A model generated the notes under the pieces. It ran no database searches, had not been told where the DNA came from, and saw nothing but the letters and a program-made list of their open reading frames with translations. Below are positions 1-64,000 of a DNA stretch of 64,000 nt, piece by piece. This DNA is from Planctomycetota bacterium (GTDB lineage: Bacteria > Planctomycetota > Planctomycetia > Gemmatales > Gemmataceae), in assembly GCA_016873095.1 (NCBI GenBank), contig VGYC01000014.1, positions 1 to 64,000 of the forward strand, in the 5' to 3' direction. Within the stretch, counting starts at the first letter, position 1. Every line of letters begins with the position of its first letter. Both the position numbers and the translations under genes were made by a program.

Positions 1-135
1 CGGGACCATCACCGCCATGCGGTAAAACGGGCCTGCTTCGGCAGACCCATCATAGGCTCGACCGGAGCCTTTTATATTGACCTGCATCGGGGCACGCCTC
101 GTCGGTCTGAGGCGAAGCCTCGCTAGGAAACTACC
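1..135. other. Window edge and leader of the DUF1501 gene
   Basis: Two plus-strand frames are open from the window edge. One closes with TAA at 23-25 and the other with TAG at 124-126, so the end of an upstream plus-strand gene may lie here, but neither tail is recognisable. A short perfect hairpin (GAGGC, loop GAA, GCCTC at 109-121) sits just before the next start codon. Planctomycete DUF1501 genes often follow a DUF1553/DUF1549 gene; that is background knowledge, not something seen here. Confidence 0.25.
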
Positions 136-1527
136 ATGCTCGAATGGCTGAGCAAGCCGTTTCTGCATCGTGGCCGCTGGTCGCGGCGGGCGCTGCTGCG
201 CGCGGGCGCGGTCGGCGTAGGTGGGCTGATGCTGCCGCGTCTGCCAGCCTCCCAGTCAGCCGCGCCGCGCCGTCGGTGTGCCAGCCGCTGCATTTTTGTT
301 TTTCTCAACGGTGGACAGTCGCAGCTGGACACCTTTGACATGAAGCCTTTGGCCCCGTCCGGGGTGCGCGGGCCGTATCGTTCGATCGCCACCAGCGTTC
401 CCGGTCTGTCCATCTGCGAAAAACTGCCCCGGCTGGCCCAGTGGATGCACAAGGTTGCCGTGATTCGCTCGATGACGCACAATCTCAGCGCCCATAACTC
501 GAGCGCCGCATACGCGTTGAGCGGGCGTTCTCCCGGATCGGACGCCGCCATCGCGCCAACGGCGACCGATCATCCGACGTTCGGGTCGGTTGTCGCCCGG
601 CTGTCGCCGCCACAGACACTCCCTCCCTTCGTGCTGACCCCGACCTATCTTTTTGACATGGGCTTCCCGACGCCCAGCGCGGGAGGCGGATGGTTGGGAC
701 GCTCATTCGATCCGTTTCCGGTGGTCCGCAATCAGATGATGTCGGCTTCACCAGTCTGGACCGGAGAACTGCCGGTCCCCAGCGGCATGAATTTGACTGC
801 CGACATGACCTCACTCCGGGTGCGGCATCGAGAAGCCCTGCGCTGTCGATTATCCGCGGGCAACGCCGCCGAGGCAGCGCACGACGAGCATCGGCGTCGC
901 GCCATGGAACTGATCCTGTCCCCAGAGGCACAGAGCGCTTTCGATCTGTCTCGGGAACCGGCCTCGGTTCGCGACCGTTATGGCCGCTTTGAGATGGGGC
1001 AGGTGTTGCTGCTGGCGCGGCGGATGATCGAAGCCGGCGTCCGGTTCGTAACCGCCAATGCCGTCTCCAATCCACCCAGCACCAGGCTGTCGGCGTTTCA
1101 GATCTGGGACACTCACTTCGATCACTTTCGGCTCTACGACAGCCACCTGTTGCCCGAGTTCGATCAGGCCCTGTCGGCACTGTTGGGCGATCTTGCCGAT
1201 CGTGGCTTGCTCGACGACACGTTGGTACTGGTCATGGGGGAGTTCGGGCGCACTCCGCGTATCAACAATGCTGATGGTGGTGGCCGAGATCACTGGTCGC
1301 GCGCCTATTCGGCGCTGCTCGCCGGTGGTCCGATCCGCGGCGGCATCATCCACGGTCGAACCGATGCCGTTGCCGGCGAGGTAAGGGACTTTCCGGTCCG
1401 ACCCGACGACCTGGCGGCCACGCTTTACAAATCCCTCGGCATTCCCCACGACACGATGCTGCACGACCTCCGCCAGCGGCCCCACCGCATCGCCGAGGGC
1501 GAGCCGGTTCGCGCCTTGTTCGGCTGA
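136..1527 (+). CDS. DUF1501 domain-containing protein, Tat-exported
   Basis: 463-residue member of the DUF1501 family, an abundant planctomycete family distantly related to sulfatase/alkaline-phosphatase-fold hydrolases and of undefined substrate. The N-terminus carries a twin-arginine signal (WSRRALLRAGAVGVGG, about residues 15-30), so export in folded form is likely. The family hallmark near the C-terminus is visible: GEFGRTPRINNADGGGRDHW at about residue 370-390. Before it come LNGGQSQLDTFDMKP (about 58-72) and repeated His/Asp-rich segments that could bind metal. The start ATG is the first in frame, though no strong ribosome binding site is seen. It converges with the TPP enzyme gene, with only about 30 bases between the stops. 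DUF1501 genes usually sit beside a DUF1553/PSCyt gene; here that partner, if present, lies outside the window. Confidence 0.9.
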   Translation: MLEWLSKPFLHRGRWSRRALLRAGAVGVGGLMLPRLPASQSAAPRRRCASRCIFVFLNGGQSQLDTFDMKPLAPSGVRGPYRSIATSVPGLSICEKLPRLAQWMHKVAVIRSMTHNLSAHNSSAAYALSGRSPGSDAAIAPTATDHPTFGSVVARLSPPQTLPPFVLTPTYLFDMGFPTPSAGGGWLGRSFDPFPVVRNQMMSASPVWTGELPVPSGMNLTADMTSLRVRHREALRCRLSAGNAAEAAHDEHRRRAMELILSPEAQSAFDLSREPASVRDRYGRFEMGQVLLLARRMIEAGVRFVTANAVSNPPSTRLSAFQIWDTHFDHFRLYDSHLLPEFDQALSALLGDLADRGLLDDTLVLVMGEFGRTPRINNADGGGRDHWSRAYSALLAGGPIRGGIIHGRTDAVAGEVRDFPVRPDDLAATLYKSLGIPHDTMLHDLRQRPHRIAEGEPVRALFG

Positions 1528-1559
1528 GGCAAAAGGCCAGGCCAGCACGCGCTGGTCGC

Positions 1560-2138
1560 TTAACCGGGCAGTTCGAGGGCCGCTTGCAAGCGCGCGATCT
1601 GCTCGCTCATGGGCCGCGGCGGCTTCGGCGTCTGCTGGCCCAGCCGGCCCTCGATCTTGAGCCAGATGACGGCTGGGCCGGGGCCGGCCAAGGCTTCGGC
1701 AGCGCCCGCTTGCCAGGAGTCGTGATTGTCGAAGGAATAGACGCGGCGGATGCCGGCGCCGCGCGCCAGCTCGGCAAAGTCTGCATGGCCGACGCCGGCG
1801 TGCGGCTGCCCGCCGGTCACCTCATACAGGCCGTTGTCGAGAATCAGCAGGTGGATGTTGGCCGGATGGTTGGCGAGCGTGATCAGGCTGCCGAGGTTCA
1901 TGAGCATGCAGCCGTCGCCGTTGAGGACGATGACGCCGCGCTCGGGGCGGGCCAGGGCGATGCCCAGCCCCAGGTCGGGAGCATGCCCCATCGCCGATGG
2001 TATGAAGTGAAAGTCGAGTGGCGAATCGGACAGCGCGGCCCAGGTCGGGACGGCGCTCATGGTCGTGACGACCACGCGGTTGTTGCGGTGACGCTTCACG
2101 ATCTCCAGGGCTTGTTGTTGCGTCATCATGAGGTTCAT
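1560..2138 (-). CDS. TPP-dependent decarboxylase, beta (TPP-binding) subunit
   Basis: 192-residue C-terminal-type thiamine-pyrophosphate subunit, like the beta subunit of sulfopyruvate decarboxylase (ComE) or the C-terminal half of phosphonopyruvate decarboxylase. The TPP/Mg motif is GDGCMLMNLGSL beginning at residue 74 and ending with LDN at about 100-102. AMGHAPDLGLGIALARP (49-65) is also typical of this group. The reading frame is open further upstream, but the start chosen overlaps the stop of the alpha-subunit gene as ATGA (2135-2138), the classic arrangement for translational coupling. Other ATGs lie 9 and 12 bases downstream. The substrate, probably a 3-phosphono- or 3-sulfo-pyruvate-like 2-oxoacid, cannot be decided from sequence; no comA/B/C or phosphoenolpyruvate mutase gene is nearby. 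Confidence 0.85.
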   Translation of the reverse strand: MNLMMTQQQALEIVKRHRNNRVVVTTMSAVPTWAALSDSPLDFHFIPSAMGHAPDLGLGIALARPERGVIVLNGDGCMLMNLGSLITLANHPANIHLLILDNGLYEVTGGQPHAGVGHADFAELARGAGIRRVYSFDNHDSWQAGAAEALAGPGPAVIWLKIEGRLGQQTPKPPRPMSEQIARLQAALELPG

Positions 2139-2629
2139 TCCGCCACAAGGACGGCGCCCGGCCGTCTTTCCGCCTGGGCCTGCCGATACGCCGCCGCCAG
2201 GTCGGCCGCCGTGTGCCGTTCCTCGAAGACGACGTACGGAATCTGCCAGGCTCGCAGGATCGGCTCGGTGAATACCGGACAGGAATCGTTGCTCTTGCCT
2301 TGCCGATGGGCATAGTAGCTGCGCACGCCGACGAGCATGAAGATCGGCAGCTTGAGGTCGTGGACGGCGTTGCGCAGGGCGTCGCCGGCCTCGAAGAGGC
2401 CCGTGCACTGGATGAAGATGACCGGCTTCTTGCCGCCGAGGACAAGCCCGGCCGCCAGCGCGAACGCCTCGCCCTCGCGGCACACGCGCAAGAGCGTCGG
2501 CCGCTGACTACCACTCAGGGCCGGTTCCCAGCTCCCCAGCACGCTATCGGGCACCCAGATGACATGGCTGACTCCGCAATCCTCGAGCGCGGCAGCCACG
2601 GAGGGACCATCCAGCATGAGGTGCTCCAT
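2135..2629 (-). CDS. TPP-dependent decarboxylase, alpha (pyrimidine-binding) subunit
   Basis: 164-residue N-terminal-type TPP domain, like ComD (sulfopyruvate decarboxylase alpha). The conserved glutamate that activates the TPP pyrimidine lies in CREGEAFALAAGL (about residues 50-62), followed by KKPVIFIQCTGLFEAGDALR. With the overlapping beta gene it would form the alpha/beta enzyme that other bacteria encode as one chain of about 370 residues. ATG 2629 is the longest start; an internal ATG at 2617 is preceded by GGAG at good spacing and may be the true one. It follows the Uma2 gene with a 66-base gap, so it probably belongs to the same minus-strand transcription unit. Confidence 0.83.
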   Translation of the reverse strand: MEHLMLDGPSVAAALEDCGVSHVIWVPDSVLGSWEPALSGSQRPTLLRVCREGEAFALAAGLVLGGKKPVIFIQCTGLFEAGDALRNAVHDLKLPIFMLVGVRSYYAHRQGKSNDSCPVFTEPILRAWQIPYVVFEERHTAADLAAAYRQAQAERRPGAVLVAE

Positions 2630-2695
2630 CTACCTGTTTACGTTTCGCGCTCGCGTGGCCCATGCGGCGCATGGGAGCACAAGGCAAGCAACATT

Positions 2696-3304
2696 TCACG
2701 GCAATATCCTCGCCACCTCGATTCGGCCCAGTTCCGTGCCGTCAAGGAATAGCGGAATGGCCTGATCTGGCGTGTAAACTCGCACTTGACGATAACCGGG
2801 CGCCGAGTCGGGACCGGATGGCTCGCTGTGAAATTCGACACGGCGCTCCGGCAGGTTCACGATCCAGTAATAGGGGATGCGGGCAACGGCGAACAACGGC
2901 CCTTTGACGTTGCGGTCGTTCGCCAGGCTGGTGTCGGCGACCTCGACCAGCATGCCGATGTCCGCGGCCGTGGGGTGGGTTGTCGAGTAACGCCCGCGCG
3001 GGCCGCGCACGGCGGCGATGTCCGGCTCCGGCTCGCTATCGACCATTGTGATCGCCGACTGCACTCGCAAAAACCAGTCCGCGGGAAGAAATGGGCTCAT
3101 TTCGCCCACAAGCAGATCGATGGCCGAATCGTGCGTGGGATTGTGCGGCATCTTTGGTACGATCCATCCTTCGAGCAACTCGACCCGTTGATCCTCGCGC
3201 AGCACGCCCGTCTGAATCATGCGATGGTACTGCTCCACCGTAAACCGGATCGGCAGCGTAGCGGCGCCGAGAGTGCCAAGATTGAATGTCGAAGCCAGTG
3301 CCAT
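2696..3304 (-). CDS. Uma2 family endonuclease-like protein
   Basis: 202-residue member of the Uma2/DUF820 family, a PD-(D/E)XK restriction-endonuclease-like fold that is hugely expanded in planctomycetes and cyanobacteria and whose physiological role is unknown. Visible family features are TVEQYHRMIQTGVL, RVELLEGWIVPKMP, the EPEPDIAAVRG segment carrying the putative catalytic Asp, LVEVADTSLANDR (Glu) and IPYYWIVNLPERRVE. The start lies two bases from the stop of the upstream haem protein. A ribosome binding site (GGAAGGGAAG) lies inside the end of that gene, so the two are probably translationally linked. Confidence 0.88.
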   Translation of the reverse strand: MALASTFNLGTLGAATLPIRFTVEQYHRMIQTGVLREDQRVELLEGWIVPKMPHNPTHDSAIDLLVGEMSPFLPADWFLRVQSAITMVDSEPEPDIAAVRGPRGRYSTTHPTAADIGMLVEVADTSLANDRNVKGPLFAVARIPYYWIVNLPERRVEFHSEPSGPDSAPGYRQVRVYTPDQAIPLFLDGTELGRIEVARILP

Positions 3305-3306
3305 GA

Positions 3307-6300
3307 TTAGTTCTTCCCTTCCGGATATCGCAGCCTCCGCTCCGGATCGAGCAGCCGTGCGTATACGGCGTTGCCGGTGTCTCGGCAGTCGGCCTGGATG
3401 ACGAGCGTGTTAGCGCCCGGCTGCAGTTCGACATCGATACCGGCCTGGTCCGGATTCGGTGGACCGGCGCCTGGTTGCCCAGAGTAGATTCTCTTGCCGT
3501 TGAGCCAGATCTGCAAGGGCTGTGCGGCGCCGACCAGCAGGCGGGTCGTCATTTTCGCGGGCGCTTCGACATCGGCTGCCACGAAAAGAATTTCGCCCTT
3601 CTTGCTGGAGGCCAGCGGGATCCGGCCGGCCGGGCCGACCGCCGGCCAGGTCCACACCGCGCTCGACGTATCCGGCTTCGCCGGATCGACGGTCGCGCTG
3701 TCTCTCTTCATGGGGCGGGAGATGGCCACCTCGGTGAGGAACGGATGCGCCATCGTGTAGCGGATCAGGTCGCGGAAATCCTGGGCCGTCATGTTGTTGG
3801 CCAGCCCCTCGGGCATGATCGACTTGTCCTGCACCTGCACCTTGCCGTCAATGTTCTTTTTGAGAATCACCTTGTGGACGTCGTTCTCGCCCTTGAGGGT
3901 GATGGACTTGTCGTCCTCGGCGAGGAGCAGGCCGGTCTCGATGCGGCCGTTCTTGAGTTCGACGATGCGCGTGTAGTACGGCTGGCCGACGACGCGGTTG
4001 GGGTCAAGGATGTTGGCAAGCAGATACTCGATGTCGCGGGCGGCGCCGTCGAGATTGGGGCCGACCTCGTGCCCCCGGCCGTCGAACTTGTGGCACTTGG
4101 CGCACTGGTTGTCGAAGACCTTGCGGCCACGCTCGAATGACCCGCGACCGGCGTGCAGTTCGCCGCGCATCCGGTCGATCAGTGCCTGCAGGTCGGCCGG
4201 CGTCTTGCGAAAGTGTCCCCAGACTTTCTCGACCTGCCCAACCAGTTGCTGATCCTTGAAAGCCAGGATGCGCAGGATGTGGTTGTCGTGCAGGTCGCGG
4301 CGCGGGACCGCCTTCTTGCCGACCGCGGCGAGCAACTCCTTGGCCCAGGGCTTGCGGCCGGTGAGCAGCGTCACCCCCTCCGCCCGCACGCGCTCCGGCA
4401 ACGCTTTCCACCTGGCCAGCAGATCGCGCGCAACCTCAGGCTGTTCGTAGGAGCCAAGCGCCCGGCAGGCTTCCACGCGAACGTCGATCCTGTCATCATG
4501 CGCGACCAGTTCCTGCAAGACTTTCAAGCCCCCTGGCGGATGCGACAGGGCCAGGTCGTGGATGGCCTCGATGCGGGCAGCTTGCGCCTTCTTCGCATCG
4601 GCGGCGATGGCCAGGGCGCGGGCGATGGCCTCCGGGTCCTGGAAGTTGACGGCCAGCCGGCGAGCCAGCTCGCCGACACGCGGGTCAGCGTCCTTGCCCA
4701 GCTCGGCGAAGACGCGCTTCCACGACGGCGGCTGCTGTTCCTTGCGGTTCTTGAGTGCGAGGACAAGCGCGTCGAGACACTGCCGGCGGACGGCCGAGTC
4801 CTGCACCGCGGCCAGGAAATCGACGCATGCCTCCAGCTCGTCAATGTCGTGCGTGGCCGCCAGCCGGCGCATGACGCGCGGTGCGATGTCCCTGGCAGTG
4901 AGTGCGTTGCCGACGACGTTGCTCTTGAGCCACGACATGCTCTCCGAGCGCTGTGCGATGACGCAGGGCTCGTAAGCAAGCCAGATCATGAGTGGGATGA
5001 ACGGGTCCTTCGCGTCCTCGGTCCGCTTCATCAGGTTATGCAGGAGCGGCAGGCGGTCCTGCTTCCTGAGGCGTTGCGCGGTGCTGGCGAGTTGCAGGCG
5101 GACTTGCGGAGCGGGGTCGTCGCTCGCCAGACGCGTCATCTCTTGCAAGTGTGCATCCTGGACCTGGTTCGCTTCACCGAGGAATCGAATCGTCCACGAG
5201 CGAAACCAGGGGTTGGCGTGCTTGAGTCCCTTGACCGCAATCCTGGAATCGAAGGCTCCGACGGCGTACAGTCCCCACAGACCGCGCAGCGCATGACGTT
5301 CCAGCTTGGAGCCGAACGCCAGGTCGCGCAGAAGAGACGCCACGCCCGGATCCTGGCGCTCGCTCAATAGTCGGAGTGCGGTGCGATAGCGGTATGGATT
5401 GTCATCGGTCAGCAGCGTCACGAGTTCCTTTGTGTTGAGCTTGCCGAGGTCTCGCGGCGGCGACGCCTTCGCTCCCTTGCGCTGGATCTTGTAAATCCGC
5501 CCGTGCGTCTTGTCCCAACTCTCGGGATGCGCCTGGTGGCAGGGGTTCTGGTCGTGCCAGTCGATGACGTAGATCGAGCCATCGGGTCCCCAGCGGATAT
5601 TGATTGGCCGAAAGTTCTTGTCGCCGGAGACGGCGAAGTCCGGCGCGTGGCCGGCAATGAACGTCGAACCGTTAGGCCGCAGCACGTCGCGCTTGATCGA
5701 GCAGCCGTGAATGCTGCCCATGATGAGACTGCCGCGCAACGGCTCGGGGACGTGGTCGCCTTCCAGGACCAGCAGGCCGGCGTGGGCCCAGCCGCTCTCC
5801 TTGTGATGGACGTGATCGCAAGCCTCGTTCAAGAGGCCGAAGGCGTAGGGATTGAAGCTGCCGCCGGCCTGCCGTTTGTACGTGCCGCCGGGGACCATGT
5901 GAAACAGGTGCGGGATGACGCAGCAGGCCAGGAAGCACTGCCCGCGCGAGTCGAAGTCCATGCCCCAGGGATTGCTGGTCCCTTCGGCGAAGATATCGAA
6001 CTTCTTGGCCGGCACATCATAGCGCCACACCGCGGCGTTCAGCTTGACGCCGTCGACATCGGAGTGCGTGAAGACGCCGTGCAGGCCGTAGAGCTTGCTG
6101 TCCGGCCCCCACTGGAGCGTGTTCAGCGTCTCGTGCGTGTCCTGGCTGCCGAAGCCCTTCAGAAGAATCTCCTGCTTGTCGCACTTGCCGGCGTTTTTGG
6201 TGTCGCTGAGGAAGAAGAGGTAGGGAGCAGCGCCGAGGAAGACGCCGCCGTGGCCGACCTCGATGCCGCTGGCCAGGTCCCAGCCGATGGGCAGGTCCTT

Positions 6301-6663
6301 GCCCTCGGCCCAGGTGGTGACCTTGTCGGCCTTGCCGTCGCCGTCCGTGTCCTCGAGAATCTTGATGCGGTCGCGCGGCTTTTGACCCTTGGGCGTTCGC
6401 CGCGGATACTCGAAGTTCTCGACCACCCACAGCCGGCCACGCTCATCCACCGTGAACGCAATGGGATTGACGATGTCCGGCTCGGCAGCGAAGACCTTCA
6501 CTTCCCAGCCGGGCAGCAGCTTGAAGCGCTTCGCGCATTCTTCCGCGTTGAGATACGGCTGGCCGGACGGCTTGGTATTGACGAAGCCGAACTCGCGCTG
6601 GGCGAACGCGGTGGAAATGACGGCAAGGAAAACGCAGCCCGTGGAGAGTAGTCGATGCAACAT
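3307..6663 (-). CDS. PVC-type haem-binding CxxCH protein with HEAT repeats (membrane-bound dehydrogenase family)
   Basis: 1118-residue exported protein with a Sec signal peptide at 1-21. Residues about 40-400 form a six-bladed sugar/sorbosone-dehydrogenase-like propeller (AFTVDERGRLWVVENFEYP, IEVGHGGVFLGAAPYLFFL, GPDGSIYVIDWHDQNP). A HEAT-repeat stretch follows (about 410-800). A single cytochrome c motif CAKCH lies in the segment FERGRKVFDNQCAKCHKFDG at about 845-865, followed by the planctomycete-type tail (VGPNLDGAARDIEYLLANIL). The last about 120 residues look like a carbohydrate-binding beta-sandwich. Family knowledge points to periplasmic oxidation of sugars or alcohols with electrons passed to c-type haem; the substrate is unknown. 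It is the first gene of a minus-strand run continuing into Uma2 and the TPP decarboxylase. Confidence 0.92.
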   Translation of the reverse strand: MLHRLLSTGCVFLAVISTAFAQREFGFVNTKPSGQPYLNAEECAKRFKLLPGWEVKVFAAEPDIVNPIAFTVDERGRLWVVENFEYPRRTPKGQKPRDRIKILEDTDGDGKADKVTTWAEGKDLPIGWDLASGIEVGHGGVFLGAAPYLFFLSDTKNAGKCDKQEILLKGFGSQDTHETLNTLQWGPDSKLYGLHGVFTHSDVDGVKLNAAVWRYDVPAKKFDIFAEGTSNPWGMDFDSRGQCFLACCVIPHLFHMVPGGTYKRQAGGSFNPYAFGLLNEACDHVHHKESGWAHAGLLVLEGDHVPEPLRGSLIMGSIHGCSIKRDVLRPNGSTFIAGHAPDFAVSGDKNFRPINIRWGPDGSIYVIDWHDQNPCHQAHPESWDKTHGRIYKIQRKGAKASPPRDLGKLNTKELVTLLTDDNPYRYRTALRLLSERQDPGVASLLRDLAFGSKLERHALRGLWGLYAVGAFDSRIAVKGLKHANPWFRSWTIRFLGEANQVQDAHLQEMTRLASDDPAPQVRLQLASTAQRLRKQDRLPLLHNLMKRTEDAKDPFIPLMIWLAYEPCVIAQRSESMSWLKSNVVGNALTARDIAPRVMRRLAATHDIDELEACVDFLAAVQDSAVRRQCLDALVLALKNRKEQQPPSWKRVFAELGKDADPRVGELARRLAVNFQDPEAIARALAIAADAKKAQAARIEAIHDLALSHPPGGLKVLQELVAHDDRIDVRVEACRALGSYEQPEVARDLLARWKALPERVRAEGVTLLTGRKPWAKELLAAVGKKAVPRRDLHDNHILRILAFKDQQLVGQVEKVWGHFRKTPADLQALIDRMRGELHAGRGSFERGRKVFDNQCAKCHKFDGRGHEVGPNLDGAARDIEYLLANILDPNRVVGQPYYTRIVELKNGRIETGLLLAEDDKSITLKGENDVHKVILKKNIDGKVQVQDKSIMPEGLANNMTAQDFRDLIRYTMAHPFLTEVAISRPMKRDSATVDPAKPDTSSAVWTWPAVGPAGRIPLASSKKGEILFVAADVEAPAKMTTRLLVGAAQPLQIWLNGKRIYSGQPGAGPPNPDQAGIDVELQPGANTLVIQADCRDTGNAVYARLLDPERRLRYPEGKN

Positions 6664-6945
6664 GGGTCGCCTCGGAGTAGCGGCGGGTGACGTACCTTGC
6701 TATGGTATGGACAGGCGCGGAACTGCGGCATGAGTGCGCTTCCCAACCACCGACAGGCGACGCGCTGCGGATTCGTTGCGTTGCTACCCCCCTCTGTGCA
6801 CCCCGGCAACGAATCCGCGGTGACGGCCGCGTGGCATAAGACTAATGGCGTCAACCGTTTACTTCATTCGCTGGCCATGGAATTCATTGCCAGGGTGGGG
6901 CGTACATCGTGCCGAATCGTCGTGGTCGTAGACAGACGTTCGTCG
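6664..6945. repeat. Intergenic region with inverted-repeat element (family E)
   Basis: No gene is seen in this interval. It contains a perfect 11-base inverted repeat, GGATTCGTTGC at 6769-6779 and GCAACGAATCC at 6806-6816, enclosing a C-rich spacer. A close relative (GATTCATTGC, similar C-rich spacer, GCAACGAATC) occurs at 60298-60343, so this is a dispersed palindromic element and not a private terminator. Confidence 0.6.
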
Positions 6946-7290
6946 CTATCGTGATTCCCGGTCCAGGATTTCCGCTTCGTGATTCTGCAGATACTTCTGA
7001 ACCAGGCTCCAATTCCTACTGCTAATCGACCAAAGCGCGCAATCAAGACGATGCCAGAGTGCGAAGGTCTCGTCAGAAAAACCTTCGACGAGGGTGTTGC
7101 GCTGCTCCCAGTCCTTCGGCACCTGCCCACCTGGGAACACGTTAACGGCGCACGAAAGAATCTCGTGCACGTCAGCGACGGGGCGACACGACCAGACCCA
7201 GGCAAGATCAAGTACGCAAGCGATAGGGTCGTGGCTGTGGGGCATTTCCCGGAGATAGTCCGGATGCCATGGCATGAGTCTATCTATCAT
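6946..7290 (-). CDS. Hypothetical protein, 114 aa
   Basis: No family recognised. The product is a soluble, Trp-rich protein (segments DLAWVWSCRPVADVHEI, FALWHRLDCALWSISSRNW) with normal protein-like composition and an acidic C-terminus, unlike the Arg/Pro-rich shadow frames around it. It starts at an ATG without an obvious ribosome binding site. It stands alone on the minus strand, between the large haem protein and the membrane protein genes. It could be a small accessory-region gene; I cannot assign a function. Confidence 0.45.
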   Translation of the reverse strand: MIDRLMPWHPDYLREMPHSHDPIACVLDLAWVWSCRPVADVHEILSCAVNVFPGGQVPKDWEQRNTLVEGFSDETFALWHRLDCALWSISSRNWSLVQKYLQNHEAEILDRESR

Positions 7291-7491
7291 ACTCTTAAGG
7301 GCTCAGGTCAAGCCTTTCAAGCATTCAAGACGCTCAACTCGGCAGAACCTATATCGTCCGGCAATTGTCAACCTACGGCCTGGAACGCAGACCGCTCTCG
7401 CTCAGCAAATCGACGCACCATGTCTGCTCAGGTTCGGTCATGGTTGCGGGAGGTGGGCCATCGTTAGGCGGACTGCGTCGCCTGAAACGGC
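7291..7491. other. Intergenic spacer, nothing recognised
   Basis: About 200 bases of lower GC than the surrounding genes, lying between two minus-strand genes. I see no convincing coding frame, structured RNA or repeat here. Any promoter of the 114-aa gene would lie in its left half (the side nearest 7291). Confidence 0.4.
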
Positions 7492-10419
7492 TCACCGTGT
7501 CGCCGTCTTGGTCGCGAAGATGGACACGATGACGAAGGCGCCGATCTTGACCAGCAGCAGCAACAGCAGGTACATGGCGAAGTTCTCGCGCAGGATGCTG
7601 GCCAGGTTCGAGTAATCGTCGGTCCAGATGCGGCTGCCGGGGGCGTCCGGCGTGGACCAGGTCATGTAGGCGTTGCCGTTGAGTTCGGATTCGACCGTGC
7701 CCTCCGGCGGCAAGTACTTGTCGTCGCGGGCGATCATGACATACTCGGAGCCGAAGTGTCCGAGGTAGCCGCTGCCGCCCCCCTCGCCGCGTCCCTCGCC
7801 GCTGTCCTTGCCCACGCGATACGCCAGGCCCAGTTCCTTGGCGATATCAGTGACCGGTTGCACGAGGTCCACGTGCCGGTTGGAGGTGTGCACGCATAGC
7901 ACCCCATCCTGGGTGAGCTTCTTGAAGTACATCTCGATGGCTTCCTTGGTGATGAGGTGCACCGGGATGGCGTCGGAGCTGAAGGCGTCGAGCTCGATGA
8001 CGCGATAGTAGTTGTCGCGCTTGGGGAACATGCCGCCCTCGCGCGGCGTCTCCACCTGCATCGACAGCCGGGCGTCGCCCATGATGACCTCGACATTGCT
8101 GCCGCGCTTGATGGCGTCCTGCAGATAGTTGTAGAAACCGGTCATATCTTCCTTGGGCAGGCTGAAGCCGCGGATGGTGTCATCGATCTCGTAGAAGGTG
8201 ACGTGCTGGAAAGGCCGGCCGTAGGAAGCCATCGTTCCCGTGCCCAGGCCGACCGTGGCGTAGGGCGGCTCGGACCAGCAATCTAGCAGCGGAGCGATGG
8301 GCAGGCTGACGCCGCCGCTGATGGTCGCGCCCATGGCGGTCAGCGAGGCGGGCATGCGGGCATCGGCCCAGTACGTGTTCTGCGGGCCGGGGAACCAGTT
8401 CAGCTTCTCCATGACTCTGCCGGTCGGTCCCATGCGGTGGTAATACGTGGTGGCCAGCCGGCTCAGTTGTCGCGGCGACTGGTAATTGAGCCCGTGATGG
8501 GTCGTGCCGTGCAGCAGCGACCGCTGACGCGTGCGCACGAACTTCGGGTCCTCCTCGTGGCGCTTGAGTCCCTTCAGATCGGTGACGCCGAGCGACGCCA
8601 GCAAGCGTTCATTCAGATACTCATCGCGCTCGAGGACGCGGATGACGCCGAAGTAGCTGCGGCCGGCCCAGAGCTGGCTTTCATCGTTGCCCGCGAGAAA
8701 CACGGACACGAACAGAAACCCGGCGATGCCGACGCCCATGCGCACCGGGCGGGACAGGAAGAAGATGCAGCAGATGACCAGCGGAATGCCGATGGTGATC
8801 AACTGGTGCGTCTTGACAGTCCAGTTGGCGAGCGACTCCTGGCGGATGCCGAGCCCGCGCAGCATCTTGAAGATGGTCTCGCGCGGGATGTCTCGGGCAA
8901 AATAGGCCAGGGCCAGGACGACAAGGCCGAGGACGATGTCGAGCGAGTAGTTGAGCAGGAAGTTGCCCTTGGGCACGGGTTGCTCGAAGCTCTTGGCCAG
9001 CTCGGTGCCGCGCTGCCGGAACGCCGCCGCGAGACCGGGCAGCTGGTTCTCCACCAGATTGTCGGTCCAGCCGTCGTCCTTCATCTTGGGACGCAGGAAG
9101 CAGGCGGCGATGATGGCCAGCGGATACTCGGCCACGCCCGTGAACAGCAGCGGCGCGAACAGGCCGTTGAACATGCCGCCCAGCATGCCGCCGAAAGACA
9201 TCCACAGGTAGAACTCGGTCAGGTGCTTCGGCGACGGCCGATCGCGCGCCAGTTCGCCGTGGCACACCAGGGCGGTGAAGAAGAAGCCAAGGAGCGAGAA
9301 CAACGTTGTCCAGAGCAGCGGACTGACCGAATGGGTGACGACAATGAAGCACAAGCCCGCGATGAGGATCGGCTGCACATAGGCCGCGATCTGGTGCGGC
9401 GATGTCCGCGTGATGTTGGGCAGGGTCCAGGGCACCGGGTAACGGGCGAACACCAGGATGAACGTGAGCAGATACAGCGCCAGCGGAATGACCCAGAACA
9501 GCGGGATGGGCGACAGGTCCGTCGAGATGTAGGAGATGATGCCGAGCATCAGGCTGGAGGGCACTGCGGAAAGCAGCACCCAGCGAGCGCGCCGCCAGAA
9601 CGTCATCACGTCGGGTCGCGGCTGAAACACTTCCGGTTCCGGTTCCGCCTTGTCCTTCGCGGAGGGACGAGCCGCGGCGGCCCATTTGCCGCCCTTCTTT
9701 TTGCCATGTCGGCCGGGGGGTGGGCCCGCCTGCACCGCTGTGCTTGGTTGCTCGACGGGGGGCACCGGCATCTCCGGCGGCGACGGCTCGGGCGGCAGGC
9801 TCTCCAGCTTGGGCTCCGGCGCCTTCCAGACCAGGCTGGCGCACAGGTAGATCAGGAGCGCCAGCACCACATAGCCGACTGTCCAGGTCCACGCCTGCGA
9901 GCGCAACGGCAGGAACGGCTCGACCACAAATGGATAAAGCAGCAAGGCCAGCATGCTTCCCAGGTTGCTGGCGCCATAAAGGAAGTACGGATCCTTGGCA
10001 GCCGCATGTCCCGTGGACGCGAACCAGCGCTGCAAGAGCGGTGCGCTCGTGGACACCACGAAGAACGGCAAGCCGACGACCAGCATCAGGAAGTAGAGCG
10101 TGTAGAAGATGGGGTTCGCCCCGGGCGGCGGCTCGAACCCGGTGATGTTGAACGGGCCCACCGGCAGCAGCACCGCCATCGGGACGAGCAGCAGCAGCGC
10201 GTGCACCAGCAATTGCCGCTTCAGCGTCAGCCGCGTGGTCGCCAGGTGCGTATACGCATAGCCCGCCAGCAGCGCCATCTGGAAAAACACGACACAGGTG
10301 TTCCACACCTGCGGCGTCCCGCCCAGCCGGGGCAGGATCATCTTGCCGATCATCGGTTGCACGAGAAACAGCAGAAAGGCGCTGACGAACAGCGTGAGCG
10401 CATAAAGCGGCAATACCAA
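7492..10419 (-). CDS. Polytopic membrane protein fused to spermidine-synthase-like methyltransferase-fold domain
   Basis: 975-residue protein of the fused MFS/spermidine-synthase-like type. The N-terminal part has many hydrophobic helices, starting with the family-typical ALTLFVSAFLLFLVQPMIGK (about residues 7-26). A long proline- and charge-rich cytosolic or periplasmic insertion lies at about 200-270 (many PP, EPEPE, GKKKGGK). A second membrane block follows to about 620. The C-terminal domain shows the nucleotide-cofactor loop GLGTGTMA (about 735), GDARLSM and DAFSSDAIPVHL, as in polyamine-synthase-fold proteins; it ends with another hydrophobic segment. Whether it makes polyamines is doubtful, since these fusions lack demonstrated activity in most lineages. 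The gene stands alone, with a repeat cluster between it and the oxidoreductase gene upstream. Confidence 0.85.
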   Translation of the reverse strand: MVLPLYALTLFVSAFLLFLVQPMIGKMILPRLGGTPQVWNTCVVFFQMALLAGYAYTHLATTRLTLKRQLLVHALLLLVPMAVLLPVGPFNITGFEPPPGANPIFYTLYFLMLVVGLPFFVVSTSAPLLQRWFASTGHAAAKDPYFLYGASNLGSMLALLLYPFVVEPFLPLRSQAWTWTVGYVVLALLIYLCASLVWKAPEPKLESLPPEPSPPEMPVPPVEQPSTAVQAGPPPGRHGKKKGGKWAAAARPSAKDKAEPEPEVFQPRPDVMTFWRRARWVLLSAVPSSLMLGIISYISTDLSPIPLFWVIPLALYLLTFILVFARYPVPWTLPNITRTSPHQIAAYVQPILIAGLCFIVVTHSVSPLLWTTLFSLLGFFFTALVCHGELARDRPSPKHLTEFYLWMSFGGMLGGMFNGLFAPLLFTGVAEYPLAIIAACFLRPKMKDDGWTDNLVENQLPGLAAAFRQRGTELAKSFEQPVPKGNFLLNYSLDIVLGLVVLALAYFARDIPRETIFKMLRGLGIRQESLANWTVKTHQLITIGIPLVICCIFFLSRPVRMGVGIAGFLFVSVFLAGNDESQLWAGRSYFGVIRVLERDEYLNERLLASLGVTDLKGLKRHEEDPKFVRTRQRSLLHGTTHHGLNYQSPRQLSRLATTYYHRMGPTGRVMEKLNWFPGPQNTYWADARMPASLTAMGATISGGVSLPIAPLLDCWSEPPYATVGLGTGTMASYGRPFQHVTFYEIDDTIRGFSLPKEDMTGFYNYLQDAIKRGSNVEVIMGDARLSMQVETPREGGMFPKRDNYYRVIELDAFSSDAIPVHLITKEAIEMYFKKLTQDGVLCVHTSNRHVDLVQPVTDIAKELGLAYRVGKDSGEGRGEGGGSGYLGHFGSEYVMIARDDKYLPPEGTVESELNGNAYMTWSTPDAPGSRIWTDDYSNLASILRENFAMYLLLLLLVKIGAFVIVSIFATKTATR

Positions 10420-10879
10420 GGGACTACCTCCGAAATCGGGCGGCGTGCGGAAATAGGCATGTTATGGAGGCAGACGAGGAAAGCAATCAGCGAGCGAACT
10501 GACAGGGGACCGCGGAATTCGGGGAGGCGGAAGCTGGGCTGATGCAAAGCATTTGCGATTTCGAGATCATCGCAATGAAGATGCGCTCGTTACGCTGAGC
10601 CGCGTTTTACGGGGCTTGCCGCGAAGCGGTTCAGGCCCGCCGTTGACGGCGGGTTCCTGTTTGCGAGATAGAAACCTTCAAGGCTCGTTCACGAGCCTTC
10701 TTGCGTTCGGCTTCAGCCACTGAGCAAGCCGTGCTCAAGCAACACAGCGAGAAGCCCCGTGGAACGGGGCTACAAATGAATCTGTCGAACCGTCTTACCC
10801 GCCGTGAACGGCGGGCCTGAACCGCTTCGCGGCAAGCCCCGTGGAACGGGGCTGAAAGCACCTGTCACGCAACTGCGCC
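10420..10879. other. 460-base gene-free region holding a palindrome cluster
   Basis: No coding sequence is supported here. The left half (10420-10600) shows nothing beyond a plausible promoter zone for the large membrane protein. The right half is built almost wholly of inverted repeats, listed as separate entries. Confidence 0.6.
10609..10853. repeat. Palindromic repeat cluster (family A): 45-base inverted repeat plus nested palindromes
   Basis: Arms at 10609-10653 and 10798-10842 are reverse complements at 44 of 45 positions. Within and between them are smaller perfect dyads: CCCGCCGT/ACGGCGGG twice (10636-10653 and 10798-10815; the first has one internal difference), AAGGCTCGT/ACGAGCCTT (10680-10699), TGAGCA/TGCTCA (10721-10737), and AGCCCCGT/ACGGGGCT twice (10753-10771, 10835-10853). 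This resembles REP/BIME-type elements. It lies between two minus-strand genes (3' side of the oxidoreductase gene, 5' side of the membrane protein gene), so it could also act as a terminator or mRNA-stabilising structure. Confidence 0.8.
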
Positions 10880-12214
<1,335 letters not shown>

Positions 12215-12395
12215 GGTCTGGTCCCTTCTCTTGGAGAGTTTGTGGTTCATCGTAACCGAACGGTAATGAAATGCCAACGAGAATCACGCGCGGGTTGACA
12301 GCTAAGAATTGGTGGGAATAGGCTGATACTTCGGTCCTGGCTTCCTCGGGCACCCGGCACTCGCTGAAAGTCGCAACAGCGGCTCGCCTAGCCCG

Positions 12396-12668
12396 TCAAT
12401 GAGCGCGTTTCCGGGCTCTCACCGCACCAGCAATCGCGCCGACAATCGCTCCCAAGAGAGTTGCAACTGCAATGATAATCAACCAGAGCATGCCGGCAGC
12501 CGCAGCTCCTGAGCCGTCCGTACCCAGGTGAGTGTTATTCAAGTAGATGTAGGCTACCAGCACAGAAACGGCGAATGCCGCCAGGCCGCAGAGCAGCGAC
12601 CACAATAGGAGAGAGGCAGCTTTGCTGGCCTGCGGTTGGTCTGGAGCTTGTTTCTGTGGATCGGCCAT
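12396..12668 (-). CDS. Small two-helix membrane protein, 90 aa
   Basis: No named family. Residues 1-20 are polar and Gln/Pro-rich (MADPQKQAPDQPQASKAASL). Two transmembrane helices follow (about 19-41, LLLWSLLCGLAAFAVSVLVA; and about 58-80, GMLWLIIIAVATLLGAIVGA), then a basic tail RARKRAH. That fits an inner-membrane hairpin with both ends in the cytosol. A longer frame starts at 12710, but the internal ATG at 12668 begins the protein-like sequence. The gene lies between the two copies of the 37-base repeat, which suggests it was carried in by a duplication or insertion event. Confidence 0.6.
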   Translation of the reverse strand: MADPQKQAPDQPQASKAASLLLWSLLCGLAAFAVSVLVAYIYLNNTHLGTDGSGAAAAGMLWLIIIAVATLLGAIVGAIAGAVRARKRAH

Positions 12669-12713
12669 TGCTGGGCTCCAAGGCGCTGCCTGCAGAATAC
12701 CGACAGTCAAATT

Positions 12714-12750
12714 GCCGCGCTCGCCGCCGCCGTTGCCATGAATCGCCGCC
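12714..12750. repeat. 37-base direct repeat, copy 2 (orphan Tat-signal fragment)
   Basis: Exact copy of 12156-12192. On the minus strand it would encode [12 protein letters not shown], a Tat signal core, but no oxidoreductase follows it. It is a remnant of a Gfo/Idh-type gene start. Confidence 0.85.
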
Positions 12751-12803
12751 TGCCAAGCGCTGCCACCATTTCCTTCAAGGCGGTTGCCAAGGAGTGCGGC
12801 AGA

Positions 12804-13076
12804 TCAGAGGCCATGGCGGGCAAACAACTCCTTCTGGGCAGCCTGCCAGGCATCTTCGTGCGCCTGTTGCAGGCGGAGCATGGCTTCGCGGTGTGGCGAG
12901 TCGCGCATCATCGCCGCACCCAGGGCGATGATCTCGAGCAAATGCGCGGATTGCTGCTGGGGAGTCAGCCGGCGAAAGGCCAGCGCTTCCTCGCGTACCT
13001 TTTCCCGTTCATCCGGAAAGCGGATCGGCAATTCCATCACTTGACTCGATGAGCGCAGCGATTCACGTGCTGCCAT
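12804..13076 (-). CDS. Hypothetical protein, 90 aa, helical
   Basis: Short, highly charged, helical protein with no recognised domain (segments PDEREKVREEALAFRRL, TPQQQSAHLLEIIALGAAMM, LRLQQAHEDAWQAAQKELFA). Composition and the lack of low-complexity Arg runs mark it as a true coding frame. Small helical proteins like this often pair with a nucleotidyltransferase or toxin gene in planctomycetes, but none is adjacent here. The start is the first ATG; a later in-frame ATG begins at MELPIRFPDE. Confidence 0.6.
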   Translation of the reverse strand: MAARESLRSSSQVMELPIRFPDEREKVREEALAFRRLTPQQQSAHLLEIIALGAAMMRDSPHREAMLRLQQAHEDAWQAAQKELFARHGL

Positions 13077-13195
13077 CTACACAGATTATAGCGTGCCCGT
13101 TGCAAGCAACGCCGACCTTGAAGCCGGTCAGCAGGACGCGGCTGGTGAACGTGCCCGCCCGGATATCGCCGTGAATCTTGGAGCGCGTCCGGACG

Positions 13196-13756
13196 CTAAC
13201 GCTTCTCATTTCCCACGACGAATGGCAGCGTCAGGCCCTTCTGGTCCTGGTACTTGCCCTTCTTGTCGGCGTAGCTCTTCTCGCAGACGGCCTCGCCGCG
13301 GAAGAAGAGGATCTGGGCGATGCCCTCGTTGGCGTAGATCTTGGCGGGCAGCGGCGTGGTGTTGCTGATCTCGATGGTGATCTTGCCGCGCCACTCCGGC
13401 TCCAGCGGCGTCACGTTGACGATGATGCCGCAGCGAGCGTAGGTCGATTTGCCCAGGCAGGTGGCCAGCACGTCGCGCGGAATCTCGAAGGTCTCCACCG
13501 TCTCGGCCAGGGCGAAGCTGTTGGGGGGAATGATGCACGAGTCGCCTTCGATATCGACGAACGCGGTCGGGTTGAAGCTCTTGGGGTCGATCAGCGCCCC
13601 GTAGACGTTGGTGAAGACCTTGAACTTCCGGCCGACGCGGACATCGTAGCCGTAGCTGCTGACGCCAAAGGAGATGACGCCGGGCCGCAGCGACTCCTCG
13701 GCGAACGGGTCGATCTTGACATCGCGCTTGATCATCCAGTCGGGAAGGACGCCCAT
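13196..13756 (-). CDS. dcd: dCTP deaminase
   Basis: 186-residue dCTP deaminase, which converts dCTP to dUTP and ammonia and so supplies dUMP for thymidylate synthesis. It aligns along its whole length with proteobacterial-type Dcd. Visible motifs are [11 protein letters not shown] (about 33-43), the substrate and trimer segments [14 protein letters not shown] (about 75-88), [20 protein letters not shown] (about 99-118, with the catalytic region), and the C-terminal nucleotide lid [13 protein letters not shown]. No dut or thyA neighbour is present; the gene appears to be a single unit. Confidence 0.96.
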
Positions 13757-13872
13757 GGGTGCACTCCTTTGTCGGCAAGTCCGCCGGTCCGCGTCCTTAT
13801 CTTAGAAGGTGGCAGGAGCACTTGAAGAGGCGCAACCCTGGGAGGCAGCTGCCGTCCGCACACCGCCGCAGG

Positions 13873-14385
13873 TTAGGTGTTGGCCCGGGATTCTTCGAGC
13901 GCTTCCTTCACCCACGCCCTTGCTTGAGCCCAGTGGTCGGACCAGGCCGCCCAAGCCGACTGGGCCCAGGCTTCCACGCGACGCTCGTGCTCGGCCGCAT
14001 CCTCGGCACCGACCACGTCAACGACCGTGATCGTGCCGCGGGCCCTGGGAGGCGGCGGCGTGACGCATGCGTATTTCCTGGGGCCGTCGACCCAGCATTT
14101 CAGGGGCGCCGGGAGGTGGATCGATCGCCCCCGCTCCATCGACCAGCACATCCCCGCCAGGTGCGCCGCGGCGGACTTTGACGACTCCATGAACTGCTCG
14201 GGGTGCTGAAGCGAGTAGGCGTCCACGGTCAGGCGGTGCGCCCGGAAATACTCCGGGTCCGAGAATTCGCGCTCTCCCACGCGGCCGAGCATGGCGCGGC
14301 AGCCGTCCAGTCCGCCTACCCCCGGAGCGCCACAGGCGGGGCAATCGACTGCCGCGTCCATCTCCCGCACGGCGATGCGACTCAT
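13873..14385 (-). CDS. DUF5946 family protein, 170 aa
   Basis: Matches my recollection of the uncharacterised DUF5946 family. An N-terminal two-cysteine knuckle CPACGAPGVGGLDGC (about residues 15-29) is followed by the characteristic HRLTVDAYSLQHPEQF (about 50-65), then SAAAHLAGMCWSMERG. The C-terminal half is Trp/Ala-rich and helical. A ribosome binding site (GGCGGAGAA) precedes ATG 14385; the open frame continues upstream to 14433 but lacks a good site. The role is unknown. Histidine and cysteine placement suggests metal binding, which is inference only. Confidence 0.75.
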   Translation of the reverse strand: MSRIAVREMDAAVDCPACGAPGVGGLDGCRAMLGRVGEREFSDPEYFRAHRLTVDAYSLQHPEQFMESSKSAAAHLAGMCWSMERGRSIHLPAPLKCWVDGPRKYACVTPPPPRARGTITVVDVVGAEDAAEHERRVEAWAQSAWAAWSDHWAQARAWVKEALEESRANT

Positions 14386-14527
14386 GAAACGTTCTCCGCC
14401 AAGCGTTGAGGAATCCATCCTGACAGCTGGCAATTGCCTCGGCTCATGTACCGGAATCGCGGCGGCGGTTCAGGATCGATTCTTGTTGGATGGGGATTTA
14501 GGGCGACCATGCCGCAGCCGCGCCAAA

Positions 14528-15559
14528 CTACGCCCCCGCGATTCGTCCTTCCATGGGGCTCGACGCCTGGGCGTACAGCTTCCGTGGGATGCGGCCGGCG
14601 AGGTACGCCAACCGGCCAGCGTCGCACGCATGCCGCATGGCGTGGGCCATGCGCAGCGGGTCGGCGGCGTGGGCGATGGCGGTGTTGAGGAGGACGCCGT
14701 CGCAACCGAGTTCCATGGCCACGCTCACGTCGCTGGCGGTGCCCACGCCGGCATCGACGATCACCGGGTAGTCCGGGTCGCCGTCCTTGAGGTACTCGAG
14801 AATGATGCGGATGTTGTTGGGGTTGAGGATGCCCTGGCCGCTGCCGATGGGACTGCCGGCCGGCATTACGCTGACGGCGCCGGCCGACTTCAGCCGCCGC
14901 GCCATGATCGGGTCGTCGCTGGTGTACACCAGCACCTGGAAGCCTTCCTTGACGAGCTGCTCGGTGGCCTGCAAGGTCGCCACCGGATCGGGCAGCAGCG
15001 TCTTCGGATCGCCGAGACATTCGAGCTTGACCCAGTCGGCCCCCGGATTGCCGAGGTTGGAGAGCAGTTCGCGGGCCAGCCGCGAATGGCGGATGGCATC
15101 CTCGGCGGAGAAGCAGCCGGCCGTGTTGGGAAGGATGGTGTAGCGCTTGAGATCGAGGTAATCGAGGATGTTGCGGCCCTGCTTGTCCACCAGCCGTTCG
15201 CGGCGGACGGCCACTGTCGTGGCTTCGCAGGCGCTGGCCGCCAGGCATTCGCGCATGAGTTCATAGGTCGCATACTTGCCGGTGCCGGTGATGAGCCGGC
15301 TCTGGAACGTGAACTTGCCGACGACCAGCGGCTTGTCGGCCGGCGCCGATGCGCCCGAGCCGCCGCCGACCAGGGTGACGATCTCGACGGCGTCGCCTGC
15401 TTGCAGCTGATGTGCGGGATGTTGCGCGCGCGGCACGACTTCCCGGTTGACCTCGACCGCGATGCGGTACGGATCGACGTGCAGCTCGCGCACCAGGTCG
15501 GCAATCGACAGCTGGTCGGCCACAGAGCGAGCTTCGCCGTTGATGGTGATGGTCGGCAT
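14528..15559 (-). CDS. thiG: Fused sulfur carrier ThiS - thiazole synthase ThiG
   Basis: 343 residues. Residues 1-67 are a ThiS ubiquitin-like sulfur carrier ([20 protein letters not shown]) ending at GGG 65-67. A short Ser/Ala linker leads into a complete ThiG (about 76-340). ThiG forms the thiazole phosphate ring of thiamin from deoxyxylulose phosphate, dehydroglycine or iminoglycine, and ThiS thiocarboxylate. The Schiff-base lysine lies in WVKLE (Lys178), and the phosphate loops [14 protein letters not shown] and [19 protein letters not shown] are intact. Free ThiS needs an exposed C-terminal Gly-Gly for adenylation, so the fusion is mechanistically odd unless cleaved. No other thi gene is nearby. 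Confidence 0.94.
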
Positions 15560-15946
15560 GGATGTTTGATCGCTTCCAAGTGCCTGGACGGTCCACTCAT
15601 CTATTATCCGATTGAAAGGGTGGAAAGGACACTGCTCGTGTCAACGAATTGCGCGTTCGTGAGGATTTGGCGCGCGGTCGCGGGCCACATCGAAGCGTTC
15701 AAAGGCCATTGCGACCAGGCCCACGCAGCCGACGCAGACGCCGGCCGACAACAGCAGCGCAAACAGCAAGAGTCGGCTGCTGCCGAGCAGCATGATCCGG
15801 CCGAAGTAGCGGATTGTAGTAGAATCCGATGAAAGCACGTAAGCTGCTTGACCTGCGGCTACTTTGACATCGAAGAACACTGCCGGGTTGGTACCACCGA
15901 CGGAACTACAGATCTTCATCCCAGTCTCTCCACCGTGGGAGGAGTC
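15560..15946. other. 387-base spacer holding an ABC-exporter gene remnant
   Basis: The only content recognised is the remnant at 15678-15813, given separately, and the GGGAGGAG ribosome binding site of the PQQ gene at its right end. Confidence 0.6.
15678..15813 (-). pseudogene. Remnant of the 3' end of the ABC-exporter gene
   Basis: Bases 15678-15750 match 18121-18193 and bases 15756-15813 match 18283-18340, each at roughly 90 percent by eye. An 84-base (28-codon) deletion separates the blocks. Translated on the minus strand it keeps the exporter's C-terminal frame (RYFGRIMLLGSSRLLLFAL, then SAGVCVGCVGLVAMAFERFD), but it has no N-terminal part. It is in direct orientation to the intact gene on the far side of the PQQ gene. 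Confidence 0.85.
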
Positions 15947-18025
15947 ATGCGACCCATTCGTGTCTTGCTGGCGTTTCTTTCGCTAAGCACATGCGCTTCG
16001 GCGCAGCACATGACCGGCTGGCGTGGCAACGGCACCGGCTTGTGGCCCGACGCCAAACCGCCGCTCGAATGGCACCGTATTCCGCGCGGCGCCATGGATG
16101 GGCTGCGTGAAGCCGCCGATCCTCCCAGCGGGCAGGAGCACGGCGATGCCCCGCTGGTTGTCAAGGGACTCGTGCGTCACTGGCTGGTCGCCGGGCCGTT
16201 TTCCGTCGTGGATTCCGTCAAGGACTTCGATCGCGAACTGCACGACGTGTCCAGCATTTCGCCCGCGCCTGGCGCGAAGCTGGGCACGGCAACGTGGAAG
16301 CCCGCCACGGTGCCGGCCGAGGACATCATGATCTTTGGCAACGCGGAGTTGCCGTGGCTCGACCTGGCCAAGGCACTTGGCCACAAGCGCAACCAGATTG
16401 CCTATGCCCACGCCCATCTGTTCTCGCCGCGCGGCGGACCGGTGCGCGTCGTCGCCGAACATGGCAACGGCCTGGCGGTGTGGGTCAACGGCAAGGAGGT
16501 TTATCGTGCTCCGCAACGCGCGGGCGGCCTCGGTTATTACAGCGCCATGGGCAATCACGAACTGTTACACCTCGATCAACCTTCGCCGAGCTTCAATGCC
16601 CACCTGAAGCCAGGCTGGAACCGGGTCTTGCTGAAGATCAGCACCTCCAACATCGAAGGCTGGACCGAGATGCGTGCGTGCTTGCGCTTCATGGATCCGC
16701 CCGACGTCAGGTACGACACGAAGAACATCGTGTGGATGACCAGGCTGCCGGGGCGCAGCACGTCCACGCCGATCCTGGTCGGCGACCGCCTGTTCCTCAT
16801 GGCCGAACCGGACGAGATCGTCTGCGTGGCCAAGAACGACGGCCGCATTCTCTGGTCCGCGCCCGTCAACTACTTTGAAGCGCTCACGCCGGAGGAAAAG
16901 AAGAAGCAGCCCGCGTATGTGCAGCGCGTCGATCCTTTGATCGCCCGGCTGAAAGCGGAGCCCGACCACGTAAAGCGCGTGCGCCTACGCGCCCAAATCC
17001 AGAAGACGCTTCTGGACATCGACGCCAAGCGTTTTCATGTCAGGGCCAATGACCACTTTGAGGGACATTTTGCCATCGTTGGCTTTACCATGCCGAGCCC
17101 GGTCAGCGATGGCAAGTATGTGTACGTCTGGATCGGCACGGGCGTGGCGGCCTGCTTTGACCTCGATGGTCGGCGCCAGTGGATCACTCGTGTGCCCGCG
17201 GATGAACTGGCCTATGGTTCATCCCCGGTACTGGCCGATGGCGTGTTCGTGACATCGCTCGCGGCCCTCTACGGCTTCGATGCCAAGACCGGCAAGCTGC
17301 TCTGGCAGCAGCGCAAGGTGAAGGACAACCTGGCCGCCCTGCTTGGGGCCACCGTTGACGGCAAGCCCGTGATCGTTTGTCGCGCTGGCCACATGGTCCG
17401 CCCGGCCGATGGTCAGTTGCTCTTCCGTCAGCGGGACCATGGCGCCGCCGACATGGCGCCCCCTCTGGTCCTGGGCACCCGTATCTACGCTCCCAAGAAT
17501 GGCGTGACATCCTTGAACGTCTGGGACCTGACCAGGGCGCGCGCGCCTGCCTGGGAACCCGCTCGGCTCAGGTCGATCGACATGCCCGGCGAAGTGTCGC
17601 GGGGCCCTGGAGGCAAATGGATCGACCGCTGGACGGCCGGTTCGCCACTGGTCTGGAATGGCATTGCCTATCAGGCAGACTTCTACCAGGTCCTCTACGC
17701 TCTGGACCTGGCGACGGGCAAGATGCTCTACCGTCAGATCATGGACATGGAAGGGCTCATGCATTACAACGCCGTGCCGCTGACGGCCAGCCCGACGCTT
17801 GTTGGCAAGCATATCTTCGTCTCGGACAACCAGGGCACAACGCTGGTGCTGCAGCCCGGCCCCACGTACAAGTCCATCGCCCGCAACCGCATCGCCACTC
17901 AACTGGAACGCCGCTGGCCCATTCCTGCCCAGGAAACACTCGCGTATGCGCCGCCCCTGGCCGAGGGCGGGCGTCTGTACTATCGCGGCGAAGCCCATCT
18001 GTACTGTATCGGCAGAGAGAAATGA
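15947..18025 (+). CDS. PQQ-like beta-propeller protein, exported
   Basis: 692-residue secreted protein. The start ATG 15947 has a strong GGGAGGAG ribosome binding site and a Sec signal (RPIRVLLAFLSLSTCASAQ). The mature N-terminus WRGNGTGLWPDAKPPLEW is typical of planctomycete outer-membrane-assembly-BamB-like/PQQ repeat proteins. A jelly-roll-like insert follows (about 60-240), then propeller blades with Trp-docking motifs (KNDGRILWSAP, FDAKTGKLLWQQR, LDLATGKMLYRQI). It may be an enzyme or a scaffold; bound PQQ cannot be inferred. It is flanked in direct orientation by the exporter gene downstream and its remnant upstream. Confidence 0.85.
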   Translation: MRPIRVLLAFLSLSTCASAQHMTGWRGNGTGLWPDAKPPLEWHRIPRGAMDGLREAADPPSGQEHGDAPLVVKGLVRHWLVAGPFSVVDSVKDFDRELHDVSSISPAPGAKLGTATWKPATVPAEDIMIFGNAELPWLDLAKALGHKRNQIAYAHAHLFSPRGGPVRVVAEHGNGLAVWVNGKEVYRAPQRAGGLGYYSAMGNHELLHLDQPSPSFNAHLKPGWNRVLLKISTSNIEGWTEMRACLRFMDPPDVRYDTKNIVWMTRLPGRSTSTPILVGDRLFLMAEPDEIVCVAKNDGRILWSAPVNYFEALTPEEKKKQPAYVQRVDPLIARLKAEPDHVKRVRLRAQIQKTLLDIDAKRFHVRANDHFEGHFAIVGFTMPSPVSDGKYVYVWIGTGVAACFDLDGRRQWITRVPADELAYGSSPVLADGVFVTSLAALYGFDAKTGKLLWQQRKVKDNLAALLGATVDGKPVIVCRAGHMVRPADGQLLFRQRDHGAADMAPPLVLGTRIYAPKNGVTSLNVWDLTRARAPAWEPARLRSIDMPGEVSRGPGGKWIDRWTAGSPLVWNGIAYQADFYQVLYALDLATGKMLYRQIMDMEGLMHYNAVPLTASPTLVGKHIFVSDNQGTTLVLQPGPTYKSIARNRIATQLERRWPIPAQETLAYAPPLAEGGRLYYRGEAHLYCIGREK

Positions 18026-18110
18026 GCAGAGCAGAGAGAATTGGAGCAACGAGAAATGGGAGCTCGCTATTGCGAACAAAAGTCGCGGGGACGTATCCAC
18101 TCACGGGCCG

Positions 18111-19739
18111 TCACGGGACGTCGCGGGCCACATCGAAGCGTTGAAAAGCCAGCGCGACCAGGCCCAGGCAGCCGACGCAGATTCCGGCCGACAGCAGCCA
18201 GGCGGTAATGCCGGCCAGCAGCTGGATTCTTCCCGAAAGAAAGTAGACGGCCGTGGCGGCGATGGCGGCCGGGGCCACCGCCAGCGCGAACAGCACGAGT
18301 CGACTGATGCCGCGCAGCATGATCCGGCCGAAGTGGCGGAAATCGCCCGGGCCGCTCGTCAAGCGGGTCGGATACCAGAGGAACAGCAGGTTTTCCAGCG
18401 CGATCATCAGAAAGGTGGCAGGGACCGCCAGCGCCGCGATGAGCAAGAGATACTCGGTCTCTTGCTTGACGAGCAGATAGCCGAGGACGAGCCAGGACAG
18501 CAGCGTGAGCAGCACGGTGGGCGCCAGGATCTGCCCCAGGGCGATGAACCATGGCGAGAGCGGCAGCGCCTTCAGCACGTCCATGCGGTCGATGTCCGCG
18601 CGGAAGTCGCAGCGCAGCGACGATGGGCCGATGTAGAGCAGCATGCTCAGCAAGGGCAGGACGACCGCGAGGGCCGAACGCTGCGCGGACTGCTCGTCGC
18701 GCGGCGCGGCGAAGAACCAGGAATACAACAGCATCGGCAGAAAGATGGCGACGTAGACCAGGACCGATTTCCAGGCGCGCAACAGCCCCATGAATTGCCG
18801 CCAGGCCAGCGGGCCGGCGCCGGCCCAGCGCGGCAGGCGCGGCAAGGTCAGCCGGCCCGATGTGGAGTAGCCCGTCATGCCGCCGCCCCGGCGCACGCGT
18901 TCCAGCCGGGCGTAGATTCGTTCGCTGGCGGAGGCCGCCGCCTCCAGGTAATGCGCATCCAGAAGGAAGATCACCCCGAGCATGACGCCAAGCACCAGCA
19001 GGCTCAGGGCCGTCCACTGGACGAGGTCAGGCCACAGGCGCTCGGCCGTGAAGGCCTCGAAGAAGCCACGCACCGGGAACAGCACGATCCGGCCAATGCG
19101 GGTGTCTTGCACGTCGCGAGCCCAGGCGGCCCAGCCGACATCCAGCGGATTGCCGGTCGTCTCGACGACAATAGCGACCAGGGCGACGGCGAGGATGCCG
19201 AGCACAAGTTGCCGCCGCCGATTGAAAGCATGGGCGCCCAGGGCGCAGCCGGCCAGGTTCAGGATCATCGCCAGCAGTTGCATGAACGCGAAGAGCAGAA
19301 AGACGCCCACCATGGCCGCCGGCAGCGATGCGGTCCAGGCCCGGAAGGCAATGCCCAGGAACAGGGCGACGAGCAGTGTGACCGCCAAGTTGCCGAGGAC
19401 CTTGTAGGCCAGCAACTGCCGGCGCGACAGGGGAGCGGTGAACAGCAGCTGCACCTCCGCCGGACTGAAATACAGGCCGCGCTCGTTGCCCGAAAACAGC
19501 AGCTGCATGACGCACATGCCGATGAGGGCGAGCGGTCCGTAGGCCCTGGTCCTTTCGAGCGTTTCCGTGGAGGCATGCTGCTGCAGGATGGCGCCTAGCA
19601 GCATCAGGGCGACGAAGCCGCCCGCCAGCACCATCATCAAGATGCCGCGCACCGAGCCTAGCCCGCTCAGCATGCGCCGGCCCCAGCCCTTGAAACGCAA
19701 GCGCAGCAGCAACCACAGCGAGCGATGCATGCTGAGCAT
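18111..19739 (-). CDS. Putative ABC exporter membrane protein, 542 aa
   Basis: Large polytopic protein with about 10-12 hydrophobic helices in two blocks (about 35-260 and about 320-535). It resembles the 'putative ABC exporter' family of permeases that lack their own ATPase. The family-like stretch LYFSPAEVQLLFTAPLSRRQL (about residue 89-109) marks the cytosolic coupling region, and a second one lies at DRMDVLKALPLSPWF (about 385-399). No ATP-binding subunit lies next to it, so the partner must be elsewhere. The 3' end has a degraded duplicate at 15678-15813. A strong hairpin lies immediately upstream of the start (19744-19797). Confidence 0.75.
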   Translation of the reverse strand: MLSMHRSLWLLLRLRFKGWGRRMLSGLGSVRGILMMVLAGGFVALMLLGAILQQHASTETLERTRAYGPLALIGMCVMQLLFSGNERGLYFSPAEVQLLFTAPLSRRQLLAYKVLGNLAVTLLVALFLGIAFRAWTASLPAAMVGVFLLFAFMQLLAMILNLAGCALGAHAFNRRRQLVLGILAVALVAIVVETTGNPLDVGWAAWARDVQDTRIGRIVLFPVRGFFEAFTAERLWPDLVQWTALSLLVLGVMLGVIFLLDAHYLEAAASASERIYARLERVRRGGGMTGYSTSGRLTLPRLPRWAGAGPLAWRQFMGLLRAWKSVLVYVAIFLPMLLYSWFFAAPRDEQSAQRSALAVVLPLLSMLLYIGPSSLRCDFRADIDRMDVLKALPLSPWFIALGQILAPTVLLTLLSWLVLGYLLVKQETEYLLLIAALAVPATFLMIALENLLFLWYPTRLTSGPGDFRHFGRIMLRGISRLVLFALAVAPAAIAATAVYFLSGRIQLLAGITAWLLSAGICVGCLGLVALAFQRFDVARDVP

Positions 19740-19744
19740 TGTAA

Positions 19745-19797
19745 GAGGCTGTCCGAAAAGGGTCAGATCGGTCTGACCCCTTTTCGGACAGCCTCTA
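19745..19797. terminator. Long near-perfect hairpin (family D) between two minus-strand genes
   Basis: The left arm beginning AGAGGCTGTCCGAAAAGGG at about 19744 pairs with the right arm ending CCCTTTTCGGACAGCCTCT at 19796, about 24 pairs with one bulged G. The loop is tiny. It follows the stop of the zinc-ribbon gene (minus strand), so it would end that transcript. No T-run follows, so rho-independent function is uncertain and it may be a mobile palindrome. Confidence 0.7.
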
Positions 19798-19824
19798 ACT
19801 CTCCGGCGCGAGCCCGATCGACGG

Positions 19825-20412
19825 TCAGCGGACGCGCATCATCTGCACGAACACCATGAACCAGCAGGCGAGGCCCAGCACGCTGATGATGGAGAGGATG
19901 CTGGCAATGATGCCGCAGATCATGCCGGCGCGGGTGTTGCTTTCGCCGATGGGGTCCATGCGGCCTTCGCGCATCTCCTTCAGGTCGTTGGCCCCCATCA
20001 CCCAGGCGATGGGTCCAAGAACCGGGCCGCAGGCGACCAGGCCGAGAATGCCCAGCACCAGAATCAGGCTGCCGCGATCGGCCGCCATGCCGGCCCGGCT
20101 GCGGTAGCGATAATCGTAGTCGTCCCGGTAGTCGTCGCGGTCGTCATAATCATCGTCTCGGCGACGGCGACGCGGCCTGGGGCGCTCGTCAATCTCCGCC
20201 GGCGGGCCCGGCTGCGATAGGGGTGGAGCGAGCGAAGTCGGCAACGGCGGCGGACTGGGAACCGTCGATACATGCTGGCTGTCCGCCGGACGTGAACTGC
20301 TGGCGGCGGTGAAGATCTCCTGGCACAGCGGGCAGCGAATCCGCCGATCCAGCATTTCTTCCTTCAGTTCCAGGTCCCGGCCGCACTTCGGACACTGAAT
20401 GATCATCGACAC
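19825..20412 (-). CDS. Zinc-ribbon / DUF4190-like membrane protein, 195 aa
   Basis: Begins with a MJ0042-type zinc knuckle (IQCPKCGRDLELKEEMLDRR then IRCPLCQEIF), with CxxC pairs at about residues 8-11 and 28-31. A proline-rich linker follows, then an Asp/Tyr/Arg low-complexity repeat (DDDYDDRDDYRDDYDYRYR, about 87-105). The C-terminal DUF4190-type pair of transmembrane helices is at about 115-140 and 160-190 (VLGILGLVACGPVLGPIAWV; AGMICGIIASILSIISVLG). This architecture is common in planctomycetes and is thought to sense or organise at the membrane; the function is unknown. ATG 20406 is an alternative start. Confidence 0.82.
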   Translation of the reverse strand: MSMIIQCPKCGRDLELKEEMLDRRIRCPLCQEIFTAASSSRPADSQHVSTVPSPPPLPTSLAPPLSQPGPPAEIDERPRPRRRRRDDDYDDRDDYRDDYDYRYRSRAGMAADRGSLILVLGILGLVACGPVLGPIAWVMGANDLKEMREGRMDPIGESNTRAGMICGIIASILSIISVLGLACWFMVFVQMMRVR

Positions 20413-20467
20413 TCGCCCCTATGCTGCTGTCACGCGGTCCATTGACGGGAGGACTCAGCGGGCGAGG

Positions 20468-20507
20468 CGGCGGATGTTCACGACTCGGCAGGAGCCTCGC
20501 CCTCCCG
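20468..20507. repeat. Family C palindromic repeat (half copy)
   Basis: The segment containing GGCAGGAGCCTCGCCCTCCCG-type sequence matches, in reverse orientation, the element at 56551-56590. The first 32 aligned bases differ at two positions. It lies between the starts and stops of two minus-strand membrane-protein genes. Confidence 0.7.
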
Positions 20508-20512
20508 GTCAA

Positions 20513-21216
20513 CTACGCGTGCAGGAATTCCCACAAGTAATGCCCGAGCCAGATCAATGCCGCCAGCGGCGCAGCATAAGCCGTGGCCCAGGCGCCGCCC
20601 CACAGCAGCGACCGCCCGAAATGGCCCGTGCAGGCGTGCCGGTCGTTGACCACGCGGGCCAGCATGCCGCGAATAAAAACATATAGCAAGAACGCCAGCG
20701 CGGGAATGATGATTTCAATAATCACCCAGGCGGCAGCCACGACGGCGATCATGGCCACGACCACGGCCAGCGCCGTGGCACAGACCTCGCCGCAACCGTC
20801 CGCGCCGGCCGGAAAGTCCACCGACCCGAGGTTCCAGCCGGACGAGCCGCGCGACGATCCGCCCGACGATCCGTTCCCGAACCAGCTTCGCGGCGACCTC
20901 ATGCGATGATCGTCGCTCAAGCGTTTGCCCCGGTACAGCATGTGCGCCAGCGCCAGCAGCCACACACCAGCCACCACGCGCCGACGACGATCTCCCAGCG
21001 CACCCAGGCTGGCAGATGCAAGGGCGCCGACAGCAGATAGACCAGTGTCGCCGCCAGGGCAAAGCACAAGAACAACACCAGCGCCGAAGCCTTGCCGGAA
21101 ACCAACGGCAAGCGCAGCGCCTGCATGGCCTGTCGGCGCTTTTCGCGCCTGGCCGCGGCCTTGGCCCGGCGCTGATGGGCAGGGCTCGAGGGATCGGCGT
21201 CGGCAGGATCGGGCAT
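20513..21216 (-). pseudogene. Membrane protein gene interrupted by a one-base frameshift
   Basis: Two overlapping minus-strand frames together read as one protein of about 234 residues. The first runs from ATG 21216: MPDPADADPSSPAHQRRAK, then a hydrophobic helix SALVLFLCFALAATLVYLL, then WEIVVGAWWLV. The second frame continues with LLALAHMLYRGKRLSDDHRM, a Gly/Ser stretch, and two or three more helices (CATALAVVVAMIAVVAAAWV; PALAFLLYVFIRGMLARVV; ATAYAAPLAALIWLGHYL) to the stop at 20513. The transition is near 20960-20975 and needs one extra base. It could be a real mutation, an assembly error or programmed -1 shifting; there is no obvious homopolymer slip site. Confidence 0.7.
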
Positions 21217-21277
21217 GGTGCGATTGTAGCCCTTTTCGCGGTGGCCACAATGCAACGAAGCTCCGGCGAAACGAGCG

Positions 21278-22243
21278 CTACGTCGTCGCCTGCACTCCAG
21301 CGATCACCAGTTCCAGAAACTCGCGCGCTCTTCGCGCCAGGGCGTCGACGCCTTCCGGTTTCTCGGGTCGGCGCACGCGCGGGGCGAAGATGTTCTCGCA
21401 GCACAGGGGCATGACCCGGCCGGTGAAGGCGACGAGATGCAGCAGGCGGTAGTGGTCGATCTCGCCCAGACCAGGGCCACAATCCTGGTGCGGCGGCGGG
21501 AAATCGCGATGATCCTTGATGCAGAAGCTGCGCACCTGGTCGGCGCATGCTTGCAGATCGGCAATGACCTTTGCCGGCGGCAACCGCAGATAGTCCATGA
21601 CGTTGCCGGCGTCGTAGTTGACGCGGATGCCGTCGTCGTTGACCTCGCGAGTGATGCGTGCGCAGGCCTCGCCGGAGCCTGTCGCGCCGCCGTGCTGCTT
21701 GATGACGATGAGCACGCCGTGATCGCGGGCGATGGGACCCAGCGCGCGGAAGCGTTCGAGCCACAGCTTGCGGCCGCCGTCACGCGTGGAGCCGAAGGTC
21801 AGCACCTGCGGAATCCTGGCGGCGGCCGCCTGCTCGATGCGCCGTCGCAGCACCGCCACGGCGTTCTTCGCTTCCGGATAGATGTCGGAGAACATCATCA
21901 CCGGCTCCAGGCCCAGGTCGCGGCAGCGCGCCGCCAGTTCCTTCGCCCGCGCAGGCGCTGCGTCGGCCGGCATCACCGGCACGCGCTTGTCACTCCCTTC
22001 CTGGTGTGTCGTCCCCCAGGCAACATGGCGATAGCCGGCGTCGCGAATGCCAGTCAGCGCCCGCCGCAATGGGAAGCGTGCGTAGGGCAATGTCATGCAC
22101 GCGACCTGAAATCGCGTCGGCTTGCTCTCACCGGCCGCGGGGCCGGCTGTGGCCTGGGCTGGCGAGAGCGGCGCCGCCAGCCCGGTCATGCCGGCCGCGG
22201 CCGTTTGCAGAAACCGACGCCGTGAGACAGCTTTTCGGCCCAT
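21278..22243 (-). CDS. Sugar-phosphate isomerase/epimerase-like TIM-barrel protein, Tat-exported
   Basis: 321-residue member of the xylose-isomerase-like TIM-barrel family (AP_endonuc_2 superfamily). The start ATG 22243 has a GAGGAAG ribosome binding site and a Tat signal (AVSRRRFLQTAAAGMTGLAA). Barrel features include HGVLIVIKQHGG (metal-ligand region), IRVNYDAGNVMDY with Asp and Asn, RSFCIKDH with the metal-binding His, and a C-terminal CCEN. The usual role is keto/aldo sugar interconversion with a divalent metal. Exported members accompany Gfo/Idh oxidoreductases in planctomycete carbohydrate use; two Gfo/Idh genes lie within this window. The stop of the MFS gene is only 24 bases upstream of this start, so they probably share a transcript. 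Confidence 0.88.
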   Translation of the reverse strand: MGRKAVSRRRFLQTAAAGMTGLAAPLSPAQATAGPAAGESKPTRFQVACMTLPYARFPLRRALTGIRDAGYRHVAWGTTHQEGSDKRVPVMPADAAPARAKELAARCRDLGLEPVMMFSDIYPEAKNAVAVLRRRIEQAAAARIPQVLTFGSTRDGGRKLWLERFRALGPIARDHGVLIVIKQHGGATGSGEACARITREVNDDGIRVNYDAGNVMDYLRLPPAKVIADLQACADQVRSFCIKDHRDFPPPHQDCGPGLGEIDHYRLLHLVAFTGRVMPLCCENIFAPRVRRPEKPEGVDALARRAREFLELVIAGVQATT

Positions 22244-22266
22244 GGCTTCCTCGTCGAAGGGTTTCA

Positions 22267-23589
22267 CTACCGGGGTGAAGCAGCAGATGACAATGTATTC
22301 TCTGTCTGATTGTCGAGCAGAGATTGTCGACCTTCGACGGCAGCTTGTCGCCGTGTGCGTAGTTCGAGGCGCAGCGAGGCCAGCAGGACGACGGCATAGG
22401 CGGCGGCGGCCAGGGCAAAATTACCGACTTCCGTCCACCACATCGCCAGCACGCCGCCGAGCACGAAGCCCACAAGATTGCCGATGTGCGTGAGCGAAGT
22501 TGCCAGGCCGAGCAGTTGTCCGCGCTCTTCCCGGGCGACTTGGCCGGAGACGACGGCAAATGGCAGCGTGGAAATCACGCCAATACCCACGCCGACGCCG
22601 ACGCGGGCCAGCAGCACGGCCCACCACGGCGGCCAGGCAAACATCAACAGCATCGATGCAGCTAGCAGAGCGGCGCCGATGGGCGTGAGAAACGGCGTGT
22701 GGCGATCGTGCAAGCGGCCCCACCACGTGGAACTGAGCACGCTGGCAATGCCCGTCACCGCCATGGCAATGGCCGTGAAACCGATGCCAGAATTCCACCA
22801 CGCCGGCGTCGCGCCGCTCGCGGCCAGCCAGGCGGCGATCACGTGGCCGGCATAGATGGCGAAAACGCCCTGGGCCATGGTGAAAGCAAATTGTCCGATT
22901 ACCAGGATGCCGAAAGTCTGGCGAAGCAGTGGGACGGCAAGGGCGCGGCGCCCAGAGCGAAACAGGCTGACGAACGGATTGGGCGTTGCCGTCCGCGCGA
23001 AGCCGTCTTGCCGCAGTAGCAGCCACGACAGCACACCGGTGAGCACGATGACGCCGCCCAGCAATGCATAGGTGAAGCGGAACCCGAAGCTGGTGGCCAG
23101 CACGCCGCCGAGCACAGGGCCGAGGATTTGCCCCGCCGGCGTGGCCGATTGCAGCACGGCGATGGCCTTACCCTGTTGCTCCCCCGGCGTCACGACGGCG
23201 ACCAACGCCAGCGCCGCCGCCTGCACGCCGGAGATCATGCCCTGCAGCATGCGGATTGCCACCATTTGATCGGGCGACTGGGCTATCGCCATCAGCAGCT
23301 GCGTGAGGCCAAGACCGAAGCAGGCGCGCACGACCTGTCGTTTCGGCCCGCTGCGATCTGCGACCCAGCCCCACAGCGGCGTGCAAATGATGGTGGTGAA
23401 GAACGGTCCGGCCAAGATCAGGCCGGTGTACAGGGCCCGCCTGGCATCATCTCGGACCGCCAGCGCCGGATCCTCTTTTAGAAAGAATGGCACAAAGGTC
23501 AGGCCCAGGTTCATGGCCAGCGTGGTCAGAAACTGAACCAGCCAGAGCACCCGCAACGTGCGTTGCCAGACTTCCATGCCGCTCAGCAT
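22267..23589 (-). CDS. MFS transporter (multidrug/TetA-like)
   Basis: About 440 residues with 12 predicted transmembrane helices. The MFS motif A region between helices 2 and 3 is visible as PLWGWVADRSGPKRQVVR. Other supported stretches are MISGVQAAALALVAVVTPGE, AMAVTGIASVLSSTWWGRLHDR (second motif-A-like loop) and VGVGIGVISTLPFAVVSG. The frame extends upstream to 23763, but that part is not membrane-like. ATG 23589 (MLSGMEVW) or 23577 are the likely starts. It is probably drug or metabolite efflux; the substrate is not predictable. It is transcribed away from the sigma factor gene and runs into the TIM-barrel gene. Confidence 0.88.
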   Translation of the reverse strand: MLSGMEVWQRTLRVLWLVQFLTTLAMNLGLTFVPFFLKEDPALAVRDDARRALYTGLILAGPFFTTIICTPLWGWVADRSGPKRQVVRACFGLGLTQLLMAIAQSPDQMVAIRMLQGMISGVQAAALALVAVVTPGEQQGKAIAVLQSATPAGQILGPVLGGVLATSFGFRFTYALLGGVIVLTGVLSWLLLRQDGFARTATPNPFVSLFRSGRRALAVPLLRQTFGILVIGQFAFTMAQGVFAIYAGHVIAAWLAASGATPAWWNSGIGFTAIAMAVTGIASVLSSTWWGRLHDRHTPFLTPIGAALLAASMLLMFAWPPWWAVLLARVGVGVGIGVISTLPFAVVSGQVAREERGQLLGLATSLTHIGNLVGFVLGGVLAMWWTEVGNFALAAAAYAVVLLASLRLELRTRRQAAVEGRQSLLDNQTENTLSSAASPR

Positions 23590-23742
23590 CTCGCGATTGT
23601 AGGCGGCCGACGCAATCGCCACAAGGAGGAAACTTGCCTGGGAAGCGACGCGTTCGCGAGATTTTCGAAAATAGTTCATTTGGCCGCGACCCGGGGGGCA
23701 GTATTTGATGTAGAAAGGGGGGTAAGTGCCCCACGGGAGCCC

Positions 23743-24714
23743 ATGATGGCCTTGAATCCGCAAGCGACGGAGCGGGAAGCCCAGCGACGGTCACAGTCCC
23801 TTTTGAACAAGCTCGCGGCTGAGTCGAGCGACAAGCAACTCCTGGAGCGGTTTGTCGCGCATCGGGATAATGTCGCCTTTGAATGTCTGGTGCAGCGGCA
23901 CGGGGCGATGGTTTTCGGCGTATGCCAGCGCGTGCTGAACCAGCGGCAGGACGCCGAGGACGCGTTTCAGGCGACGTTTCTCGTGTTGGTGCAGAAGGCG
24001 TCAACCATCCGCAAGCCGGAGTTGCTTGGCAACTGGCTGTATGGCGTTGCCTGCCGGATTGCGCGCAAAGCCCGCGGCCGCGTCTCGCGCCGTGTGATCC
24101 AGGAACGAAACACGATGGCTCCGGATAACAAGCCAGATAGGCAAGACCCAAGCACGGATCTGGAATGGCGTGACTTGTTGTCGGTGATGGACGAGGAATT
24201 GCAGCAGTTGCCCAACAAGTATCGGTTGCCGCTGGTGATGTGCTACCTGAGCAGCATGACCAACGAGGAAGCGGCGGCCAAGCTGGGTTGGCCGGCGGGC
24301 TCGATGTCCTACCGCCTTGCCAAGGCCCGCGAGATGCTGCAAAAGCGGATGGAGCGGCGACACCGGACGCTGCCAGCCGGCTTCTTCGCCAGTCTGGCAG
24401 TTCCGTTGGTGTTGCCGAGCGCCGACCTGATCGCCTCGACGGTGAGCCTGGCGAAAACGCTGGCGACGGCCACGGCGGCGACGGCCTTGCCGTCCACGCC
24501 GGCCATCGAGCTCGCCCGTGATGCCGTCAGCAGCATGGCCGGGGAGACGCGCTTTACCGCATGGCTGAGCGTGTTTGCGGCGTTGCTGGCCGCCGTCGGC
24601 ATCGCCATCGTCAGCTACCAGCTAGTGACCGGAGGGTTCGCCTACAAGGGCATGGCCCCCTACACGGGCCCGGAGCCCAGCGGCGAAGGCTGCTGGCAAG
24701 CACAAGAAAAATAG
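23743..24714 (+). CDS. ECF-type sigma factor with C-terminal transmembrane segment
   Basis: 323-residue sigma-70 family factor of the planctomycete ECF class. Region 2 is at about 30-110 (LLERFVAHRDNVAFECLVQRH, GVCQRVLNQRQDAEDAFQAT, GNWLYGVACRIARKARGR). Region 4 is at about 145-205 (LPNKYRLPLVMCYLSSMTNEEAAAKLGWPAGSM with the helix-turn-helix). A hydrophobic Ala/Thr-rich tail of about 100 residues follows, containing one clear transmembrane helix (AWLSVFAALLAAVGIAIVSY) and ending Trp-rich. The tail suggests membrane tethering or a built-in anti-sigma-like control. ATG 23743 (or 23746) follows GGGAG. It is divergent from the MFS gene, so the region between 23590 and 23742 should hold both promoters. 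Confidence 0.88.
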   Translation: MMALNPQATEREAQRRSQSLLNKLAAESSDKQLLERFVAHRDNVAFECLVQRHGAMVFGVCQRVLNQRQDAEDAFQATFLVLVQKASTIRKPELLGNWLYGVACRIARKARGRVSRRVIQERNTMAPDNKPDRQDPSTDLEWRDLLSVMDEELQQLPNKYRLPLVMCYLSSMTNEEAAAKLGWPAGSMSYRLAKAREMLQKRMERRHRTLPAGFFASLAVPLVLPSADLIASTVSLAKTLATATAATALPSTPAIELARDAVSSMAGETRFTAWLSVFAALLAAVGIAIVSYQLVTGGFAYKGMAPYTGPEPSGEGCWQAQEK

Positions 24715-24765
24715 ACGCGACGCGGCTTCATGGATCGGCGCGCCGGTGATCCACCCTAAATCATT

Positions 24766-25794
24766 TTACGGCGCGCCGATTTTTTCTTTGGCCTTCCGCA
24801 GCACACTTTCCAGGGTCACGACCGCCCCGCCATTTCGTTTGCTCTCGTCCGCCGCCTCCATGAATGCGAAGATCTCGATCGTCTCTTGCGCCGCCACCGG
24901 CGCCTTGCCGGTCTTGAAGAACTGGCACACTTCGCCCATGAGCGCCTTGTAGTCCCCAGATCCGGGCGCGGTGTAGACTCCCTTGCCGCCGAAGACGATC
25001 GCGCCGTAGGCTGCACTGCCGTCGCGAACGCCGCGGAAGGTGCCGATCCGGCCGTCGTCCCAGGTCCCGGTCACGACGTCTGCCCCCTTCGTGTGCGTGC
25101 GCGATACGCTCTTGCAGCCCGTACCCATGACCGTGAACAGGGTCTCGACGCCGTGAATGCCGTACCAGAACAGGTCCGGATGTGTCTTTTCCAGCGGGCA
25201 GGGGCCGTAACTGAAGCAGCCGACCACGTTGCCGACCTTCTTGGGATTCTTGCGGATGCCGGCAATGGCAGGGCTGTAGCGCAGCGACGAACTGGAATAC
25301 ACCGGCGCCTTGTGCTTGGCGGCCAGTTCAAAGATCATGAGCACGTCGGCCAGCGAGCCGGCCATCGGTTTGTCGATGAACATCGGCTTGCCCGCCTTCA
25401 ACACGGGAATGGCCTGTTTCAGGTGAGGTCGACCGTCCACGCTCTCCAGGAATACCACGTCCACTTTCTTGAGCAACTCCTCGATGGAATCGACAATCTC
25501 GACGTTGTATTTCTCCTTGAGCGTCTTGGTGAAGCCGGCGAGGCGGTTGGCGCTATCGGGCAAATCGGGGCTGCCTCCCGGATAGCCGGCCACAACCTTC
25601 ACGCCGAACTTGTCCAGGTTCTTCGGGTCGTTCAGGATGCTGGTGAAAGCCGTCACATGCGAGGTGTCCAGGCCGATCATGCCGGCTCGCAGAAACGCCG
25701 GCTTCTCGTCCTGCTCGGCGAAGCTTGGATCGGTTGGAGAAAAGGCCAGCACGGCAACGACAAGGCTCTGGCAGAAAAAGCATGCACGGCTCAC
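24766..25794 (-). CDS. Gfo/Idh/MocA family oxidoreductase, exported
   Basis: 342 residues. I choose GTG 25794 because GGAG lies seven bases upstream and the result has a good Sec-type signal (RACFFCQSLVVAVLAFS). Longer in-frame starts exist at ATG 25845 and 26001. The Rossmann motif is degenerate (AGMIGLDTSHVTAF in place of GxGxxG), a known sub-branch among exported planctomycete members. The Glu-Lys-Pro of the family is replaced by IDKPMAGS. The C-terminal domain retains HGVETLFTVMG and FGGKGVYTAPGSGDYKAL. The nucleotide loop change makes NAD(P) use less certain. Confidence 0.85.
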   Translation of the reverse strand: MSRACFFCQSLVVAVLAFSPTDPSFAEQDEKPAFLRAGMIGLDTSHVTAFTSILNDPKNLDKFGVKVVAGYPGGSPDLPDSANRLAGFTKTLKEKYNVEIVDSIEELLKKVDVVFLESVDGRPHLKQAIPVLKAGKPMFIDKPMAGSLADVLMIFELAAKHKAPVYSSSSLRYSPAIAGIRKNPKKVGNVVGCFSYGPCPLEKTHPDLFWYGIHGVETLFTVMGTGCKSVSRTHTKGADVVTGTWDDGRIGTFRGVRDGSAAYGAIVFGGKGVYTAPGSGDYKALMGEVCQFFKTGKAPVAAQETIEIFAFMEAADESKRNGGAVVTLESVLRKAKEKIGAP

Positions 25795-25910
25795 GGGGTG
25801 GCTCCTGCGGCAGGGATGAATGAGGAACAGCGACGGGGGTATCATATGAAGCAGACCGCCGGTAAGTTGCCTGCCACCGAGTGAGTAATCCTGAAGGCGG
25901 CGCATGAATA

Positions 25911-25997
25911 CCAGACGGGTCCAAAGATGTGAGCCAATCCGCGCCCGCAACCCTTCTGGTTTGAGGAAAAGCCATGATTCCCATTGATCTGAGCGGC
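25911..25997 (+). repeat. Partial duplicate of the fabI leader and start
   Basis: Bases 25911-25997 match 29009-29096 with about five differences and one gap. The copied part contains the leader, the ribosome binding site region (TTTGAGGAAAAGCC), the ATG and the first eight codons (MIPIDLSG) of the enoyl-ACP reductase gene. Orientation is direct. Confidence 0.92.
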
Positions 25998-26063
25998 GCA
26001 ACGGCCGGGGACTGGATCACGCAAATTGCGGGAGCGCTGGCGCAAGTAGGTCATTACCAATGA
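25974..26063 (+). pseudogene. 29-codon ORF created by the fabI 5' duplicate
   Basis: Begins with the same start and first eight codons as fabI, then reads an unrelated tail (ATAGDWITQIAGALAQVGHY) to a TGA. It has an intact ribosome binding site and could be translated, but it is most simply a truncated fabI copy. Its tail matches nothing I recognise. Confidence 0.6.
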
Positions 26064-26065
26064 AA

Positions 26066-26093
26066 GCGAGCGAAGGCTTGCGCCTTCGCTCGC
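26066..26093. terminator. Hairpin downstream of the Ig-repeat gene
   Basis: Perfect 12-base stem GCGAGCGAAGGC / GCCTTCGCTCGC with a four-base loop. It lies 23 bases beyond the stop of the minus-strand Ig-repeat gene. There is no strong T-run on that strand, so it is a likely but unproven transcript end. Confidence 0.65.
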
Positions 26094-26115
26094 CAGGTCC
26101 TGTCGTGCACTCGAC

Positions 26116-28833
26116 TCACACCACGGTGAAGGCGTCACTGGTTCCCTTCAGCACTCCAAGAGCGGCCGTGAGGGTGATAATTCCCGATTTCTTGAGCGTG
26201 ATGTTCGTGGTCACCTTGCCGCGGACCAGCGTGATGTGGGTCGGCGACACAGTCTGGCCGTCGCTCGAAGTCAGCAGCACCGTGCCGGTGAAACCGGTCA
26301 CCGTGTTGCCGTAGCGGTCCAGGGCGGTGATCGTGACACTGAAGCCGGCGCCGACGGTCGCCGTACTGGGGACGCCGACGGCAAACGAGGCCACTGCTGC
26401 GGGAACGACGGTTACGTTCCCGCCCGTTCCTGAGACCTTGCCGATCGCCGCCGTCAACTGCACGACACCGGCCTTGTAGAGATAGACCGAGGCGTAAGCG
26501 ACCCCGTTGGTCATCGTGAAAGTGTCCGGCGACACAGGCTGGCCATCGCTGCTGGTCAGCTTCACCGAACCGTTGCAGTTATTGCCGTAGATGTCCTTGC
26601 CGGTGATGACCACATTGAGCCTGTTTCCGGCACCCACCACTGCCGCGGATTTGACGGTAACCTTGGCAACGGCTGCCGGGCTGACGGTGATGAGGCCGCT
26701 GTAGCCGCCGATGACGCCGTTGCTGGCCGCCAGCTTGACGGTATGGGCGAGCGTCAGCGTGACATTGGCCGTTGCCTTGCCGTTGACCAGTGTGACAGTG
26801 GCGGGCCTCACTGCCTGGCCGTCGGTGCTGTAGAGGCGGACAACGCCGTTAAAGCTTGGAACGTCATTGCCGAAGGGATCCTTTGCGATCAGGGTCACCT
26901 GGAAGGCTTCGCCGGCGGTTGCTGCGGTGGGAGAGCTGACCGCGAATCGGCTGGCCGCCGCGGGGCTGACACTGATGTTGGCGCTGCCGATCAGCGTGCC
27001 CATACTCGCCTTGAGCCACCTGGTCCCAGCGGTCTTGAGTACAACGAAGACCCTTGCCGTGCCGTTGACCAGCGTTACGCTGGCGGGCAGCACAGCCTTG
27101 GCGTCCGTGCAGCTGAGCGACACCCGGCCGTTGTAGGCATTGCCGAACCGATCGCGAGCCGTCACGGTCGCATAGAAGCCGATGCCGGCCTTGGCCGCCG
27201 CGGGGATCTTTAGCGCGAGCGCGCTGAGCGCCGCCGGGCTGACAGTCAGGATGTAGGTCCGCGAGGCGTTCACGCCGGGCCGGGACAGGTCGGTAGCTTT
27301 GACGGTAAACGTGTACTTGCCCGCAATGGTCATCATGCCGCTCAAGACCCCGGCGCTGCTGAGCGTGAGCCCGGCCGGCAAGACATTGTTCGGCGCCAGG
27401 GAGTAACGATAGTTGCCGGAACCGCCGGACGCCTGGATCGCCGAACTGTAGCTGCTGCCGGCGATGGCACCGGGCACGCTTTGCGTGATTGCCAGGTTCA
27501 CCGTCTGGGTGATGGTCGCAGTGCTGTTCTCGAAATCGGGGTTGGCGAAGAAGCTGGCGGTGACCATGTGCTTGCCGACAGACAGCGAGGGCATGGTCAG
27601 CTTGGCCTGGCCAAGCGTCATCTGAACCTTGACTGGAGTACCGCCGTCAACGACGAAGGTGACATATCCGTTTGGTATGCCGGACGCTGGCGCCACAGCG
27701 CTGACCGTCGCCGTGAAGGTCACTGCCTGCCCGCAGACCGAAGTGGCGGCGGACGAAACAAGCGTGGTGACGCTCTTGGCCTTGCCGACCGTAATGGTGC
27801 TGCTGGTGCCCGATACAAATGCATCCGTGGCCTGCAGATAGTAGCCGCCCGCGGCCTTGAATGTAACGGAAACCTTGGCAAAGCCATTCGTGAACTTGAC
27901 GGCTGTCGGCGCGAAACCCTGACTGTTGCTGCCGAGGTTGGCCGTGCCGGAATAACCAGTGGCAACGTTGCCGAACTGGTCCCTGGCTGTGATGGTGACG
28001 TTGAACGGCGTGCCGACCGTCGCGGTGCCTGGTGCGCTGACGACGAATGAAGTCGCGTTGGCGGGGCTGACGGTGAACACCTGAGAGCTGCCCCAGAAGC
28101 CGTTGTTTTCGGTGCCCCGTATGGCGATGTTGCCAGCCTTGTTGAGCTGGATCGTGGCGACGCCGGAACCCTTCACGTTGATCGTTGATGTGCCCAGCAC
28201 TTGCTGCCCGTCGCTGCTGGTGAGGTTCATGGGACCAACGTAGGCCAAGCCGTTGAAGTCGTTCACACTGGCGGAGATGTGCACCTGGAAGGGGGTGCCG
28301 GCTGTCACTGTGCTCGGCATGCCGGTGATGCGGACCCCAGGCGGGGTGGTCGGCACGCTGAAGCTCACAAAGCCCGCATTCCCCGGGCGATTGAAGCGCA
28401 GAAGGCTGCTGTCGGCGCTGAAAATGGGGGCCGAGGGAGGGGTTGAATAGGATGGCACGACGGTCGGCGTAGGTAGAACGCCGGCCCAGTCGTAAGAGTA
28501 GAGGTTGCCGGAGTTCTTCTGCACCCAGGCCAGCTCCAGGCTATTGGGGCTCCAGGTCAGGGTCCCATCCATGACATGCTGAAACGCGCCGCTCTGATAC
28601 ACCAGGCGACCAGTGCTAGCTTCCGTGACGCGGACCGATTCGATGACATGAGCTGTGCCTTCCACGCTGGCAGTCCAGCGACCGTTCGGCGAAGCCAGCG
28701 TCGTGATCGACGGTACCACGCGGTCTTCAAGGCACTCAATGGAGAGCTGGGGCCGCCGCGAACGCCGTGGCTCAGCATGTGCGGCGACTAATTTCTTGAC
28801 GCGATTCGCAAAGCTCTTCAAGGCTGGGTTCAT
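26116..28833 (-). CDS. Large exported Ig-like repeat surface protein
   Basis: 905 residues from ATG 28833 (AGGAGA site). The N-terminus carries the planctomycete export signature (RPQLSIECLEDRVVPS, residues 27-42), seen on many large surface proteins. A WD/propeller-like start (SPNGRWTASVEGTAHVIESV) is followed by at least seven tandem Ig-like modules. Each repeats the pattern FxVxxPxTATVGxPFxVTITAxDxFGNxVxxFxGxVxLxSSDGQ...VTLxxGKAxxxVTLxxAGxxxLxA. One different Ig module lies in the middle (GASYSSAIQASGGSGNYRYS) and one HYR/Big_3-like stretch (VTFTATVSAVAP). It is probably an adhesin or cell-surface scaffold. The gene is enclosed by the direct fabI-leader repeats. Confidence 0.85.
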   Translation of the reverse strand: MNPALKSFANRVKKLVAAHAEPRRSRRPQLSIECLEDRVVPSITTLASPNGRWTASVEGTAHVIESVRVTEASTGRLVYQSGAFQHVMDGTLTWSPNSLELAWVQKNSGNLYSYDWAGVLPTPTVVPSYSTPPSAPIFSADSSLLRFNRPGNAGFVSFSVPTTPPGVRITGMPSTVTAGTPFQVHISASVNDFNGLAYVGPMNLTSSDGQQVLGTSTINVKGSGVATIQLNKAGNIAIRGTENNGFWGSSQVFTVSPANATSFVVSAPGTATVGTPFNVTITARDQFGNVATGYSGTANLGSNSQGFAPTAVKFTNGFAKVSVTFKAAGGYYLQATDAFVSGTSSTITVGKAKSVTTLVSSAATSVCGQAVTFTATVSAVAPASGIPNGYVTFVVDGGTPVKVQMTLGQAKLTMPSLSVGKHMVTASFFANPDFENSTATITQTVNLAITQSVPGAIAGSSYSSAIQASGGSGNYRYSLAPNNVLPAGLTLSSAGVLSGMMTIAGKYTFTVKATDLSRPGVNASRTYILTVSPAALSALALKIPAAAKAGIGFYATVTARDRFGNAYNGRVSLSCTDAKAVLPASVTLVNGTARVFVVLKTAGTRWLKASMGTLIGSANISVSPAAASRFAVSSPTAATAGEAFQVTLIAKDPFGNDVPSFNGVVRLYSTDGQAVRPATVTLVNGKATANVTLTLAHTVKLAASNGVIGGYSGLITVSPAAVAKVTVKSAAVVGAGNRLNVVITGKDIYGNNCNGSVKLTSSDGQPVSPDTFTMTNGVAYASVYLYKAGVVQLTAAIGKVSGTGGNVTVVPAAVASFAVGVPSTATVGAGFSVTITALDRYGNTVTGFTGTVLLTSSDGQTVSPTHITLVRGKVTTNITLKKSGIITLTAALGVLKGTSDAFTVV

Positions 28834-29072
28834 GACGAGTCTCCTGTGTGGTTGGTAGAGCTGGCGTCGGCCGCCGATACTACGGGCGGTCACCGGTCCT
28901 GTGACAGGAGCTCCGTCAAGATTCTCGCCGCCAATGCGCCAATGGCGTTTATTTTCGGTCGGTCCCGGCCAATCGCTGGTCTTGCCCAGTTTTTCTGGAT
29001 TTGCTAGACCATACGGGTCCAAAGACGTGCAGCCGATCCGCGCCCGGAACCCTTCTGGTTTGAGGAAAAGCC

Positions 29073-29954
29073 ATGATTCCCATTGATCTGAGCGGCAAGG
29101 TGGCCCTGGTCACCGGCGTCGGCGATAACGAGAGCTTTGCCTGGTACATTTCCAAGGCACTGAACGCGGCTGGGGCTAAACTTGTCCTGTCCTGCCATCC
29201 GCGCTTCAAGGGCATCGTCGAGAGCATAATGGAGCGCGAGGCGGACGCGGAATCGCGCGTCCTCCCCTATGGCGCCGGCAACCTCAAGGTCGAGAAGATC
29301 CTGGCCTGCGATGTCGGCTTCGACACCATGGACGATGTGGACGAGAAGACGCGCAACGACCGGCGTTTCGCCAAGCACGGCGACTACTCCATCCAGGGCA
29401 TGATCGAGGCCGTCGGCAAGGAGTTTCAGCACATCGACGTCCTCATCCACAGCGTGGCCTTCAGTCCGGAGATCACCAAGATGATGGTCGATACCAGCCG
29501 CAAAGCGTATGCGACGGCGCTGAGCGTGAGTGCCTACTCGCTGACTTCATTGTTGCGTGCCGCGCGGCCGTACATGGCCAATCGGCCGGACGGCGCTGCC
29601 GCGGTGGGATTGACGTACATCGGCGGCGACCGCGTCGTGCCGCACTACGGCGGCGGCATGTCCACGGCCAAGGCGGCATTGCAGATCGACGCCAAGCAGC
29701 TTGCCAGCAACCTCGGCCCGGAGAAGATTCGCGTCAACCTCATCTCCGCCGGGCCGTATGCCTCGCGGGCTGCCCGCGCCATCGGCGATATCGACCAGAT
29801 GATCAATTACGCCGCCCAGCGTTCCCCGCTGCAACGCGGCATCACCCCGGAGGAGGTCGCCAACTCCACCGTCTTCCTGTGCAGCCCGCTCGCGTCCGGC
29901 ATCACCGGGCACGTGCTCTATGTGGACGCCGGTTATAATGTGATGGGGCTGTGA
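29073..29954 (+). CDS. fabI: Enoyl-[acyl-carrier-protein] reductase (NADH), plant/chlamydia type
   Basis: 293-residue SDR-fold enoyl-ACP reductase, the last reductive step of each fatty-acid elongation cycle. The Rossmann start is LVTGVGDNESFAWYISKAL. The active site is GLTYIGGDRVVPHYGGGMST, with Tyr182 and Tyr192, followed by Lys200. The YGGGMS-x-AK pattern with eight residues from Tyr to Lys matches plant plastid and chlamydial enzymes rather than the Y-x6-K of E. coli FabI. The usual C-terminus SGITGHVLYVDAGYNVMGL is intact. Its leader and start codon are duplicated at 25911-25997. Small genes follow closely on the same strand. Confidence 0.95.
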   Translation: MIPIDLSGKVALVTGVGDNESFAWYISKALNAAGAKLVLSCHPRFKGIVESIMEREADAESRVLPYGAGNLKVEKILACDVGFDTMDDVDEKTRNDRRFAKHGDYSIQGMIEAVGKEFQHIDVLIHSVAFSPEITKMMVDTSRKAYATALSVSAYSLTSLLRAARPYMANRPDGAAAVGLTYIGGDRVVPHYGGGMSTAKAALQIDAKQLASNLGPEKIRVNLISAGPYASRAARAIGDIDQMINYAAQRSPLQRGITPEEVANSTVFLCSPLASGITGHVLYVDAGYNVMGL

Positions 29955-29977
29955 CGGGCGATTGTGAGGGCCGATTC

Positions 29978-30316
29978 ATGACCACGACATTCGACAAGAC
30001 TCTTCAGGATGCTCCGGCATTGAATGCCGAAATCAAGCGTGCCAATGAAATGCTTGAGTCCATTGCGGGGCCGTCGAAGGAGACTGTCACCGCCTCTTGG
30101 AAGATTGCACGCGAGAATGGCGCAGGCCCGGTTGTCGAGCTTACTCTGTCCGACTACCTGGCGTCCGCGCACGCCACGTTTGCCAATTGCGATTTGCGAG
30201 ACGCCCAGACGATGCGCAAGCGGCTGAGTTGGCTGTGGGGAGACTTGCTGCAGGAGCGATCTCACCGTCAACGAAGCAGGCTCAACGAACTCGTCGCGGC
30301 GCTGGAGGATGATTGA
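29978..30316 (+). CDS. Hypothetical protein, 112 aa
   Basis: Unrecognised soluble, helical, charged protein (MTTTFDKTLQDAPALNAEIK, then SWKIARENGAGPVVELTLSD, then RKRLSWLWGDLLQERS). GAGGG precedes ATG 29978. It starts 24 bases after the fabI stop and runs nearly into the next gene, so it is read as part of a short operon with fabI, though function need not be linked. Confidence 0.6.
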   Translation: MTTTFDKTLQDAPALNAEIKRANEMLESIAGPSKETVTASWKIARENGAGPVVELTLSDYLASAHATFANCDLRDAQTMRKRLSWLWGDLLQERSHRQRSRLNELVAALEDD

Positions 30317-30318
30317 CA

Positions 30319-30528
30319 GTGGCCAAGACGAATACCGAGATCATACGCGAACTGGACAGGTCGGTTGCAACGCTCTTGGAACGAGTTGACAACTTGCGCG
30401 ACGAGCTTTCCCGTGTCGAGAAACAACTCGAAGAAAGCGAGCGCAAACGCTGGAATTTGACCATGTCCTTTGTCGGAGCCTTCCTGACGTTGCTGATTGG
30501 TTTGGTCGTTGCTCTTCTGAAGAGATAA
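30319..30528 (+). CDS. Small coiled-coil membrane-anchored protein, about 70 aa
   Basis: An N-terminal amphipathic heptad region (IIRELDRSVATLLERVDNLR, then DELSRVEKQLEESERK) is followed by one C-terminal transmembrane helix (LTMSFVGAFLTLLIGLVVAL) and basic KR. The start is GTG 30319 (GGAGG ten bases upstream) or TTG 30313 overlapping the previous stop. Tail-anchored coiled-coil layout; possibly a partner of the preceding 112-aa protein. No family named. Confidence 0.6.
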   Translation: MAKTNTEIIRELDRSVATLLERVDNLRDELSRVEKQLEESERKRWNLTMSFVGAFLTLLIGLVVALLKR

Positions 30529-30541
30529 GGCCCGTCATCTC

Positions 30542-30859
30542 ATGCACCAGAGTCAGGAACCGCGCAACGCTTTCTATCTTCTGCTGCTGCTGGCAAGTAT
30601 GCTTTTCGTCGTGACGGCACTTGCTTACGGCATCGTTCCCGTCCTGGAAGACAAGGCCAGGGCTGCCGGCGAACTGCCGCCGCCGTCCCCATGGCGCAAG
30701 GCTCTGCGCGAGGATGGCGGCCTGTGGCTCCTCTACGAAGTCGCCGCCATGATCGTGCTCGGCCTGGCCAGCATGGGACTCGATCGTTATCGCCGCTGGC
30801 GCAAGGACCGCGCGACGACGCAGCCGCCAGGCCCAGCGGACCAGCGATCATCCGGATGA
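30542..30859 (+). CDS. Small membrane protein, 105 aa
   Basis: Two transmembrane helices (about 9-31, FYLLLLLASMLFVVTALAYG; about 60-80, GLWLLYEVAAMIVLGLASMG) separated by a proline-rich linker, with a basic, proline-rich cytosolic tail. No recognised domain. It follows the coiled-coil gene by 13 bases and converges with the kinase-WD40 gene, so it is probably the last gene of this plus-strand run. Confidence 0.6.
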   Translation: MHQSQEPRNAFYLLLLLASMLFVVTALAYGIVPVLEDKARAAGELPPPSPWRKALREDGGLWLLYEVAAMIVLGLASMGLDRYRRWRKDRATTQPPGPADQRSSG

Positions 30860-30877
30860 GCCCGCGCGGAGCTTGAG

Positions 30878-33800
30878 CTAGCGTATGCCCGGTCTGGGGC
30901 CGGAGTCCCAGACGCGTATCGTGTTGACGTCGCAGGTCGCGATGCGTCGGCCGTCGGGGCTGAAGGCGACGCCGACCACCGGTTGCTTGTGGCCACGCAG
31001 CGTCAGCACTTCCTCCCCGGTCTGAGCATCCCAGAGACGCGCTGTAAGATCGTTTGAGCCAGTGAGAATGCGCTGGCCGTCCAGACTGAACGCCAACGAT
31101 CGAATCCAGTTGGAATGGCCTTTGAGACGATACAGATCCTGGCCGGTGGCGGGATCGTGGACCTTGGCGGTCCCATCCAGACAGCCCGCGGCCAGCCGGC
31201 GGCCATCGGGGCTGTAGGCCAGGCAGCGGACCTGATTGCCGGACCTGGGCATGGCCTGAACTTCCTTCTGCAAATGTGTGTCCCAGATTCTTACCAGCTT
31301 GTTGTCGCCGCCAATCGCCACGTGCCTGCCGTCCGGACTGAAGGCCACGGCCCACAGCCTGCCGTTCTGCTTGAACGACTGGATTTCCTTGGCGCTGGCC
31401 ACGTCCCAGATCCGCAGAATGCCTTCGGTGCCAACCGAGGCAAGACGGTTCCCATCCGGGCTGAAACGCGCACTCGTGGCCTCGCGATCATGTCGCCCCA
31501 GGACGCGCAGGTCCTTGACTGCGTCCCAATCGCCAATCCACACGTTCTTCTTGTCGGTTTCGGTACTGTTACCGCATACAAATGCCTTGCCATCGGTTGA
31601 GAAGGCCCACCATGTCGAGGAGATGTTCAATTTTCGGACGGGTTGGCCGGTCTCTGCGTTCCAGATTTCGGTCCGAGACGAGCTACCGGCGACAACCGAG
31701 TTTCCATCGCCACTAAATGAAACGAATTGCAGGCCGTTCGCTGGCAAGCTGAGGAACTCGTGGTCACCCGTGGCACGCCAGGCAGAAATCGTCCCGCCCA
31801 CACCCCCGGCGGCGACCTGACTGTCGTCAGCACTCATGGCAAGCGCGAGCACGGGCAGGACGAATCCCTTGAGGTTGTACAACTCACGGCCGGTGGCCGT
31901 GTCCCAGAAGCGAATCAAATAATCTTCGCCGGCCGAGACAAGTCGTTTGCCGTCGCGGCTGAACGCCACTTCGCGGATGTTGCCGCGGTGTCCTCGGTAG
32001 GTTTGCACGACCTTGTGCGTGGCCAGGCTCCAGAGCTTGAGCGTCGTGTCGTCACTCAGGCAGTCGCCGGAGATCAGGTACTGACCGTCCGGACTGAGCG
32101 CGGCACAGCTGACCGCGCCGGCATGGCCATGCAGAGTGACGACTTCTTTCCCGGTGGCAGCGTCCCAGATCTTGACGCCGCGTGTGAAGCAGGCCCCGAC
32201 CAGTTGCGTGCCGTCGCGATTGAACGTCAATTGCGGAACCCGGCTGGGGATGTTTGGGATCGTGAGCAGCCGGCTGCCAGCTGGCAACTCCCAGACTTCG
32301 ATGTCACCGCCGCTTCCCCGCAGCGCGTCGTTCACTGTCTGGCTGAAGGTTGCGAGCCGGCTCCCATCTGCGCTCAGCGCTACCGAGTCAACATGCTTGA
32401 AACGGGCGCGAACAGTCAGCAGTTCCTTGCCATCAGCCGCCGCAATGATTCGAGCAAGACCATCCCAGCAGCCAACGGCGATCTTCTTACCATCACTGCT
32501 GAAGGCAAGGTTTCGGCCCGAAAAGAAAAACGGACCGGGTGCTGGCGGCAGCGGCAAGTCCCAGATGGTACCGCCGTCGCGCGCGTCAACCAGTTTCATG
32601 TTGCCGCCTTCGCCTGCCGCGGCGATATGCCGCCTATCTGGGCTAAAGGCGATGCCTTTGATCCACCTCTTGAAACCGCCCACCGAGAAGAGTGTCGGAT
32701 TGCACAGGCGCTGGCAGTAGTACCACTCCCAGCCACGATGCTCCTCCGGGCAGCCGTCCAGATAACTCTTGGCAACACGAATGTTTCCGTCCTGCCATTC
32801 ACGGTAGCCGAGCGCGACGCGTTGACGGTAGTCTTGTCGCCTCAGGTCCCGGTTGTGCTGATCGGCCCGCGCGCGTTCCTCGCTCTCCGCTGTCGCCCTG
32901 GCCTCCGCTTCCACGGCGAAATGAATCGATACGCCGAGGCCGGCGAGGACTGAAATCAGAATCCCGGTCACAAGCAGCGTCGTCAAGGGATAGCGTTTGC
33001 ACAGGCGCATCCCGCGCTCGACGCGCCCAACTGGCCGAGCCAGGATGGGCTCGCCGTCCTGAAAGCGCTGTAAATCCGCGGCGAGATCGAGAGCGTTGGA
33101 GTAACGCCGCGGCGCAACCTTATGCAGGCATTTGAGACAGATCGTTTCCAGGTCGCGCGGCGTTTTGGGCTGAAGCTGCCGCGGCGGCACCGGCTCGTCG
33201 CGAATGACTTGCTGGATCGTGTCGAAAGCGGTGGCCGCCCGAAACGGAGGCCGGCCCGTCAAACACTCGTAAAGAATGGCGCCCAGGGCGTAGACATCCG
33301 CAGGCGGGCCGACGGCCGCGCTGCGGCCCTCGGCCTGCTCCGGGGCCATGTAGCTGGGCGTGCCCATAATGGACCCAGTCTGCGTCTGGCCCGATTCTGC
33401 CAGATTGCGGGCCAGGCCGAAGTCGGTGATCTTGGGTGCCCCGTCGTCGCTGAGCAGCACATTGGCTGGCTTTAGATCGCGATGAATGACTCCCATCTGG
33501 TGCGCGACGTGCATGGCCCGCGCCAGCACTTCGACGACCGCCGCCGCCTCGTCGGCCGGCAAAGGTGTGCCGGCGAGCTTCTGCGCCAGGCTACCGCCAC
33601 CGACATATTCAAGCGCGCAGAAGGGGCGGCCATCGACTTCGCCCACCTCAAAAATCTGCACGATGTGCGGATGTTGCAGACGGGCGACGCTCTTGACCTC
33701 AACCATGAACCGGGCCAGTTCCTGTAGCCCGGCGTGACTGCCGGCCAGGATCATCTTCAGCGCTACGATGCGCTGGAGCGCTATATGCCGCGCTCGATAG

Positions 33801-34093
33801 ACGATTCCCATGCCGCCGCGTCCAAGCACGCCGAGAATCTCATACCCGGCAATGGTTGGTAACGCTGCCGCCGCGTCAAACCGCGGGCTCGCGACCGGCG
33901 CCAGCGTAACATTCGCTTCCGTCGGCGGGAAATCCTGGGCTTGAGTCGGACCGGACGCTCTCGAAAATTCCCCTGGCCGGACATTGCAATGATCCTCGTG
34001 TGGCGCGGACGGCGCGGCTCCAGCCAACGCCTCACCTGTCGAGTCTTGGTGTCTGGGTGCTTGCATTGGCACACACACGGAATTGGCTGACAC
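30878..34093 (-). CDS. Ser/Thr protein kinase with C-terminal WD40 repeats
   Basis: 1071 residues. The kinase domain is at about 84-345: glycine loop LGRGGMGIVYRARH, catalytic Lys113 in VALKMILAG, HRDLKPANVLL with the catalytic Asp, DFGLARNL, the APE-equivalent MAPEQAEG, and a DVYALGAILYECLTGRPPF helix. One transmembrane helix follows (about 370-393, TTLLVTGILISVLAGLGVSI). An extracytoplasmic region of about 670 residues then carries at least 11 WD40 repeats (repeated FSPDGRRLA...IRIWDxxTG). Planctomycete kinases of this layout are presumed sensors with a ligand-binding propeller outside the membrane. The gene is single, with unclear targets. An alternative start is the internal ATG at MQAPRHQDS. 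Confidence 0.93.
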   Translation of the reverse strand: MSANSVCVPMQAPRHQDSTGEALAGAAPSAPHEDHCNVRPGEFSRASGPTQAQDFPPTEANVTLAPVASPRFDAAAALPTIAGYEILGVLGRGGMGIVYRARHIALQRIVALKMILAGSHAGLQELARFMVEVKSVARLQHPHIVQIFEVGEVDGRPFCALEYVGGGSLAQKLAGTPLPADEAAAVVEVLARAMHVAHQMGVIHRDLKPANVLLSDDGAPKITDFGLARNLAESGQTQTGSIMGTPSYMAPEQAEGRSAAVGPPADVYALGAILYECLTGRPPFRAATAFDTIQQVIRDEPVPPRQLQPKTPRDLETICLKCLHKVAPRRYSNALDLAADLQRFQDGEPILARPVGRVERGMRLCKRYPLTTLLVTGILISVLAGLGVSIHFAVEAEARATAESEERARADQHNRDLRRQDYRQRVALGYREWQDGNIRVAKSYLDGCPEEHRGWEWYYCQRLCNPTLFSVGGFKRWIKGIAFSPDRRHIAAAGEGGNMKLVDARDGGTIWDLPLPPAPGPFFFSGRNLAFSSDGKKIAVGCWDGLARIIAAADGKELLTVRARFKHVDSVALSADGSRLATFSQTVNDALRGSGGDIEVWELPAGSRLLTIPNIPSRVPQLTFNRDGTQLVGACFTRGVKIWDAATGKEVVTLHGHAGAVSCAALSPDGQYLISGDCLSDDTTLKLWSLATHKVVQTYRGHRGNIREVAFSRDGKRLVSAGEDYLIRFWDTATGRELYNLKGFVLPVLALAMSADDSQVAAGGVGGTISAWRATGDHEFLSLPANGLQFVSFSGDGNSVVAGSSSRTEIWNAETGQPVRKLNISSTWWAFSTDGKAFVCGNSTETDKKNVWIGDWDAVKDLRVLGRHDREATSARFSPDGNRLASVGTEGILRIWDVASAKEIQSFKQNGRLWAVAFSPDGRHVAIGGDNKLVRIWDTHLQKEVQAMPRSGNQVRCLAYSPDGRRLAAGCLDGTAKVHDPATGQDLYRLKGHSNWIRSLAFSLDGQRILTGSNDLTARLWDAQTGEEVLTLRGHKQPVVGVAFSPDGRRIATCDVNTIRVWDSGPRPGIR

Positions 34094-34181
34094 GGCCTAC
34101 CATTTCACCATTTTCACTATCAAAAGTCTAAGGCAATCCGCTGGGCGAGTCAACGCGGTGGGAAAAGCGGAGAGACGTCGC

Positions 34182-35870
34182 TCACGCGGTCTCGATACCG
34201 GCGGCAGTCTGCAGGCCAAAGCGCTCGATGCCCATCTCGCGCAGCTTGAACTTCTGCACCTTGCCGGTCACGGTCGTCGGGAATTGATCGACGATGACAA
34301 CGTAGCGCGGCACCTTGAAATGCGCAATCTGGCCGCGGCAGAACTCTTTGACCGCCGTTTCGTCAAGAGTCGCGCCCTCGTGCAATCGAATCCACGCGCA
34401 AACTTCTTCGCCGAAGCGCTGGTCTGGCAACCCGACAACCTGCACGTCGGCAATGGCAGGGTGAGAATGCAGGAACTCCTCGATCTCGCGCGGATAGATG
34501 TTCTCGCCGCCGCGAATGATCATGTCCTTGATGCGGCCGGTGATGCGATAGAAGCCATCAGCCGTGCGCTGGGCCAGATCCCCGGAGCGCAACCAGCCGT
34601 CGGGCGTGATGGCGGCGGCCGTCTCCGCCGGCTTGTTGTAATAGCCTTTCATCACGCCGTGCCCGCGCACCAGCAGTTCCCCCGGCTGTCCCTCGACAAC
34701 GTTCTGCAGCGTTCCTGGCTGCACGATGCGAACCTCGAGGCCCGGCAGGATCGTGCCCACCGTGCCGACGCGGTGCTCCAGGCTGTCCGTGGCCCGGGTC
34801 TGGGTGATCACCGGCGACGCTTCCGTCAGGCCATAGGCAATGGTGATGTCGCGCGCCCCCATCTGGTGGACGACGGCGCGCATGACCTCGATCGGACAGG
34901 GGCTGCCGGCCATGATGCCCGTGCGCAGGCTGGACAGATCGAACTCCTTGAAACGCGGGTGATTGAGCTGGGCAATGAACATCGTCGGCACGCCGTAGAT
35001 GCCCGTGCAACGCTCATCCTGGATCGCCTGCAGCGTCGCCAGCGGATCGAAGGACTCCGCCGGGAGAACCATTGCCGACCCATGGATGACACACATCAGC
35101 GTACCCATCACGCAGCCAAAGCAGTGATAGAGCGGTACCGGGATGCACAGGCGGTCCTGATTGCCGAAGGACAGTCGTTCGCCGACGTAAAAGGCATTCA
35201 TTAGCAGGTTGCGGTGCGTGAGCATGGCGCCCTTGGGAAACCCGGTGGTTCCGGAGGTGTACTGGATGTTCACGACATCGTCAGGTGCGGTGGCGCGTCG
35301 CCGCGCCTCAAGCTCGGCGTCACCTGTCTGACGGCCCTGGTCGATGAAGTCACTCCAGCGCAACATCCCCGCCTGGGCTTCCTCCTTGATGCTGACCACG
35401 TGTCGCAAGCGAGGGCACCGGCTTGCATTCAACGCTCGCGGCACGCTCTCGGACAACTCCGGGCAGACACTGTTCAGGATTGCGAAGTAATCGGTGGACT
35501 TGAAACGATCGGTCAAGAAAAGGGTGGTCATGTCCGCCTGGTTGAGGACGTATTCCAGCTCGTGCGCCCGGTAGGCGGGATTGACGTTGACCAGTACGGC
35601 GCCGATCGAGGCGGCGGCGAACTGCAATGCGATCCATTCCGGCCAGTTGGTCGCCCAGATGCCGACATGCTCACCGTGCTTCACGCCGATGGCAAGCAGG
35701 CCACGCGCCGTCTGGCGAACCTGCTCGTGAAACGTGCCATAGGTCCAGCTCCTATTGCAACCTGGGAAAACAACGGCACCGGCATTCGCGTTGCCGGCCG
35801 CGGTCCGTTCCAGGACATCGGCAAAGGTCCAGCCATCAACCCAGGGCATTTCAGGCATCGGGGATTTCAT
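34182..35870 (-). CDS. Long/medium-chain acyl-CoA ligase (AMP-binding)
   Basis: 562-residue adenylate-forming enzyme, activating a fatty acid to acyl-AMP and then acyl-CoA. Motifs in order are [18 protein letters not shown] (P-loop, about 208), the substrate region [28 protein letters not shown] (adenine binding), [20 protein letters not shown] then [20 protein letters not shown] (hinge), and the catalytic Lys in [14 protein letters not shown] near the end. It resembles FadD3/AcsM-like enzymes used in beta-oxidation of medium- or long-chain or cyclic acids. No beta-oxidation neighbours are seen; the substrate is not decided by sequence. Confidence 0.93.
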
Positions 35871-36036
35871 GCATTGCCATCGGTGGATGCGGACATTTGT
35901 TCAGCGAGCGGCAAAAAAACTACGACGCACACGACGACGACCAATTATGCAAGCTATAGTAGTCGTGGGGACCGTCCCCCGCAAACTGTCGAAGTCCGGA
36001 ACTTCGACTCGCTCTTATTGCATCGGAGCAGAGAAG

Positions 36037-36786
36037 ATGGCAAGCTCGATCCTGTCCCGTGATCGGAGTGCGTTTCCGTCTCCCGCTGACCTGGACCAGC
36101 CGGACTGCGCCGAGGTCCATTCGGACGAACTCCTCGACGACGAACAGTTGCGTGCCGAGATGAGCCGGCTCATGGCTGCCAACCGTGAGCTGGTGTCTGG
36201 CAACAACGCGGAACATTTTCCCACGAACGCTTCCGGCGAGGTGGAAAAGCTCCGCGCCGAGAACGCCGAGCTACGCGCCTGTCTTGAGGAGATGGAAAAC
36301 GCCTGGCAGGAACGCCAGCGCGAATTTGACAGCCTGCTTGACGAAAAAACGGAAGTCATCCGTGGACTGCATCTCAAGCTGAAAGATGTCAGCGAACCCG
36401 CCCCGGTGCGTCACGCCGATCCTGCGGACATCAATGAGGTGGCCCGCCTCAAGCGCGAACTGGAAGAGCAACGCCGGCAACTCATGGAGGACGAGGAAGC
36501 CCTCAAGGAGCAGATGCGCGAGATGGAGTTGGCCATGTCGCGCGAGCGCGCCGAGATGGCACGGCAACGAAGTCAAGTCAATCGCCTGCAAGCGGAAATA
36601 CACCACGAGGCCGAGACTTCGGCACGCGATTCCGGATTGCGCGAGCGTTTGTCGAGCCTGCGACGCTCTCAAAGTGCGCCTGCCGTTTCATCCGTGTCGC
36701 AAGGTGCGTCCGTGTCGCAGCCGACGCCTCTTCCCTCGAAGAACACTACCGGCTTCTTCCGTCGCATGTTCGGCAGTAACTCCTAG
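36037..36786 (+). CDS. Coiled-coil protein, 249 aa
   Basis: ATG 36037 is the likely start; the frame is open 94 codons upstream but that stretch is Arg-rich and overlaps the acyl-CoA ligase start. Long heptad-rich region at about 30-215 (AENAELRACLEEMENAWQER, EVARLKRELEEQRRQL, EMELAMSRERAEMARQ). It ends with a Ser-rich tail and an amphipathic basic FFRRMFGS motif. Probably a cytosolic rod or membrane-edge scaffold; no family name can be given. It is divergent from the acyl-CoA ligase gene, which shares its upstream region. Confidence 0.7.
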   Translation: MASSILSRDRSAFPSPADLDQPDCAEVHSDELLDDEQLRAEMSRLMAANRELVSGNNAEHFPTNASGEVEKLRAENAELRACLEEMENAWQERQREFDSLLDEKTEVIRGLHLKLKDVSEPAPVRHADPADINEVARLKRELEEQRRQLMEDEEALKEQMREMELAMSRERAEMARQRSQVNRLQAEIHHEAETSARDSGLRERLSSLRRSQSAPAVSSVSQGASVSQPTPLPSKNTTGFFRRMFGSNS

Positions 36787-36891
36787 CTCCAGGGACGTTT
36801 CCGTGGCGTGCTTGTAGGATGCTGTAAGCGATCGTGCGCGGCGATCATGCGCTGCGATCGCGACCATCCAGCGCGAGCAACGGGAGCCACC

Positions 36892-37965
36892 TTGACCAGG
36901 CCATTTCCGCTTTATCATGCCCGTGGCAGCCATCGCGAGCTTGGCCGGCAGCACGGAGCACAATGCCGCGAGCAGTTGCGTCACTTTCTCGATTATCTCG
37001 GTGTCACGCTCAAGCTGGCGCGGCCCGAGATGCACCGCCGTGCCTTGCGGTTTCTTGCCCTGTTCGAGCTACACGCGCCGCACCTGGTCGAGGAGATTCA
37101 TGGCCTCGCCGAGGGCGCCGGCGTCCCTGTCGCCGACGCACTGGCCGTTCAGGTGCGCGGCGAGATGGCCGCGCTGCCCGCCGAGGCCTGCACGACCTTC
37201 GTCATCAAGGCTGGCGGCACGGCGGAGGGTGCCATCCTTATCGGCCAGAACAGCGACATGGACCCGGAGATCGAGGATGTCGGCTACGTCCTGCATCTTG
37301 AGCCGGCAGGCAAGCCGGCCTTGTTGATGTGGACCTTCGGTGGACAGATCGGCTATCACGGTGTCAATGCGGCGGGTGTTGCCCACTTCGCTAATGCCCT
37401 TGGCGGCGGACCGGCCTGGAAGCTCGCACTGCCGCATTATCCTGTCAAACGCATGATGCTCGAGACCAGGTCCTTTGCGGAAGTCATCGCCCTGCTGTCC
37501 AGGGCCCCGGTCTGCTCGAGCGGCAACTATGTGCTTGGCGACGGTGCCGGCAGGATCGCGGACATCGAACTGACGGCAGAAGGTTTTGCGGCGATCGAGG
37601 ACCCGGCTGAGGGATTCATCGCCCACAGCAACCACTTTCTGTGTCAGCCGCATGCCTGCGCCGCCAACGATGCCGTCAGCGTGCCGGATAGCTTTCCGCG
37701 CCTGCAGCGCATGCGCGCCTTGCTCGCCGGCCGCTTTGGCGCCATCAGCGTGGACGACATGAAGCGCTTCCTCGCCGACCACGAAGGCCAGCCGACCTCC
37801 ATCTGCCGGCACCCGCATTCCGGGCCGGACCATCCATCCGTCTCGGCGCGCGGCAAGACGGCCGCCTCGCTCATTGCCGAGCCGGCCAGGGGCTTGCTGC
37901 ACGTCTGCCGCGGCAACCCGTGCGCGGGCCGATTCGAGACGTATCGACTGCGAAGCACGTCGTAG
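36892..37965 (+). CDS. C45-type autoproteolytic acyltransferase/hydrolase
   Basis: 357 residues from TTG 36892 (GGGAG seven bases upstream); ATG 36847 and GTG 36808 are longer alternatives. It resembles the acyl-CoA:6-aminopenicillanate acyltransferase/C45 family, Ntn hydrolases that self-cleave to expose an N-terminal Cys. The expected nucleophile is Cys100 in ALPAEACTTFVIKAGGTAEG, followed by the family core IGQNSDMDP and LLMWTFGGQIGYHGVNAAG. The second conserved block is EGFIAHSNHF (Asn). The likely activity is hydrolysis or transfer of an amide-linked acyl group; the physiological substrate is unknown. A palindromic repeat begins at its stop codon. Confidence 0.85.
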   Translation: MTRPFPLYHARGSHRELGRQHGAQCREQLRHFLDYLGVTLKLARPEMHRRALRFLALFELHAPHLVEEIHGLAEGAGVPVADALAVQVRGEMAALPAEACTTFVIKAGGTAEGAILIGQNSDMDPEIEDVGYVLHLEPAGKPALLMWTFGGQIGYHGVNAAGVAHFANALGGGPAWKLALPHYPVKRMMLETRSFAEVIALLSRAPVCSSGNYVLGDGAGRIADIELTAEGFAAIEDPAEGFIAHSNHFLCQPHACAANDAVSVPDSFPRLQRMRALLAGRFGAISVDDMKRFLADHEGQPTSICRHPHSGPDHPSVSARGKTAASLIAEPARGLLHVCRGNPCAGRFETYRLRSTS

Positions 37966-37989
37966 GACAAGCGGCTCGCTTGTCCTACG
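37961..37989. repeat. Family B palindrome, copy 1
   Basis: Perfect inverted repeat CGTAGGACAAGC / GCTTGTCCTACG with a five-base loop, overlapping the C45 stop codon (TAG at 37963-37965). Related copies lie at 40482-40506 and 40636-40658. It may act as terminator for the C45 gene. Confidence 0.8.
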
Positions 37990-38119
37990 GAAAGATGCTG
38001 GCCGCTGACGCTCCCATCGATCCTTCACCAGTTTCACGCGCCCGCAACGCAACTTGTGGACGATTCCGCTCCGTGCTATAACTCCCGGCCATTCTGACCC
38101 GGGCACGGAGGGAGCGCCG

Positions 38120-40471
38120 GTGAATACCCTGAAGGAACGCAACCAAAAGGCGCAAGCCAAGGTTTCCACGCTGGATGTCGCTCGCCTGTTCGACACTGGC
38201 AACTACGCCCTCGTGGCACAGCAGGGCGACCGGGAAGACTGGCGAACTTACGCCGCCCTGGGACTGGTGGGCAAGGCAGGCGAGGCGCTGGCGGGCCTGG
38301 CGAAGTTTGCCGGGCCGTTGCCCGAGTTTTACTCCGCCGTCGCCCACTGGATCGACGGCAACGATGCCGCTGCAGTCGCCGGCCTCGACAAGATTCCCTT
38401 GCCGCACGCCCAGCGCTTGCTGGCGCTGCTCAAGAAGCCGCAGATCAACGTGCTGGCGCAATGGCCGTGGAACCGCAGTTCGTGCAGCGATCTGCTCAGC
38501 GGCGCCGCGAGCGATCCGCGCTTCCGCGTGTCCAACATCGGCTTCGATCCGGCCGATCTGCCCAACGAGCCGTACGCCGACATCCATCGCTATTACGATC
38601 CCAACTCGCCGCCGGATTTCTACAGCAGCTTCATGATCGAATGGCAGCTGATGCCGCCGAACCTGCAAGAGCTGCCCTGCCCCATCTTCGGGCAGACCGG
38701 CGACTACGACCTGCATATCCAGGCAGTGTTGCCGTGGCTGAAGTTGTTCGACGAGGTACTGGTAACAGACACGACTGAATGGGAAGACGTGTGCCGGCTG
38801 GTTGACAGCCCGGTGTCAACGTTTCCGAAGTCGTTCGGCTTGCCGCAGGGCTTGCCGCCGATTCCGCGCAAGCCGCGCAAGCTCGACGTGTTCCTCTCGG
38901 GAACGTTGCTGCATGCGTATCACCCGGACAAGGCCCGGTTGTTGTTGCAAGTGTTGCAGGCTCAGGGACTGAACCTGCGCCTGTACAACGGCTTTCTCGA
39001 TGCCAGGGCCTATTTCAAGGTGCTGGGCAACGCCAAGGTTTCCATCGCCTACGTCCGGCACGCCCACGCCATGCCGACGCGCGGCATGGAAGCGCTGGCG
39101 ATGGGCTGTGCCCTCATGGTCCAGGAGGGCAGCGTGCTCACCCTGTTCGCGGGCGAGACGGAAGGCGTGCATACATACTCGCTGGAAGCCAACACTCTGG
39201 GAGACGAGATCGTGCGCGTGCTGGCCGATTGGCCGGAGCAACAGCGCCGCGCTTTGCGCGGGGCGGAGGTCTTGCGCCGCGAATTTGACCTGAGCCGCGT
39301 CTCCTCGCAATACTTGCGCTTTCTGACCTACCTGGCGGCCAGGCCGCGCTCCGAGCGCAAGCACCGCGATGCCAAAACATTGCGACAAAAACGCTGCATT
39401 CTCGAAAAGGGCTGGCTGCCGTCGTGGGACTTCAAGCACAGCCGGTTGCTCAAGCACCTGGGGGATAGCAACTACGAGCGCTTCCGCGCCGACCTGCGCT
39501 CGGAGTCGGCGTGCAGCCACGCGTTCATCGACGCCGCCCGCGAGGCCGTGCTGGCCAACTACCACCGCGCCAGCCATCGGCTCATCCCGGTGTCGCGCTG
39601 GCTGGACGCCATTGTCGAGATTTACCAGGAAGGCATGGCGCGCTTCCCGCGCTCGCTGGTGCTGCGCTTCAATGCCGCACGCACCATGTTGCACTTCGGC
39701 GGCACGGCCCGGGTCAGCGAGGGATTACAACTCATCGACGACATCCTCGCCCAGCCGGAACAGCACTGGGAAATCGATGTGCTGGAGGACGTGTTCCCCT
39801 GGGATTTCTTTTCGCAGTTCTTCAACTACCGCACCTACTTCGACATGCTCAATCGCCAGCTGATGACGGGCGAGCCCGTCGAGGCCCTGCTGCGTGATCT
39901 GATTCTGGCATCGCTGCACTATTACCGCGGCCGGCATCGCCCCTTTGCGGGACTGCACACCAGCGGCCTGGACGACTTGCGCCAGGCGACGCGGCTCGAT
40001 CCGGAGTTTCCCTATTACGCGCTGCACTGCGCCGAGCAACTTGCCGCCCGCAACCACCCCGGCGATATCGTGCAGGCGCTACGCCTGCTGCTCGATCTGG
40101 GCGACTCGTCCATCCTCTTCCGCGAGGCGGCCGCCCTGGCGGAAGAGATCCTGCAAACTCCGCCGGGAGTCTGCCTGCGCATCGACGCGGCCCGGCGAAC
40201 GCAGAAGGGGCATGCCGCCGCCGAGTTGCTGGACCATGTAGCCGGCCTGGCACGGGTGCGCGATCGCTTCCAGCAGGTGGCCGAATTCCAGGAGGACGTC
40301 TCCTCGCCGCTCGTCAATCCCGCCTGCCCCGACGAGGAGGTCCTGCTCGCCTCGCAGATCCAGCTTCTCAAGAATCAGATTCTCGCCATGGAATCCAGCA
40401 AGTTCTGGAAGGCCCGCCAGCTCTGGACCTTCGTCAAACGCCGGCTCAAGTCGCTGGCGGGGAAGGCGTGA
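38120..40471 (+). CDS. Glycosyltransferase-like protein, 783 aa
   Basis: Start GTG 38120 with GGAGGGAG. It resembles glycosyltransferases of the GT-B/CgeB-like kind. The donor-side segment FLSGTLLHAYHPDKARLLLQ and the sugar-nucleotide-like segment AYVRHAHAMPTRGMEALAMG (about 325-345) are followed by GDEIVRVLADWP, then a helical C-terminal half of about 400 residues with TPR-like repeats. The chain ends with the often-seen GT tail LLKNQILAMESSKFWKARQL. It probably acts on surface polysaccharide or protein. There are no cluster partners in the window, so it may be a stand-alone gene. Confidence 0.72.
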   Translation: MNTLKERNQKAQAKVSTLDVARLFDTGNYALVAQQGDREDWRTYAALGLVGKAGEALAGLAKFAGPLPEFYSAVAHWIDGNDAAAVAGLDKIPLPHAQRLLALLKKPQINVLAQWPWNRSSCSDLLSGAASDPRFRVSNIGFDPADLPNEPYADIHRYYDPNSPPDFYSSFMIEWQLMPPNLQELPCPIFGQTGDYDLHIQAVLPWLKLFDEVLVTDTTEWEDVCRLVDSPVSTFPKSFGLPQGLPPIPRKPRKLDVFLSGTLLHAYHPDKARLLLQVLQAQGLNLRLYNGFLDARAYFKVLGNAKVSIAYVRHAHAMPTRGMEALAMGCALMVQEGSVLTLFAGETEGVHTYSLEANTLGDEIVRVLADWPEQQRRALRGAEVLRREFDLSRVSSQYLRFLTYLAARPRSERKHRDAKTLRQKRCILEKGWLPSWDFKHSRLLKHLGDSNYERFRADLRSESACSHAFIDAAREAVLANYHRASHRLIPVSRWLDAIVEIYQEGMARFPRSLVLRFNAARTMLHFGGTARVSEGLQLIDDILAQPEQHWEIDVLEDVFPWDFFSQFFNYRTYFDMLNRQLMTGEPVEALLRDLILASLHYYRGRHRPFAGLHTSGLDDLRQATRLDPEFPYYALHCAEQLAARNHPGDIVQALRLLLDLGDSSILFREAAALAEEILQTPPGVCLRIDAARRTQKGHAAAELLDHVAGLARVRDRFQQVAEFQEDVSSPLVNPACPDEEVLLASQIQLLKNQILAMESSKFWKARQLWTFVKRRLKSLAGKA

Positions 40472-40741
40472 ACAACAGCATCGTAGGACAAGCGGCTCGC
40501 TTGTCCGCCATCCGAGGGACAAACAATCTCATCGGTGGGCGCTCGTGTTTCTACCCATCTGCCAGATACCATATTTGGAAAGTAGCATGGAATTCCGATT
40601 GCGTGCGAAATGCACGCACAGCCCTCAGTAAGCAAGACAAGCGAGCCCCTTGTCCTACGTATCCGAGCGCCGGCGGCGTCTCATCGCTTGTTAATCTCCC
40701 GTCGCTACAATGCCCGACAACCCTTCTCATGAGGCCTGGGC
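40472..40741. repeat. Intergenic region with family B copies and a hairpin
   Basis: No gene here. GGACAAGC/GCTTGTCC (40486-40505) is a degraded copy of the 37961 element. Bases 40636-40658 are a third copy in reverse orientation. Between them is a perfect dyad TGCGTGC / GCACGCA at 40600-40618. The ribosome binding site and promoter of the CotH gene should lie at the right end. Confidence 0.7.
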
Positions 40742-42637
40742 ATGAATCGATCGTTTCTCTCCTGCGTTTTCATTGGTATCGCACTCGCGCTGGCGGGCGA
40801 CACAGCGCTTCACGGTCAGACATCACCCATCGCCAAGCGTGATGACCTCTTCGGCCCCGACAGGCTCTGGTCCCTGCACCTGCGCATCGGCGCCAGGGAA
40901 TGGGAGACAATGCAACCCAAGGGTGGCTTCGCCTTCGGCAAGTTCCCGATGCAGAAGGTCGAGCCCAAGCCCGAGGCAAAAGGCAAGGACAAGGGCGATA
41001 TCCACGTCGGCAAGCTCTTCGGCATGGAGTTTCCCTACGTCAAGGCGGACATGGAATTCGCGGGCAAGAAGCTGGCGAACGTGGCCGTGCGCTTCAAGGG
41101 CAACTCGACGTACATGATCTCAGCCCAGGGGCTGAAACGCCCCATGAAGATCGACGTCAATCGCTACATCGACGACCAGTATCTGCATGGCTTGGGCATG
41201 CTGCCTCTGGCCAACAACGCCTTCGACGCCACGCGGATTCGCGAGGCGCTTGGCTACACGCTCTTCCGCGCTGCCGGCGTGCCGGCCTCGCGCACCGCCT
41301 TCGTCAAGCTCCACCTCACCGTGCCCGGCAAGCACGACAATGTCTATGTCGGCCTGTACACGCTGATCGAACCGGTGGACAAGGCGTTTCTGCTCGCCCG
41401 CTTCCACGACGGCAAGGGCATGCTCCTCAAGCCGGAAAAGATCCAGGGACTGCCCTATCTTGGCGAGGACTGGAAGGCCTACGACGGCAAGTACAATCCC
41501 AAGCGGCCTCCGACGGACAAGCAGGCACGACGGCTCATCGAGTTCGTCAAATTCCTGGACAAGGCGGACGACAAGACCTTCCGTCAAGGCATCGCCGGCT
41601 TCCTGGACGTGGACGGCTTTCTCCGCTACCTGGCTGTCAACAGCCTGATCGCCAACATCGATAGCTTTGTCGGCCTGGGGCACAACTACTATCTGTACCT
41701 CGACTCGAAGAGCAACCGTTTTCATTTCATTCCCTGGGACCTGGACCTGACGTTCGCCAACTTCCCGATGATGGCGTCCGCCGACCAGCAGATGGACTGG
41801 AGTATCGCCAAGCCGTACATGGGCAAGAACCGCCTCGTGGAACGGCTGCTGGCGATCAAGGACTACGACCGCGCCTACCGAGGCCACCTGGCGACGATGA
41901 CGAAGACCGCCTTTGCCAAGGAATCGATCAACAAAGCCATTGCCATGCTGGAAACAACCGTGAAGGAGGCCATCGCCGCCGAGCCCAAGTTGCCGGAGAA
42001 GAAGGATTTCGGCCCGTTCAACTTCAAGACCGGCACCGTGACGCTGCGCGACTTCACCAGCAAGCGGCTGGCGTCGGTGATCGCGCAGCTCGACGGCAAG
42101 TCGCAGGGCAAGACACTGGGCGGCTTCGGTTTTGGCGGCGGCAAGGGAGGGTTCGGGCCCGGCGTGTTCCTGGCCAAGCCCGTCATGGCCGGTGTCGATG
42201 GCGACAAGGACGGCAAGCTCTCGCTGGAAGAAGTGACAGCGGCGGCGAAACGCCTCTTCAAGGAGTGCGGCGGCGCCGATGACAAGGCCATCGACGAGAA
42301 GGCGCTCGCGGCGGCCATCGATCGGCTGCTGCCGCCGCCGCCCATGCCCAAGGGCTTTCAACCCAAGTTCAAGTTCAGCTTCGGCGGCATGGTATCCGGC
42401 AACCTGCTCAAGCAGGCCGACGCCGACAAGGACAGGAAGCTGACACTCGACGAGATGACAGCCGCGGCCGAGAGACTCTTCAAGCAATGGGACAAGAACA
42501 AGAACGGCAGCCTGGACGAGACGGAATTGACCGAAGGCCTGAATCGCCTGCTGCTTCCCCCCGGCTTCGGGCAACCCGGCTTTGGCCGCCCGCCCGGAAG
42601 CGGCCCGCCAGCCTCCATCCCTGGCACAAAGAAGTGA
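40742..42637 (+). CDS. CotH-type kinase family protein with EF-hand repeats
   Basis: 631 residues with a Sec signal (RSFLSCVFIGIALALAGDTAL). The CotH kinase domain spans about 60-400 (VAVRFKGNSTYMISAQGLKR, PMKIDVNRYIDDQYLHGL, YVGLYTLIEPVDKAFLLARF, FHFIPWDLDLTFANF with the active-site Asp pair). A Gly-rich spacer follows, then three Ca-binding EF-hands near the C-terminus (DGDKDGKLSLEEV, DADKDRKLTLDEM, DKNKNGSLDETEL). The tail is Pro/Gly-rich. CotH kinases phosphorylate spore-coat proteins in Bacillus; planctomycete members are secreted and of unknown target. The EF-hands suggest calcium dependence. Confidence 0.9.
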   Translation: MNRSFLSCVFIGIALALAGDTALHGQTSPIAKRDDLFGPDRLWSLHLRIGAREWETMQPKGGFAFGKFPMQKVEPKPEAKGKDKGDIHVGKLFGMEFPYVKADMEFAGKKLANVAVRFKGNSTYMISAQGLKRPMKIDVNRYIDDQYLHGLGMLPLANNAFDATRIREALGYTLFRAAGVPASRTAFVKLHLTVPGKHDNVYVGLYTLIEPVDKAFLLARFHDGKGMLLKPEKIQGLPYLGEDWKAYDGKYNPKRPPTDKQARRLIEFVKFLDKADDKTFRQGIAGFLDVDGFLRYLAVNSLIANIDSFVGLGHNYYLYLDSKSNRFHFIPWDLDLTFANFPMMASADQQMDWSIAKPYMGKNRLVERLLAIKDYDRAYRGHLATMTKTAFAKESINKAIAMLETTVKEAIAAEPKLPEKKDFGPFNFKTGTVTLRDFTSKRLASVIAQLDGKSQGKTLGGFGFGGGKGGFGPGVFLAKPVMAGVDGDKDGKLSLEEVTAAAKRLFKECGGADDKAIDEKALAAAIDRLLPPPPMPKGFQPKFKFSFGGMVSGNLLKQADADKDRKLTLDEMTAAAERLFKQWDKNKNGSLDETELTEGLNRLLLPPGFGQPGFGRPPGSGPPASIPGTKK

Positions 42638-42744
42638 CCGTCCAAAACGGACTGTTCACACAACTCGCGGACTTTTTCTCCCGTGCTCTCGGACTCGGCG
42701 AATCTTCGCTTCAGGACGCATGCACCATTCCATTTGCGCGCCTC

Positions 42745-43695
42745 TCAGTGTAGGGCCACCGCACCGGCGCCCGTGACCTCTTGCGTCCGGAATTCGGCCC
42801 AGACGGGCATGTGATCCGATACTTCCAGCGCCTGCTGCTGCGTGAGCCCGAACTCCGTCATGAGATCGAGCACGCCCCAGCGGCCGGTGTACTCGGCGGT
42901 GGCGCGGCGGTCGAAGACGATGTTGTCGTACAGCTTCGTCTTGCGCGTGTTCGAGGTGACGCCGGAAAGTGCGGCCGTGATGCCCGGCAGCCGGCCCAGG
43001 TTGCCCAGGTGGCGGTCGTCCACGTTCAGGTCGCCCAGCAGGATCACGTCGTCCTCGCCGCTGCCGTTCTTCTGCACGGACGTGAAGACATCCGCCAGGG
43101 CGTTCAGCTCGGTGGTCGTCTCATCCGGATCGGTGTGGATGTTGACGAGGTTGAAGGAAAAGGCCGGCACGCTCGCTTGCCCACGGGCGCGGAAGCGGAC
43201 CACGAACGGCTCGCGGTGCAACAGAGCGCGCGGGTCCGGGACCGTGTACGCGGAGCCGCGGTCCGCCTCGATGTGGGAAGTGTTGAATACGAAGGCGTAC
43301 TGCTCCTTGCTGTTGGTCCGTCCCAGCCGCGGGCCGACGATGAAATCATAATGCGAACCGTCGGCGTTGATCATCTGCACGAATTTCGGCATCACGCTGT
43401 CGTCGGTCGAGCGGATCTCCTGGATGGCCACGACGTCGAAGCGGCGGACCACCTTGGCGAGCCCGTCCATCACCTTGGGCTTCTTGAGCTTGCTGGTGCC
43501 GAAAACCTGGATGTTAAACGAGGCGATCTTGATGGTGTCGGTAGCCCCGGCGCTGCCGGCGGCTCCGTTCGCGGCCCCGGAGGGCCGGACCACCTTCTGT
43601 GCCCCCTGCTTGTCATCGCAGCCGATCAGGCCGACCGCGATTGCCAGGGACAGTGAAATCGCCGCAATCCAACGACCGCCGCGCAGGGGACTCAT
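42745..43695 (-). CDS. Endonuclease/exonuclease/phosphatase-fold lipoprotein
   Basis: 316 residues from ATG 43695 with AAGGAGG ahead. Lipobox IAVGLIGC (Cys26) marks an outer- or inner-membrane lipoprotein. DNase-I-like features are IKIASFNIQVFG, VVAIQEIRSTD (metal Glu), the catalytic region NLVNIHTDPDET (His), VILLGDLNVDD (Asp/Asn) and VSDHMPVWAEF (Asp-His). It may digest nucleic acid or act as a phosphodiesterase; the natural substrate is unknown. It is divergent from the arsR gene. Confidence 0.9.
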   Translation of the reverse strand: MSPLRGGRWIAAISLSLAIAVGLIGCDDKQGAQKVVRPSGAANGAAGSAGATDTIKIASFNIQVFGTSKLKKPKVMDGLAKVVRRFDVVAIQEIRSTDDSVMPKFVQMINADGSHYDFIVGPRLGRTNSKEQYAFVFNTSHIEADRGSAYTVPDPRALLHREPFVVRFRARGQASVPAFSFNLVNIHTDPDETTTELNALADVFTSVQKNGSGEDDVILLGDLNVDDRHLGNLGRLPGITAALSGVTSNTRKTKLYDNIVFDRRATAEYTGRWGVLDLMTEFGLTQQQALEVSDHMPVWAEFRTQEVTGAGAVALH

Positions 43696-43907
43696 GGAAA
43701 CCTCCTTGGCCACGACCTTGGGCGGCAAGCGTGGTAGCGGCAGCCGTGCATCTGGTCAAGACGGAACCGCTCGCCGTTGGCAATTGCGCGGATTCGCACT
43801 GGCGTCAGGTACTCATTTTTAATCGCGTTTCATGCAGACAGTGATATGATGATGCTGTGTCACCTAGGATTCGCGGCGCAATTGCAGGCATGAACCAAGG
43901 AATGGCG

Positions 43908-44222
43908 ATGAAAGATCCGATGCAGCCCAAGAAATGCGCAGAATTACTGGGCGCGCTCGCCGCCCCGGAGCGCTTGCGAATCGTTCGCGTGCTCCGCGAA
44001 GGGCCCAAGAGCGTCGGCGAGATCGCCGGGTTGATCGACGCCAGCCTGGTCAATGTTTCCCATCACCTGTCGGTGTTGCGCCATGCTGGACTGGTGCGCA
44101 ACAAGAAGAAAGGGCGCTTCGTCGTCTATTCAATCGCTCCCGGAGTCCTCGACAGCGAGGCGAAATCCTCGACCGATCATCTCGACCTGGGTTGCTGCCG
44201 GCTCGAGATCCCCAAGGAATAG
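43908..44222 (+). CDS. ArsR-family transcriptional regulator
   Basis: 104 residues from ATG 43908 (AAGGA seven bases upstream); 43890 and 43902 are alternatives. Winged helix-turn-helix: CAELLGALAAPERLRIVRVL, SVGEIAGLIDASLVNVSHHL, VLRHAGLVRNKKKGRFVVYS. The usual ArsR Cys-x-Cys metal site in the recognition helix is absent. Two cysteines lie at the C-terminus (LGCCRLEIPK), a placement seen in other planctomycete members. It probably senses an As(III)-like or other soft-metal ligand by that CC pair. It sits directly upstream of the DUF1559-to-ArsI run and probably regulates it through the dyad at 44296-44329. Confidence 0.85.
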   Translation: MKDPMQPKKCAELLGALAAPERLRIVRVLREGPKSVGEIAGLIDASLVNVSHHLSVLRHAGLVRNKKKGRFVVYSIAPGVLDSEAKSSTDHLDLGCCRLEIPKE

Positions 44223-44295
44223 CCCTGACCACCCGCTCCAGCAACAGTCATCACGGTATCGGCGAGCTAACTTGACGTGGACGGCGTTGGCCTGT

Positions 44296-44329
44296 CCATG
44301 ACAATCAAACATTCATAATAATGTCATGG
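44296..44329. promoter_or_regulatory. Candidate ArsR operator: CCATGACA - 18 - TGTCATGG
   Basis: An 8-base inverted repeat with an 18-base spacer lies between the arsR stop and the DUF1559 start. The AT-rich spacer contains CATTCATAATAATG, close to the ATTCA-type half-sites of ArsR-family operators. Location and symmetry suggest an operator for the downstream operon; no binding data. Confidence 0.5.
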
Positions 44330-44390
44330 TGTTTCAATCGCCTTGCAACTCCGCCGCGCCAGGAGGTTCAGTCATGTTGGGAGGTCCATG

Positions 44391-45437
44391 ATGCAGGATA
44401 GACACCGCCGATGTGCCTTCACTCTCATCGAGTTGCTGGTCGTGATCGCCATCATTGCCATCCTCATCGGCCTGCTGGTGCCGGCCGTGCAGAAGGTTCG
44501 CGCGGCAGCGGCACGCACGCAATGCGCCAACAACCTCAAGCAACTCGGCCTGGCCGTGCACCACTTCGAGAGCGGCACGCGCCGGCTGCCAGCTGCCTTT
44601 CGCGCCGAGGTGCCACCGGCCTTCGCCGGCATGCCCGCATATTTTTTCGCCTGGTCCGCCTTCGCCGAACTCAATCCCTACCTCGAGCAGACTGCGATCC
44701 ACAATAGTATGGACCTGTCCCTGCCCATCTGGATGCCGCCGTCGTACAACATTTCGGCGCCCAACCAGTTTGCAGTCGGGCAGTCCGTGTCGCTGTTTCT
44801 CTGTCCGAGCGACAATATGCAGCCGGTGGATGGCGGTTACGGCGTCGCCGCCTTCGGTCCCACCAACTACGCTGTGTGCGTCGGCACCGGCACGACCGGC
44901 GGCGGCGCGCCTTTTGGCCTCATGTGGAACTCCGACGGCATGTTCACCGCCAAGCATAAGGGACGCATTGCCGAGATAACCGACGGCTTGAGCAACACGG
45001 CCATGATCTCGGAAAGCACCCTGGGCACCGGCCCCAGCAACGCCAGTAGCCCGACCATTCCCGGCAGCCCGCAAACCGTGTACGCCTACGTGAAGGGCAA
45101 GCCCCTGAGCCCGGCGGAATGCGCGGCCGCGACCGACTGGAACGTGTCGCAGAAGCGCGGCTATATGTGGGCCACCGGCGAGCTGCGCTGCTCGTCCTAC
45201 AACCACTTTCTCACGCCCAACTCGCCGACCCCCGATTGCCTGACCAACGACTACACGCCGGGCGAGGGCAAGTACACCTCCGCCGGATTCCGCGCCGCCC
45301 GCAGCAAGCACGGCGGCGGCGTTAACCTCGTGCTCGGCGACGGCTCGGTCCGCTTCGTCTCCGACAGCGTTTCGCAAACGACCTGGTGGGCCCTGGCCAC
45401 GCGCGGTAGCAACGACATCCCCGGCAACGACTATTGA
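44391..45437 (+). CDS. DUF1559 prepilin-like secreted protein
   Basis: 348 residues (ATG 44391, or 44388; GGGAGG ahead). It has the type IV prepilin-like N-terminus RRCAFTLIELLVVIAIIAIL, with the methylation/cleavage pattern before the hydrophobic helix, and the DUF1559 (SBP_bac_10) body with LVPAVQKVRAAAARTQCANN, LAVHHFESGTRRLPAA and the C-terminal KHGGGVNLVLGDGSVRFVSD. This family is the commonest in planctomycetes and is thought to form pseudopilin-like surface assemblies; individual roles are unknown. It is the first gene of a tightly spaced run (15, 6, 11 and 1 base gaps). Confidence 0.92.
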   Translation: MQDRHRRCAFTLIELLVVIAIIAILIGLLVPAVQKVRAAAARTQCANNLKQLGLAVHHFESGTRRLPAAFRAEVPPAFAGMPAYFFAWSAFAELNPYLEQTAIHNSMDLSLPIWMPPSYNISAPNQFAVGQSVSLFLCPSDNMQPVDGGYGVAAFGPTNYAVCVGTGTTGGGAPFGLMWNSDGMFTAKHKGRIAEITDGLSNTAMISESTLGTGPSNASSPTIPGSPQTVYAYVKGKPLSPAECAAATDWNVSQKRGYMWATGELRCSSYNHFLTPNSPTPDCLTNDYTPGEGKYTSAGFRAARSKHGGGVNLVLGDGSVRFVSDSVSQTTWWALATRGSNDIPGNDY

Positions 45438-45451
45438 CACGGAGCGTGCGC

Positions 45452-46237
45452 ATGGCCACGGCAACGCTTAACGCCACGCTCGACGGCGCACGACACGCGC
45501 ACTACCAGCGCGAGGGTTACGTCGTCCTGCGCGGCCTGTTCACGGCCGCCGACGTGGACGAGATGTCCGCCGAATCCGACCGCCTGCTGGAGCGCGTCGA
45601 TCTCATGACCCCCGACAACATGCGCATCCGCTTCAAGCCGCATGTCGATACCGGGCAGCAGCTCTTCGAAGTCTTCGATCCGTTTGTCGATCTCGCTCCG
45701 GTTTGTCTGCGCTACGCGCTGGATCGGCGGCTGCTCGATGCCCTGGCCAACATCTATGGTGAGGAGGCCTGTCTCTTCAAGGACAAGCTGATCTACAAGC
45801 CGCCGGGCTCGGCAGGGGCGCACCTGCACCAGGATTACATCGCCTGGCCACGGTTTCCGAAGTCGTTCCTCACGGTCGTCGTCGCGATCGACCCGTTCGA
45901 CAGCGACAACGGCTGCACGGAGGTGTTTCCACGCGTTCACCGGCACGGCTATCTTTCGCCCGCCGACGGCAAGCACTACCAGCTCGACGACGCCGTGCTG
46001 GCCGGCGTCGAGCCGACGCCGCTGCTGCTGGCGCCGGGCGATGTCGCCATCTTCGGCTGCTTCACGCCCCACCGCTCCGCCGCCAACCGCAGCGCGCGCT
46101 GGCGGCGCGGGCTGTTCCTCAGCTACAACGCCGCCTCCGAAGGCGGCAGGCAACGTGACCAGCATTACCAGGACTTTCACGCCTGGCTGCGCGACAAGCA
46201 TCCACCCGCCACGCGCGACAGGCTCTACTTTCGTTGA
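45452..46237 (+). CDS. Phytanoyl-CoA dioxygenase (PhyH) family protein
   Basis: 261 residues, Fe(II)/2-oxoglutarate oxygenase fold. The iron site is HLHQDY (His and Asp, about residue 126-131) plus FTPHRSAANRSARWRRGLFL (distal His and the 2-oxoglutarate-binding Arg, about 201-220). A TVVVAIDPFDSDNGCTEVFP strand is typical. Start ATG 45452 with GGAGCG. The substrate is unknown. In this operon it might oxidise an organic adduct or a lipid; this is speculation. Confidence 0.88.
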   Translation: MATATLNATLDGARHAHYQREGYVVLRGLFTAADVDEMSAESDRLLERVDLMTPDNMRIRFKPHVDTGQQLFEVFDPFVDLAPVCLRYALDRRLLDALANIYGEEACLFKDKLIYKPPGSAGAHLHQDYIAWPRFPKSFLTVVVAIDPFDSDNGCTEVFPRVHRHGYLSPADGKHYQLDDAVLAGVEPTPLLLAPGDVAIFGCFTPHRSAANRSARWRRGLFLSYNAASEGGRQRDQHYQDFHAWLRDKHPPATRDRLYFR

Positions 46238-46243
46238 TGAGAC

Positions 46244-46654
46244 ATGCGCAACATTCGACTCATACGCTGGAGTCCGGGAGTATTCCTGTTGCTCGTCCTG
46301 CTTTCAGGATGCAGCAAGGGGACGGCAACGGTGAGCGGGCGCGTGGCGCACAACGGCAAGGCGCTCGTCGGCGGCAGCGTGACGCTGGTGGGCGAAGGCG
46401 GCACGCGCGTGACCGGCCGCATCAACCCGGACGGCACCTACAAGATCGACGAGGTCCCGGTGGGGCTGGTCAAGATCGCCGTCAAGGCGAGCAGCTCGCC
46501 TGGATTGCCGCCGGTGCTGGTTCCCTGGGCCCCCGAAGAGAGCGACCCGGAAGCAAGCGACGGCGTGCCGGCCGGCTACGCCGACGCGGACAAGTCCGGC
46601 TTGACGTTGACCGTCGCCGCCGGACAGCAGACTTTCGATATCAACCTGCCTTGA
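46244..46654 (+). CDS. Small lipoprotein with carboxypeptidase-regulatory-like fold
   Basis: 136 residues with lipobox LLVLLSGC (Cys23). The rest is a CarboxypepD_reg-like beta-sandwich (TVSGRVAHNGKALVGGSVTL, INPDGTYKIDEVPVGLVKIA) and an acidic stretch PEESDPEASDG. Such lipoproteins are frequent next to DUF1559 genes in planctomycetes and may belong to the same surface assembly. It begins six bases after the PhyH stop. Confidence 0.88.
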   Translation: MRNIRLIRWSPGVFLLLVLLSGCSKGTATVSGRVAHNGKALVGGSVTLVGEGGTRVTGRINPDGTYKIDEVPVGLVKIAVKASSSPGLPPVLVPWAPEESDPEASDGVPAGYADADKSGLTLTVAAGQQTFDINLP

Positions 46655-46665
46655 GCGACGGACGG

Positions 46666-47988
46666 ATGATGGCCCCGCAAGTCACATTCACATCGCTGGA
46701 AAGCCTGGCAATGCCTCGCTCGACGACGGCGACGTGGCTAGCCGTCCTGGTCGCGTCGCTGGCGATGGTGGCGACGTTGCCGGGCCGCACCCATGGCCTC
46801 GGACTCATCACCGAGCCGCTCTTGCGCGAATTGCAAGTCAGCCGTGTCGGTTACGCAAGCATCAATCTCTGGGCCACGCTGCTGGGCGCGCTTTTTTGCC
46901 TGCCCTGGGGCGGGCTGATCGACCGCTGCGGCGTCCGCGTCATGCTCGGCGTCACGCTGGCCTTGCTCGCCGGCGTGGTCCTCGCCATGACCGCGATGCG
47001 CGGCGACTGGCCGATGCTCGGCGCCATGCCGCTTGACCTGTTCCTGCTCGTGATGCTGACGCGCGGCTTCGGGCAGAGCGCGCTGTCGGTGGTCAGCATC
47101 ACGCTGGTGGGCCGCCTGACCAGCCGCCGACCGGGATTGATCATCGGCGTCTATTCGTTCCTGGTAGGTGTTGGCTTTTCGCTGGCGTTCGCGCTCATCA
47201 AGTTGGTATCGCAACGCTGGCAACCGGACTGGCGTGAGCTGTGGGCCGGCATCGGTTGGTGCGTGCTGGCGCTGGCGCCGGTCGGCTGGCTGATTGCCCG
47301 CGCCCCCGGTTCCTCGCCTGCCGGGAGAGGGGAGAATGCAGTCGCTGCCGGTTTTACGTTGCGTCAGGCATTGTTGTCGCCGGCATTCTGGGTGTTCGCC
47401 ATCGCAACCTCGTTGTATGGCATGATCGCTTCTGGCATGTCGCTTTTCAACGAGGCGATCCTCGCGGAGCGCGGCTTCGACCGAGACGTGTATTTGACGA
47501 TCATGGCGATCACGCCCGTGGTTGCGCTCGCCAGCAACCTGGCATCGGGCTGGCTGGCCACGCGTTGGCGAATCGGTTCGATCCTGGGTTTGGCCATGCT
47601 CATGCTGGCAGTGGCGCTGGCATGCTTTCCGCTGGTCCGGACGCTGGCCGATGTCTATGTTTATGCGGCGGCGCTGGGCGTCGCCGGCGGCATGGTCACC
47701 GTCGTGTTCTTCGCTGTCTGGAGCCAGGTATTTGGCAAGCGACACCTGGGGCAGATCCAGGGGGCGGCGCAGATGCTGACGGTGCTGGGCTCCGCGCTCG
47801 GGCCGTTGCTGCTGGCCCTGTGCAATGACCGGACTGGATCGTACGTGCCGATGCTGACCGGCGTGGCGATTGCCAGCGCGCTGCTGGCCGTCGCCTCCTG
47901 TCGAGTGTCGATGCCGGTGTTGCAGAGCGTTCGGACCGCTGAAGAATCGCTGATGGTAGACAAGTTACGACCAATCAATGGAGAATAA
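46666..47988 (+). CDS. MFS transporter in the ArsI operon
   Basis: About 440 residues with 12 hydrophobic helices. Features: LPWGGLIDRCGVRVMLGVTL (motif A), FGQSALSVVSITLVGRLTSR, SFLVGVGFSLAFALIKLVSQ, LASGWLATRWRIGSILG. Start ATG 46666 (or 46669); ATG 46711 has a better spaced GGAAAG and would give a 425-residue chain with the same helices. Its stop is one base from the lyase start, so the two are coupled. By context it may export an arsenical; sequence alone does not prove this. Confidence 0.85.
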   Translation: MMAPQVTFTSLESLAMPRSTTATWLAVLVASLAMVATLPGRTHGLGLITEPLLRELQVSRVGYASINLWATLLGALFCLPWGGLIDRCGVRVMLGVTLALLAGVVLAMTAMRGDWPMLGAMPLDLFLLVMLTRGFGQSALSVVSITLVGRLTSRRPGLIIGVYSFLVGVGFSLAFALIKLVSQRWQPDWRELWAGIGWCVLALAPVGWLIARAPGSSPAGRGENAVAAGFTLRQALLSPAFWVFAIATSLYGMIASGMSLFNEAILAERGFDRDVYLTIMAITPVVALASNLASGWLATRWRIGSILGLAMLMLAVALACFPLVRTLADVYVYAAALGVAGGMVTVVFFAVWSQVFGKRHLGQIQGAAQMLTVLGSALGPLLLALCNDRTGSYVPMLTGVAIASALLAVASCRVSMPVLQSVRTAEESLMVDKLRPINGE

Positions 47989-47989
47989 C

Positions 47990-48844
47990 ATGACCACGAC
48001 CGCACTGCCGGTGACCTCGACTGTTCGCTTTCACCTGTCGCTGAACGTCTCCAACCTGGAGCGTGCCATCGGCTTTTATCGGGTGCTGTTCGGCGTGGAG
48101 CCGGCAAAACGCCGGCCTGACTACGCCAAGTTCGAGATGGAGGATCCGCCCATCGTGATGTCGCTGGAGCCGACGACGCGGCCGGTGGGCGGGCCGCTCA
48201 ACCACCTCGGTTTCCGCATGCCGGACGCCGCCGCCTTGGTCGCCATGCAGCAGCGCCTCGAACTGGCCGGCATCCGCTCGCAGCGCGAGGAAGGCGTCGA
48301 ATGCTGCTACGCCCGCCAAACCAAGTTCTGGGTGACCGATCCGGATAACACGCTCTGGGAAATCTACACGCTGGACGAGGACATCGAGCACCGCGGCGAA
48401 GGGCAAAGCCTGGAGCAGATGCTGCCGCATGCCGGCGCGGGTCGTGCTGAACTGGCGGTCTGGGAGCATCGCCTCACCGATCCGGTGCCGACGACCTTTC
48501 CGCTGGCCGATGCCAGCGTCGACGAAGTCCGGTTGCGCGGCACCTTCAACCTGCCGCTGGAGGAAGATGTCAAGCAGCGCGTGCTGCAAGAGTCGGAGCG
48601 CGTCTTGCGTCCGGGCGGCAGGCTGTTCGTGCATGTGCTGGTGGGTGACAAGCCGTTGGCCGGCCCGCCGCACCTGCCCGGCCCGGCCGCCCTCGTTCAG
48701 CACGTGCCGCTCGACGACGAACCGCCGCGCCTCGTCAAGGCAGCCGGCTTCGTTCGGGTGCAGCTTCTCAAGTTCGACGCCAAGCCGTGCTTCCAGCGCG
48801 ACGGCGTGTCCATGCGCGAGATGCAAATGGAGGCATACAAATAA
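47990..48844 (+). CDS. arsI: ArsI/CadI-like VOC lyase fused to a methyltransferase-like domain
   Basis: 284 residues. The N-terminal about 130 residues are a vicinal-oxygen-chelate domain of the ArsI (C-As lyase)/CadI group: VRFHLSLNVSNLERAIGFYR, RPDYAKFEMEDPP, VECCYARQTKFWVTDPD. Predicted metal ligands are His15, His72 and Glu124; Cys105-Cys106 is the vicinal pair that binds trivalent organoarsenicals in known ArsI. The remaining about 150 residues resemble the C-terminal part of a class I methyltransferase (ESERVLRPGGRLFVHVLVGD, HVPLDDEPPRLVKAAGF), but I do not see an intact SAM-binding glycine loop. ATG 47990 has GGAGA upstream. It could be a lyase alone, with the tail structural. Confidence 0.72.
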   Translation: MTTTALPVTSTVRFHLSLNVSNLERAIGFYRVLFGVEPAKRRPDYAKFEMEDPPIVMSLEPTTRPVGGPLNHLGFRMPDAAALVAMQQRLELAGIRSQREEGVECCYARQTKFWVTDPDNTLWEIYTLDEDIEHRGEGQSLEQMLPHAGAGRAELAVWEHRLTDPVPTTFPLADASVDEVRLRGTFNLPLEEDVKQRVLQESERVLRPGGRLFVHVLVGDKPLAGPPHLPGPAALVQHVPLDDEPPRLVKAAGFVRVQLLKFDAKPCFQRDGVSMREMQMEAYK

Positions 48845-48910
48845 GACGTCGCACGAGTGCGCTGCCTGCCCTCTGCCCGTGGCCAGGACTTCCGTGACAG
48901 AGGAGAATCC

Positions 48911-50512
48911 ATGTCCACAATCGCCGACGCGATCGTTCGCCGTCTCGCCGCCCACGGCGTGAGTCATGTTTTTGGCTATCCGGGGGGACAGCTCACGCCG
49001 ATCTACGACGCCCTGCATCGGCAAAACGACATTCGCCATATACTTGCGCGGCACGAGCAGGCCGCCTGCTTCATGGCCGATGGCTACGCCCGTGCCTCCG
49101 GCAAGCCTGGCGTGTGCCTGGCTGTGTGTGGCCCCGGCGCCTTCAACGCCGCCACCCCGCTCGCAACGGCATTCACGGACTCCGTGCCCGTGCTGCTCAT
49201 CAGCGGGCAAGTGCACTCCGGCGGGCTGGGTGCGCGCTCCGGCTATTATCACGAGAACGAACAGCTGGCCGCTTTTTCCGGTTTTACCAAGCTGAGCCTG
49301 CGCCTCAACGATGCCACGGAAGTCGACGATGCAGTGGACCGCGCATTCGCGGCGATGACGGAGGGTCGGCCGGGAACGGCTTTTCTCGAAGTTCCCGTGG
49401 ATGTGCAGCGAACGGAGGTCGGCGATCCGGCGCCGAAGCCGTTGCCAGCTGCGCAGCCGCCCAGGGCGCCGGCCGCGCGCGACGTCGAGGCGCTCGCGCG
49501 GCTGCTGTCCACCTGGCAACGGCCATTGCTGCTTGCCGGCGGCGGCGTGGTCACGGCAGGCGCGGAGAAACAGCTTGCCGACCTGGCGACGCGCCTCGGA
49601 GCACCGGTCCTGCACACGCTGATGGGCAAGGCGGCGCTGACCAGCACGCACCGCCTCAAGGCGGGACTGCCGTGGCTGAAGGCGACTTCGGACCTGAGCA
49701 ACATGGAAGCGTTCATGTCGCCGCTGCTCGCCCAGGCGGATGGACTGCTGGCCGTCGGCTGCCGCTTCAGCCAGGCGGCCACGGGCAGCTGGGCCATGAA
49801 GCCGCCCAGCAGTCTCGCGCACATCGATATCGATCCTGCCGAGATTGGCCGGCACTATGCGACGACGCTGGGCGTCGTCGCCGACGCCGCCAGAACCCTG
49901 GAGGAATTACTGGAGAGGTTGCCGACGTCACCGCGTCCGCCCTGGCTCCTGCCCGATCCGCCCGCCCGAGCATGGCAGTTGCCCGATCTCGACCTTGTCG
50001 GCTCGCTGCGGCAGGCGCTGCCGCGCGACGCCATCGTCGTGGCCGACATCACGCGCCTGAGCTATATCCTTCTCTCGGAATTCCCGGTCTATGAGTCGCG
50101 CACCTTTTTGCACCCGGCAGGCTTCGTGTCGATGGGCTTCGGAATTCCGGCGGCGCTGGGCGCCCGCGCCGCCATGCCGCAATGCACGATCGTCGTCGTC
50201 GCCGGCGACGGCTGCTTTCTCATGTCCGGCATGGAACTGGCCAGCGCCGTGCAGGAAAGGTTGCCGATCGTCGTGGTGCTGATCAATGATGGCAGCTTGA
50301 GTCTCATCAAGGCGATCCAGCACCGACGCTACAACGACCGCTTCATCGGAGTCGATCTGAAGAATCCAGACTTTGCGATGTTCGCGAGGTCCTTCGGCGT
50401 CCGCAGCTGGCAAGTGAGCGATGATGCTGCATTCAAGGATGCACTGGCGCACGCCATCGCGTGTGGCGCGCCGGCGCTGGTGGAGGTGAGGCTGCCAGGC
50501 AGTCTGGCGTAG
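48911..50512 (+). CDS. Thiamine-pyrophosphate enzyme, acetolactate-synthase-like
   Basis: 533 residues in the standard three-domain layout. The N-terminal PYR domain has the catalytic Glu in ILARHEQAACFMADGYARAS. The middle domain has PLLLAGGGVVTAGAEKQLAD. The C-terminal PP domain has the TPP/Mg motif VAGDGCFLMSGMELASAVQE, ending in INDGS. It is close to acetolactate synthase large subunits and to related decarboxylases, but no small regulatory subunit (ilvN) or ilvC lies nearby, so another 2-oxoacid is possible. Strong GAGGAG ribosome binding site. It follows the lyase by 66 bases and may be cotranscribed. Confidence 0.88.
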   Translation: MSTIADAIVRRLAAHGVSHVFGYPGGQLTPIYDALHRQNDIRHILARHEQAACFMADGYARASGKPGVCLAVCGPGAFNAATPLATAFTDSVPVLLISGQVHSGGLGARSGYYHENEQLAAFSGFTKLSLRLNDATEVDDAVDRAFAAMTEGRPGTAFLEVPVDVQRTEVGDPAPKPLPAAQPPRAPAARDVEALARLLSTWQRPLLLAGGGVVTAGAEKQLADLATRLGAPVLHTLMGKAALTSTHRLKAGLPWLKATSDLSNMEAFMSPLLAQADGLLAVGCRFSQAATGSWAMKPPSSLAHIDIDPAEIGRHYATTLGVVADAARTLEELLERLPTSPRPPWLLPDPPARAWQLPDLDLVGSLRQALPRDAIVVADITRLSYILLSEFPVYESRTFLHPAGFVSMGFGIPAALGARAAMPQCTIVVVAGDGCFLMSGMELASAVQERLPIVVVLINDGSLSLIKAIQHRRYNDRFIGVDLKNPDFAMFARSFGVRSWQVSDDAAFKDALAHAIACGAPALVEVRLPGSLA

Positions 50513-50668
50513 CAGATATCGCCCAAACACATTGGCAGCCATGCATTTGCGGAAGAGGGGCGGTCTCCTGAAAATCCGGGTTGTTGGGCTTGTCTGGGTT
50601 TTGCCGATTGTTGCGGCCCACTGTAGTAGCTGGAAGGTATTAAAAAGCCGCTTCGGAACCTACAAGCG

Positions 50669-50697
50669 TTGATTTATGCATCCGATTTGTATAGAAT
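50669..50697 (+). promoter_or_regulatory. Weak sigma-70-like promoter candidate for the HEAT gene
   Basis: TTGATT at 50669-50674 and TATAGA at 50690-50695 are separated by 15 bases, shorter than ideal. They lie about 45 bases upstream of the HEAT gene start in an AT-rich stretch. Confidence 0.3.
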
Positions 50698-50740
50698 GGC
50701 TCAGCCTGAGCGCTGTTAACCCTCACCATGTTGGATTGCA

Positions 50741-51934
50741 ATGCTGGATCTCGGCAAGCTTCGCCAGCACATTAAGGCCTTGTCGAACGGCGATGATCAG
50801 TCGCGGCGACAAGCCATCGGGTTCTTGAAGGGGCACGAAAGCTCCATCTGGGCCTCAGCCCCTTCCAAGGTCATCGATCCACTTGTCGAATCGCTTCGCC
50901 ACCAGCTGATTAACGGAACGCAACACGCCTCTTCCCGGCAGGACGTGCTGGCGTTGCTGGGCCACATGGGGCGGCATTCGTCGTGCGCTATTCCGCAGAT
51001 TGTCGAACTGCTCAAGGAAGGCCACCCGGAGGGTGTTCGCGAGGCAGCAGCCGTCGCCCTGCGCAGGATCGGCGGCGCCGACGCCCGCGTGAAAAACGCG
51101 CTCACTGCCGTCTGGCTGGCGCGATCGCTGGCGCAGGCCGGGCAGGTGCAGGTGGCCATCAGCCTGTGCAAGCTCAAGATTCCTGTACCGGGAGCTTCCC
51201 GGTTTCTCGCGCTTGTCCTCGTGCAACACCAGGTTTCCGGGCTGCGGAACGCGGCAGCCGAGGGGCTGGCTTCTTGCAACAAGAATGACGTTGACGTCGT
51301 GCCGGCACTGCTGGTGGCTGCGCTGAACGACAAGGATGAAAATGTCCGCAACGTGGCCAAGGCCAGCCTGGAAAAACTGCATCTTCCCATCGCAAAGGCC
51401 ATTCAGCTATGCGCCAAGCAGCTGGATTCCTCGAACTTTGCGGAGGCAGCCATGCGGTTTAGCGGCGAGCAGGCCATTCCCGCGCTGATCGAAGCTCTGC
51501 GGGCCAAGGAAATCATGAGTCGCGAGAAGGCTGCGCGGCTGCTGGGCCGGCTCGGCGAGCAGGCAGCCGTCGCCACGCCCGCATTGACGGCAGCGCTGCG
51601 CGACAAGAACGCTGAGTTCCGACTTGCCGCCGCCAAGGGGCTGTGGAACATCAGCAAGCAAGCCGATGTTGTCGTCCCGGTGCTGATCGATCTGCTCAAG
51701 GGCAAGTGGGCAGCGGAGCAGGCAGCACAGGCCGTGCAGATGGGCCAGGACGGCGTCGAGGTTCGGCGTCAATTCTTGCAGACGGTCATCGAGGCCCTGC
51801 AGCGCATCGGTCCCCCCGCCGAGAAGGCCGTTGCCGCGCTCAAGGAAAAGGTTCGCGACAAGAATCGCCTCGTGGCCGAGTCCGCCCGCCGCGCGCTGGA
51901 AGTCATCGCGCCGGCAGTGGCTCTCAAGATCTAA
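50741..51934 (+). CDS. HEAT-repeat protein, 397 aa
   Basis: All-helical repeat protein. Clear HEAT/PBS-type units include CAIPQIVELLKEGHPEGVRE, VPALLVAALNDKDENVRNVA, AIPALIEALRAKEIMSREKA, VATPALTAALRDKNAEFRLA and AVAALKEKVRDKNRLVAESA. No signal peptide and no catalytic domain; probably a cytosolic binding scaffold. It lies upstream of rpsR with a gap of about 200 bases that contains no gene. Confidence 0.85.
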   Translation: MLDLGKLRQHIKALSNGDDQSRRQAIGFLKGHESSIWASAPSKVIDPLVESLRHQLINGTQHASSRQDVLALLGHMGRHSSCAIPQIVELLKEGHPEGVREAAAVALRRIGGADARVKNALTAVWLARSLAQAGQVQVAISLCKLKIPVPGASRFLALVLVQHQVSGLRNAAAEGLASCNKNDVDVVPALLVAALNDKDENVRNVAKASLEKLHLPIAKAIQLCAKQLDSSNFAEAAMRFSGEQAIPALIEALRAKEIMSREKAARLLGRLGEQAAVATPALTAALRDKNAEFRLAAAKGLWNISKQADVVVPVLIDLLKGKWAAEQAAQAVQMGQDGVEVRRQFLQTVIEALQRIGPPAEKAVAALKEKVRDKNRLVAESARRALEVIAPAVALKI

Positions 51935-52133
51935 CGAGGTTCTGCCCGTGCCCCTGGCGGAATTCGCAAGAATTCCGATGATGCTTCGCGAACATTTCCT
52001 TACGCCCCCCACACCCGCCCGAACTCCGCCAACCCGAACCCCATCCGCCTTGCCGGACATGCCAGGGGTCAATACCCTGATGGTTTGGTTGTGGCGACAT
52101 GATAGATCCCTGGTCCTTGAGCGTGAGGTGGGA

Positions 52134-52376
52134 ATGGTCCGAAAGAAGTTGGGTCGCGGCCGCAAGAACCGCTGCCGATTTTGCACGAAGGAAGGCTGCC
52201 CGCGGCCGGCGTTCGTCGACTACAAGGACGTCCAGGGCCTCAAGAAAATGATCACCAGCCAGGGCAAGATGTTCAGCCGCAAGCGCAGCGGCAACTGTGC
52301 CGCCTTCCAGCGTGCCGTCAAGGATGCCGTCAAGCGGGCCCGGTTCATGGCCCTGCTGCCCTATGTCGGCGAATGA
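52134..52376 (+). CDS. rpsR: Ribosomal protein bS18
   Basis: 80-residue small-subunit protein S18. ATG 52134 is preceded by GAGGTGGGA; the frame is open upstream but not protein-like. Features: CRFCTKEGC (Cys14, Cys17, Cys22), VDYKDVQGLKKMITSQGKMF, RSGNCAAFQRAVKDAVKRAR and the C-terminal MALLPY. The four cysteines (also Cys55) make this a zinc-binding C+ form. In most bacteria rpsR lies between rpsF/ssb and rplI; here none is next to it. Confidence 0.95.
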   Translation: MVRKKLGRGRKNRCRFCTKEGCPRPAFVDYKDVQGLKKMITSQGKMFSRKRSGNCAAFQRAVKDAVKRARFMALLPYVGE

Positions 52377-52546
52377 TGGGTTCGCTTCACGTGCCGTATC
52401 ATCTCTGCCGGTGTGCGCTCTTGACTCGGAAGAGAGCGATTCCGCTTCTCACCCAGCCTTTACCTGCGCCACAATTTATTCTTGTAGATTGGAAGCCAGC
52501 GCATTAGTATCCATGTAGGGTGCGTGAAACTGCAAGGCAGAGCGAG

Positions 52547-52930
52547 ATGCTTGTTCCACGAGGCGGCAGCACATGGCTGCGGCTGCTGATAATCTCGGCA
52601 GCGGCCATGATCGGTGATTGGTCGTCCCTGGCGCGGGCGGAATGCGGTGACTATGTCGCAGTCTCGCATCCTGTGACGGACATGCCTTCGGTTGCGCCTT
52701 CCCCCTCGCCACCCTTTCCGCCATCTCCATGTCCTTCCGCCAGCTGCTCATCGCCGACACATGAGTCCACGGCTCGAATGCCCCCGGCGCCGGCTGGCCC
52801 CGAGCAGTGGGCCCTTTCCTTGTCCGCGCCTCAGCCATGTGTTGTTCAGGCAATGTTGCCGCGGGCGCCGGCCGTAACCGATCGTGTGCCGCCGTACCCG
52901 TCGCGAATCTTTCATCCCCCACGCTGGTAA
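52547..52930 (+). CDS. Small exported proline-rich protein, 127 aa
   Basis: Signal peptide at 1-33 (STWLRLLIISAAAMIGDWSS, then ARAEC), the mature start ECGDYVAVSHP, then a Pro/Ser-rich body with several cysteines and no recognised domain. ATG 52547 is chosen over 52520 as it begins the signal. It lies just upstream of the multi-haem cytochrome gene and could be its small partner, but I cannot show that. Confidence 0.55.
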   Translation: MLVPRGGSTWLRLLIISAAAMIGDWSSLARAECGDYVAVSHPVTDMPSVAPSPSPPFPPSPCPSASCSSPTHESTARMPPAPAGPEQWALSLSAPQPCVVQAMLPRAPAVTDRVPPYPSRIFHPPRW

Positions 52931-53047
52931 ATTCGGGTTCACTCGCTTGGCGTCACGGCGTGGCTATGCGCCGTGGCGATCCCGTGTCCGTCCCTCAGCG
53001 TATGAAGGACGGCCTGTCCTCCTTTGCATTCGTGGGGAATTTGAATT

Positions 53048-56000
53048 ATGAATAACCCGGAACCCAGTCTTCCGGCGGCTGCCGGGGGGCCGGCGCCGCG
53101 GGTCTGGCTCGACCGCAAGGGGCGGGTGTACGAGCCGGCCGTGGGGCCGCGACTACGTATCCTGCTCGCCCTGATCTTCGCGTCCGTGGCCCTGCTCGGT
53201 GCCTCGGGCTTCTACCTGCTCGCCATCCGCGGCGTCGAGATGTCATCGACGCAGACGCTCACGGGCTTCTTCTCGCTGGCCATGACGTTGTTCCACGTCT
53301 TGCTCGGCGTCGCCATCGTCGTCCCCTTCCTCATCTTCGGCTTCCTTCATTACTCGAGCGCTCGTCTCCGTCCGAACCGTCGCGCTGTCAAGCTCGGCAT
53401 CGTTCTTTTCATTACCGGCATCCTGGTCTGTCTGACGGGACTCGCGCTCATTCAACTGGAGGGTCTGCCGCAGCTGGGCGAGTGCAGTTTGGGCCGCTGG
53501 TTGGTGCTGGGGCTGCACGTGCTGACGCCGGTGGCGGGGGTGCTCATTTACGTCCTGCATCGCCGGGCCGGGCCGGACATCAACTGGCGCTGGGGCATTT
53601 CCTGGGGCGTGGCCGCCGGCGTCTTCACCGTTGCCATGATCTACATGCACTCGCTCGATCCGCGCAAGTGGCACGCCGCCGGCTCGCCGGAGGGGGAGAA
53701 GTACTTCGAGCCTTCCAAGGTGCGGACCACGACGGCCGGCTTCATCCCCGCCGGCGTGCTGATGATGGACGAGTATTGCATGAAGTGCCATGCCGACATC
53801 TACGACAACCACATTCACTCCGTGCACAAGTTCAGCTCGTTCAACAACCAGGCCTACCTGTTCAGCGTGAAGGAGACGCGCGAGCGCATGGGCGTTCGCG
53901 CCTCGCGCTGGTGCGCCGGCTGCCACGATCCGGTGCCGTTCTTCAGCGGGCAGTTCGACGATCCGAAGTTCGATATGGTCAATCACCCGACGGCCAAGGC
54001 GGGCATCACCTGCACCGTCTGTCATGCCATCACGCATGTCAACAGCCGTTCCGGCAACGCCGACTTCACCATCGAGGAGCCGATCCACTATCCGTTCGCC
54101 CGGAGCGATAACCCCCTCCTCCAGTGGTTGAACAACCAGCTTGTGAAGGCGAAGCCGGACTTTCACAAGAAGACGTTCTTGAAGCCGTTCCATCGCACTG
54201 CCGAGTTCTGCTCGACGTGCCACAAGGTCGGCCTGCCGCAAGAAGTCAACCACTATCGCGAATTCCTGCTCGGCCAGGATCATCCGACATCGTTCCATCT
54301 GAGCGGCGTTTCCGGACACGGCGCCCGCAGCTGGTACTATCCGGAAATCTCCAAGACCAAGTGCGCCGATTGCCACATGCCGCTCACGGCCAGCAAGGAC
54401 TTCGGCAGCCGCGATTTCGACGGCAGCGGCGTGCGCAAGATTCACAGCCACACCTTCCTGGGGGCCAACACCGGCATGCCGGCCCTGGAGAAGTTCCACG
54501 GCTTCGAGAAGGTCATCGATGCCAACCGAAAGTTCCTGACGCAAGGCGTGGACGGCACATCGCCGACGCTGCGTATCGATCTCTTCGGTCTCAAGAAGCT
54601 CGACAAGGACAGCACCGTGGATGCACCGTTGCTCGGCGATCAGCCGTTGCGGCCGAATCTGCCCACGATTCAGCCGGGTGGAACCTACATGTCCGAAGTC
54701 GTGATTCGCACGCTCAACGTCGGCCATCATTTCACGCAAGGGACCACCGACTCGAACGAGGTCTGGGTCGAGTTCACGGCAAAGTCGGGGCAGCGCCTCA
54801 TCGGTCGCAGCGGCGGCATGGATGGCGGTGCGGATATCGGCCGGGTCGATCCCTGGTCGCACTTCCTCAACGTCTTCATGCTCGATCGCCACGGTAACCG
54901 CGTGGATCGCCGCAATCCGCAGGACATCTTCACGCCCCTTTACAACCACCAGATTCCGCCGGGCGCAGCTCAGGTCACGCACTTTCGGTTTTGCGTGCCG
55001 GCGGACGCGACCGAGCCGATCGAGCTGTCGGCTCGCGTCCGCTATCGCAAGTTCGACTACACCTACATGGAGCATGTCTACGGCCCCGGCAAGGTGCCGA
55101 AGCTGCCGATCGTCGATCTGTGTTCCGACACGGTCACGCTGCCCGTGGCCGGCGGCAAATCCGTAGCGCCGCAGACCACGAAGATACCCGCCTGGCAACG
55201 CTGGAACGACTACGGCATCGGCTGCTTCCTCGAAGGCGGACCAGACGGCAAGGAAGGTGGCGAGCTGGCACAGGCGGAGCGCTCCTTTCAGCGACTCCTG
55301 AGTCCGGAATTCGCGCGCACGGCCGCGCACGGGCACGGCCACCTCAACCTCGCCCGCGTCCACTGGGCCTACGGCGGACACAAGCGTCTCGAGCAGGCCC
55401 GGCAGGCACTCATCCTGGCCCGCAAGGTCGATCCCCCGGCACCGTGGCAGACCGTCGCCTGGTTCACCGGGCTGGTCAATCTCCAGAACGGCAACCTCGA
55501 TGAGGCGATCGTTGACTTCAAGCAGATCCTCGATCCGGCCAATCGCGATCCGCGCCGCAAGCAGGACTTCACCGGCGACTTCGTCGTCCGCAACGAGCTG
55601 GGCAAGGCGCTGTTCCTGCGCGGCCAGCAGGAAAGCGGCGACGAGGCGAGGCCGTTCTACCGCGCGGCCATCGGCGAGTTCGAGAAGACGCTGGCACTGC
55701 ACGCCGAAGACGTCGTCGCCCACGAGTTCCTCAACAAGTGCTACAACCGCCTCGCCGAGCATGCCGGCAAGGGCCTGCCCATGCTCGACTCGTTGCACGA
55801 CGACGAGCAACGTTTCCGCGACCTTGCCGTCAAGGTGGACCGGTCGCGGCATGACCCCGAGCAGTTCATCGAACAGGCGCGCAGGCTGGCGCAGGAGCTG
55901 TCGGCCAAGAAGCTGTCGCTGCGCATGCCGGTGATCCTCGACATCCGCAAGACGTGCCTGACGGTCTCGAGCTCGACGCCGGATATCGGTCCACGCCTGC

Positions 56001-56524
56001 TCGTCGGCCAGTCGCTCGCGCAACTGGACCGGCTCATCCTGGAGCGCTTGCCGGAACTGGGCAAGGAGCTGACGACGGAGAACGGCGACAGGTCGCAGGA
56101 GCGCGCCCGCTCGCTCGCGGACGCGCTCACGCAGCTTGCCATCAAGCCGGCAGCGGTGAACGCCCGGCCGATGCTCGGCTTCGCCGCCCAGTGGCCTGAA
56201 CCGGGTCTGCCGGTTAACCTGGCTCTGGAAGCACTGGCGGTCGGCGGCTATCTGCAAGGTCCGTTGCCGCCGCCGCGCTTGCTGGCCATGCACAGCTTGC
56301 GCAGCAAGGTCAAGTCTCTGTTCGCGCATGGCGACGAGAAAACCAGGGCCGCCGCCGCGCTGGTGCTGGCTCGCATTCATCAGGTTTATCACGGCATCTA
56401 CCGCGTGGATGACAACGCCCAGGGACAGGCACTGGCGGCGGCTCGGCGACAGTATCCCGCAGCCGATCGCGCTTCCCACCCCATCGTCATCTACGACCTC
56501 CAACCGCCAAGGGCAGGGGACTGA
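53048..56524 (+). CDS. Membrane-anchored penta-haem cytochrome c with TPR domain
   Basis: 1158 residues. Five transmembrane helices at the N-terminus (about 35-58, 78-110, 118-142, 155-175, 190-210). Five CxxCH haem motifs follow: CMKCH (244), CAGCH (289), CTVCH (322), CSTCH (388) and CADCH (439). A beta-rich domain (about 500-700) and a C-terminal TPR-like helical half (about 730-1100) complete it. The layout suggests quinol or electron-carrier oxidation at the membrane with a large periplasmic scaffold. The coupled downstream gene is a CRTAC1 lipoprotein. No oxidase or reductase subunit is seen, so the terminal acceptor is unknown. Confidence 0.9.
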   Translation: MNNPEPSLPAAAGGPAPRVWLDRKGRVYEPAVGPRLRILLALIFASVALLGASGFYLLAIRGVEMSSTQTLTGFFSLAMTLFHVLLGVAIVVPFLIFGFLHYSSARLRPNRRAVKLGIVLFITGILVCLTGLALIQLEGLPQLGECSLGRWLVLGLHVLTPVAGVLIYVLHRRAGPDINWRWGISWGVAAGVFTVAMIYMHSLDPRKWHAAGSPEGEKYFEPSKVRTTTAGFIPAGVLMMDEYCMKCHADIYDNHIHSVHKFSSFNNQAYLFSVKETRERMGVRASRWCAGCHDPVPFFSGQFDDPKFDMVNHPTAKAGITCTVCHAITHVNSRSGNADFTIEEPIHYPFARSDNPLLQWLNNQLVKAKPDFHKKTFLKPFHRTAEFCSTCHKVGLPQEVNHYREFLLGQDHPTSFHLSGVSGHGARSWYYPEISKTKCADCHMPLTASKDFGSRDFDGSGVRKIHSHTFLGANTGMPALEKFHGFEKVIDANRKFLTQGVDGTSPTLRIDLFGLKKLDKDSTVDAPLLGDQPLRPNLPTIQPGGTYMSEVVIRTLNVGHHFTQGTTDSNEVWVEFTAKSGQRLIGRSGGMDGGADIGRVDPWSHFLNVFMLDRHGNRVDRRNPQDIFTPLYNHQIPPGAAQVTHFRFCVPADATEPIELSARVRYRKFDYTYMEHVYGPGKVPKLPIVDLCSDTVTLPVAGGKSVAPQTTKIPAWQRWNDYGIGCFLEGGPDGKEGGELAQAERSFQRLLSPEFARTAAHGHGHLNLARVHWAYGGHKRLEQARQALILARKVDPPAPWQTVAWFTGLVNLQNGNLDEAIVDFKQILDPANRDPRRKQDFTGDFVVRNELGKALFLRGQQESGDEARPFYRAAIGEFEKTLALHAEDVVAHEFLNKCYNRLAEHAGKGLPMLDSLHDDEQRFRDLAVKVDRSRHDPEQFIEQARRLAQELSAKKLSLRMPVILDIRKTCLTVSSSTPDIGPRLLVGQSLAQLDRLILERLPELGKELTTENGDRSQERARSLADALTQLAIKPAAVNARPMLGFAAQWPEPGLPVNLALEALAVGGYLQGPLPPPRLLAMHSLRSKVKSLFAHGDEKTRAAAALVLARIHQVYHGIYRVDDNAQGQALAAARRQYPAADRASHPIVIYDLQPPRAGD

Positions 56525-56525
56525 C

Positions 56526-58475
56526 ATGCACGCTCATCGCAATCACGAAACGGGAGGGCGCGGCTCCTGCCGAGCCGTGAACTTTCGGGAAAGGCATCGT
56601 CCAAGCGGCGCGGCGGGAGCCTCGCCTTCCCGCGACGGGCGCCTCCACCGTATCGTTGTGCCCCTCGGTTGCCTTGTTCTCATCGGCCTCACGCTCAGCC
56701 CGCTCGGCTGCAAGGGCAAGACCGAAGATGAAAACAAGGGCAACGGCAACGAAATCGGCCTTCCCAAGCCTCAGGCACGCAAGCACATTCCGCCCAAGGT
56801 ACGCTTCACCGACATCACGTCGCAAGCCGGCATCGACTTCGTCCACAACAACGGCGCCTTCGGACTCAAGCTCCTGCCGGAGACCATGGGCTCCGGCGTT
56901 GCCTTCATCGACTTCGACCAGGACGGTCTCGTCGATCTGCTGCTGGTCAATAGCTGCCCGTGGCCCGGCAAGGAAGGCAAGGGCAAGCCGCCGACACTGG
57001 CCCTCTATCGCAACAAGGGGCAAGGCAAATTCGAGAATGTCACTGCCGAGTGCGGACTCGGTGTCACCATGTACGGCATGGGCGTCACCGTCGGCGACTA
57101 TGACAACGACGGCTGGCCGGACCTGTACATCACCGCCGTCGGCGGCAATCGGCTTTTCCACAACGAGGACAACGGCAAAGGGGTCCGCTGCTTCAAGGAC
57201 GTGACTGCCGCCGCCGGAGCGATCAACAACGCCGACTGGCCGGCAACCGGCTTCTTTGAGCATGTCGCTCCGGTCGCCTTTCCAAGCTCGGCGGCCTTTT
57301 TCGATTTTGACAACGATGGCCTGCTCGACATCTTTGTGTGCAACTATGTCGAATGGTCGCCCAAGACCGACTCGGGACAGCGCTGCACCTTGCAGGGCGA
57401 GGACCGTGCCTTTTGCCCGCCGCGCGCCTTCAAGGGGAGTCAGTGCGTTCTCTACCGCAACCTCGGCAACGGCAAGTTCGAGGACGTTTCCAGGAAGGCC
57501 GGCATCCACGTCACCGGCGAGCAAGGCGAGGCCACCGGCAAGTCGCTCGGCCTGGTCATCTGGGACATTGACGGCGACGGCTACCAGGATGTCATCGTCG
57601 CCAACGACACGGTCCGCAACTTCCTGTTCCACAACAAGGGCAACGGCACGTTCGAGGAGCGCGGCATTCCCGCCGGTGTCGCCTTCGCCGAGGGAACGGC
57701 CCGCGGCGCCATGGGCATCGACGTCGGCGAGTTCCGCCCCGGCCAGTTCGCCGCCGCCATCGCCAACTTCGCCAACGAGCCGGTCACGTTCCTGCGCCTG
57801 GACCGCCCCAAGGACCTGCTGTTCTCGGACATCGCCCTGATCGCCGGCCTGGCGGGACCGAGTCGCATCGTCCTAAAGTTCGGCCTGTTCTTCTTCGACT
57901 TCGATCTCGACGGCTTGCTGGATCTGCTGATCGCCAACGGCCACCTGGAGCCGGACATCCACGTCGTGCAGTCCGATCAATCGTACAAGCAGCCGGCGTT
58001 GCTGTTCTGGAACACAGGCGACAAGAAGCGGGCGTTCGAGCTGGTGACGCCGGCGGAGGCGGGGCCGGACCTGTTCCAGCCCATCGTCGGCCGCGGCTCT
58101 GCCTTCGCCGACATCGACGGCGACGGCACGCTCGACGTGGTCCTCACCGACAACGGCGGTGCCGCCCGCTTGCTCAAGAACGAAGGCGGCACCGGCAACA
58201 ACTGGGTTCGCCTGCAACTTGAGGGCGACCCGAAGAAGAAGGTCAACCGCGACGCCATCGGCGCCGTGGTCACCCTCACCGCCGGCGGCAAGACCCAGAC
58301 CCGCCACGTCAGCACCGCCCGCGGCTACCTCAGCCAGAGCGAATTCCCCATCACCTTCGGCCTCGGCAAGACCGACAAGATCGACCGCGTCGAAATCCGC
58401 TGGCCGGGCCACGCCGAGACACAGGTGATCGAGAAGCTGCAAGCGAGGAAGCTGCACAGGATCAAGCAGAAGTGA
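56526..58475 (+). CDS. CRTAC1 (ASPIC/UnbV) repeat lipoprotein
   Basis: 649 residues. Stop and start are one base apart with the cytochrome gene. VCBS/FG-GAP calcium-binding blades (FIDFDQDGLVDLLLVNS, VGDYDNDGWPDLYITAVG, FFDFDNDGLLDIFVCNY, IWDIDGDGYQDVIVAND, FADIDGDGTLDVVLTDN) are followed by the ASPIC/UnbV domain (RDAIGAVVTLTAGGKTQTRH, SEFPITFGLGKTDKIDRVEI). Lipobox LTLSPLGC (Cys62) is unusually far from the start: residues 9-36 are encoded by a palindromic repeat element (see findings). It may coat or bind at the outer face and partner the cytochrome. Confidence 0.92.
   Translation: MHAHRNHETGGRGSCRAVNFRERHRPSGAAGASPSRDGRLHRIVVPLGCLVLIGLTLSPLGCKGKTEDENKGNGNEIGLPKPQARKHIPPKVRFTDITSQAGIDFVHNNGAFGLKLLPETMGSGVAFIDFDQDGLVDLLLVNSCPWPGKEGKGKPPTLALYRNKGQGKFENVTAECGLGVTMYGMGVTVGDYDNDGWPDLYITAVGGNRLFHNEDNGKGVRCFKDVTAAAGAINNADWPATGFFEHVAPVAFPSSAAFFDFDNDGLLDIFVCNYVEWSPKTDSGQRCTLQGEDRAFCPPRAFKGSQCVLYRNLGNGKFEDVSRKAGIHVTGEQGEATGKSLGLVIWDIDGDGYQDVIVANDTVRNFLFHNKGNGTFEERGIPAGVAFAEGTARGAMGIDVGEFRPGQFAAAIANFANEPVTFLRLDRPKDLLFSDIALIAGLAGPSRIVLKFGLFFFDFDLDGLLDLLIANGHLEPDIHVVQSDQSYKQPALLFWNTGDKKRAFELVTPAEAGPDLFQPIVGRGSAFADIDGDGTLDVVLTDNGGAARLLKNEGGTGNNWVRLQLEGDPKKKVNRDAIGAVVTLTAGGKTQTRHVSTARGYLSQSEFPITFGLGKTDKIDRVEIRWPGHAETQVIEKLQARKLHRIKQK
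56551..56632. repeat. Family C palindromic repeat inside the CRTAC1 reading frame
   Basis: Arms at 56551-56576 and 56607-56632 are reverse complements at 22 of 26 positions, with a 30-base spacer. A related half-copy lies at 20468-20507. It is read through in frame as the odd extension before the lipoprotein signal. Confidence 0.75.
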
Positions 58476-58482
58476 CGTTGCA

Positions 58483-58564
58483 AGCTGTCAGCGGTCAGCT
58501 GTTAGCGGTCAGCTATCAGCGATGCCGGCCGAGTCCTCCGGCTGAAAGCTGACGGCTAATAGCT
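58483..58564. repeat. 14-base tandem repeat and imperfect hairpin
   Basis: AGCTGTCAGCGGTC is followed by AGCTGTTAGCGGTC and a partial third unit (58483-58520). Bases 58541-58564 are an inverted copy of 58497-58520 with three mismatches, so a stem of about 24 pairs with a 20-base loop forms after the CRTAC1 stop, possibly as its terminator. Confidence 0.7.
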
Positions 58565-58659
58565 TGGAGAGTCAATCATTCAGAGAAGTTCACAGGTAAG
58601 AAAGCGTGCCTACATTTTCGCCCGAAGACTCGGAGCTACTAGGACTAGGCGCCCATCAT

Positions 58660-58869
58660 TCATTCGCTCTTCGATTTCAGCGGGCCTCGCGACTCGAAGC
58701 GCGCGATCTCTTCTTTCAACTGATTGATCAGCCGTTTGAGAGACCTCATGCTCAGCTCACGCACGTGTTGGTCACCGCCGTGTGCATGCTGGTTTGCCTC
58801 GTAGCGCTCCTCGAGCAACCGTAGTTTTTCACGAGTTGCTTTCAGTTCGCGCAGACTTTGCAAGCTCAT
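58660..58869 (-). CDS. Small coiled-coil protein paired with nucleotidyltransferase-like gene
   Basis: 69 residues, one helical coiled-coil throughout (SLQSLRELKATREKLRLLEE, then VRELSMRSLKRLINQLKEEI) with a basic end. Its ATG overlaps the TGA of the upstream gene by four bases (ATGA at 58866-58869), so it is translationally coupled. By size and pairing it could be an antitoxin or adaptor for the nucleotidyltransferase-like partner; that is inference. Confidence 0.7.
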   Translation of the reverse strand: MSLQSLRELKATREKLRLLEERYEANQHAHGGDQHVRELSMRSLKRLINQLKEEIARFESRGPLKSKSE

Positions 58870-59267
58870 AGGATAACCTCCACCATGCCTTTGGCAAGCA
58901 ACTGTCGGTCGGTCGCGAAGAATGTATCGACAAGGACGTCGAAGTCCGCCTGGCTCACAAGATTGATTTCCAGAAACGGCAAGCCGCTGACCAATTCGGC
59001 CTCGGCAGCTTCGTCGCGCGGGAAACCTGCTTCCACAAGGAGAACGCAATCCACATCGTTCGGCTCGAACGCCTCGGTCGTAAAGCTACCGTTGATGACC
59101 AATCGCGCGACTCCGGCACGACGTGCCAGGTCCACAAGCCACCTCAGGGATTCCATTTGCACTCGACGCAAATCGGATTCGCGTCCAAAACGGTTTTCGA
59201 TCGCGTCAAGCGCGGCTGGATGCACACCTGGTGGTAGGTAACCATGTTCGTTGAACGGTGGAATCAT
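58866..59267 (-). CDS. DUF6932-type nucleotidyltransferase-fold protein
   Basis: 133 residues that I recall as the DUF6932 group (MIPPFNEHGYLPPGVHP at the N-terminus, then RRVQMESLRWLVDLARRAG). It contains a minimal nucleotidyltransferase signature: GS at 60-61, then DVD at 71-73 (ARLVINGSFTTEAFEPNDVD). Proteins of this fold include toxin and antitoxin nucleotidyltransferases. It is coupled to the coiled-coil gene. The third catalytic acidic residue is not obvious to me, so activity is uncertain. Confidence 0.72.
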   Translation of the reverse strand: MIPPFNEHGYLPPGVHPAALDAIENRFGRESDLRRVQMESLRWLVDLARRAGVARLVINGSFTTEAFEPNDVDCVLLVEAGFPRDEAAEAELVSGLPFLEINLVSQADFDVLVDTFFATDRQLLAKGMVEVIL

Positions 59268-59420
59268 TGTTGCAGATTATTGTACCGATTGCTGCGTCTC
59301 TTGGAGACGGCCGACGGACGCACTGACGTCGAGTTAAGTTCAGTGAAGGTTCGATCTCTGCCAGAGGTTGAATCGGATGATCTCCTGGCTAAGAACAGTC
59401 CAGAGATGCTGGCGGGATAA
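59244..59420 (+). CDS. Possible 58-codon ORF, uncertain
   Basis: An open frame from ATG 59244 to TAA 59420 (tail LSSVKVRSLPEVESDDLLAK, then NSPEMLAG) has protein-like composition but overlaps the start of the minus-strand nucleotidyltransferase gene and has no clear ribosome binding site. It may be a gene remnant. Starts at TTG 59280 or 59289 are also possible. Confidence 0.25.
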   Translation: MFVERWNHCCRLLYRLLRLLETADGRTDVELSSVKVRSLPEVESDDLLAKNSPEMLAG

Positions 59421-59447
59421 GCCGTATTCCTTTGAGATCGTCTTATC

Positions 59448-60281
59448 ATGGCAATCACGCCTTCACCTGCGCCGCTTACTCCCAGAGCCTTTCGGGTTCG
59501 TCTCGCTCTCATCGTGATGCTGGCGGTGGTTGCTTTCGGGGCTTTGCTGGTCGTGCCGCGCTTTCCGCAAGACACCGCCTACCACGACTTTGCCGATCAA
59601 CGCACGCTGCTGCACATCCCCAACGCGCTCAATGTCCTTTCCAACCTGCCCTTTGTCATCTTCGGCGTTATGGGACTGGCGTGGCTCCTGAGCCCCGCCG
59701 GCCGACTTCCCAACGCGCACTTTCTGCATGCCTGGGAATGGTGGGCCTACCTGACACTTTTCGCCTTTGTCACGCTGACGGGCTTTGGCTCGGCCTCCTA
59801 TCACTGGAACCCCACCAATGCGACGCTGTACTGGGATCGGCTGCCCCTCACCGTGGTGTTCATGACGTTTTTCGTCCTGGTCTTTGCCGAGCGGGTTGGA
59901 CCCCGTGCCGGCCCGTGGCTCCTGGGGCCTTGCCTGGCATTCGGCATCTTTGGCGTCACCTACTGGCACTGGACCGAGATGCACGGCGACGGCGATGTTC
60001 GCATCTACGCCTTGGTGCAGTTCTTGCCGCTGCTGGCGTTGCCGCTGCTCTTGCTGCTGTTTCCGGCACGCTACACCGGGACGGCAGCGCTGTGGGGCAT
60101 CCTGGCGTGGTACGCGCTCGCCAAGTTGCTGGAATTGCTGGACCGACAGGTTCTTGCCGTCAACGGCGTGGTCAGCGGGCACACGCTCAAGCACCTCATC
60201 GCCTCGCTGGGCGCGTTATGGATCTTGCTGATGCTCGGGCAACGACAAGCGCTTGGCTCGACGGACCGCGCTGCGGTGTAG
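59448..60281 (+). CDS. Ceramidase/CREST-like membrane protein
   Basis: 277 residues with about seven transmembrane helices. It carries motifs of the alkaline-ceramidase/CREST superfamily: YHDFADQRTLLHIPNALNVLSN, FGSASYHWNPTN (His), WDRLPLTVVFM (Asp-Arg), YWHWTE, and a C-terminal VVSGHTLKHLIAS with His and Lys. These residues bind zinc in eukaryotic alkaline ceramidases. The bacterial substrate is unknown but probably a lipid amide. The gene stands alone. A family E repeat lies just downstream. Confidence 0.85.
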   Translation: MAITPSPAPLTPRAFRVRLALIVMLAVVAFGALLVVPRFPQDTAYHDFADQRTLLHIPNALNVLSNLPFVIFGVMGLAWLLSPAGRLPNAHFLHAWEWWAYLTLFAFVTLTGFGSASYHWNPTNATLYWDRLPLTVVFMTFFVLVFAERVGPRAGPWLLGPCLAFGIFGVTYWHWTEMHGDGDVRIYALVQFLPLLALPLLLLLFPARYTGTAALWGILAWYALAKLLELLDRQVLAVNGVVSGHTLKHLIASLGALWILLMLGQRQALGSTDRAAV

Positions 60282-60297
60282 TGGCTGCGGATGAAAA

Positions 60298-60343
60298 GAT
60301 TCATTGCGTTACCGCCCCCCTCTCGGTGCCCCGGCAACGAATC
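60298..60343. repeat. Family E repeat, second copy
   Basis: GATTCATTGC at 60298-60307 and GCAACGAATC at 60334-60343, with a C-rich spacer, resemble the element at 6769-6816. It lies 17 bases after the ceramidase-like stop. Confidence 0.65.
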
Positions 60344-60519
60344 CAGTGAAGGCTCGTCAGCCGCAAGTCAGTGTCGCACAGCGGATAGTGGCGGATCGTC
60401 AGACAGCCGCTTCGTTGCCGGGGGTGGCGGTGCTCTTCAATCAGCCGCCGGACGGCTCTGCAGTCCCGTGTACAATGAATGACGTCACGCTGTTTCCGCG
60501 CGTCACGAGGGCGAAGCGC

Positions 60520-61044
60520 ATGCCTCGATCCAGACCGCTCTCCGCAAGAGCGCTCGCTGTCCAGGACCTGGCGGTCGCTTTGATGGCCCAGCACGGCCTG
60601 GATCGCGGCTGGACGTTTCGCTTCAACCGCGCCCGGCGGCGCATGGGCGTCTGCTACTATCCGACGAAGCGGGTGCAAATCTGGCCGCCGCGCATCCTGG
60701 TGAAGCCGGGAAGAATCGAGCTGTCCATTCACCTGGTGGAGCGTAACGGCGACGAGGAGATTCGCGACACGATCTTGCACGAGATTGCACACGCGCTGGC
60801 CGGACAGAAAGCCGGGCACGGGCCGCGCTGGAAGCTGATCGCCCAGGCCATCGGCGCCCGTCCGGAGCGCTGCAGCCTCACGGCCGACATGCCGAAAGGG
60901 CGCTGGCTGGCTGTTTGTCCCAATTGCCGGCGTGAGCATTACCGCCATCGCCGGCCGCGCTCATTGGGCGGCTACCATTGCAAGGAGTGCGGGCCGGTGC
61001 TGGGCGCCGTTGTATGGCGAAGCGGCGTTCAGCGCACGCCCTGA
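60520..61044 (+). CDS. SprT-like zinc metalloprotease domain protein
   Basis: 174 residues. ATG 60520 has GAGGG upstream; 60475 is an alternative. The active site is HEIAHALAGQKAGHGPRW (His87, Glu88, His91, His100). The C-terminal zinc ribbon is CPNC ... CKEC (about 140-165), as in SprT/Spartan-type proteins. The core segment VCYYPTKRVQIWPPRIL is also typical of the family. Eukaryotic Spartan digests DNA-protein crosslinks; the bacterial role is not well defined. The downstream rarA gene, involved in DNA replication repair, is a sensible neighbour on the same strand. Confidence 0.87.
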   Translation: MPRSRPLSARALAVQDLAVALMAQHGLDRGWTFRFNRARRRMGVCYYPTKRVQIWPPRILVKPGRIELSIHLVERNGDEEIRDTILHEIAHALAGQKAGHGPRWKLIAQAIGARPERCSLTADMPKGRWLAVCPNCRREHYRHRRPRSLGGYHCKECGPVLGAVVWRSGVQRTP

Positions 61045-61083
61045 GGCGGGCCTGGTTGTCACGCCATTCCCGGGAGCATCACC

Positions 61084-62442
61084 ATCGATCTCTTTCACGA
61101 CATTCATCTGGCGAACGCGAAGAAGGCCCAGCCGCTGGCGGCACGGATGCGGCCGCGCACACTGGACGAGTTCGTAGGCCAGGAGCATTTTCTCGGACCG
61201 GGAAAGCTGCTGCGCCGGCTGCTGCAGGCGGACCGGATCGGCTCGGTGATCTTCTACGGGCCGCCGGGGACGGGCAAGACAGCGCTGGCCCATGTCATCG
61301 CCGGGCACACGCACTGCCGCTTTCAGCAACTCAACGCCGTGGCCGCCGGCGTCAAGGAAGTGCGGCAGACGCTGGAGGAGGCCCGCGCCGAACTCGAGAC
61401 CGGCGGCCGGCGCACCATCCTTTTTGTCGATGAACTGCATCGCTTCAATCGCGCCCAGCAGGATGTCTTGCTGCCGGACGTCGAGGAAGGGCGCGTCATC
61501 CTCATCGGGGCAACAACGCAGAATCCGTTCTTCGCCATCAATTCGCCGCTGCTGAGCCGCAGCCAGATCTTCACCTTTCAGCCGCTGGGCAAGGACCAGA
61601 TCAAGCTCATCATGCAACGTGCCCTGGCCGATGTCGAGCGCGGGCTGGGCAAGACGACGGTCCAGCTGCATCCGGATGCACTGGAGTTTCTGGCGGAGAT
61701 CTGCGATGGCGACGCCCGCCGTGCCCTGACGGCCCTGGAAATCGGCGTGTTGTCCGCCGCCGCCCAGCGCCCGGATGTCCCGGTCGATTTCACGCTGGAC
61801 GTTGCCCAGGAGTCCATCCAGCGCAAGGTCATGGACTTCGACCCGACCGGCGACGCGCATTACGACCTGGCGAGTGCGTTCATCAAGAGCATGCGCGGCA
61901 GCGATCCGGATGCGGCCATCTACTGGCTGGCACGCATGCTGGAGGCCGGCGAGGACCCGCGCTTCATCGTCCGCCGCATCGTCATCTGCGCCTCGGAAGA
62001 CGTGGGCAACGCCGACCCGCAAGCGCTGCTGCTGGCAGCAGCCGCCCTGCAAGCCGTCGAGTTTGTCGGCCTACCCGAATGCCAGCTCTCGCTGGCGCAG
62101 GCGGTCACGTACATTGCGACGGCGCCGAAGTCGAACGCCGCGACGCTGGCCATCGCCAAGGCGCGGGAGGACGTCCGCTCCGGCCGCACTCTCGCTGTCC
62201 CGGAGCATCTGCGCGACGCGCATTATCGCGGCGCCGCCAAGCTCGGCCACGGCGCCGACTACAAGTACAGCCACGACTACGAAGGCGGCTGGGTCGAGCA
62301 GCAGTACCTCCCCGAGGAACGCCGCTACTACGAACCTGTGGATCGCGGCTTCGAGGAGGAGATTCGCAAGCGCATCGCGGCAGTGCGTCGCAACCAGTTG
62401 CCGGCGCGCGATGAACCATCGGCGACGCACGGGCACGCCTGA
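61084..62442 (+). CDS. rarA: Replication-associated recombination protein RarA, apparent ATC start
   Basis: AAA+ ATPase of the RarA/MgsA/WRNIP1 family, active at stalled replication forks. The first ATG is at 61147 (431 aa), but the frame upstream encodes IDLFHDIHLANAKKAQPLAAR, which matches the normal RarA N-terminus with Ile (ATC 61084) where Met is expected. GGGAG lies seven bases before this ATC, and no ATG, GTG or TTG occurs in frame between the preceding gene and it. Walker A is GPPGTGKTA, Walker B LFVDELHRF, sensor ATTQNPFFAI; the C-terminal oligomerisation domain is complete (YKYSHDYEGGWVEQQYLPEE). Either an ATC start or a single-base change from ATG explains this. Confidence 0.9.
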   Translation: MDLFHDIHLANAKKAQPLAARMRPRTLDEFVGQEHFLGPGKLLRRLLQADRIGSVIFYGPPGTGKTALAHVIAGHTHCRFQQLNAVAAGVKEVRQTLEEARAELETGGRRTILFVDELHRFNRAQQDVLLPDVEEGRVILIGATTQNPFFAINSPLLSRSQIFTFQPLGKDQIKLIMQRALADVERGLGKTTVQLHPDALEFLAEICDGDARRALTALEIGVLSAAAQRPDVPVDFTLDVAQESIQRKVMDFDPTGDAHYDLASAFIKSMRGSDPDAAIYWLARMLEAGEDPRFIVRRIVICASEDVGNADPQALLLAAAALQAVEFVGLPECQLSLAQAVTYIATAPKSNAATLAIAKAREDVRSGRTLAVPEHLRDAHYRGAAKLGHGADYKYSHDYEGGWVEQQYLPEERRYYEPVDRGFEEEIRKRIAAVRRNQLPARDEPSATHGHA

Positions 62443-62660
62443 GCTGCCATTCTCTTCCATCTCCGTCATCACCTTGATGCCGGAAACGCGAGTCTCGATC
62501 GACAAGCTGGCGGCGGCCGAACTTTGTCGTCGCCGTCGGGCCCGGCACACACGCCGCAATCGCCAGCTTCGTCACCCTTGAATCCCGCGCGGCTTCCATT
62601 TATAAAAACCGTTGTCGCGCGATTTCATGTCCACGCCAGCCACGGAGACTGGTAAACATC

Positions 62661-63476
62661 ATGCTGGCCCGCAAATACCTTTTCCCCAACGTCATCGAGA
62701 TGAACTACCAGGCCGGGCGACGCCTGGGAGTCAACGTCTATCTCATCGACGGCGGCGACGAGTTCCTGCTCATCGATGTCGGCTATCTCGATACCGTGGA
62801 CGAGATTGTCGAGCTGATCCGCAAGATGGATTTCAACCTGTCGATGTGCAAGATGATCATTGCCACGCACGCCGACGCGGATCACATCCAGGGCATCGCC
62901 CGTGCCAAGGAGCTGATGAAGACAAAGGTCGCCGCCCATCCGCTGACCGTCGAGCCGCTGGAGAGCGGCGACGAGATCATGACCTACGCGACCATCAAGG
63001 CCCAGGATTTCGCCATCCCCATGCCGCGCTGCAAGGTCGATATCGAGATCAACGAAGGCGACGTGATCAATGTCGGCTCGGTCAAGGTCGAGGTCTGGCA
63101 CACGCCGGGGCACACGGCCGGGCAACTCGCCTTCAAGATGGGCGCCCAGGAACCCAAGCTGCTCTTCTGCGGCGACAACATCTACAAAGATAGCTGCGTC
63201 GGCGTCATCGACGCCCATCACGGTTCGCACATCCCGGACTTCATCCAGTCCTTGAAGCGCATCATCAAGGACGATTCGGAGTTCCTGCTGCCCAGCCATG
63301 GTCCGGTGTTCCGCCGCGACAACCGCATCGTGCAGAAGGCGATCGACCGGCTGACGCAGTATCAATACATGGCCGACTTCGGCACCTGCGCGATCGGCTG
63401 GCCGCTCCTCGACGAGTGGGAAGCCGACGTCCTCGCCGGCCGCATGCCGGAGTTCAGCAAGGCGGAGACACGCTAA
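62661..63476 (+). CDS. MBL-fold metallo-hydrolase, 271 aa
   Basis: Metallo-beta-lactamase fold. The metal motif reads THADADHIQG (His70, Asp72, Asp74, His75), a variant of HxHxDH with Asp in place of the second His. Other ligands are HTPGHTAGQ (His), FCGDNIY (Asp) and PSHGPVF (His). The motif variant may shift metal preference to iron. Substrates of this fold range from glutathione thioesters to nucleic acids and cannot be fixed here. The gene is alone, with about 110 bases of repeat DNA separating it from the GTPase gene. Confidence 0.88.
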   Translation: MLARKYLFPNVIEMNYQAGRRLGVNVYLIDGGDEFLLIDVGYLDTVDEIVELIRKMDFNLSMCKMIIATHADADHIQGIARAKELMKTKVAAHPLTVEPLESGDEIMTYATIKAQDFAIPMPRCKVDIEINEGDVINVGSVKVEVWHTPGHTAGQLAFKMGAQEPKLLFCGDNIYKDSCVGVIDAHHGSHIPDFIQSLKRIIKDDSEFLLPSHGPVFRRDNRIVQKAIDRLTQYQYMADFGTCAIGWPLLDEWEADVLAGRMPEFSKAETR

Positions 63477-63486
63477 CATCTGACTC

Positions 63487-63573
63487 CCCTCTCCCTCTGG
63501 GAGAGGGGCTGGGGGTGAGGGATTTCGCGCGTGATCCTGACCCTCACCCCAACCCTCTCCCAGAGGGAGAGGG
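63487..63573. repeat. Family F palindromic repeat
   Basis: Arms at 63487-63521 and 63541-63573 are near-exact reverse complements (two extra bases in the left arm) with a 19-base loop. Each arm also contains its own perfect dyad CCCTCTCCC / GGGAGAGGG. The right arm runs into the ribosome binding site of the downstream GTPase gene. Repeats of this C/T-rich kind are widely dispersed in many high-GC genomes. Confidence 0.85.
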
Positions 63574-63585
63574 AGAAAGAAGTTC

Positions 63586-64000
63586 ATGAAAATCGGTATC
63601 GCGGGCTTTTCCGGCTCGGGCAAGAGCACGGTGTTTCACTGGCTGACGGGCGTCGCCCCGGACCCGGCCAAGGCTCAGCACGGACAGCTCGGCAAGCCCG
63701 ACATCCCCGACGAGCGCCTCGACTGGTTGTCGCAGCACTTCAAGCCCAAGAAGACTACCCCCGCCAAGGTCGAGTTTCTCGACACGCCCGGCCTGTTGCT
63801 GACCGAGCGCCGCGACAACGCCCGACGGCTCGGCATCATGCGCGACGCCGGCGGGCTGCTCGTCGTCCTCAACGGCTTTGCCGAGGGTGACCCGGCGGCC
63901 GAGTTGCTCCGCTTCCGCGAGGAGCTGGTGTTCGCGGATCTGGAGATCGTCAGCAACCGGATCGATCGGCTGCAAACTCAGCTCAAGAAGCCGCGCCCCG
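63586..64000 (+). CDS. YchF/Obg-like GTPase, incomplete at window end
   Basis: Opens with ATG 63586 and stays open to the last base (138 full codons seen). The G1 loop is GFSGSGKST, where classical YchF/OLA1 has GLPNVGKST, so the family fit is a diverged one. The G3 equivalent is DTPGL in VEFLDTPGLLLTE. The RLDWLSQHFKPKKTTPAKVE stretch matches YchF. The start's ribosome binding site (GGGAGAAAG) is formed by the end of the family F repeat. Truncated here only by the window, not by mutation. Confidence 0.8.
   Translation, partial: MKIGIAGFSGSGKSTVFHWLTGVAPDPAKAQHGQLGKPDIPDERLDWLSQHFKPKKTTPAKVEFLDTPGLLLTERRDNARRLGIMRDAGGLLVVLNGFAEGDPAAELLRFREELVFADLEIVSNRIDRLQTQLKKPRP

Follow-up and report, generated by a model that had tools for sequence, protein, structure and literature searches.

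An ArsI-type lyase domain fused to an ArsM-derived tail without the SAM-binding half in a conserved planctomycete operon

Introduction

ArsI, a C–As lyase, converts methylarsenite into arsenite and formaldehyde (PMC6205960), whereas ArsM enzymes methylate arsenic and, in the case of CmArsM, bind As(III) through Cys72, Cys174 and Cys224 (PMC7248198). Fusions and trimmed forms of the proteins involved have precedents. In ArsRM of Brevundimonas sp. M20, an ArsR–ArsM fusion, the methyltransferase is reported to be active (PMC10190100), and the N-terminal domain of Dre2 is a methyltransferase fold minus two helices and a strand (PMC3440578). With regard to sensing, a site formed by the C-terminal vicinal cysteine pair of SpArsR answers to methylarsenite and not to arsenite (PMC11868830).

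Here we describe a gene whose product joins an ArsI-type domain to a tail derived from ArsM, located in a stretch of 64,000 nucleotides from a Planctomycetota bacterium of the Gemmataceae (GenBank assembly GCA_016873095.1, contig VGYC01000014.1, positions 1 to 64,000; hereafter, the window). The protein resembles ArsI from Thermomonospora curvata (TcArsI; 5C4P and 5CB9) in its VOC fold, metal-ligand positions, vicinal cysteine pair and the position of Lys112, but differs from ArsI in carrying about 150 further residues that come from ArsM (family members measure 271–396 residues, against about 150 for ArsI) and, in the window, in belonging to an operon with genes for PhyH and MFS proteins rather than lying beside ACR3 and ArsC. 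With ArsM/AS3MT (CmArsM, 4FR0; CrArsM, 5EVJ; human AS3MT, 8XT7; models NF040538 and NF008823) it shares the fold of the C-terminal half, sequence similarity across 171 columns and (for the majority of homologues) a C-terminal domain with the motif YKGPF, but it lacks the SAM-binding half, motif I and the three arsenite-binding cysteines, and the ArsM-like part sits behind a lyase. The N-terminal domain of Dre2/anamorsin (4M7R) offers a parallel in that a trimmed methyltransferase fold is kept as a module in a protein with another task, although that task (that is, Fe–S assembly, with no VOC lyase fusion) belongs to an unrelated pathway. ArsRM likewise fuses an arsenic-pathway protein to a methyltransferase; unlike in ArsRM, the methyltransferase part of the present fusion has no SAM site. 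Trimmed methyltransferase folds and active ars methyltransferase fusions are thus already known, whereas neither the ArsI–tail fusion nor its operon is described in the literature that we searched, a body of work outside which most subscription journals lie.

Features of the fused gene and its operon in the window (residue numbers refer to the fusion protein)
Feature	Coordinates	Strand	Basis or remark
ArsR/SmtB repressor, Cys in helix 1 and C-terminal CysCys pair	43857..44222	+	conserved neighbour
DUF1559-type prepilin-like protein, first operon gene	44343..45437	+	conserved
PhyH Fe(II)/2-oxoglutarate oxygenase	45434..46237	+	iron triad and Arg224 conserved
MFS transporter, separated from the downstream fusion by 1 bp	46669..47988	+	conserved operon gene
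Fused gene: ArsI/CadI VOC lyase domain and SAM-less ArsM-derived tail	47990..48844	+	284 aa
VOC (ArsI) domain, residues 12–133	48023..48388	+	NF041414, TcArsI, Foldseek
His15, aligned with TcArsI Gln8 (metal-ligand position)	48032..48034	+	His in nearly all homologues
His72, metal-ligand position, equivalent to TcArsI His65	48203..48205	+	alignment, conservation
Cys105-Cys106, vicinal pair, predicted trivalent-arsenical binder	48302..48307	+	alignment, conservation
Glu124, metal-ligand position, equivalent to TcArsI Glu117	48359..48361	+	alignment, conservation
ArsM-derived tail, residues 154–284: strand in beta1 place, then beta4 to beta7	48449..48841	+	models, Foldseek, VIA
Cys267 of the PCF motif, almost invariant among family members	48788..48790	+	planctomycete ArsM has PW here

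An ArsI-type lyase domain

The reading frame runs from an ATG at 47990, preceded by a ribosome-binding-like stretch (GGAG), to a TAA stop at 48842–48844. An initial annotation, made from the sequence alone, had identified its first part as an ArsI-type VOC lyase, and this identity is borne out: the NCBIfam model for ArsI/CadI (NF041414), which covers CadI (that is, cadmium-induced) proteins as well as ArsI, matches residues 13–141 with 137.3 bits against a curated cut-off of 116, and the chains of the TcArsI structures align to the fusion without gaps (E 1.5e-23). All of the active-site positions of TcArsI are kept in this alignment, in which Lys112 falls on TcArsI Lys105; as is established for the family, Gln8, His65 and Glu117 of TcArsI together with its CysCys pair form the sites at which ArsI binds metal and arsenical. 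In a Foldseek search with the model of the window protein, the best matches were C–As lyases, with about 40% identity in the TcArsI alignments; TcArsI was superposed on the VOC part with an rmsd of about 11 Å, perhaps because the half-domains are placed differently in the crystal and in the monomer model. Judged by its sequence, the VOC half possesses every ArsI/CadI hallmark that could be tested (that is, model score, metal-ligand triad and vicinal cysteine pair).

A tail derived from ArsM

The remainder of the protein had been suggested to resemble the distal half of an ArsM-like or related methyltransferase, and the stretch RPGGRLFVHVLVGD is indeed present. Domain models agree with this suggestion, given that Pfam Methyltransf_11 matches residues 169–214 by its distal columns only (53–95 of 95) and that the NCBIfam ArsM models match the tail from their middle onward. 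In AlphaFold2 predictions (41 family members modelled), the window tail forms a compact unit with a pLDDT of 96–98; the placement of the two domains relative to each other in the full-length model is unreliable (pTM 0.56), and this applies equally to the closeness of Cys267 to Cys105-Cys106. The first Foldseek match of the window model outside VOC folds was CrArsM, onto which VIA-align 2 placed residues 154–284 with a Z of 12.7 (126 residues aligned, rmsd 3.5 Å, 24% identity). As VIA results for the whole window model were dominated by VOC folds, the tail was modelled separately. When the tail and C-domain of L038, a close homologue, were modelled on their own (pLDDT 95), the top 13 Foldseek matches were without exception ArsM/AS3MT, the human protein included, at E values from 5e-12 to 1e-10; the next fold followed at E 6e-7. 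The first match other than ArsM was the methyltransferase-like domain of anamorsin (Z 10.7 on alignment). Comparison of the tails with planctomycete ArsM by hhalign gave a probability of 99.6% and an E of 2e-24 over 171 columns that include the YKGPF C-domain. On the basis of the Foldseek ranking, the VIA match and the profile comparison, we conclude that the tail descends from an ArsM-like methyltransferase; its predicted fold, which would have spoken against this origin, as the initial annotation had proposed, if unrelated to methyltransferases, matched ArsM ahead of any other methyltransferase.

Aligned with methyltransferases, the tail extends from the beta1 position to the end of the fold, but no more than about 130 residues out of about 200 are paired. 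The natural reading of the models is that a single strand (xVVWEHR) replaces beta1 and that the chain resumes at beta4, such that the glycine loop, beta2, beta3 and the accompanying helices would be gone. Across 62 aligned family members, neither the linker nor the first strand contains a GxGxG motif; the SAM loop, which the initial annotation had already failed to see clearly, is indeed absent. Also absent are the three cysteines with which ArsM binds As(III), the N-terminal half being missing, SNCVLNL being replaced by RGTFNLP and the WSGC segment by LPGPA. Since both the SAM-binding half and the arsenite cysteines are missing, the tail is predicted to be incapable of methylation, and the suspicion that it is degenerate as a methyltransferase is supported; the paradox of opposing activities on one chain (that is, demethylation versus methylation) consequently disappears. 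Given that the ArsM fold is present and that these two requirements for catalysis are lacking, the tail is ArsM-derived rather than an ArsM.

The tail also appears to have acquired a feature, as alignment indicates that Cys267 is newly gained relative to planctomycete ArsM. Cys105-Cys106 and Cys267 occur together in 48 family members and are both missing in 5, with 4 and 1 mixed cases (Fisher 1.5e-4), but this pattern amounts to only 3–4 changes on the tree and is therefore not independent evidence; we accordingly do not use the coupling as a strong argument, significant as the table is, and treat it as a hypothesis. The YKGPF domain (about 65 residues), a further C-terminal domain of ArsM, is kept in most homologues and is missing from the window protein and from at least three other lineages; the scripted count of 14 rows without YKGPF includes two motif misses (L014 and L071) and one truncated contig (L048).

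Distribution and conservation of the fusion

A search for the same fusion elsewhere, as had been proposed, recovered 58 distinct full-length members (the window protein included), most of which are 34–65% identical to the window protein and nearly all of which are planctomycete. By record title, one member lies outside the Planctomycetes (L066, titled Verrucomicrobiales); the public label of another record, titled Bacteroidales MAG (L036; JAIXLE010000134.1), looks wrong. With 58 fused members, and with the tail under purifying selection (dN/dS about 0.04–0.24 where dS was measurable), a chance open reading frame or a frameshift can be ruled out. Pairwise identity averages 40% in the tail and 63% in the VOC domain, which makes the tail the less conserved part. 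That every member keeps the tail was dropped as an argument, because members had been selected for having both parts. Plain ArsI from other sources has no such tail: among 114 plasmid records with a match, none covers 80% of the query.

Fusions often occur as tandem copies, in one of which the cysteine pair has diverged or been lost. In five such second copies (L009, L029, L030, L010 and L012), VECC has become VCGY or is rearranged, and Trp stands in place of Cys267 (PWF/AWF); copies without VECC may possibly represent a subunit with a different task beside the canonical copy. In another second copy (L014, 708–1418, forward strand; G001), the VOC domain is joined directly to the YKGPF C-domain and the methyltransferase-like half is absent, and the tail is therefore not indispensable in every paralogue. 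Two further loci hold other arrangements: a frame that consists of the tail and C-domain alone, with no VOC domain, being either a remnant or a free-standing tail (L103, 7291–7821, reverse strand; G454), and a cluster (L104, 7316–12182; G009 contig C8) of broken or diverged copies round an MFS gene, comprising VOC pieces and an ArsM-half piece as well as a fused copy without the lyase residues. The complete genome of Limnoglobus roseus PX52 (L031) has five matches to the family profile. The genome from which the window derives also encodes, on another contig, an ArsM-like methyltransferase with both halves (G000:C119:20364-21074, forward strand, locus L092; 304-aa frame) and CCP/SNC/SGC cysteines.

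Operon context

The usual arrangement, on one strand, is DUF1559, PhyH oxygenase, MFS carrier and fusion, with ArsR alongside; PhyH and MFS were each recognized at 34 of 42 loci, many of which are on short contigs. Among 99 related genomes, PhyH (E<=1e-40) is present in 15 of the 17 that hold a tailed ArsI and in 0 of the 82 that do not (Fisher 6e-16), and MFS in 15/17 and 2/82, respectively; with two genomes removed in which the fusion is cut at a contig end (G014 and G056), the tests give 1.7e-12 (PhyH) and 3.7e-11 (MFS), values that treat genomes as independent although related genomes are not. The operon PhyH is absent from genomes that hold only plain ArsI. No ACR3/ArsB arsenite efflux pump or ArsC arsenate reductase was found among the neighbouring genes in the window, which sets this operon apart from a classical ars operon; in two genomes (G324 and G432), the operon adjoins a canonical ArsR–ACR3–ArsC–ArsI set.

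In the PhyH protein, at least 93% of the 34 homologues from such operons retain the iron ligands HxD...H (132, 134 and 213) and the 2-oxoglutarate-binding Arg224. Its best-scoring model is that of methylphosphonate hydroxylase, far under the cut-off (85 of 500 bits), and in the PDB it neighbours ectoine hydroxylase and further members of the PhyH oxygenases. The CysCys pair is present in every operon ArsR of which the C terminus is available (20/21), a likeness to SpArsR, from which the operon ArsR differs by the extra conserved cysteine in helix 1; among solved structures, metal sensors (NmtR and SmtB, for example) are its nearest relatives. Between arsR and the DUF1559 gene, positions 44309–44324 form a perfect dyad, ACATTCATAATAATGT, which is a possible operator; sites like it in other operons did not stand out from shuffles.

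Several other genes of the window lie in or near the operon. Between PhyH and MFS is a small gene for a lipoprotein-like product with a weak CarboxypepD_reg match (46244–46654, forward strand), which is not among the neighbour families shared by other operons. An acetolactate-synthase-type thiamine pyrophosphate enzyme (48911–50512, forward strand) begins 66 bp behind the fusion and was rejected as part of the module, being found beside the fusion in only 1 of 42 loci (that of the window's genome). Farther along, a gene at 53048–56524 (forward strand) encodes a large membrane protein that has TPR-like repeats and motifs resembling those of multi-haem cytochromes and that gives only weak family matches, and upstream of the operon, on the opposite strand, is a member of the endonuclease/exonuclease/phosphatase family (42745–43728).

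Discussion

We suggest, with moderate confidence, that the fusion is probably an organoarsenical C–As lyase equipped with a dead ArsM accessory module and embedded in a regulated organoarsenical module. By homology to ArsI, His15, His72 and Glu124 would hold Fe(II), Cys105-Cys106 would bind a trivalent organoarsenical (for example, methylarsenite) and O2-dependent cleavage of the C–As bond would yield arsenite and an aldehyde. The tail may act as an accessory domain without catalysis of its own, covering the lyase site, supplying a third thiolate or docking partners, and Cys267 is perhaps this thiolate, located near Cys105-Cys106 for the capture or release of arsenic. The initial annotation had proposed a degenerate arsenical-binding module; with regard to such a role, the tail has lost the arsenic-binding cysteines of ArsM but has gained Cys267. 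The PhyH 2-oxoglutarate oxygenase probably oxidizes an organoarsenical either ahead of the lyase or in parallel with it, the MFS carrier may move substrate or product and the CysCys-bearing ArsR may sense a trivalent arsenical. More tentatively, the operon could be a planctomycete organoarsenical-degrading module in which the dead ArsM half is an arsenical-handling domain, with Cys267 as third thiolate, and a dedicated oxygenase readies a substrate that is out of reach for plain ArsI.

What this substrate may be, and whether the tail touches arsenic at all, leads to other explanations. It is possible that the module degrades a larger organoarsenical (candidates include arsenosugars, arsinothricin and arsonates), in which case PhyH would hydroxylate the carbon adjacent to As, the tailed ArsI would cleave the C–As bond and the tail would recognize the bigger substrate. 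The intact Fe and 2-oxoglutarate residues of PhyH, the methylphosphonate hydroxylase model as its best score (though one far under the cut-off) and its strict tie to tailed, not plain, ArsI fit such a route, but the substrates of PhyH enzymes cannot be read from sequence, and its structural neighbours are the ectoine hydroxylase and PhyH oxygenases named above. Somewhat doubtful, in our view, is a tail that is purely structural (that is, a scaffold for dimerization or for docking of PhyH or MFS, with no arsenic contact, as in Dre2/anamorsin). The rank of anamorsin as first non-ArsM match, the comparably trimmed fold of the Dre2 N-domain and the almost strict co-occurrence of tail and PhyH speak for a scaffold, yet scaffolding alone can hardly explain a nearly invariant cysteine that appears newly gained, nor that Cys267 is missing from one paralogue clade in which the vicinal pair, or the usual spacing of that pair, is missing as well.

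Two further explanations depart more strongly from a lyase with a dead accessory module. The VOC domain might be a metal protein resembling CadI, and the operon might answer to a metal (cadmium, for instance) or another toxic compound instead of arsenic, which would accord with the coverage of both ArsI and CadI by NF041414, with the metal sensors as nearest solved relatives of ArsR and with the lack of ACR3 and ArsC in the window operon; we nevertheless regard this as unlikely, given the arsenic-enzyme ancestry of both halves, the CysCys pair of ArsR and the canonical ars genes adjacent to the operon in two genomes. Highly improbable is a bifunctional enzyme in which the tail pairs in trans with an N-terminal half to form an active methyltransferase. 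The initial annotation had considered such a missing half, and the genome does have a separate ArsM (contig C119), but that protein has both of its halves, no gene for an ArsM N-terminal half is present in the operon, the tail folds alone and compactly with its own strand in the place of beta1, and the arsenite cysteines of the ArsM C-terminal half have been lost from it; we therefore reject a split methyltransferase that awaits its partner.

In the reading that we favour, that of a lyase with a disarmed ArsM module, one chain unites enzymes that act in opposite directions in the methylarsenic cycle, the methylating half being disarmed and its fold retained. Should the tail indeed help the lyase, it would offer a clear example of half an enzyme taking on an accessory role in dealing with the same toxic element. 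The strict association with PhyH and MFS marks an uncharacterized module that bears on how Planctomycetes handle methylated arsenic, and its recurrence across this phylum in one conserved operon points to an undescribed way of handling organic arsenic.
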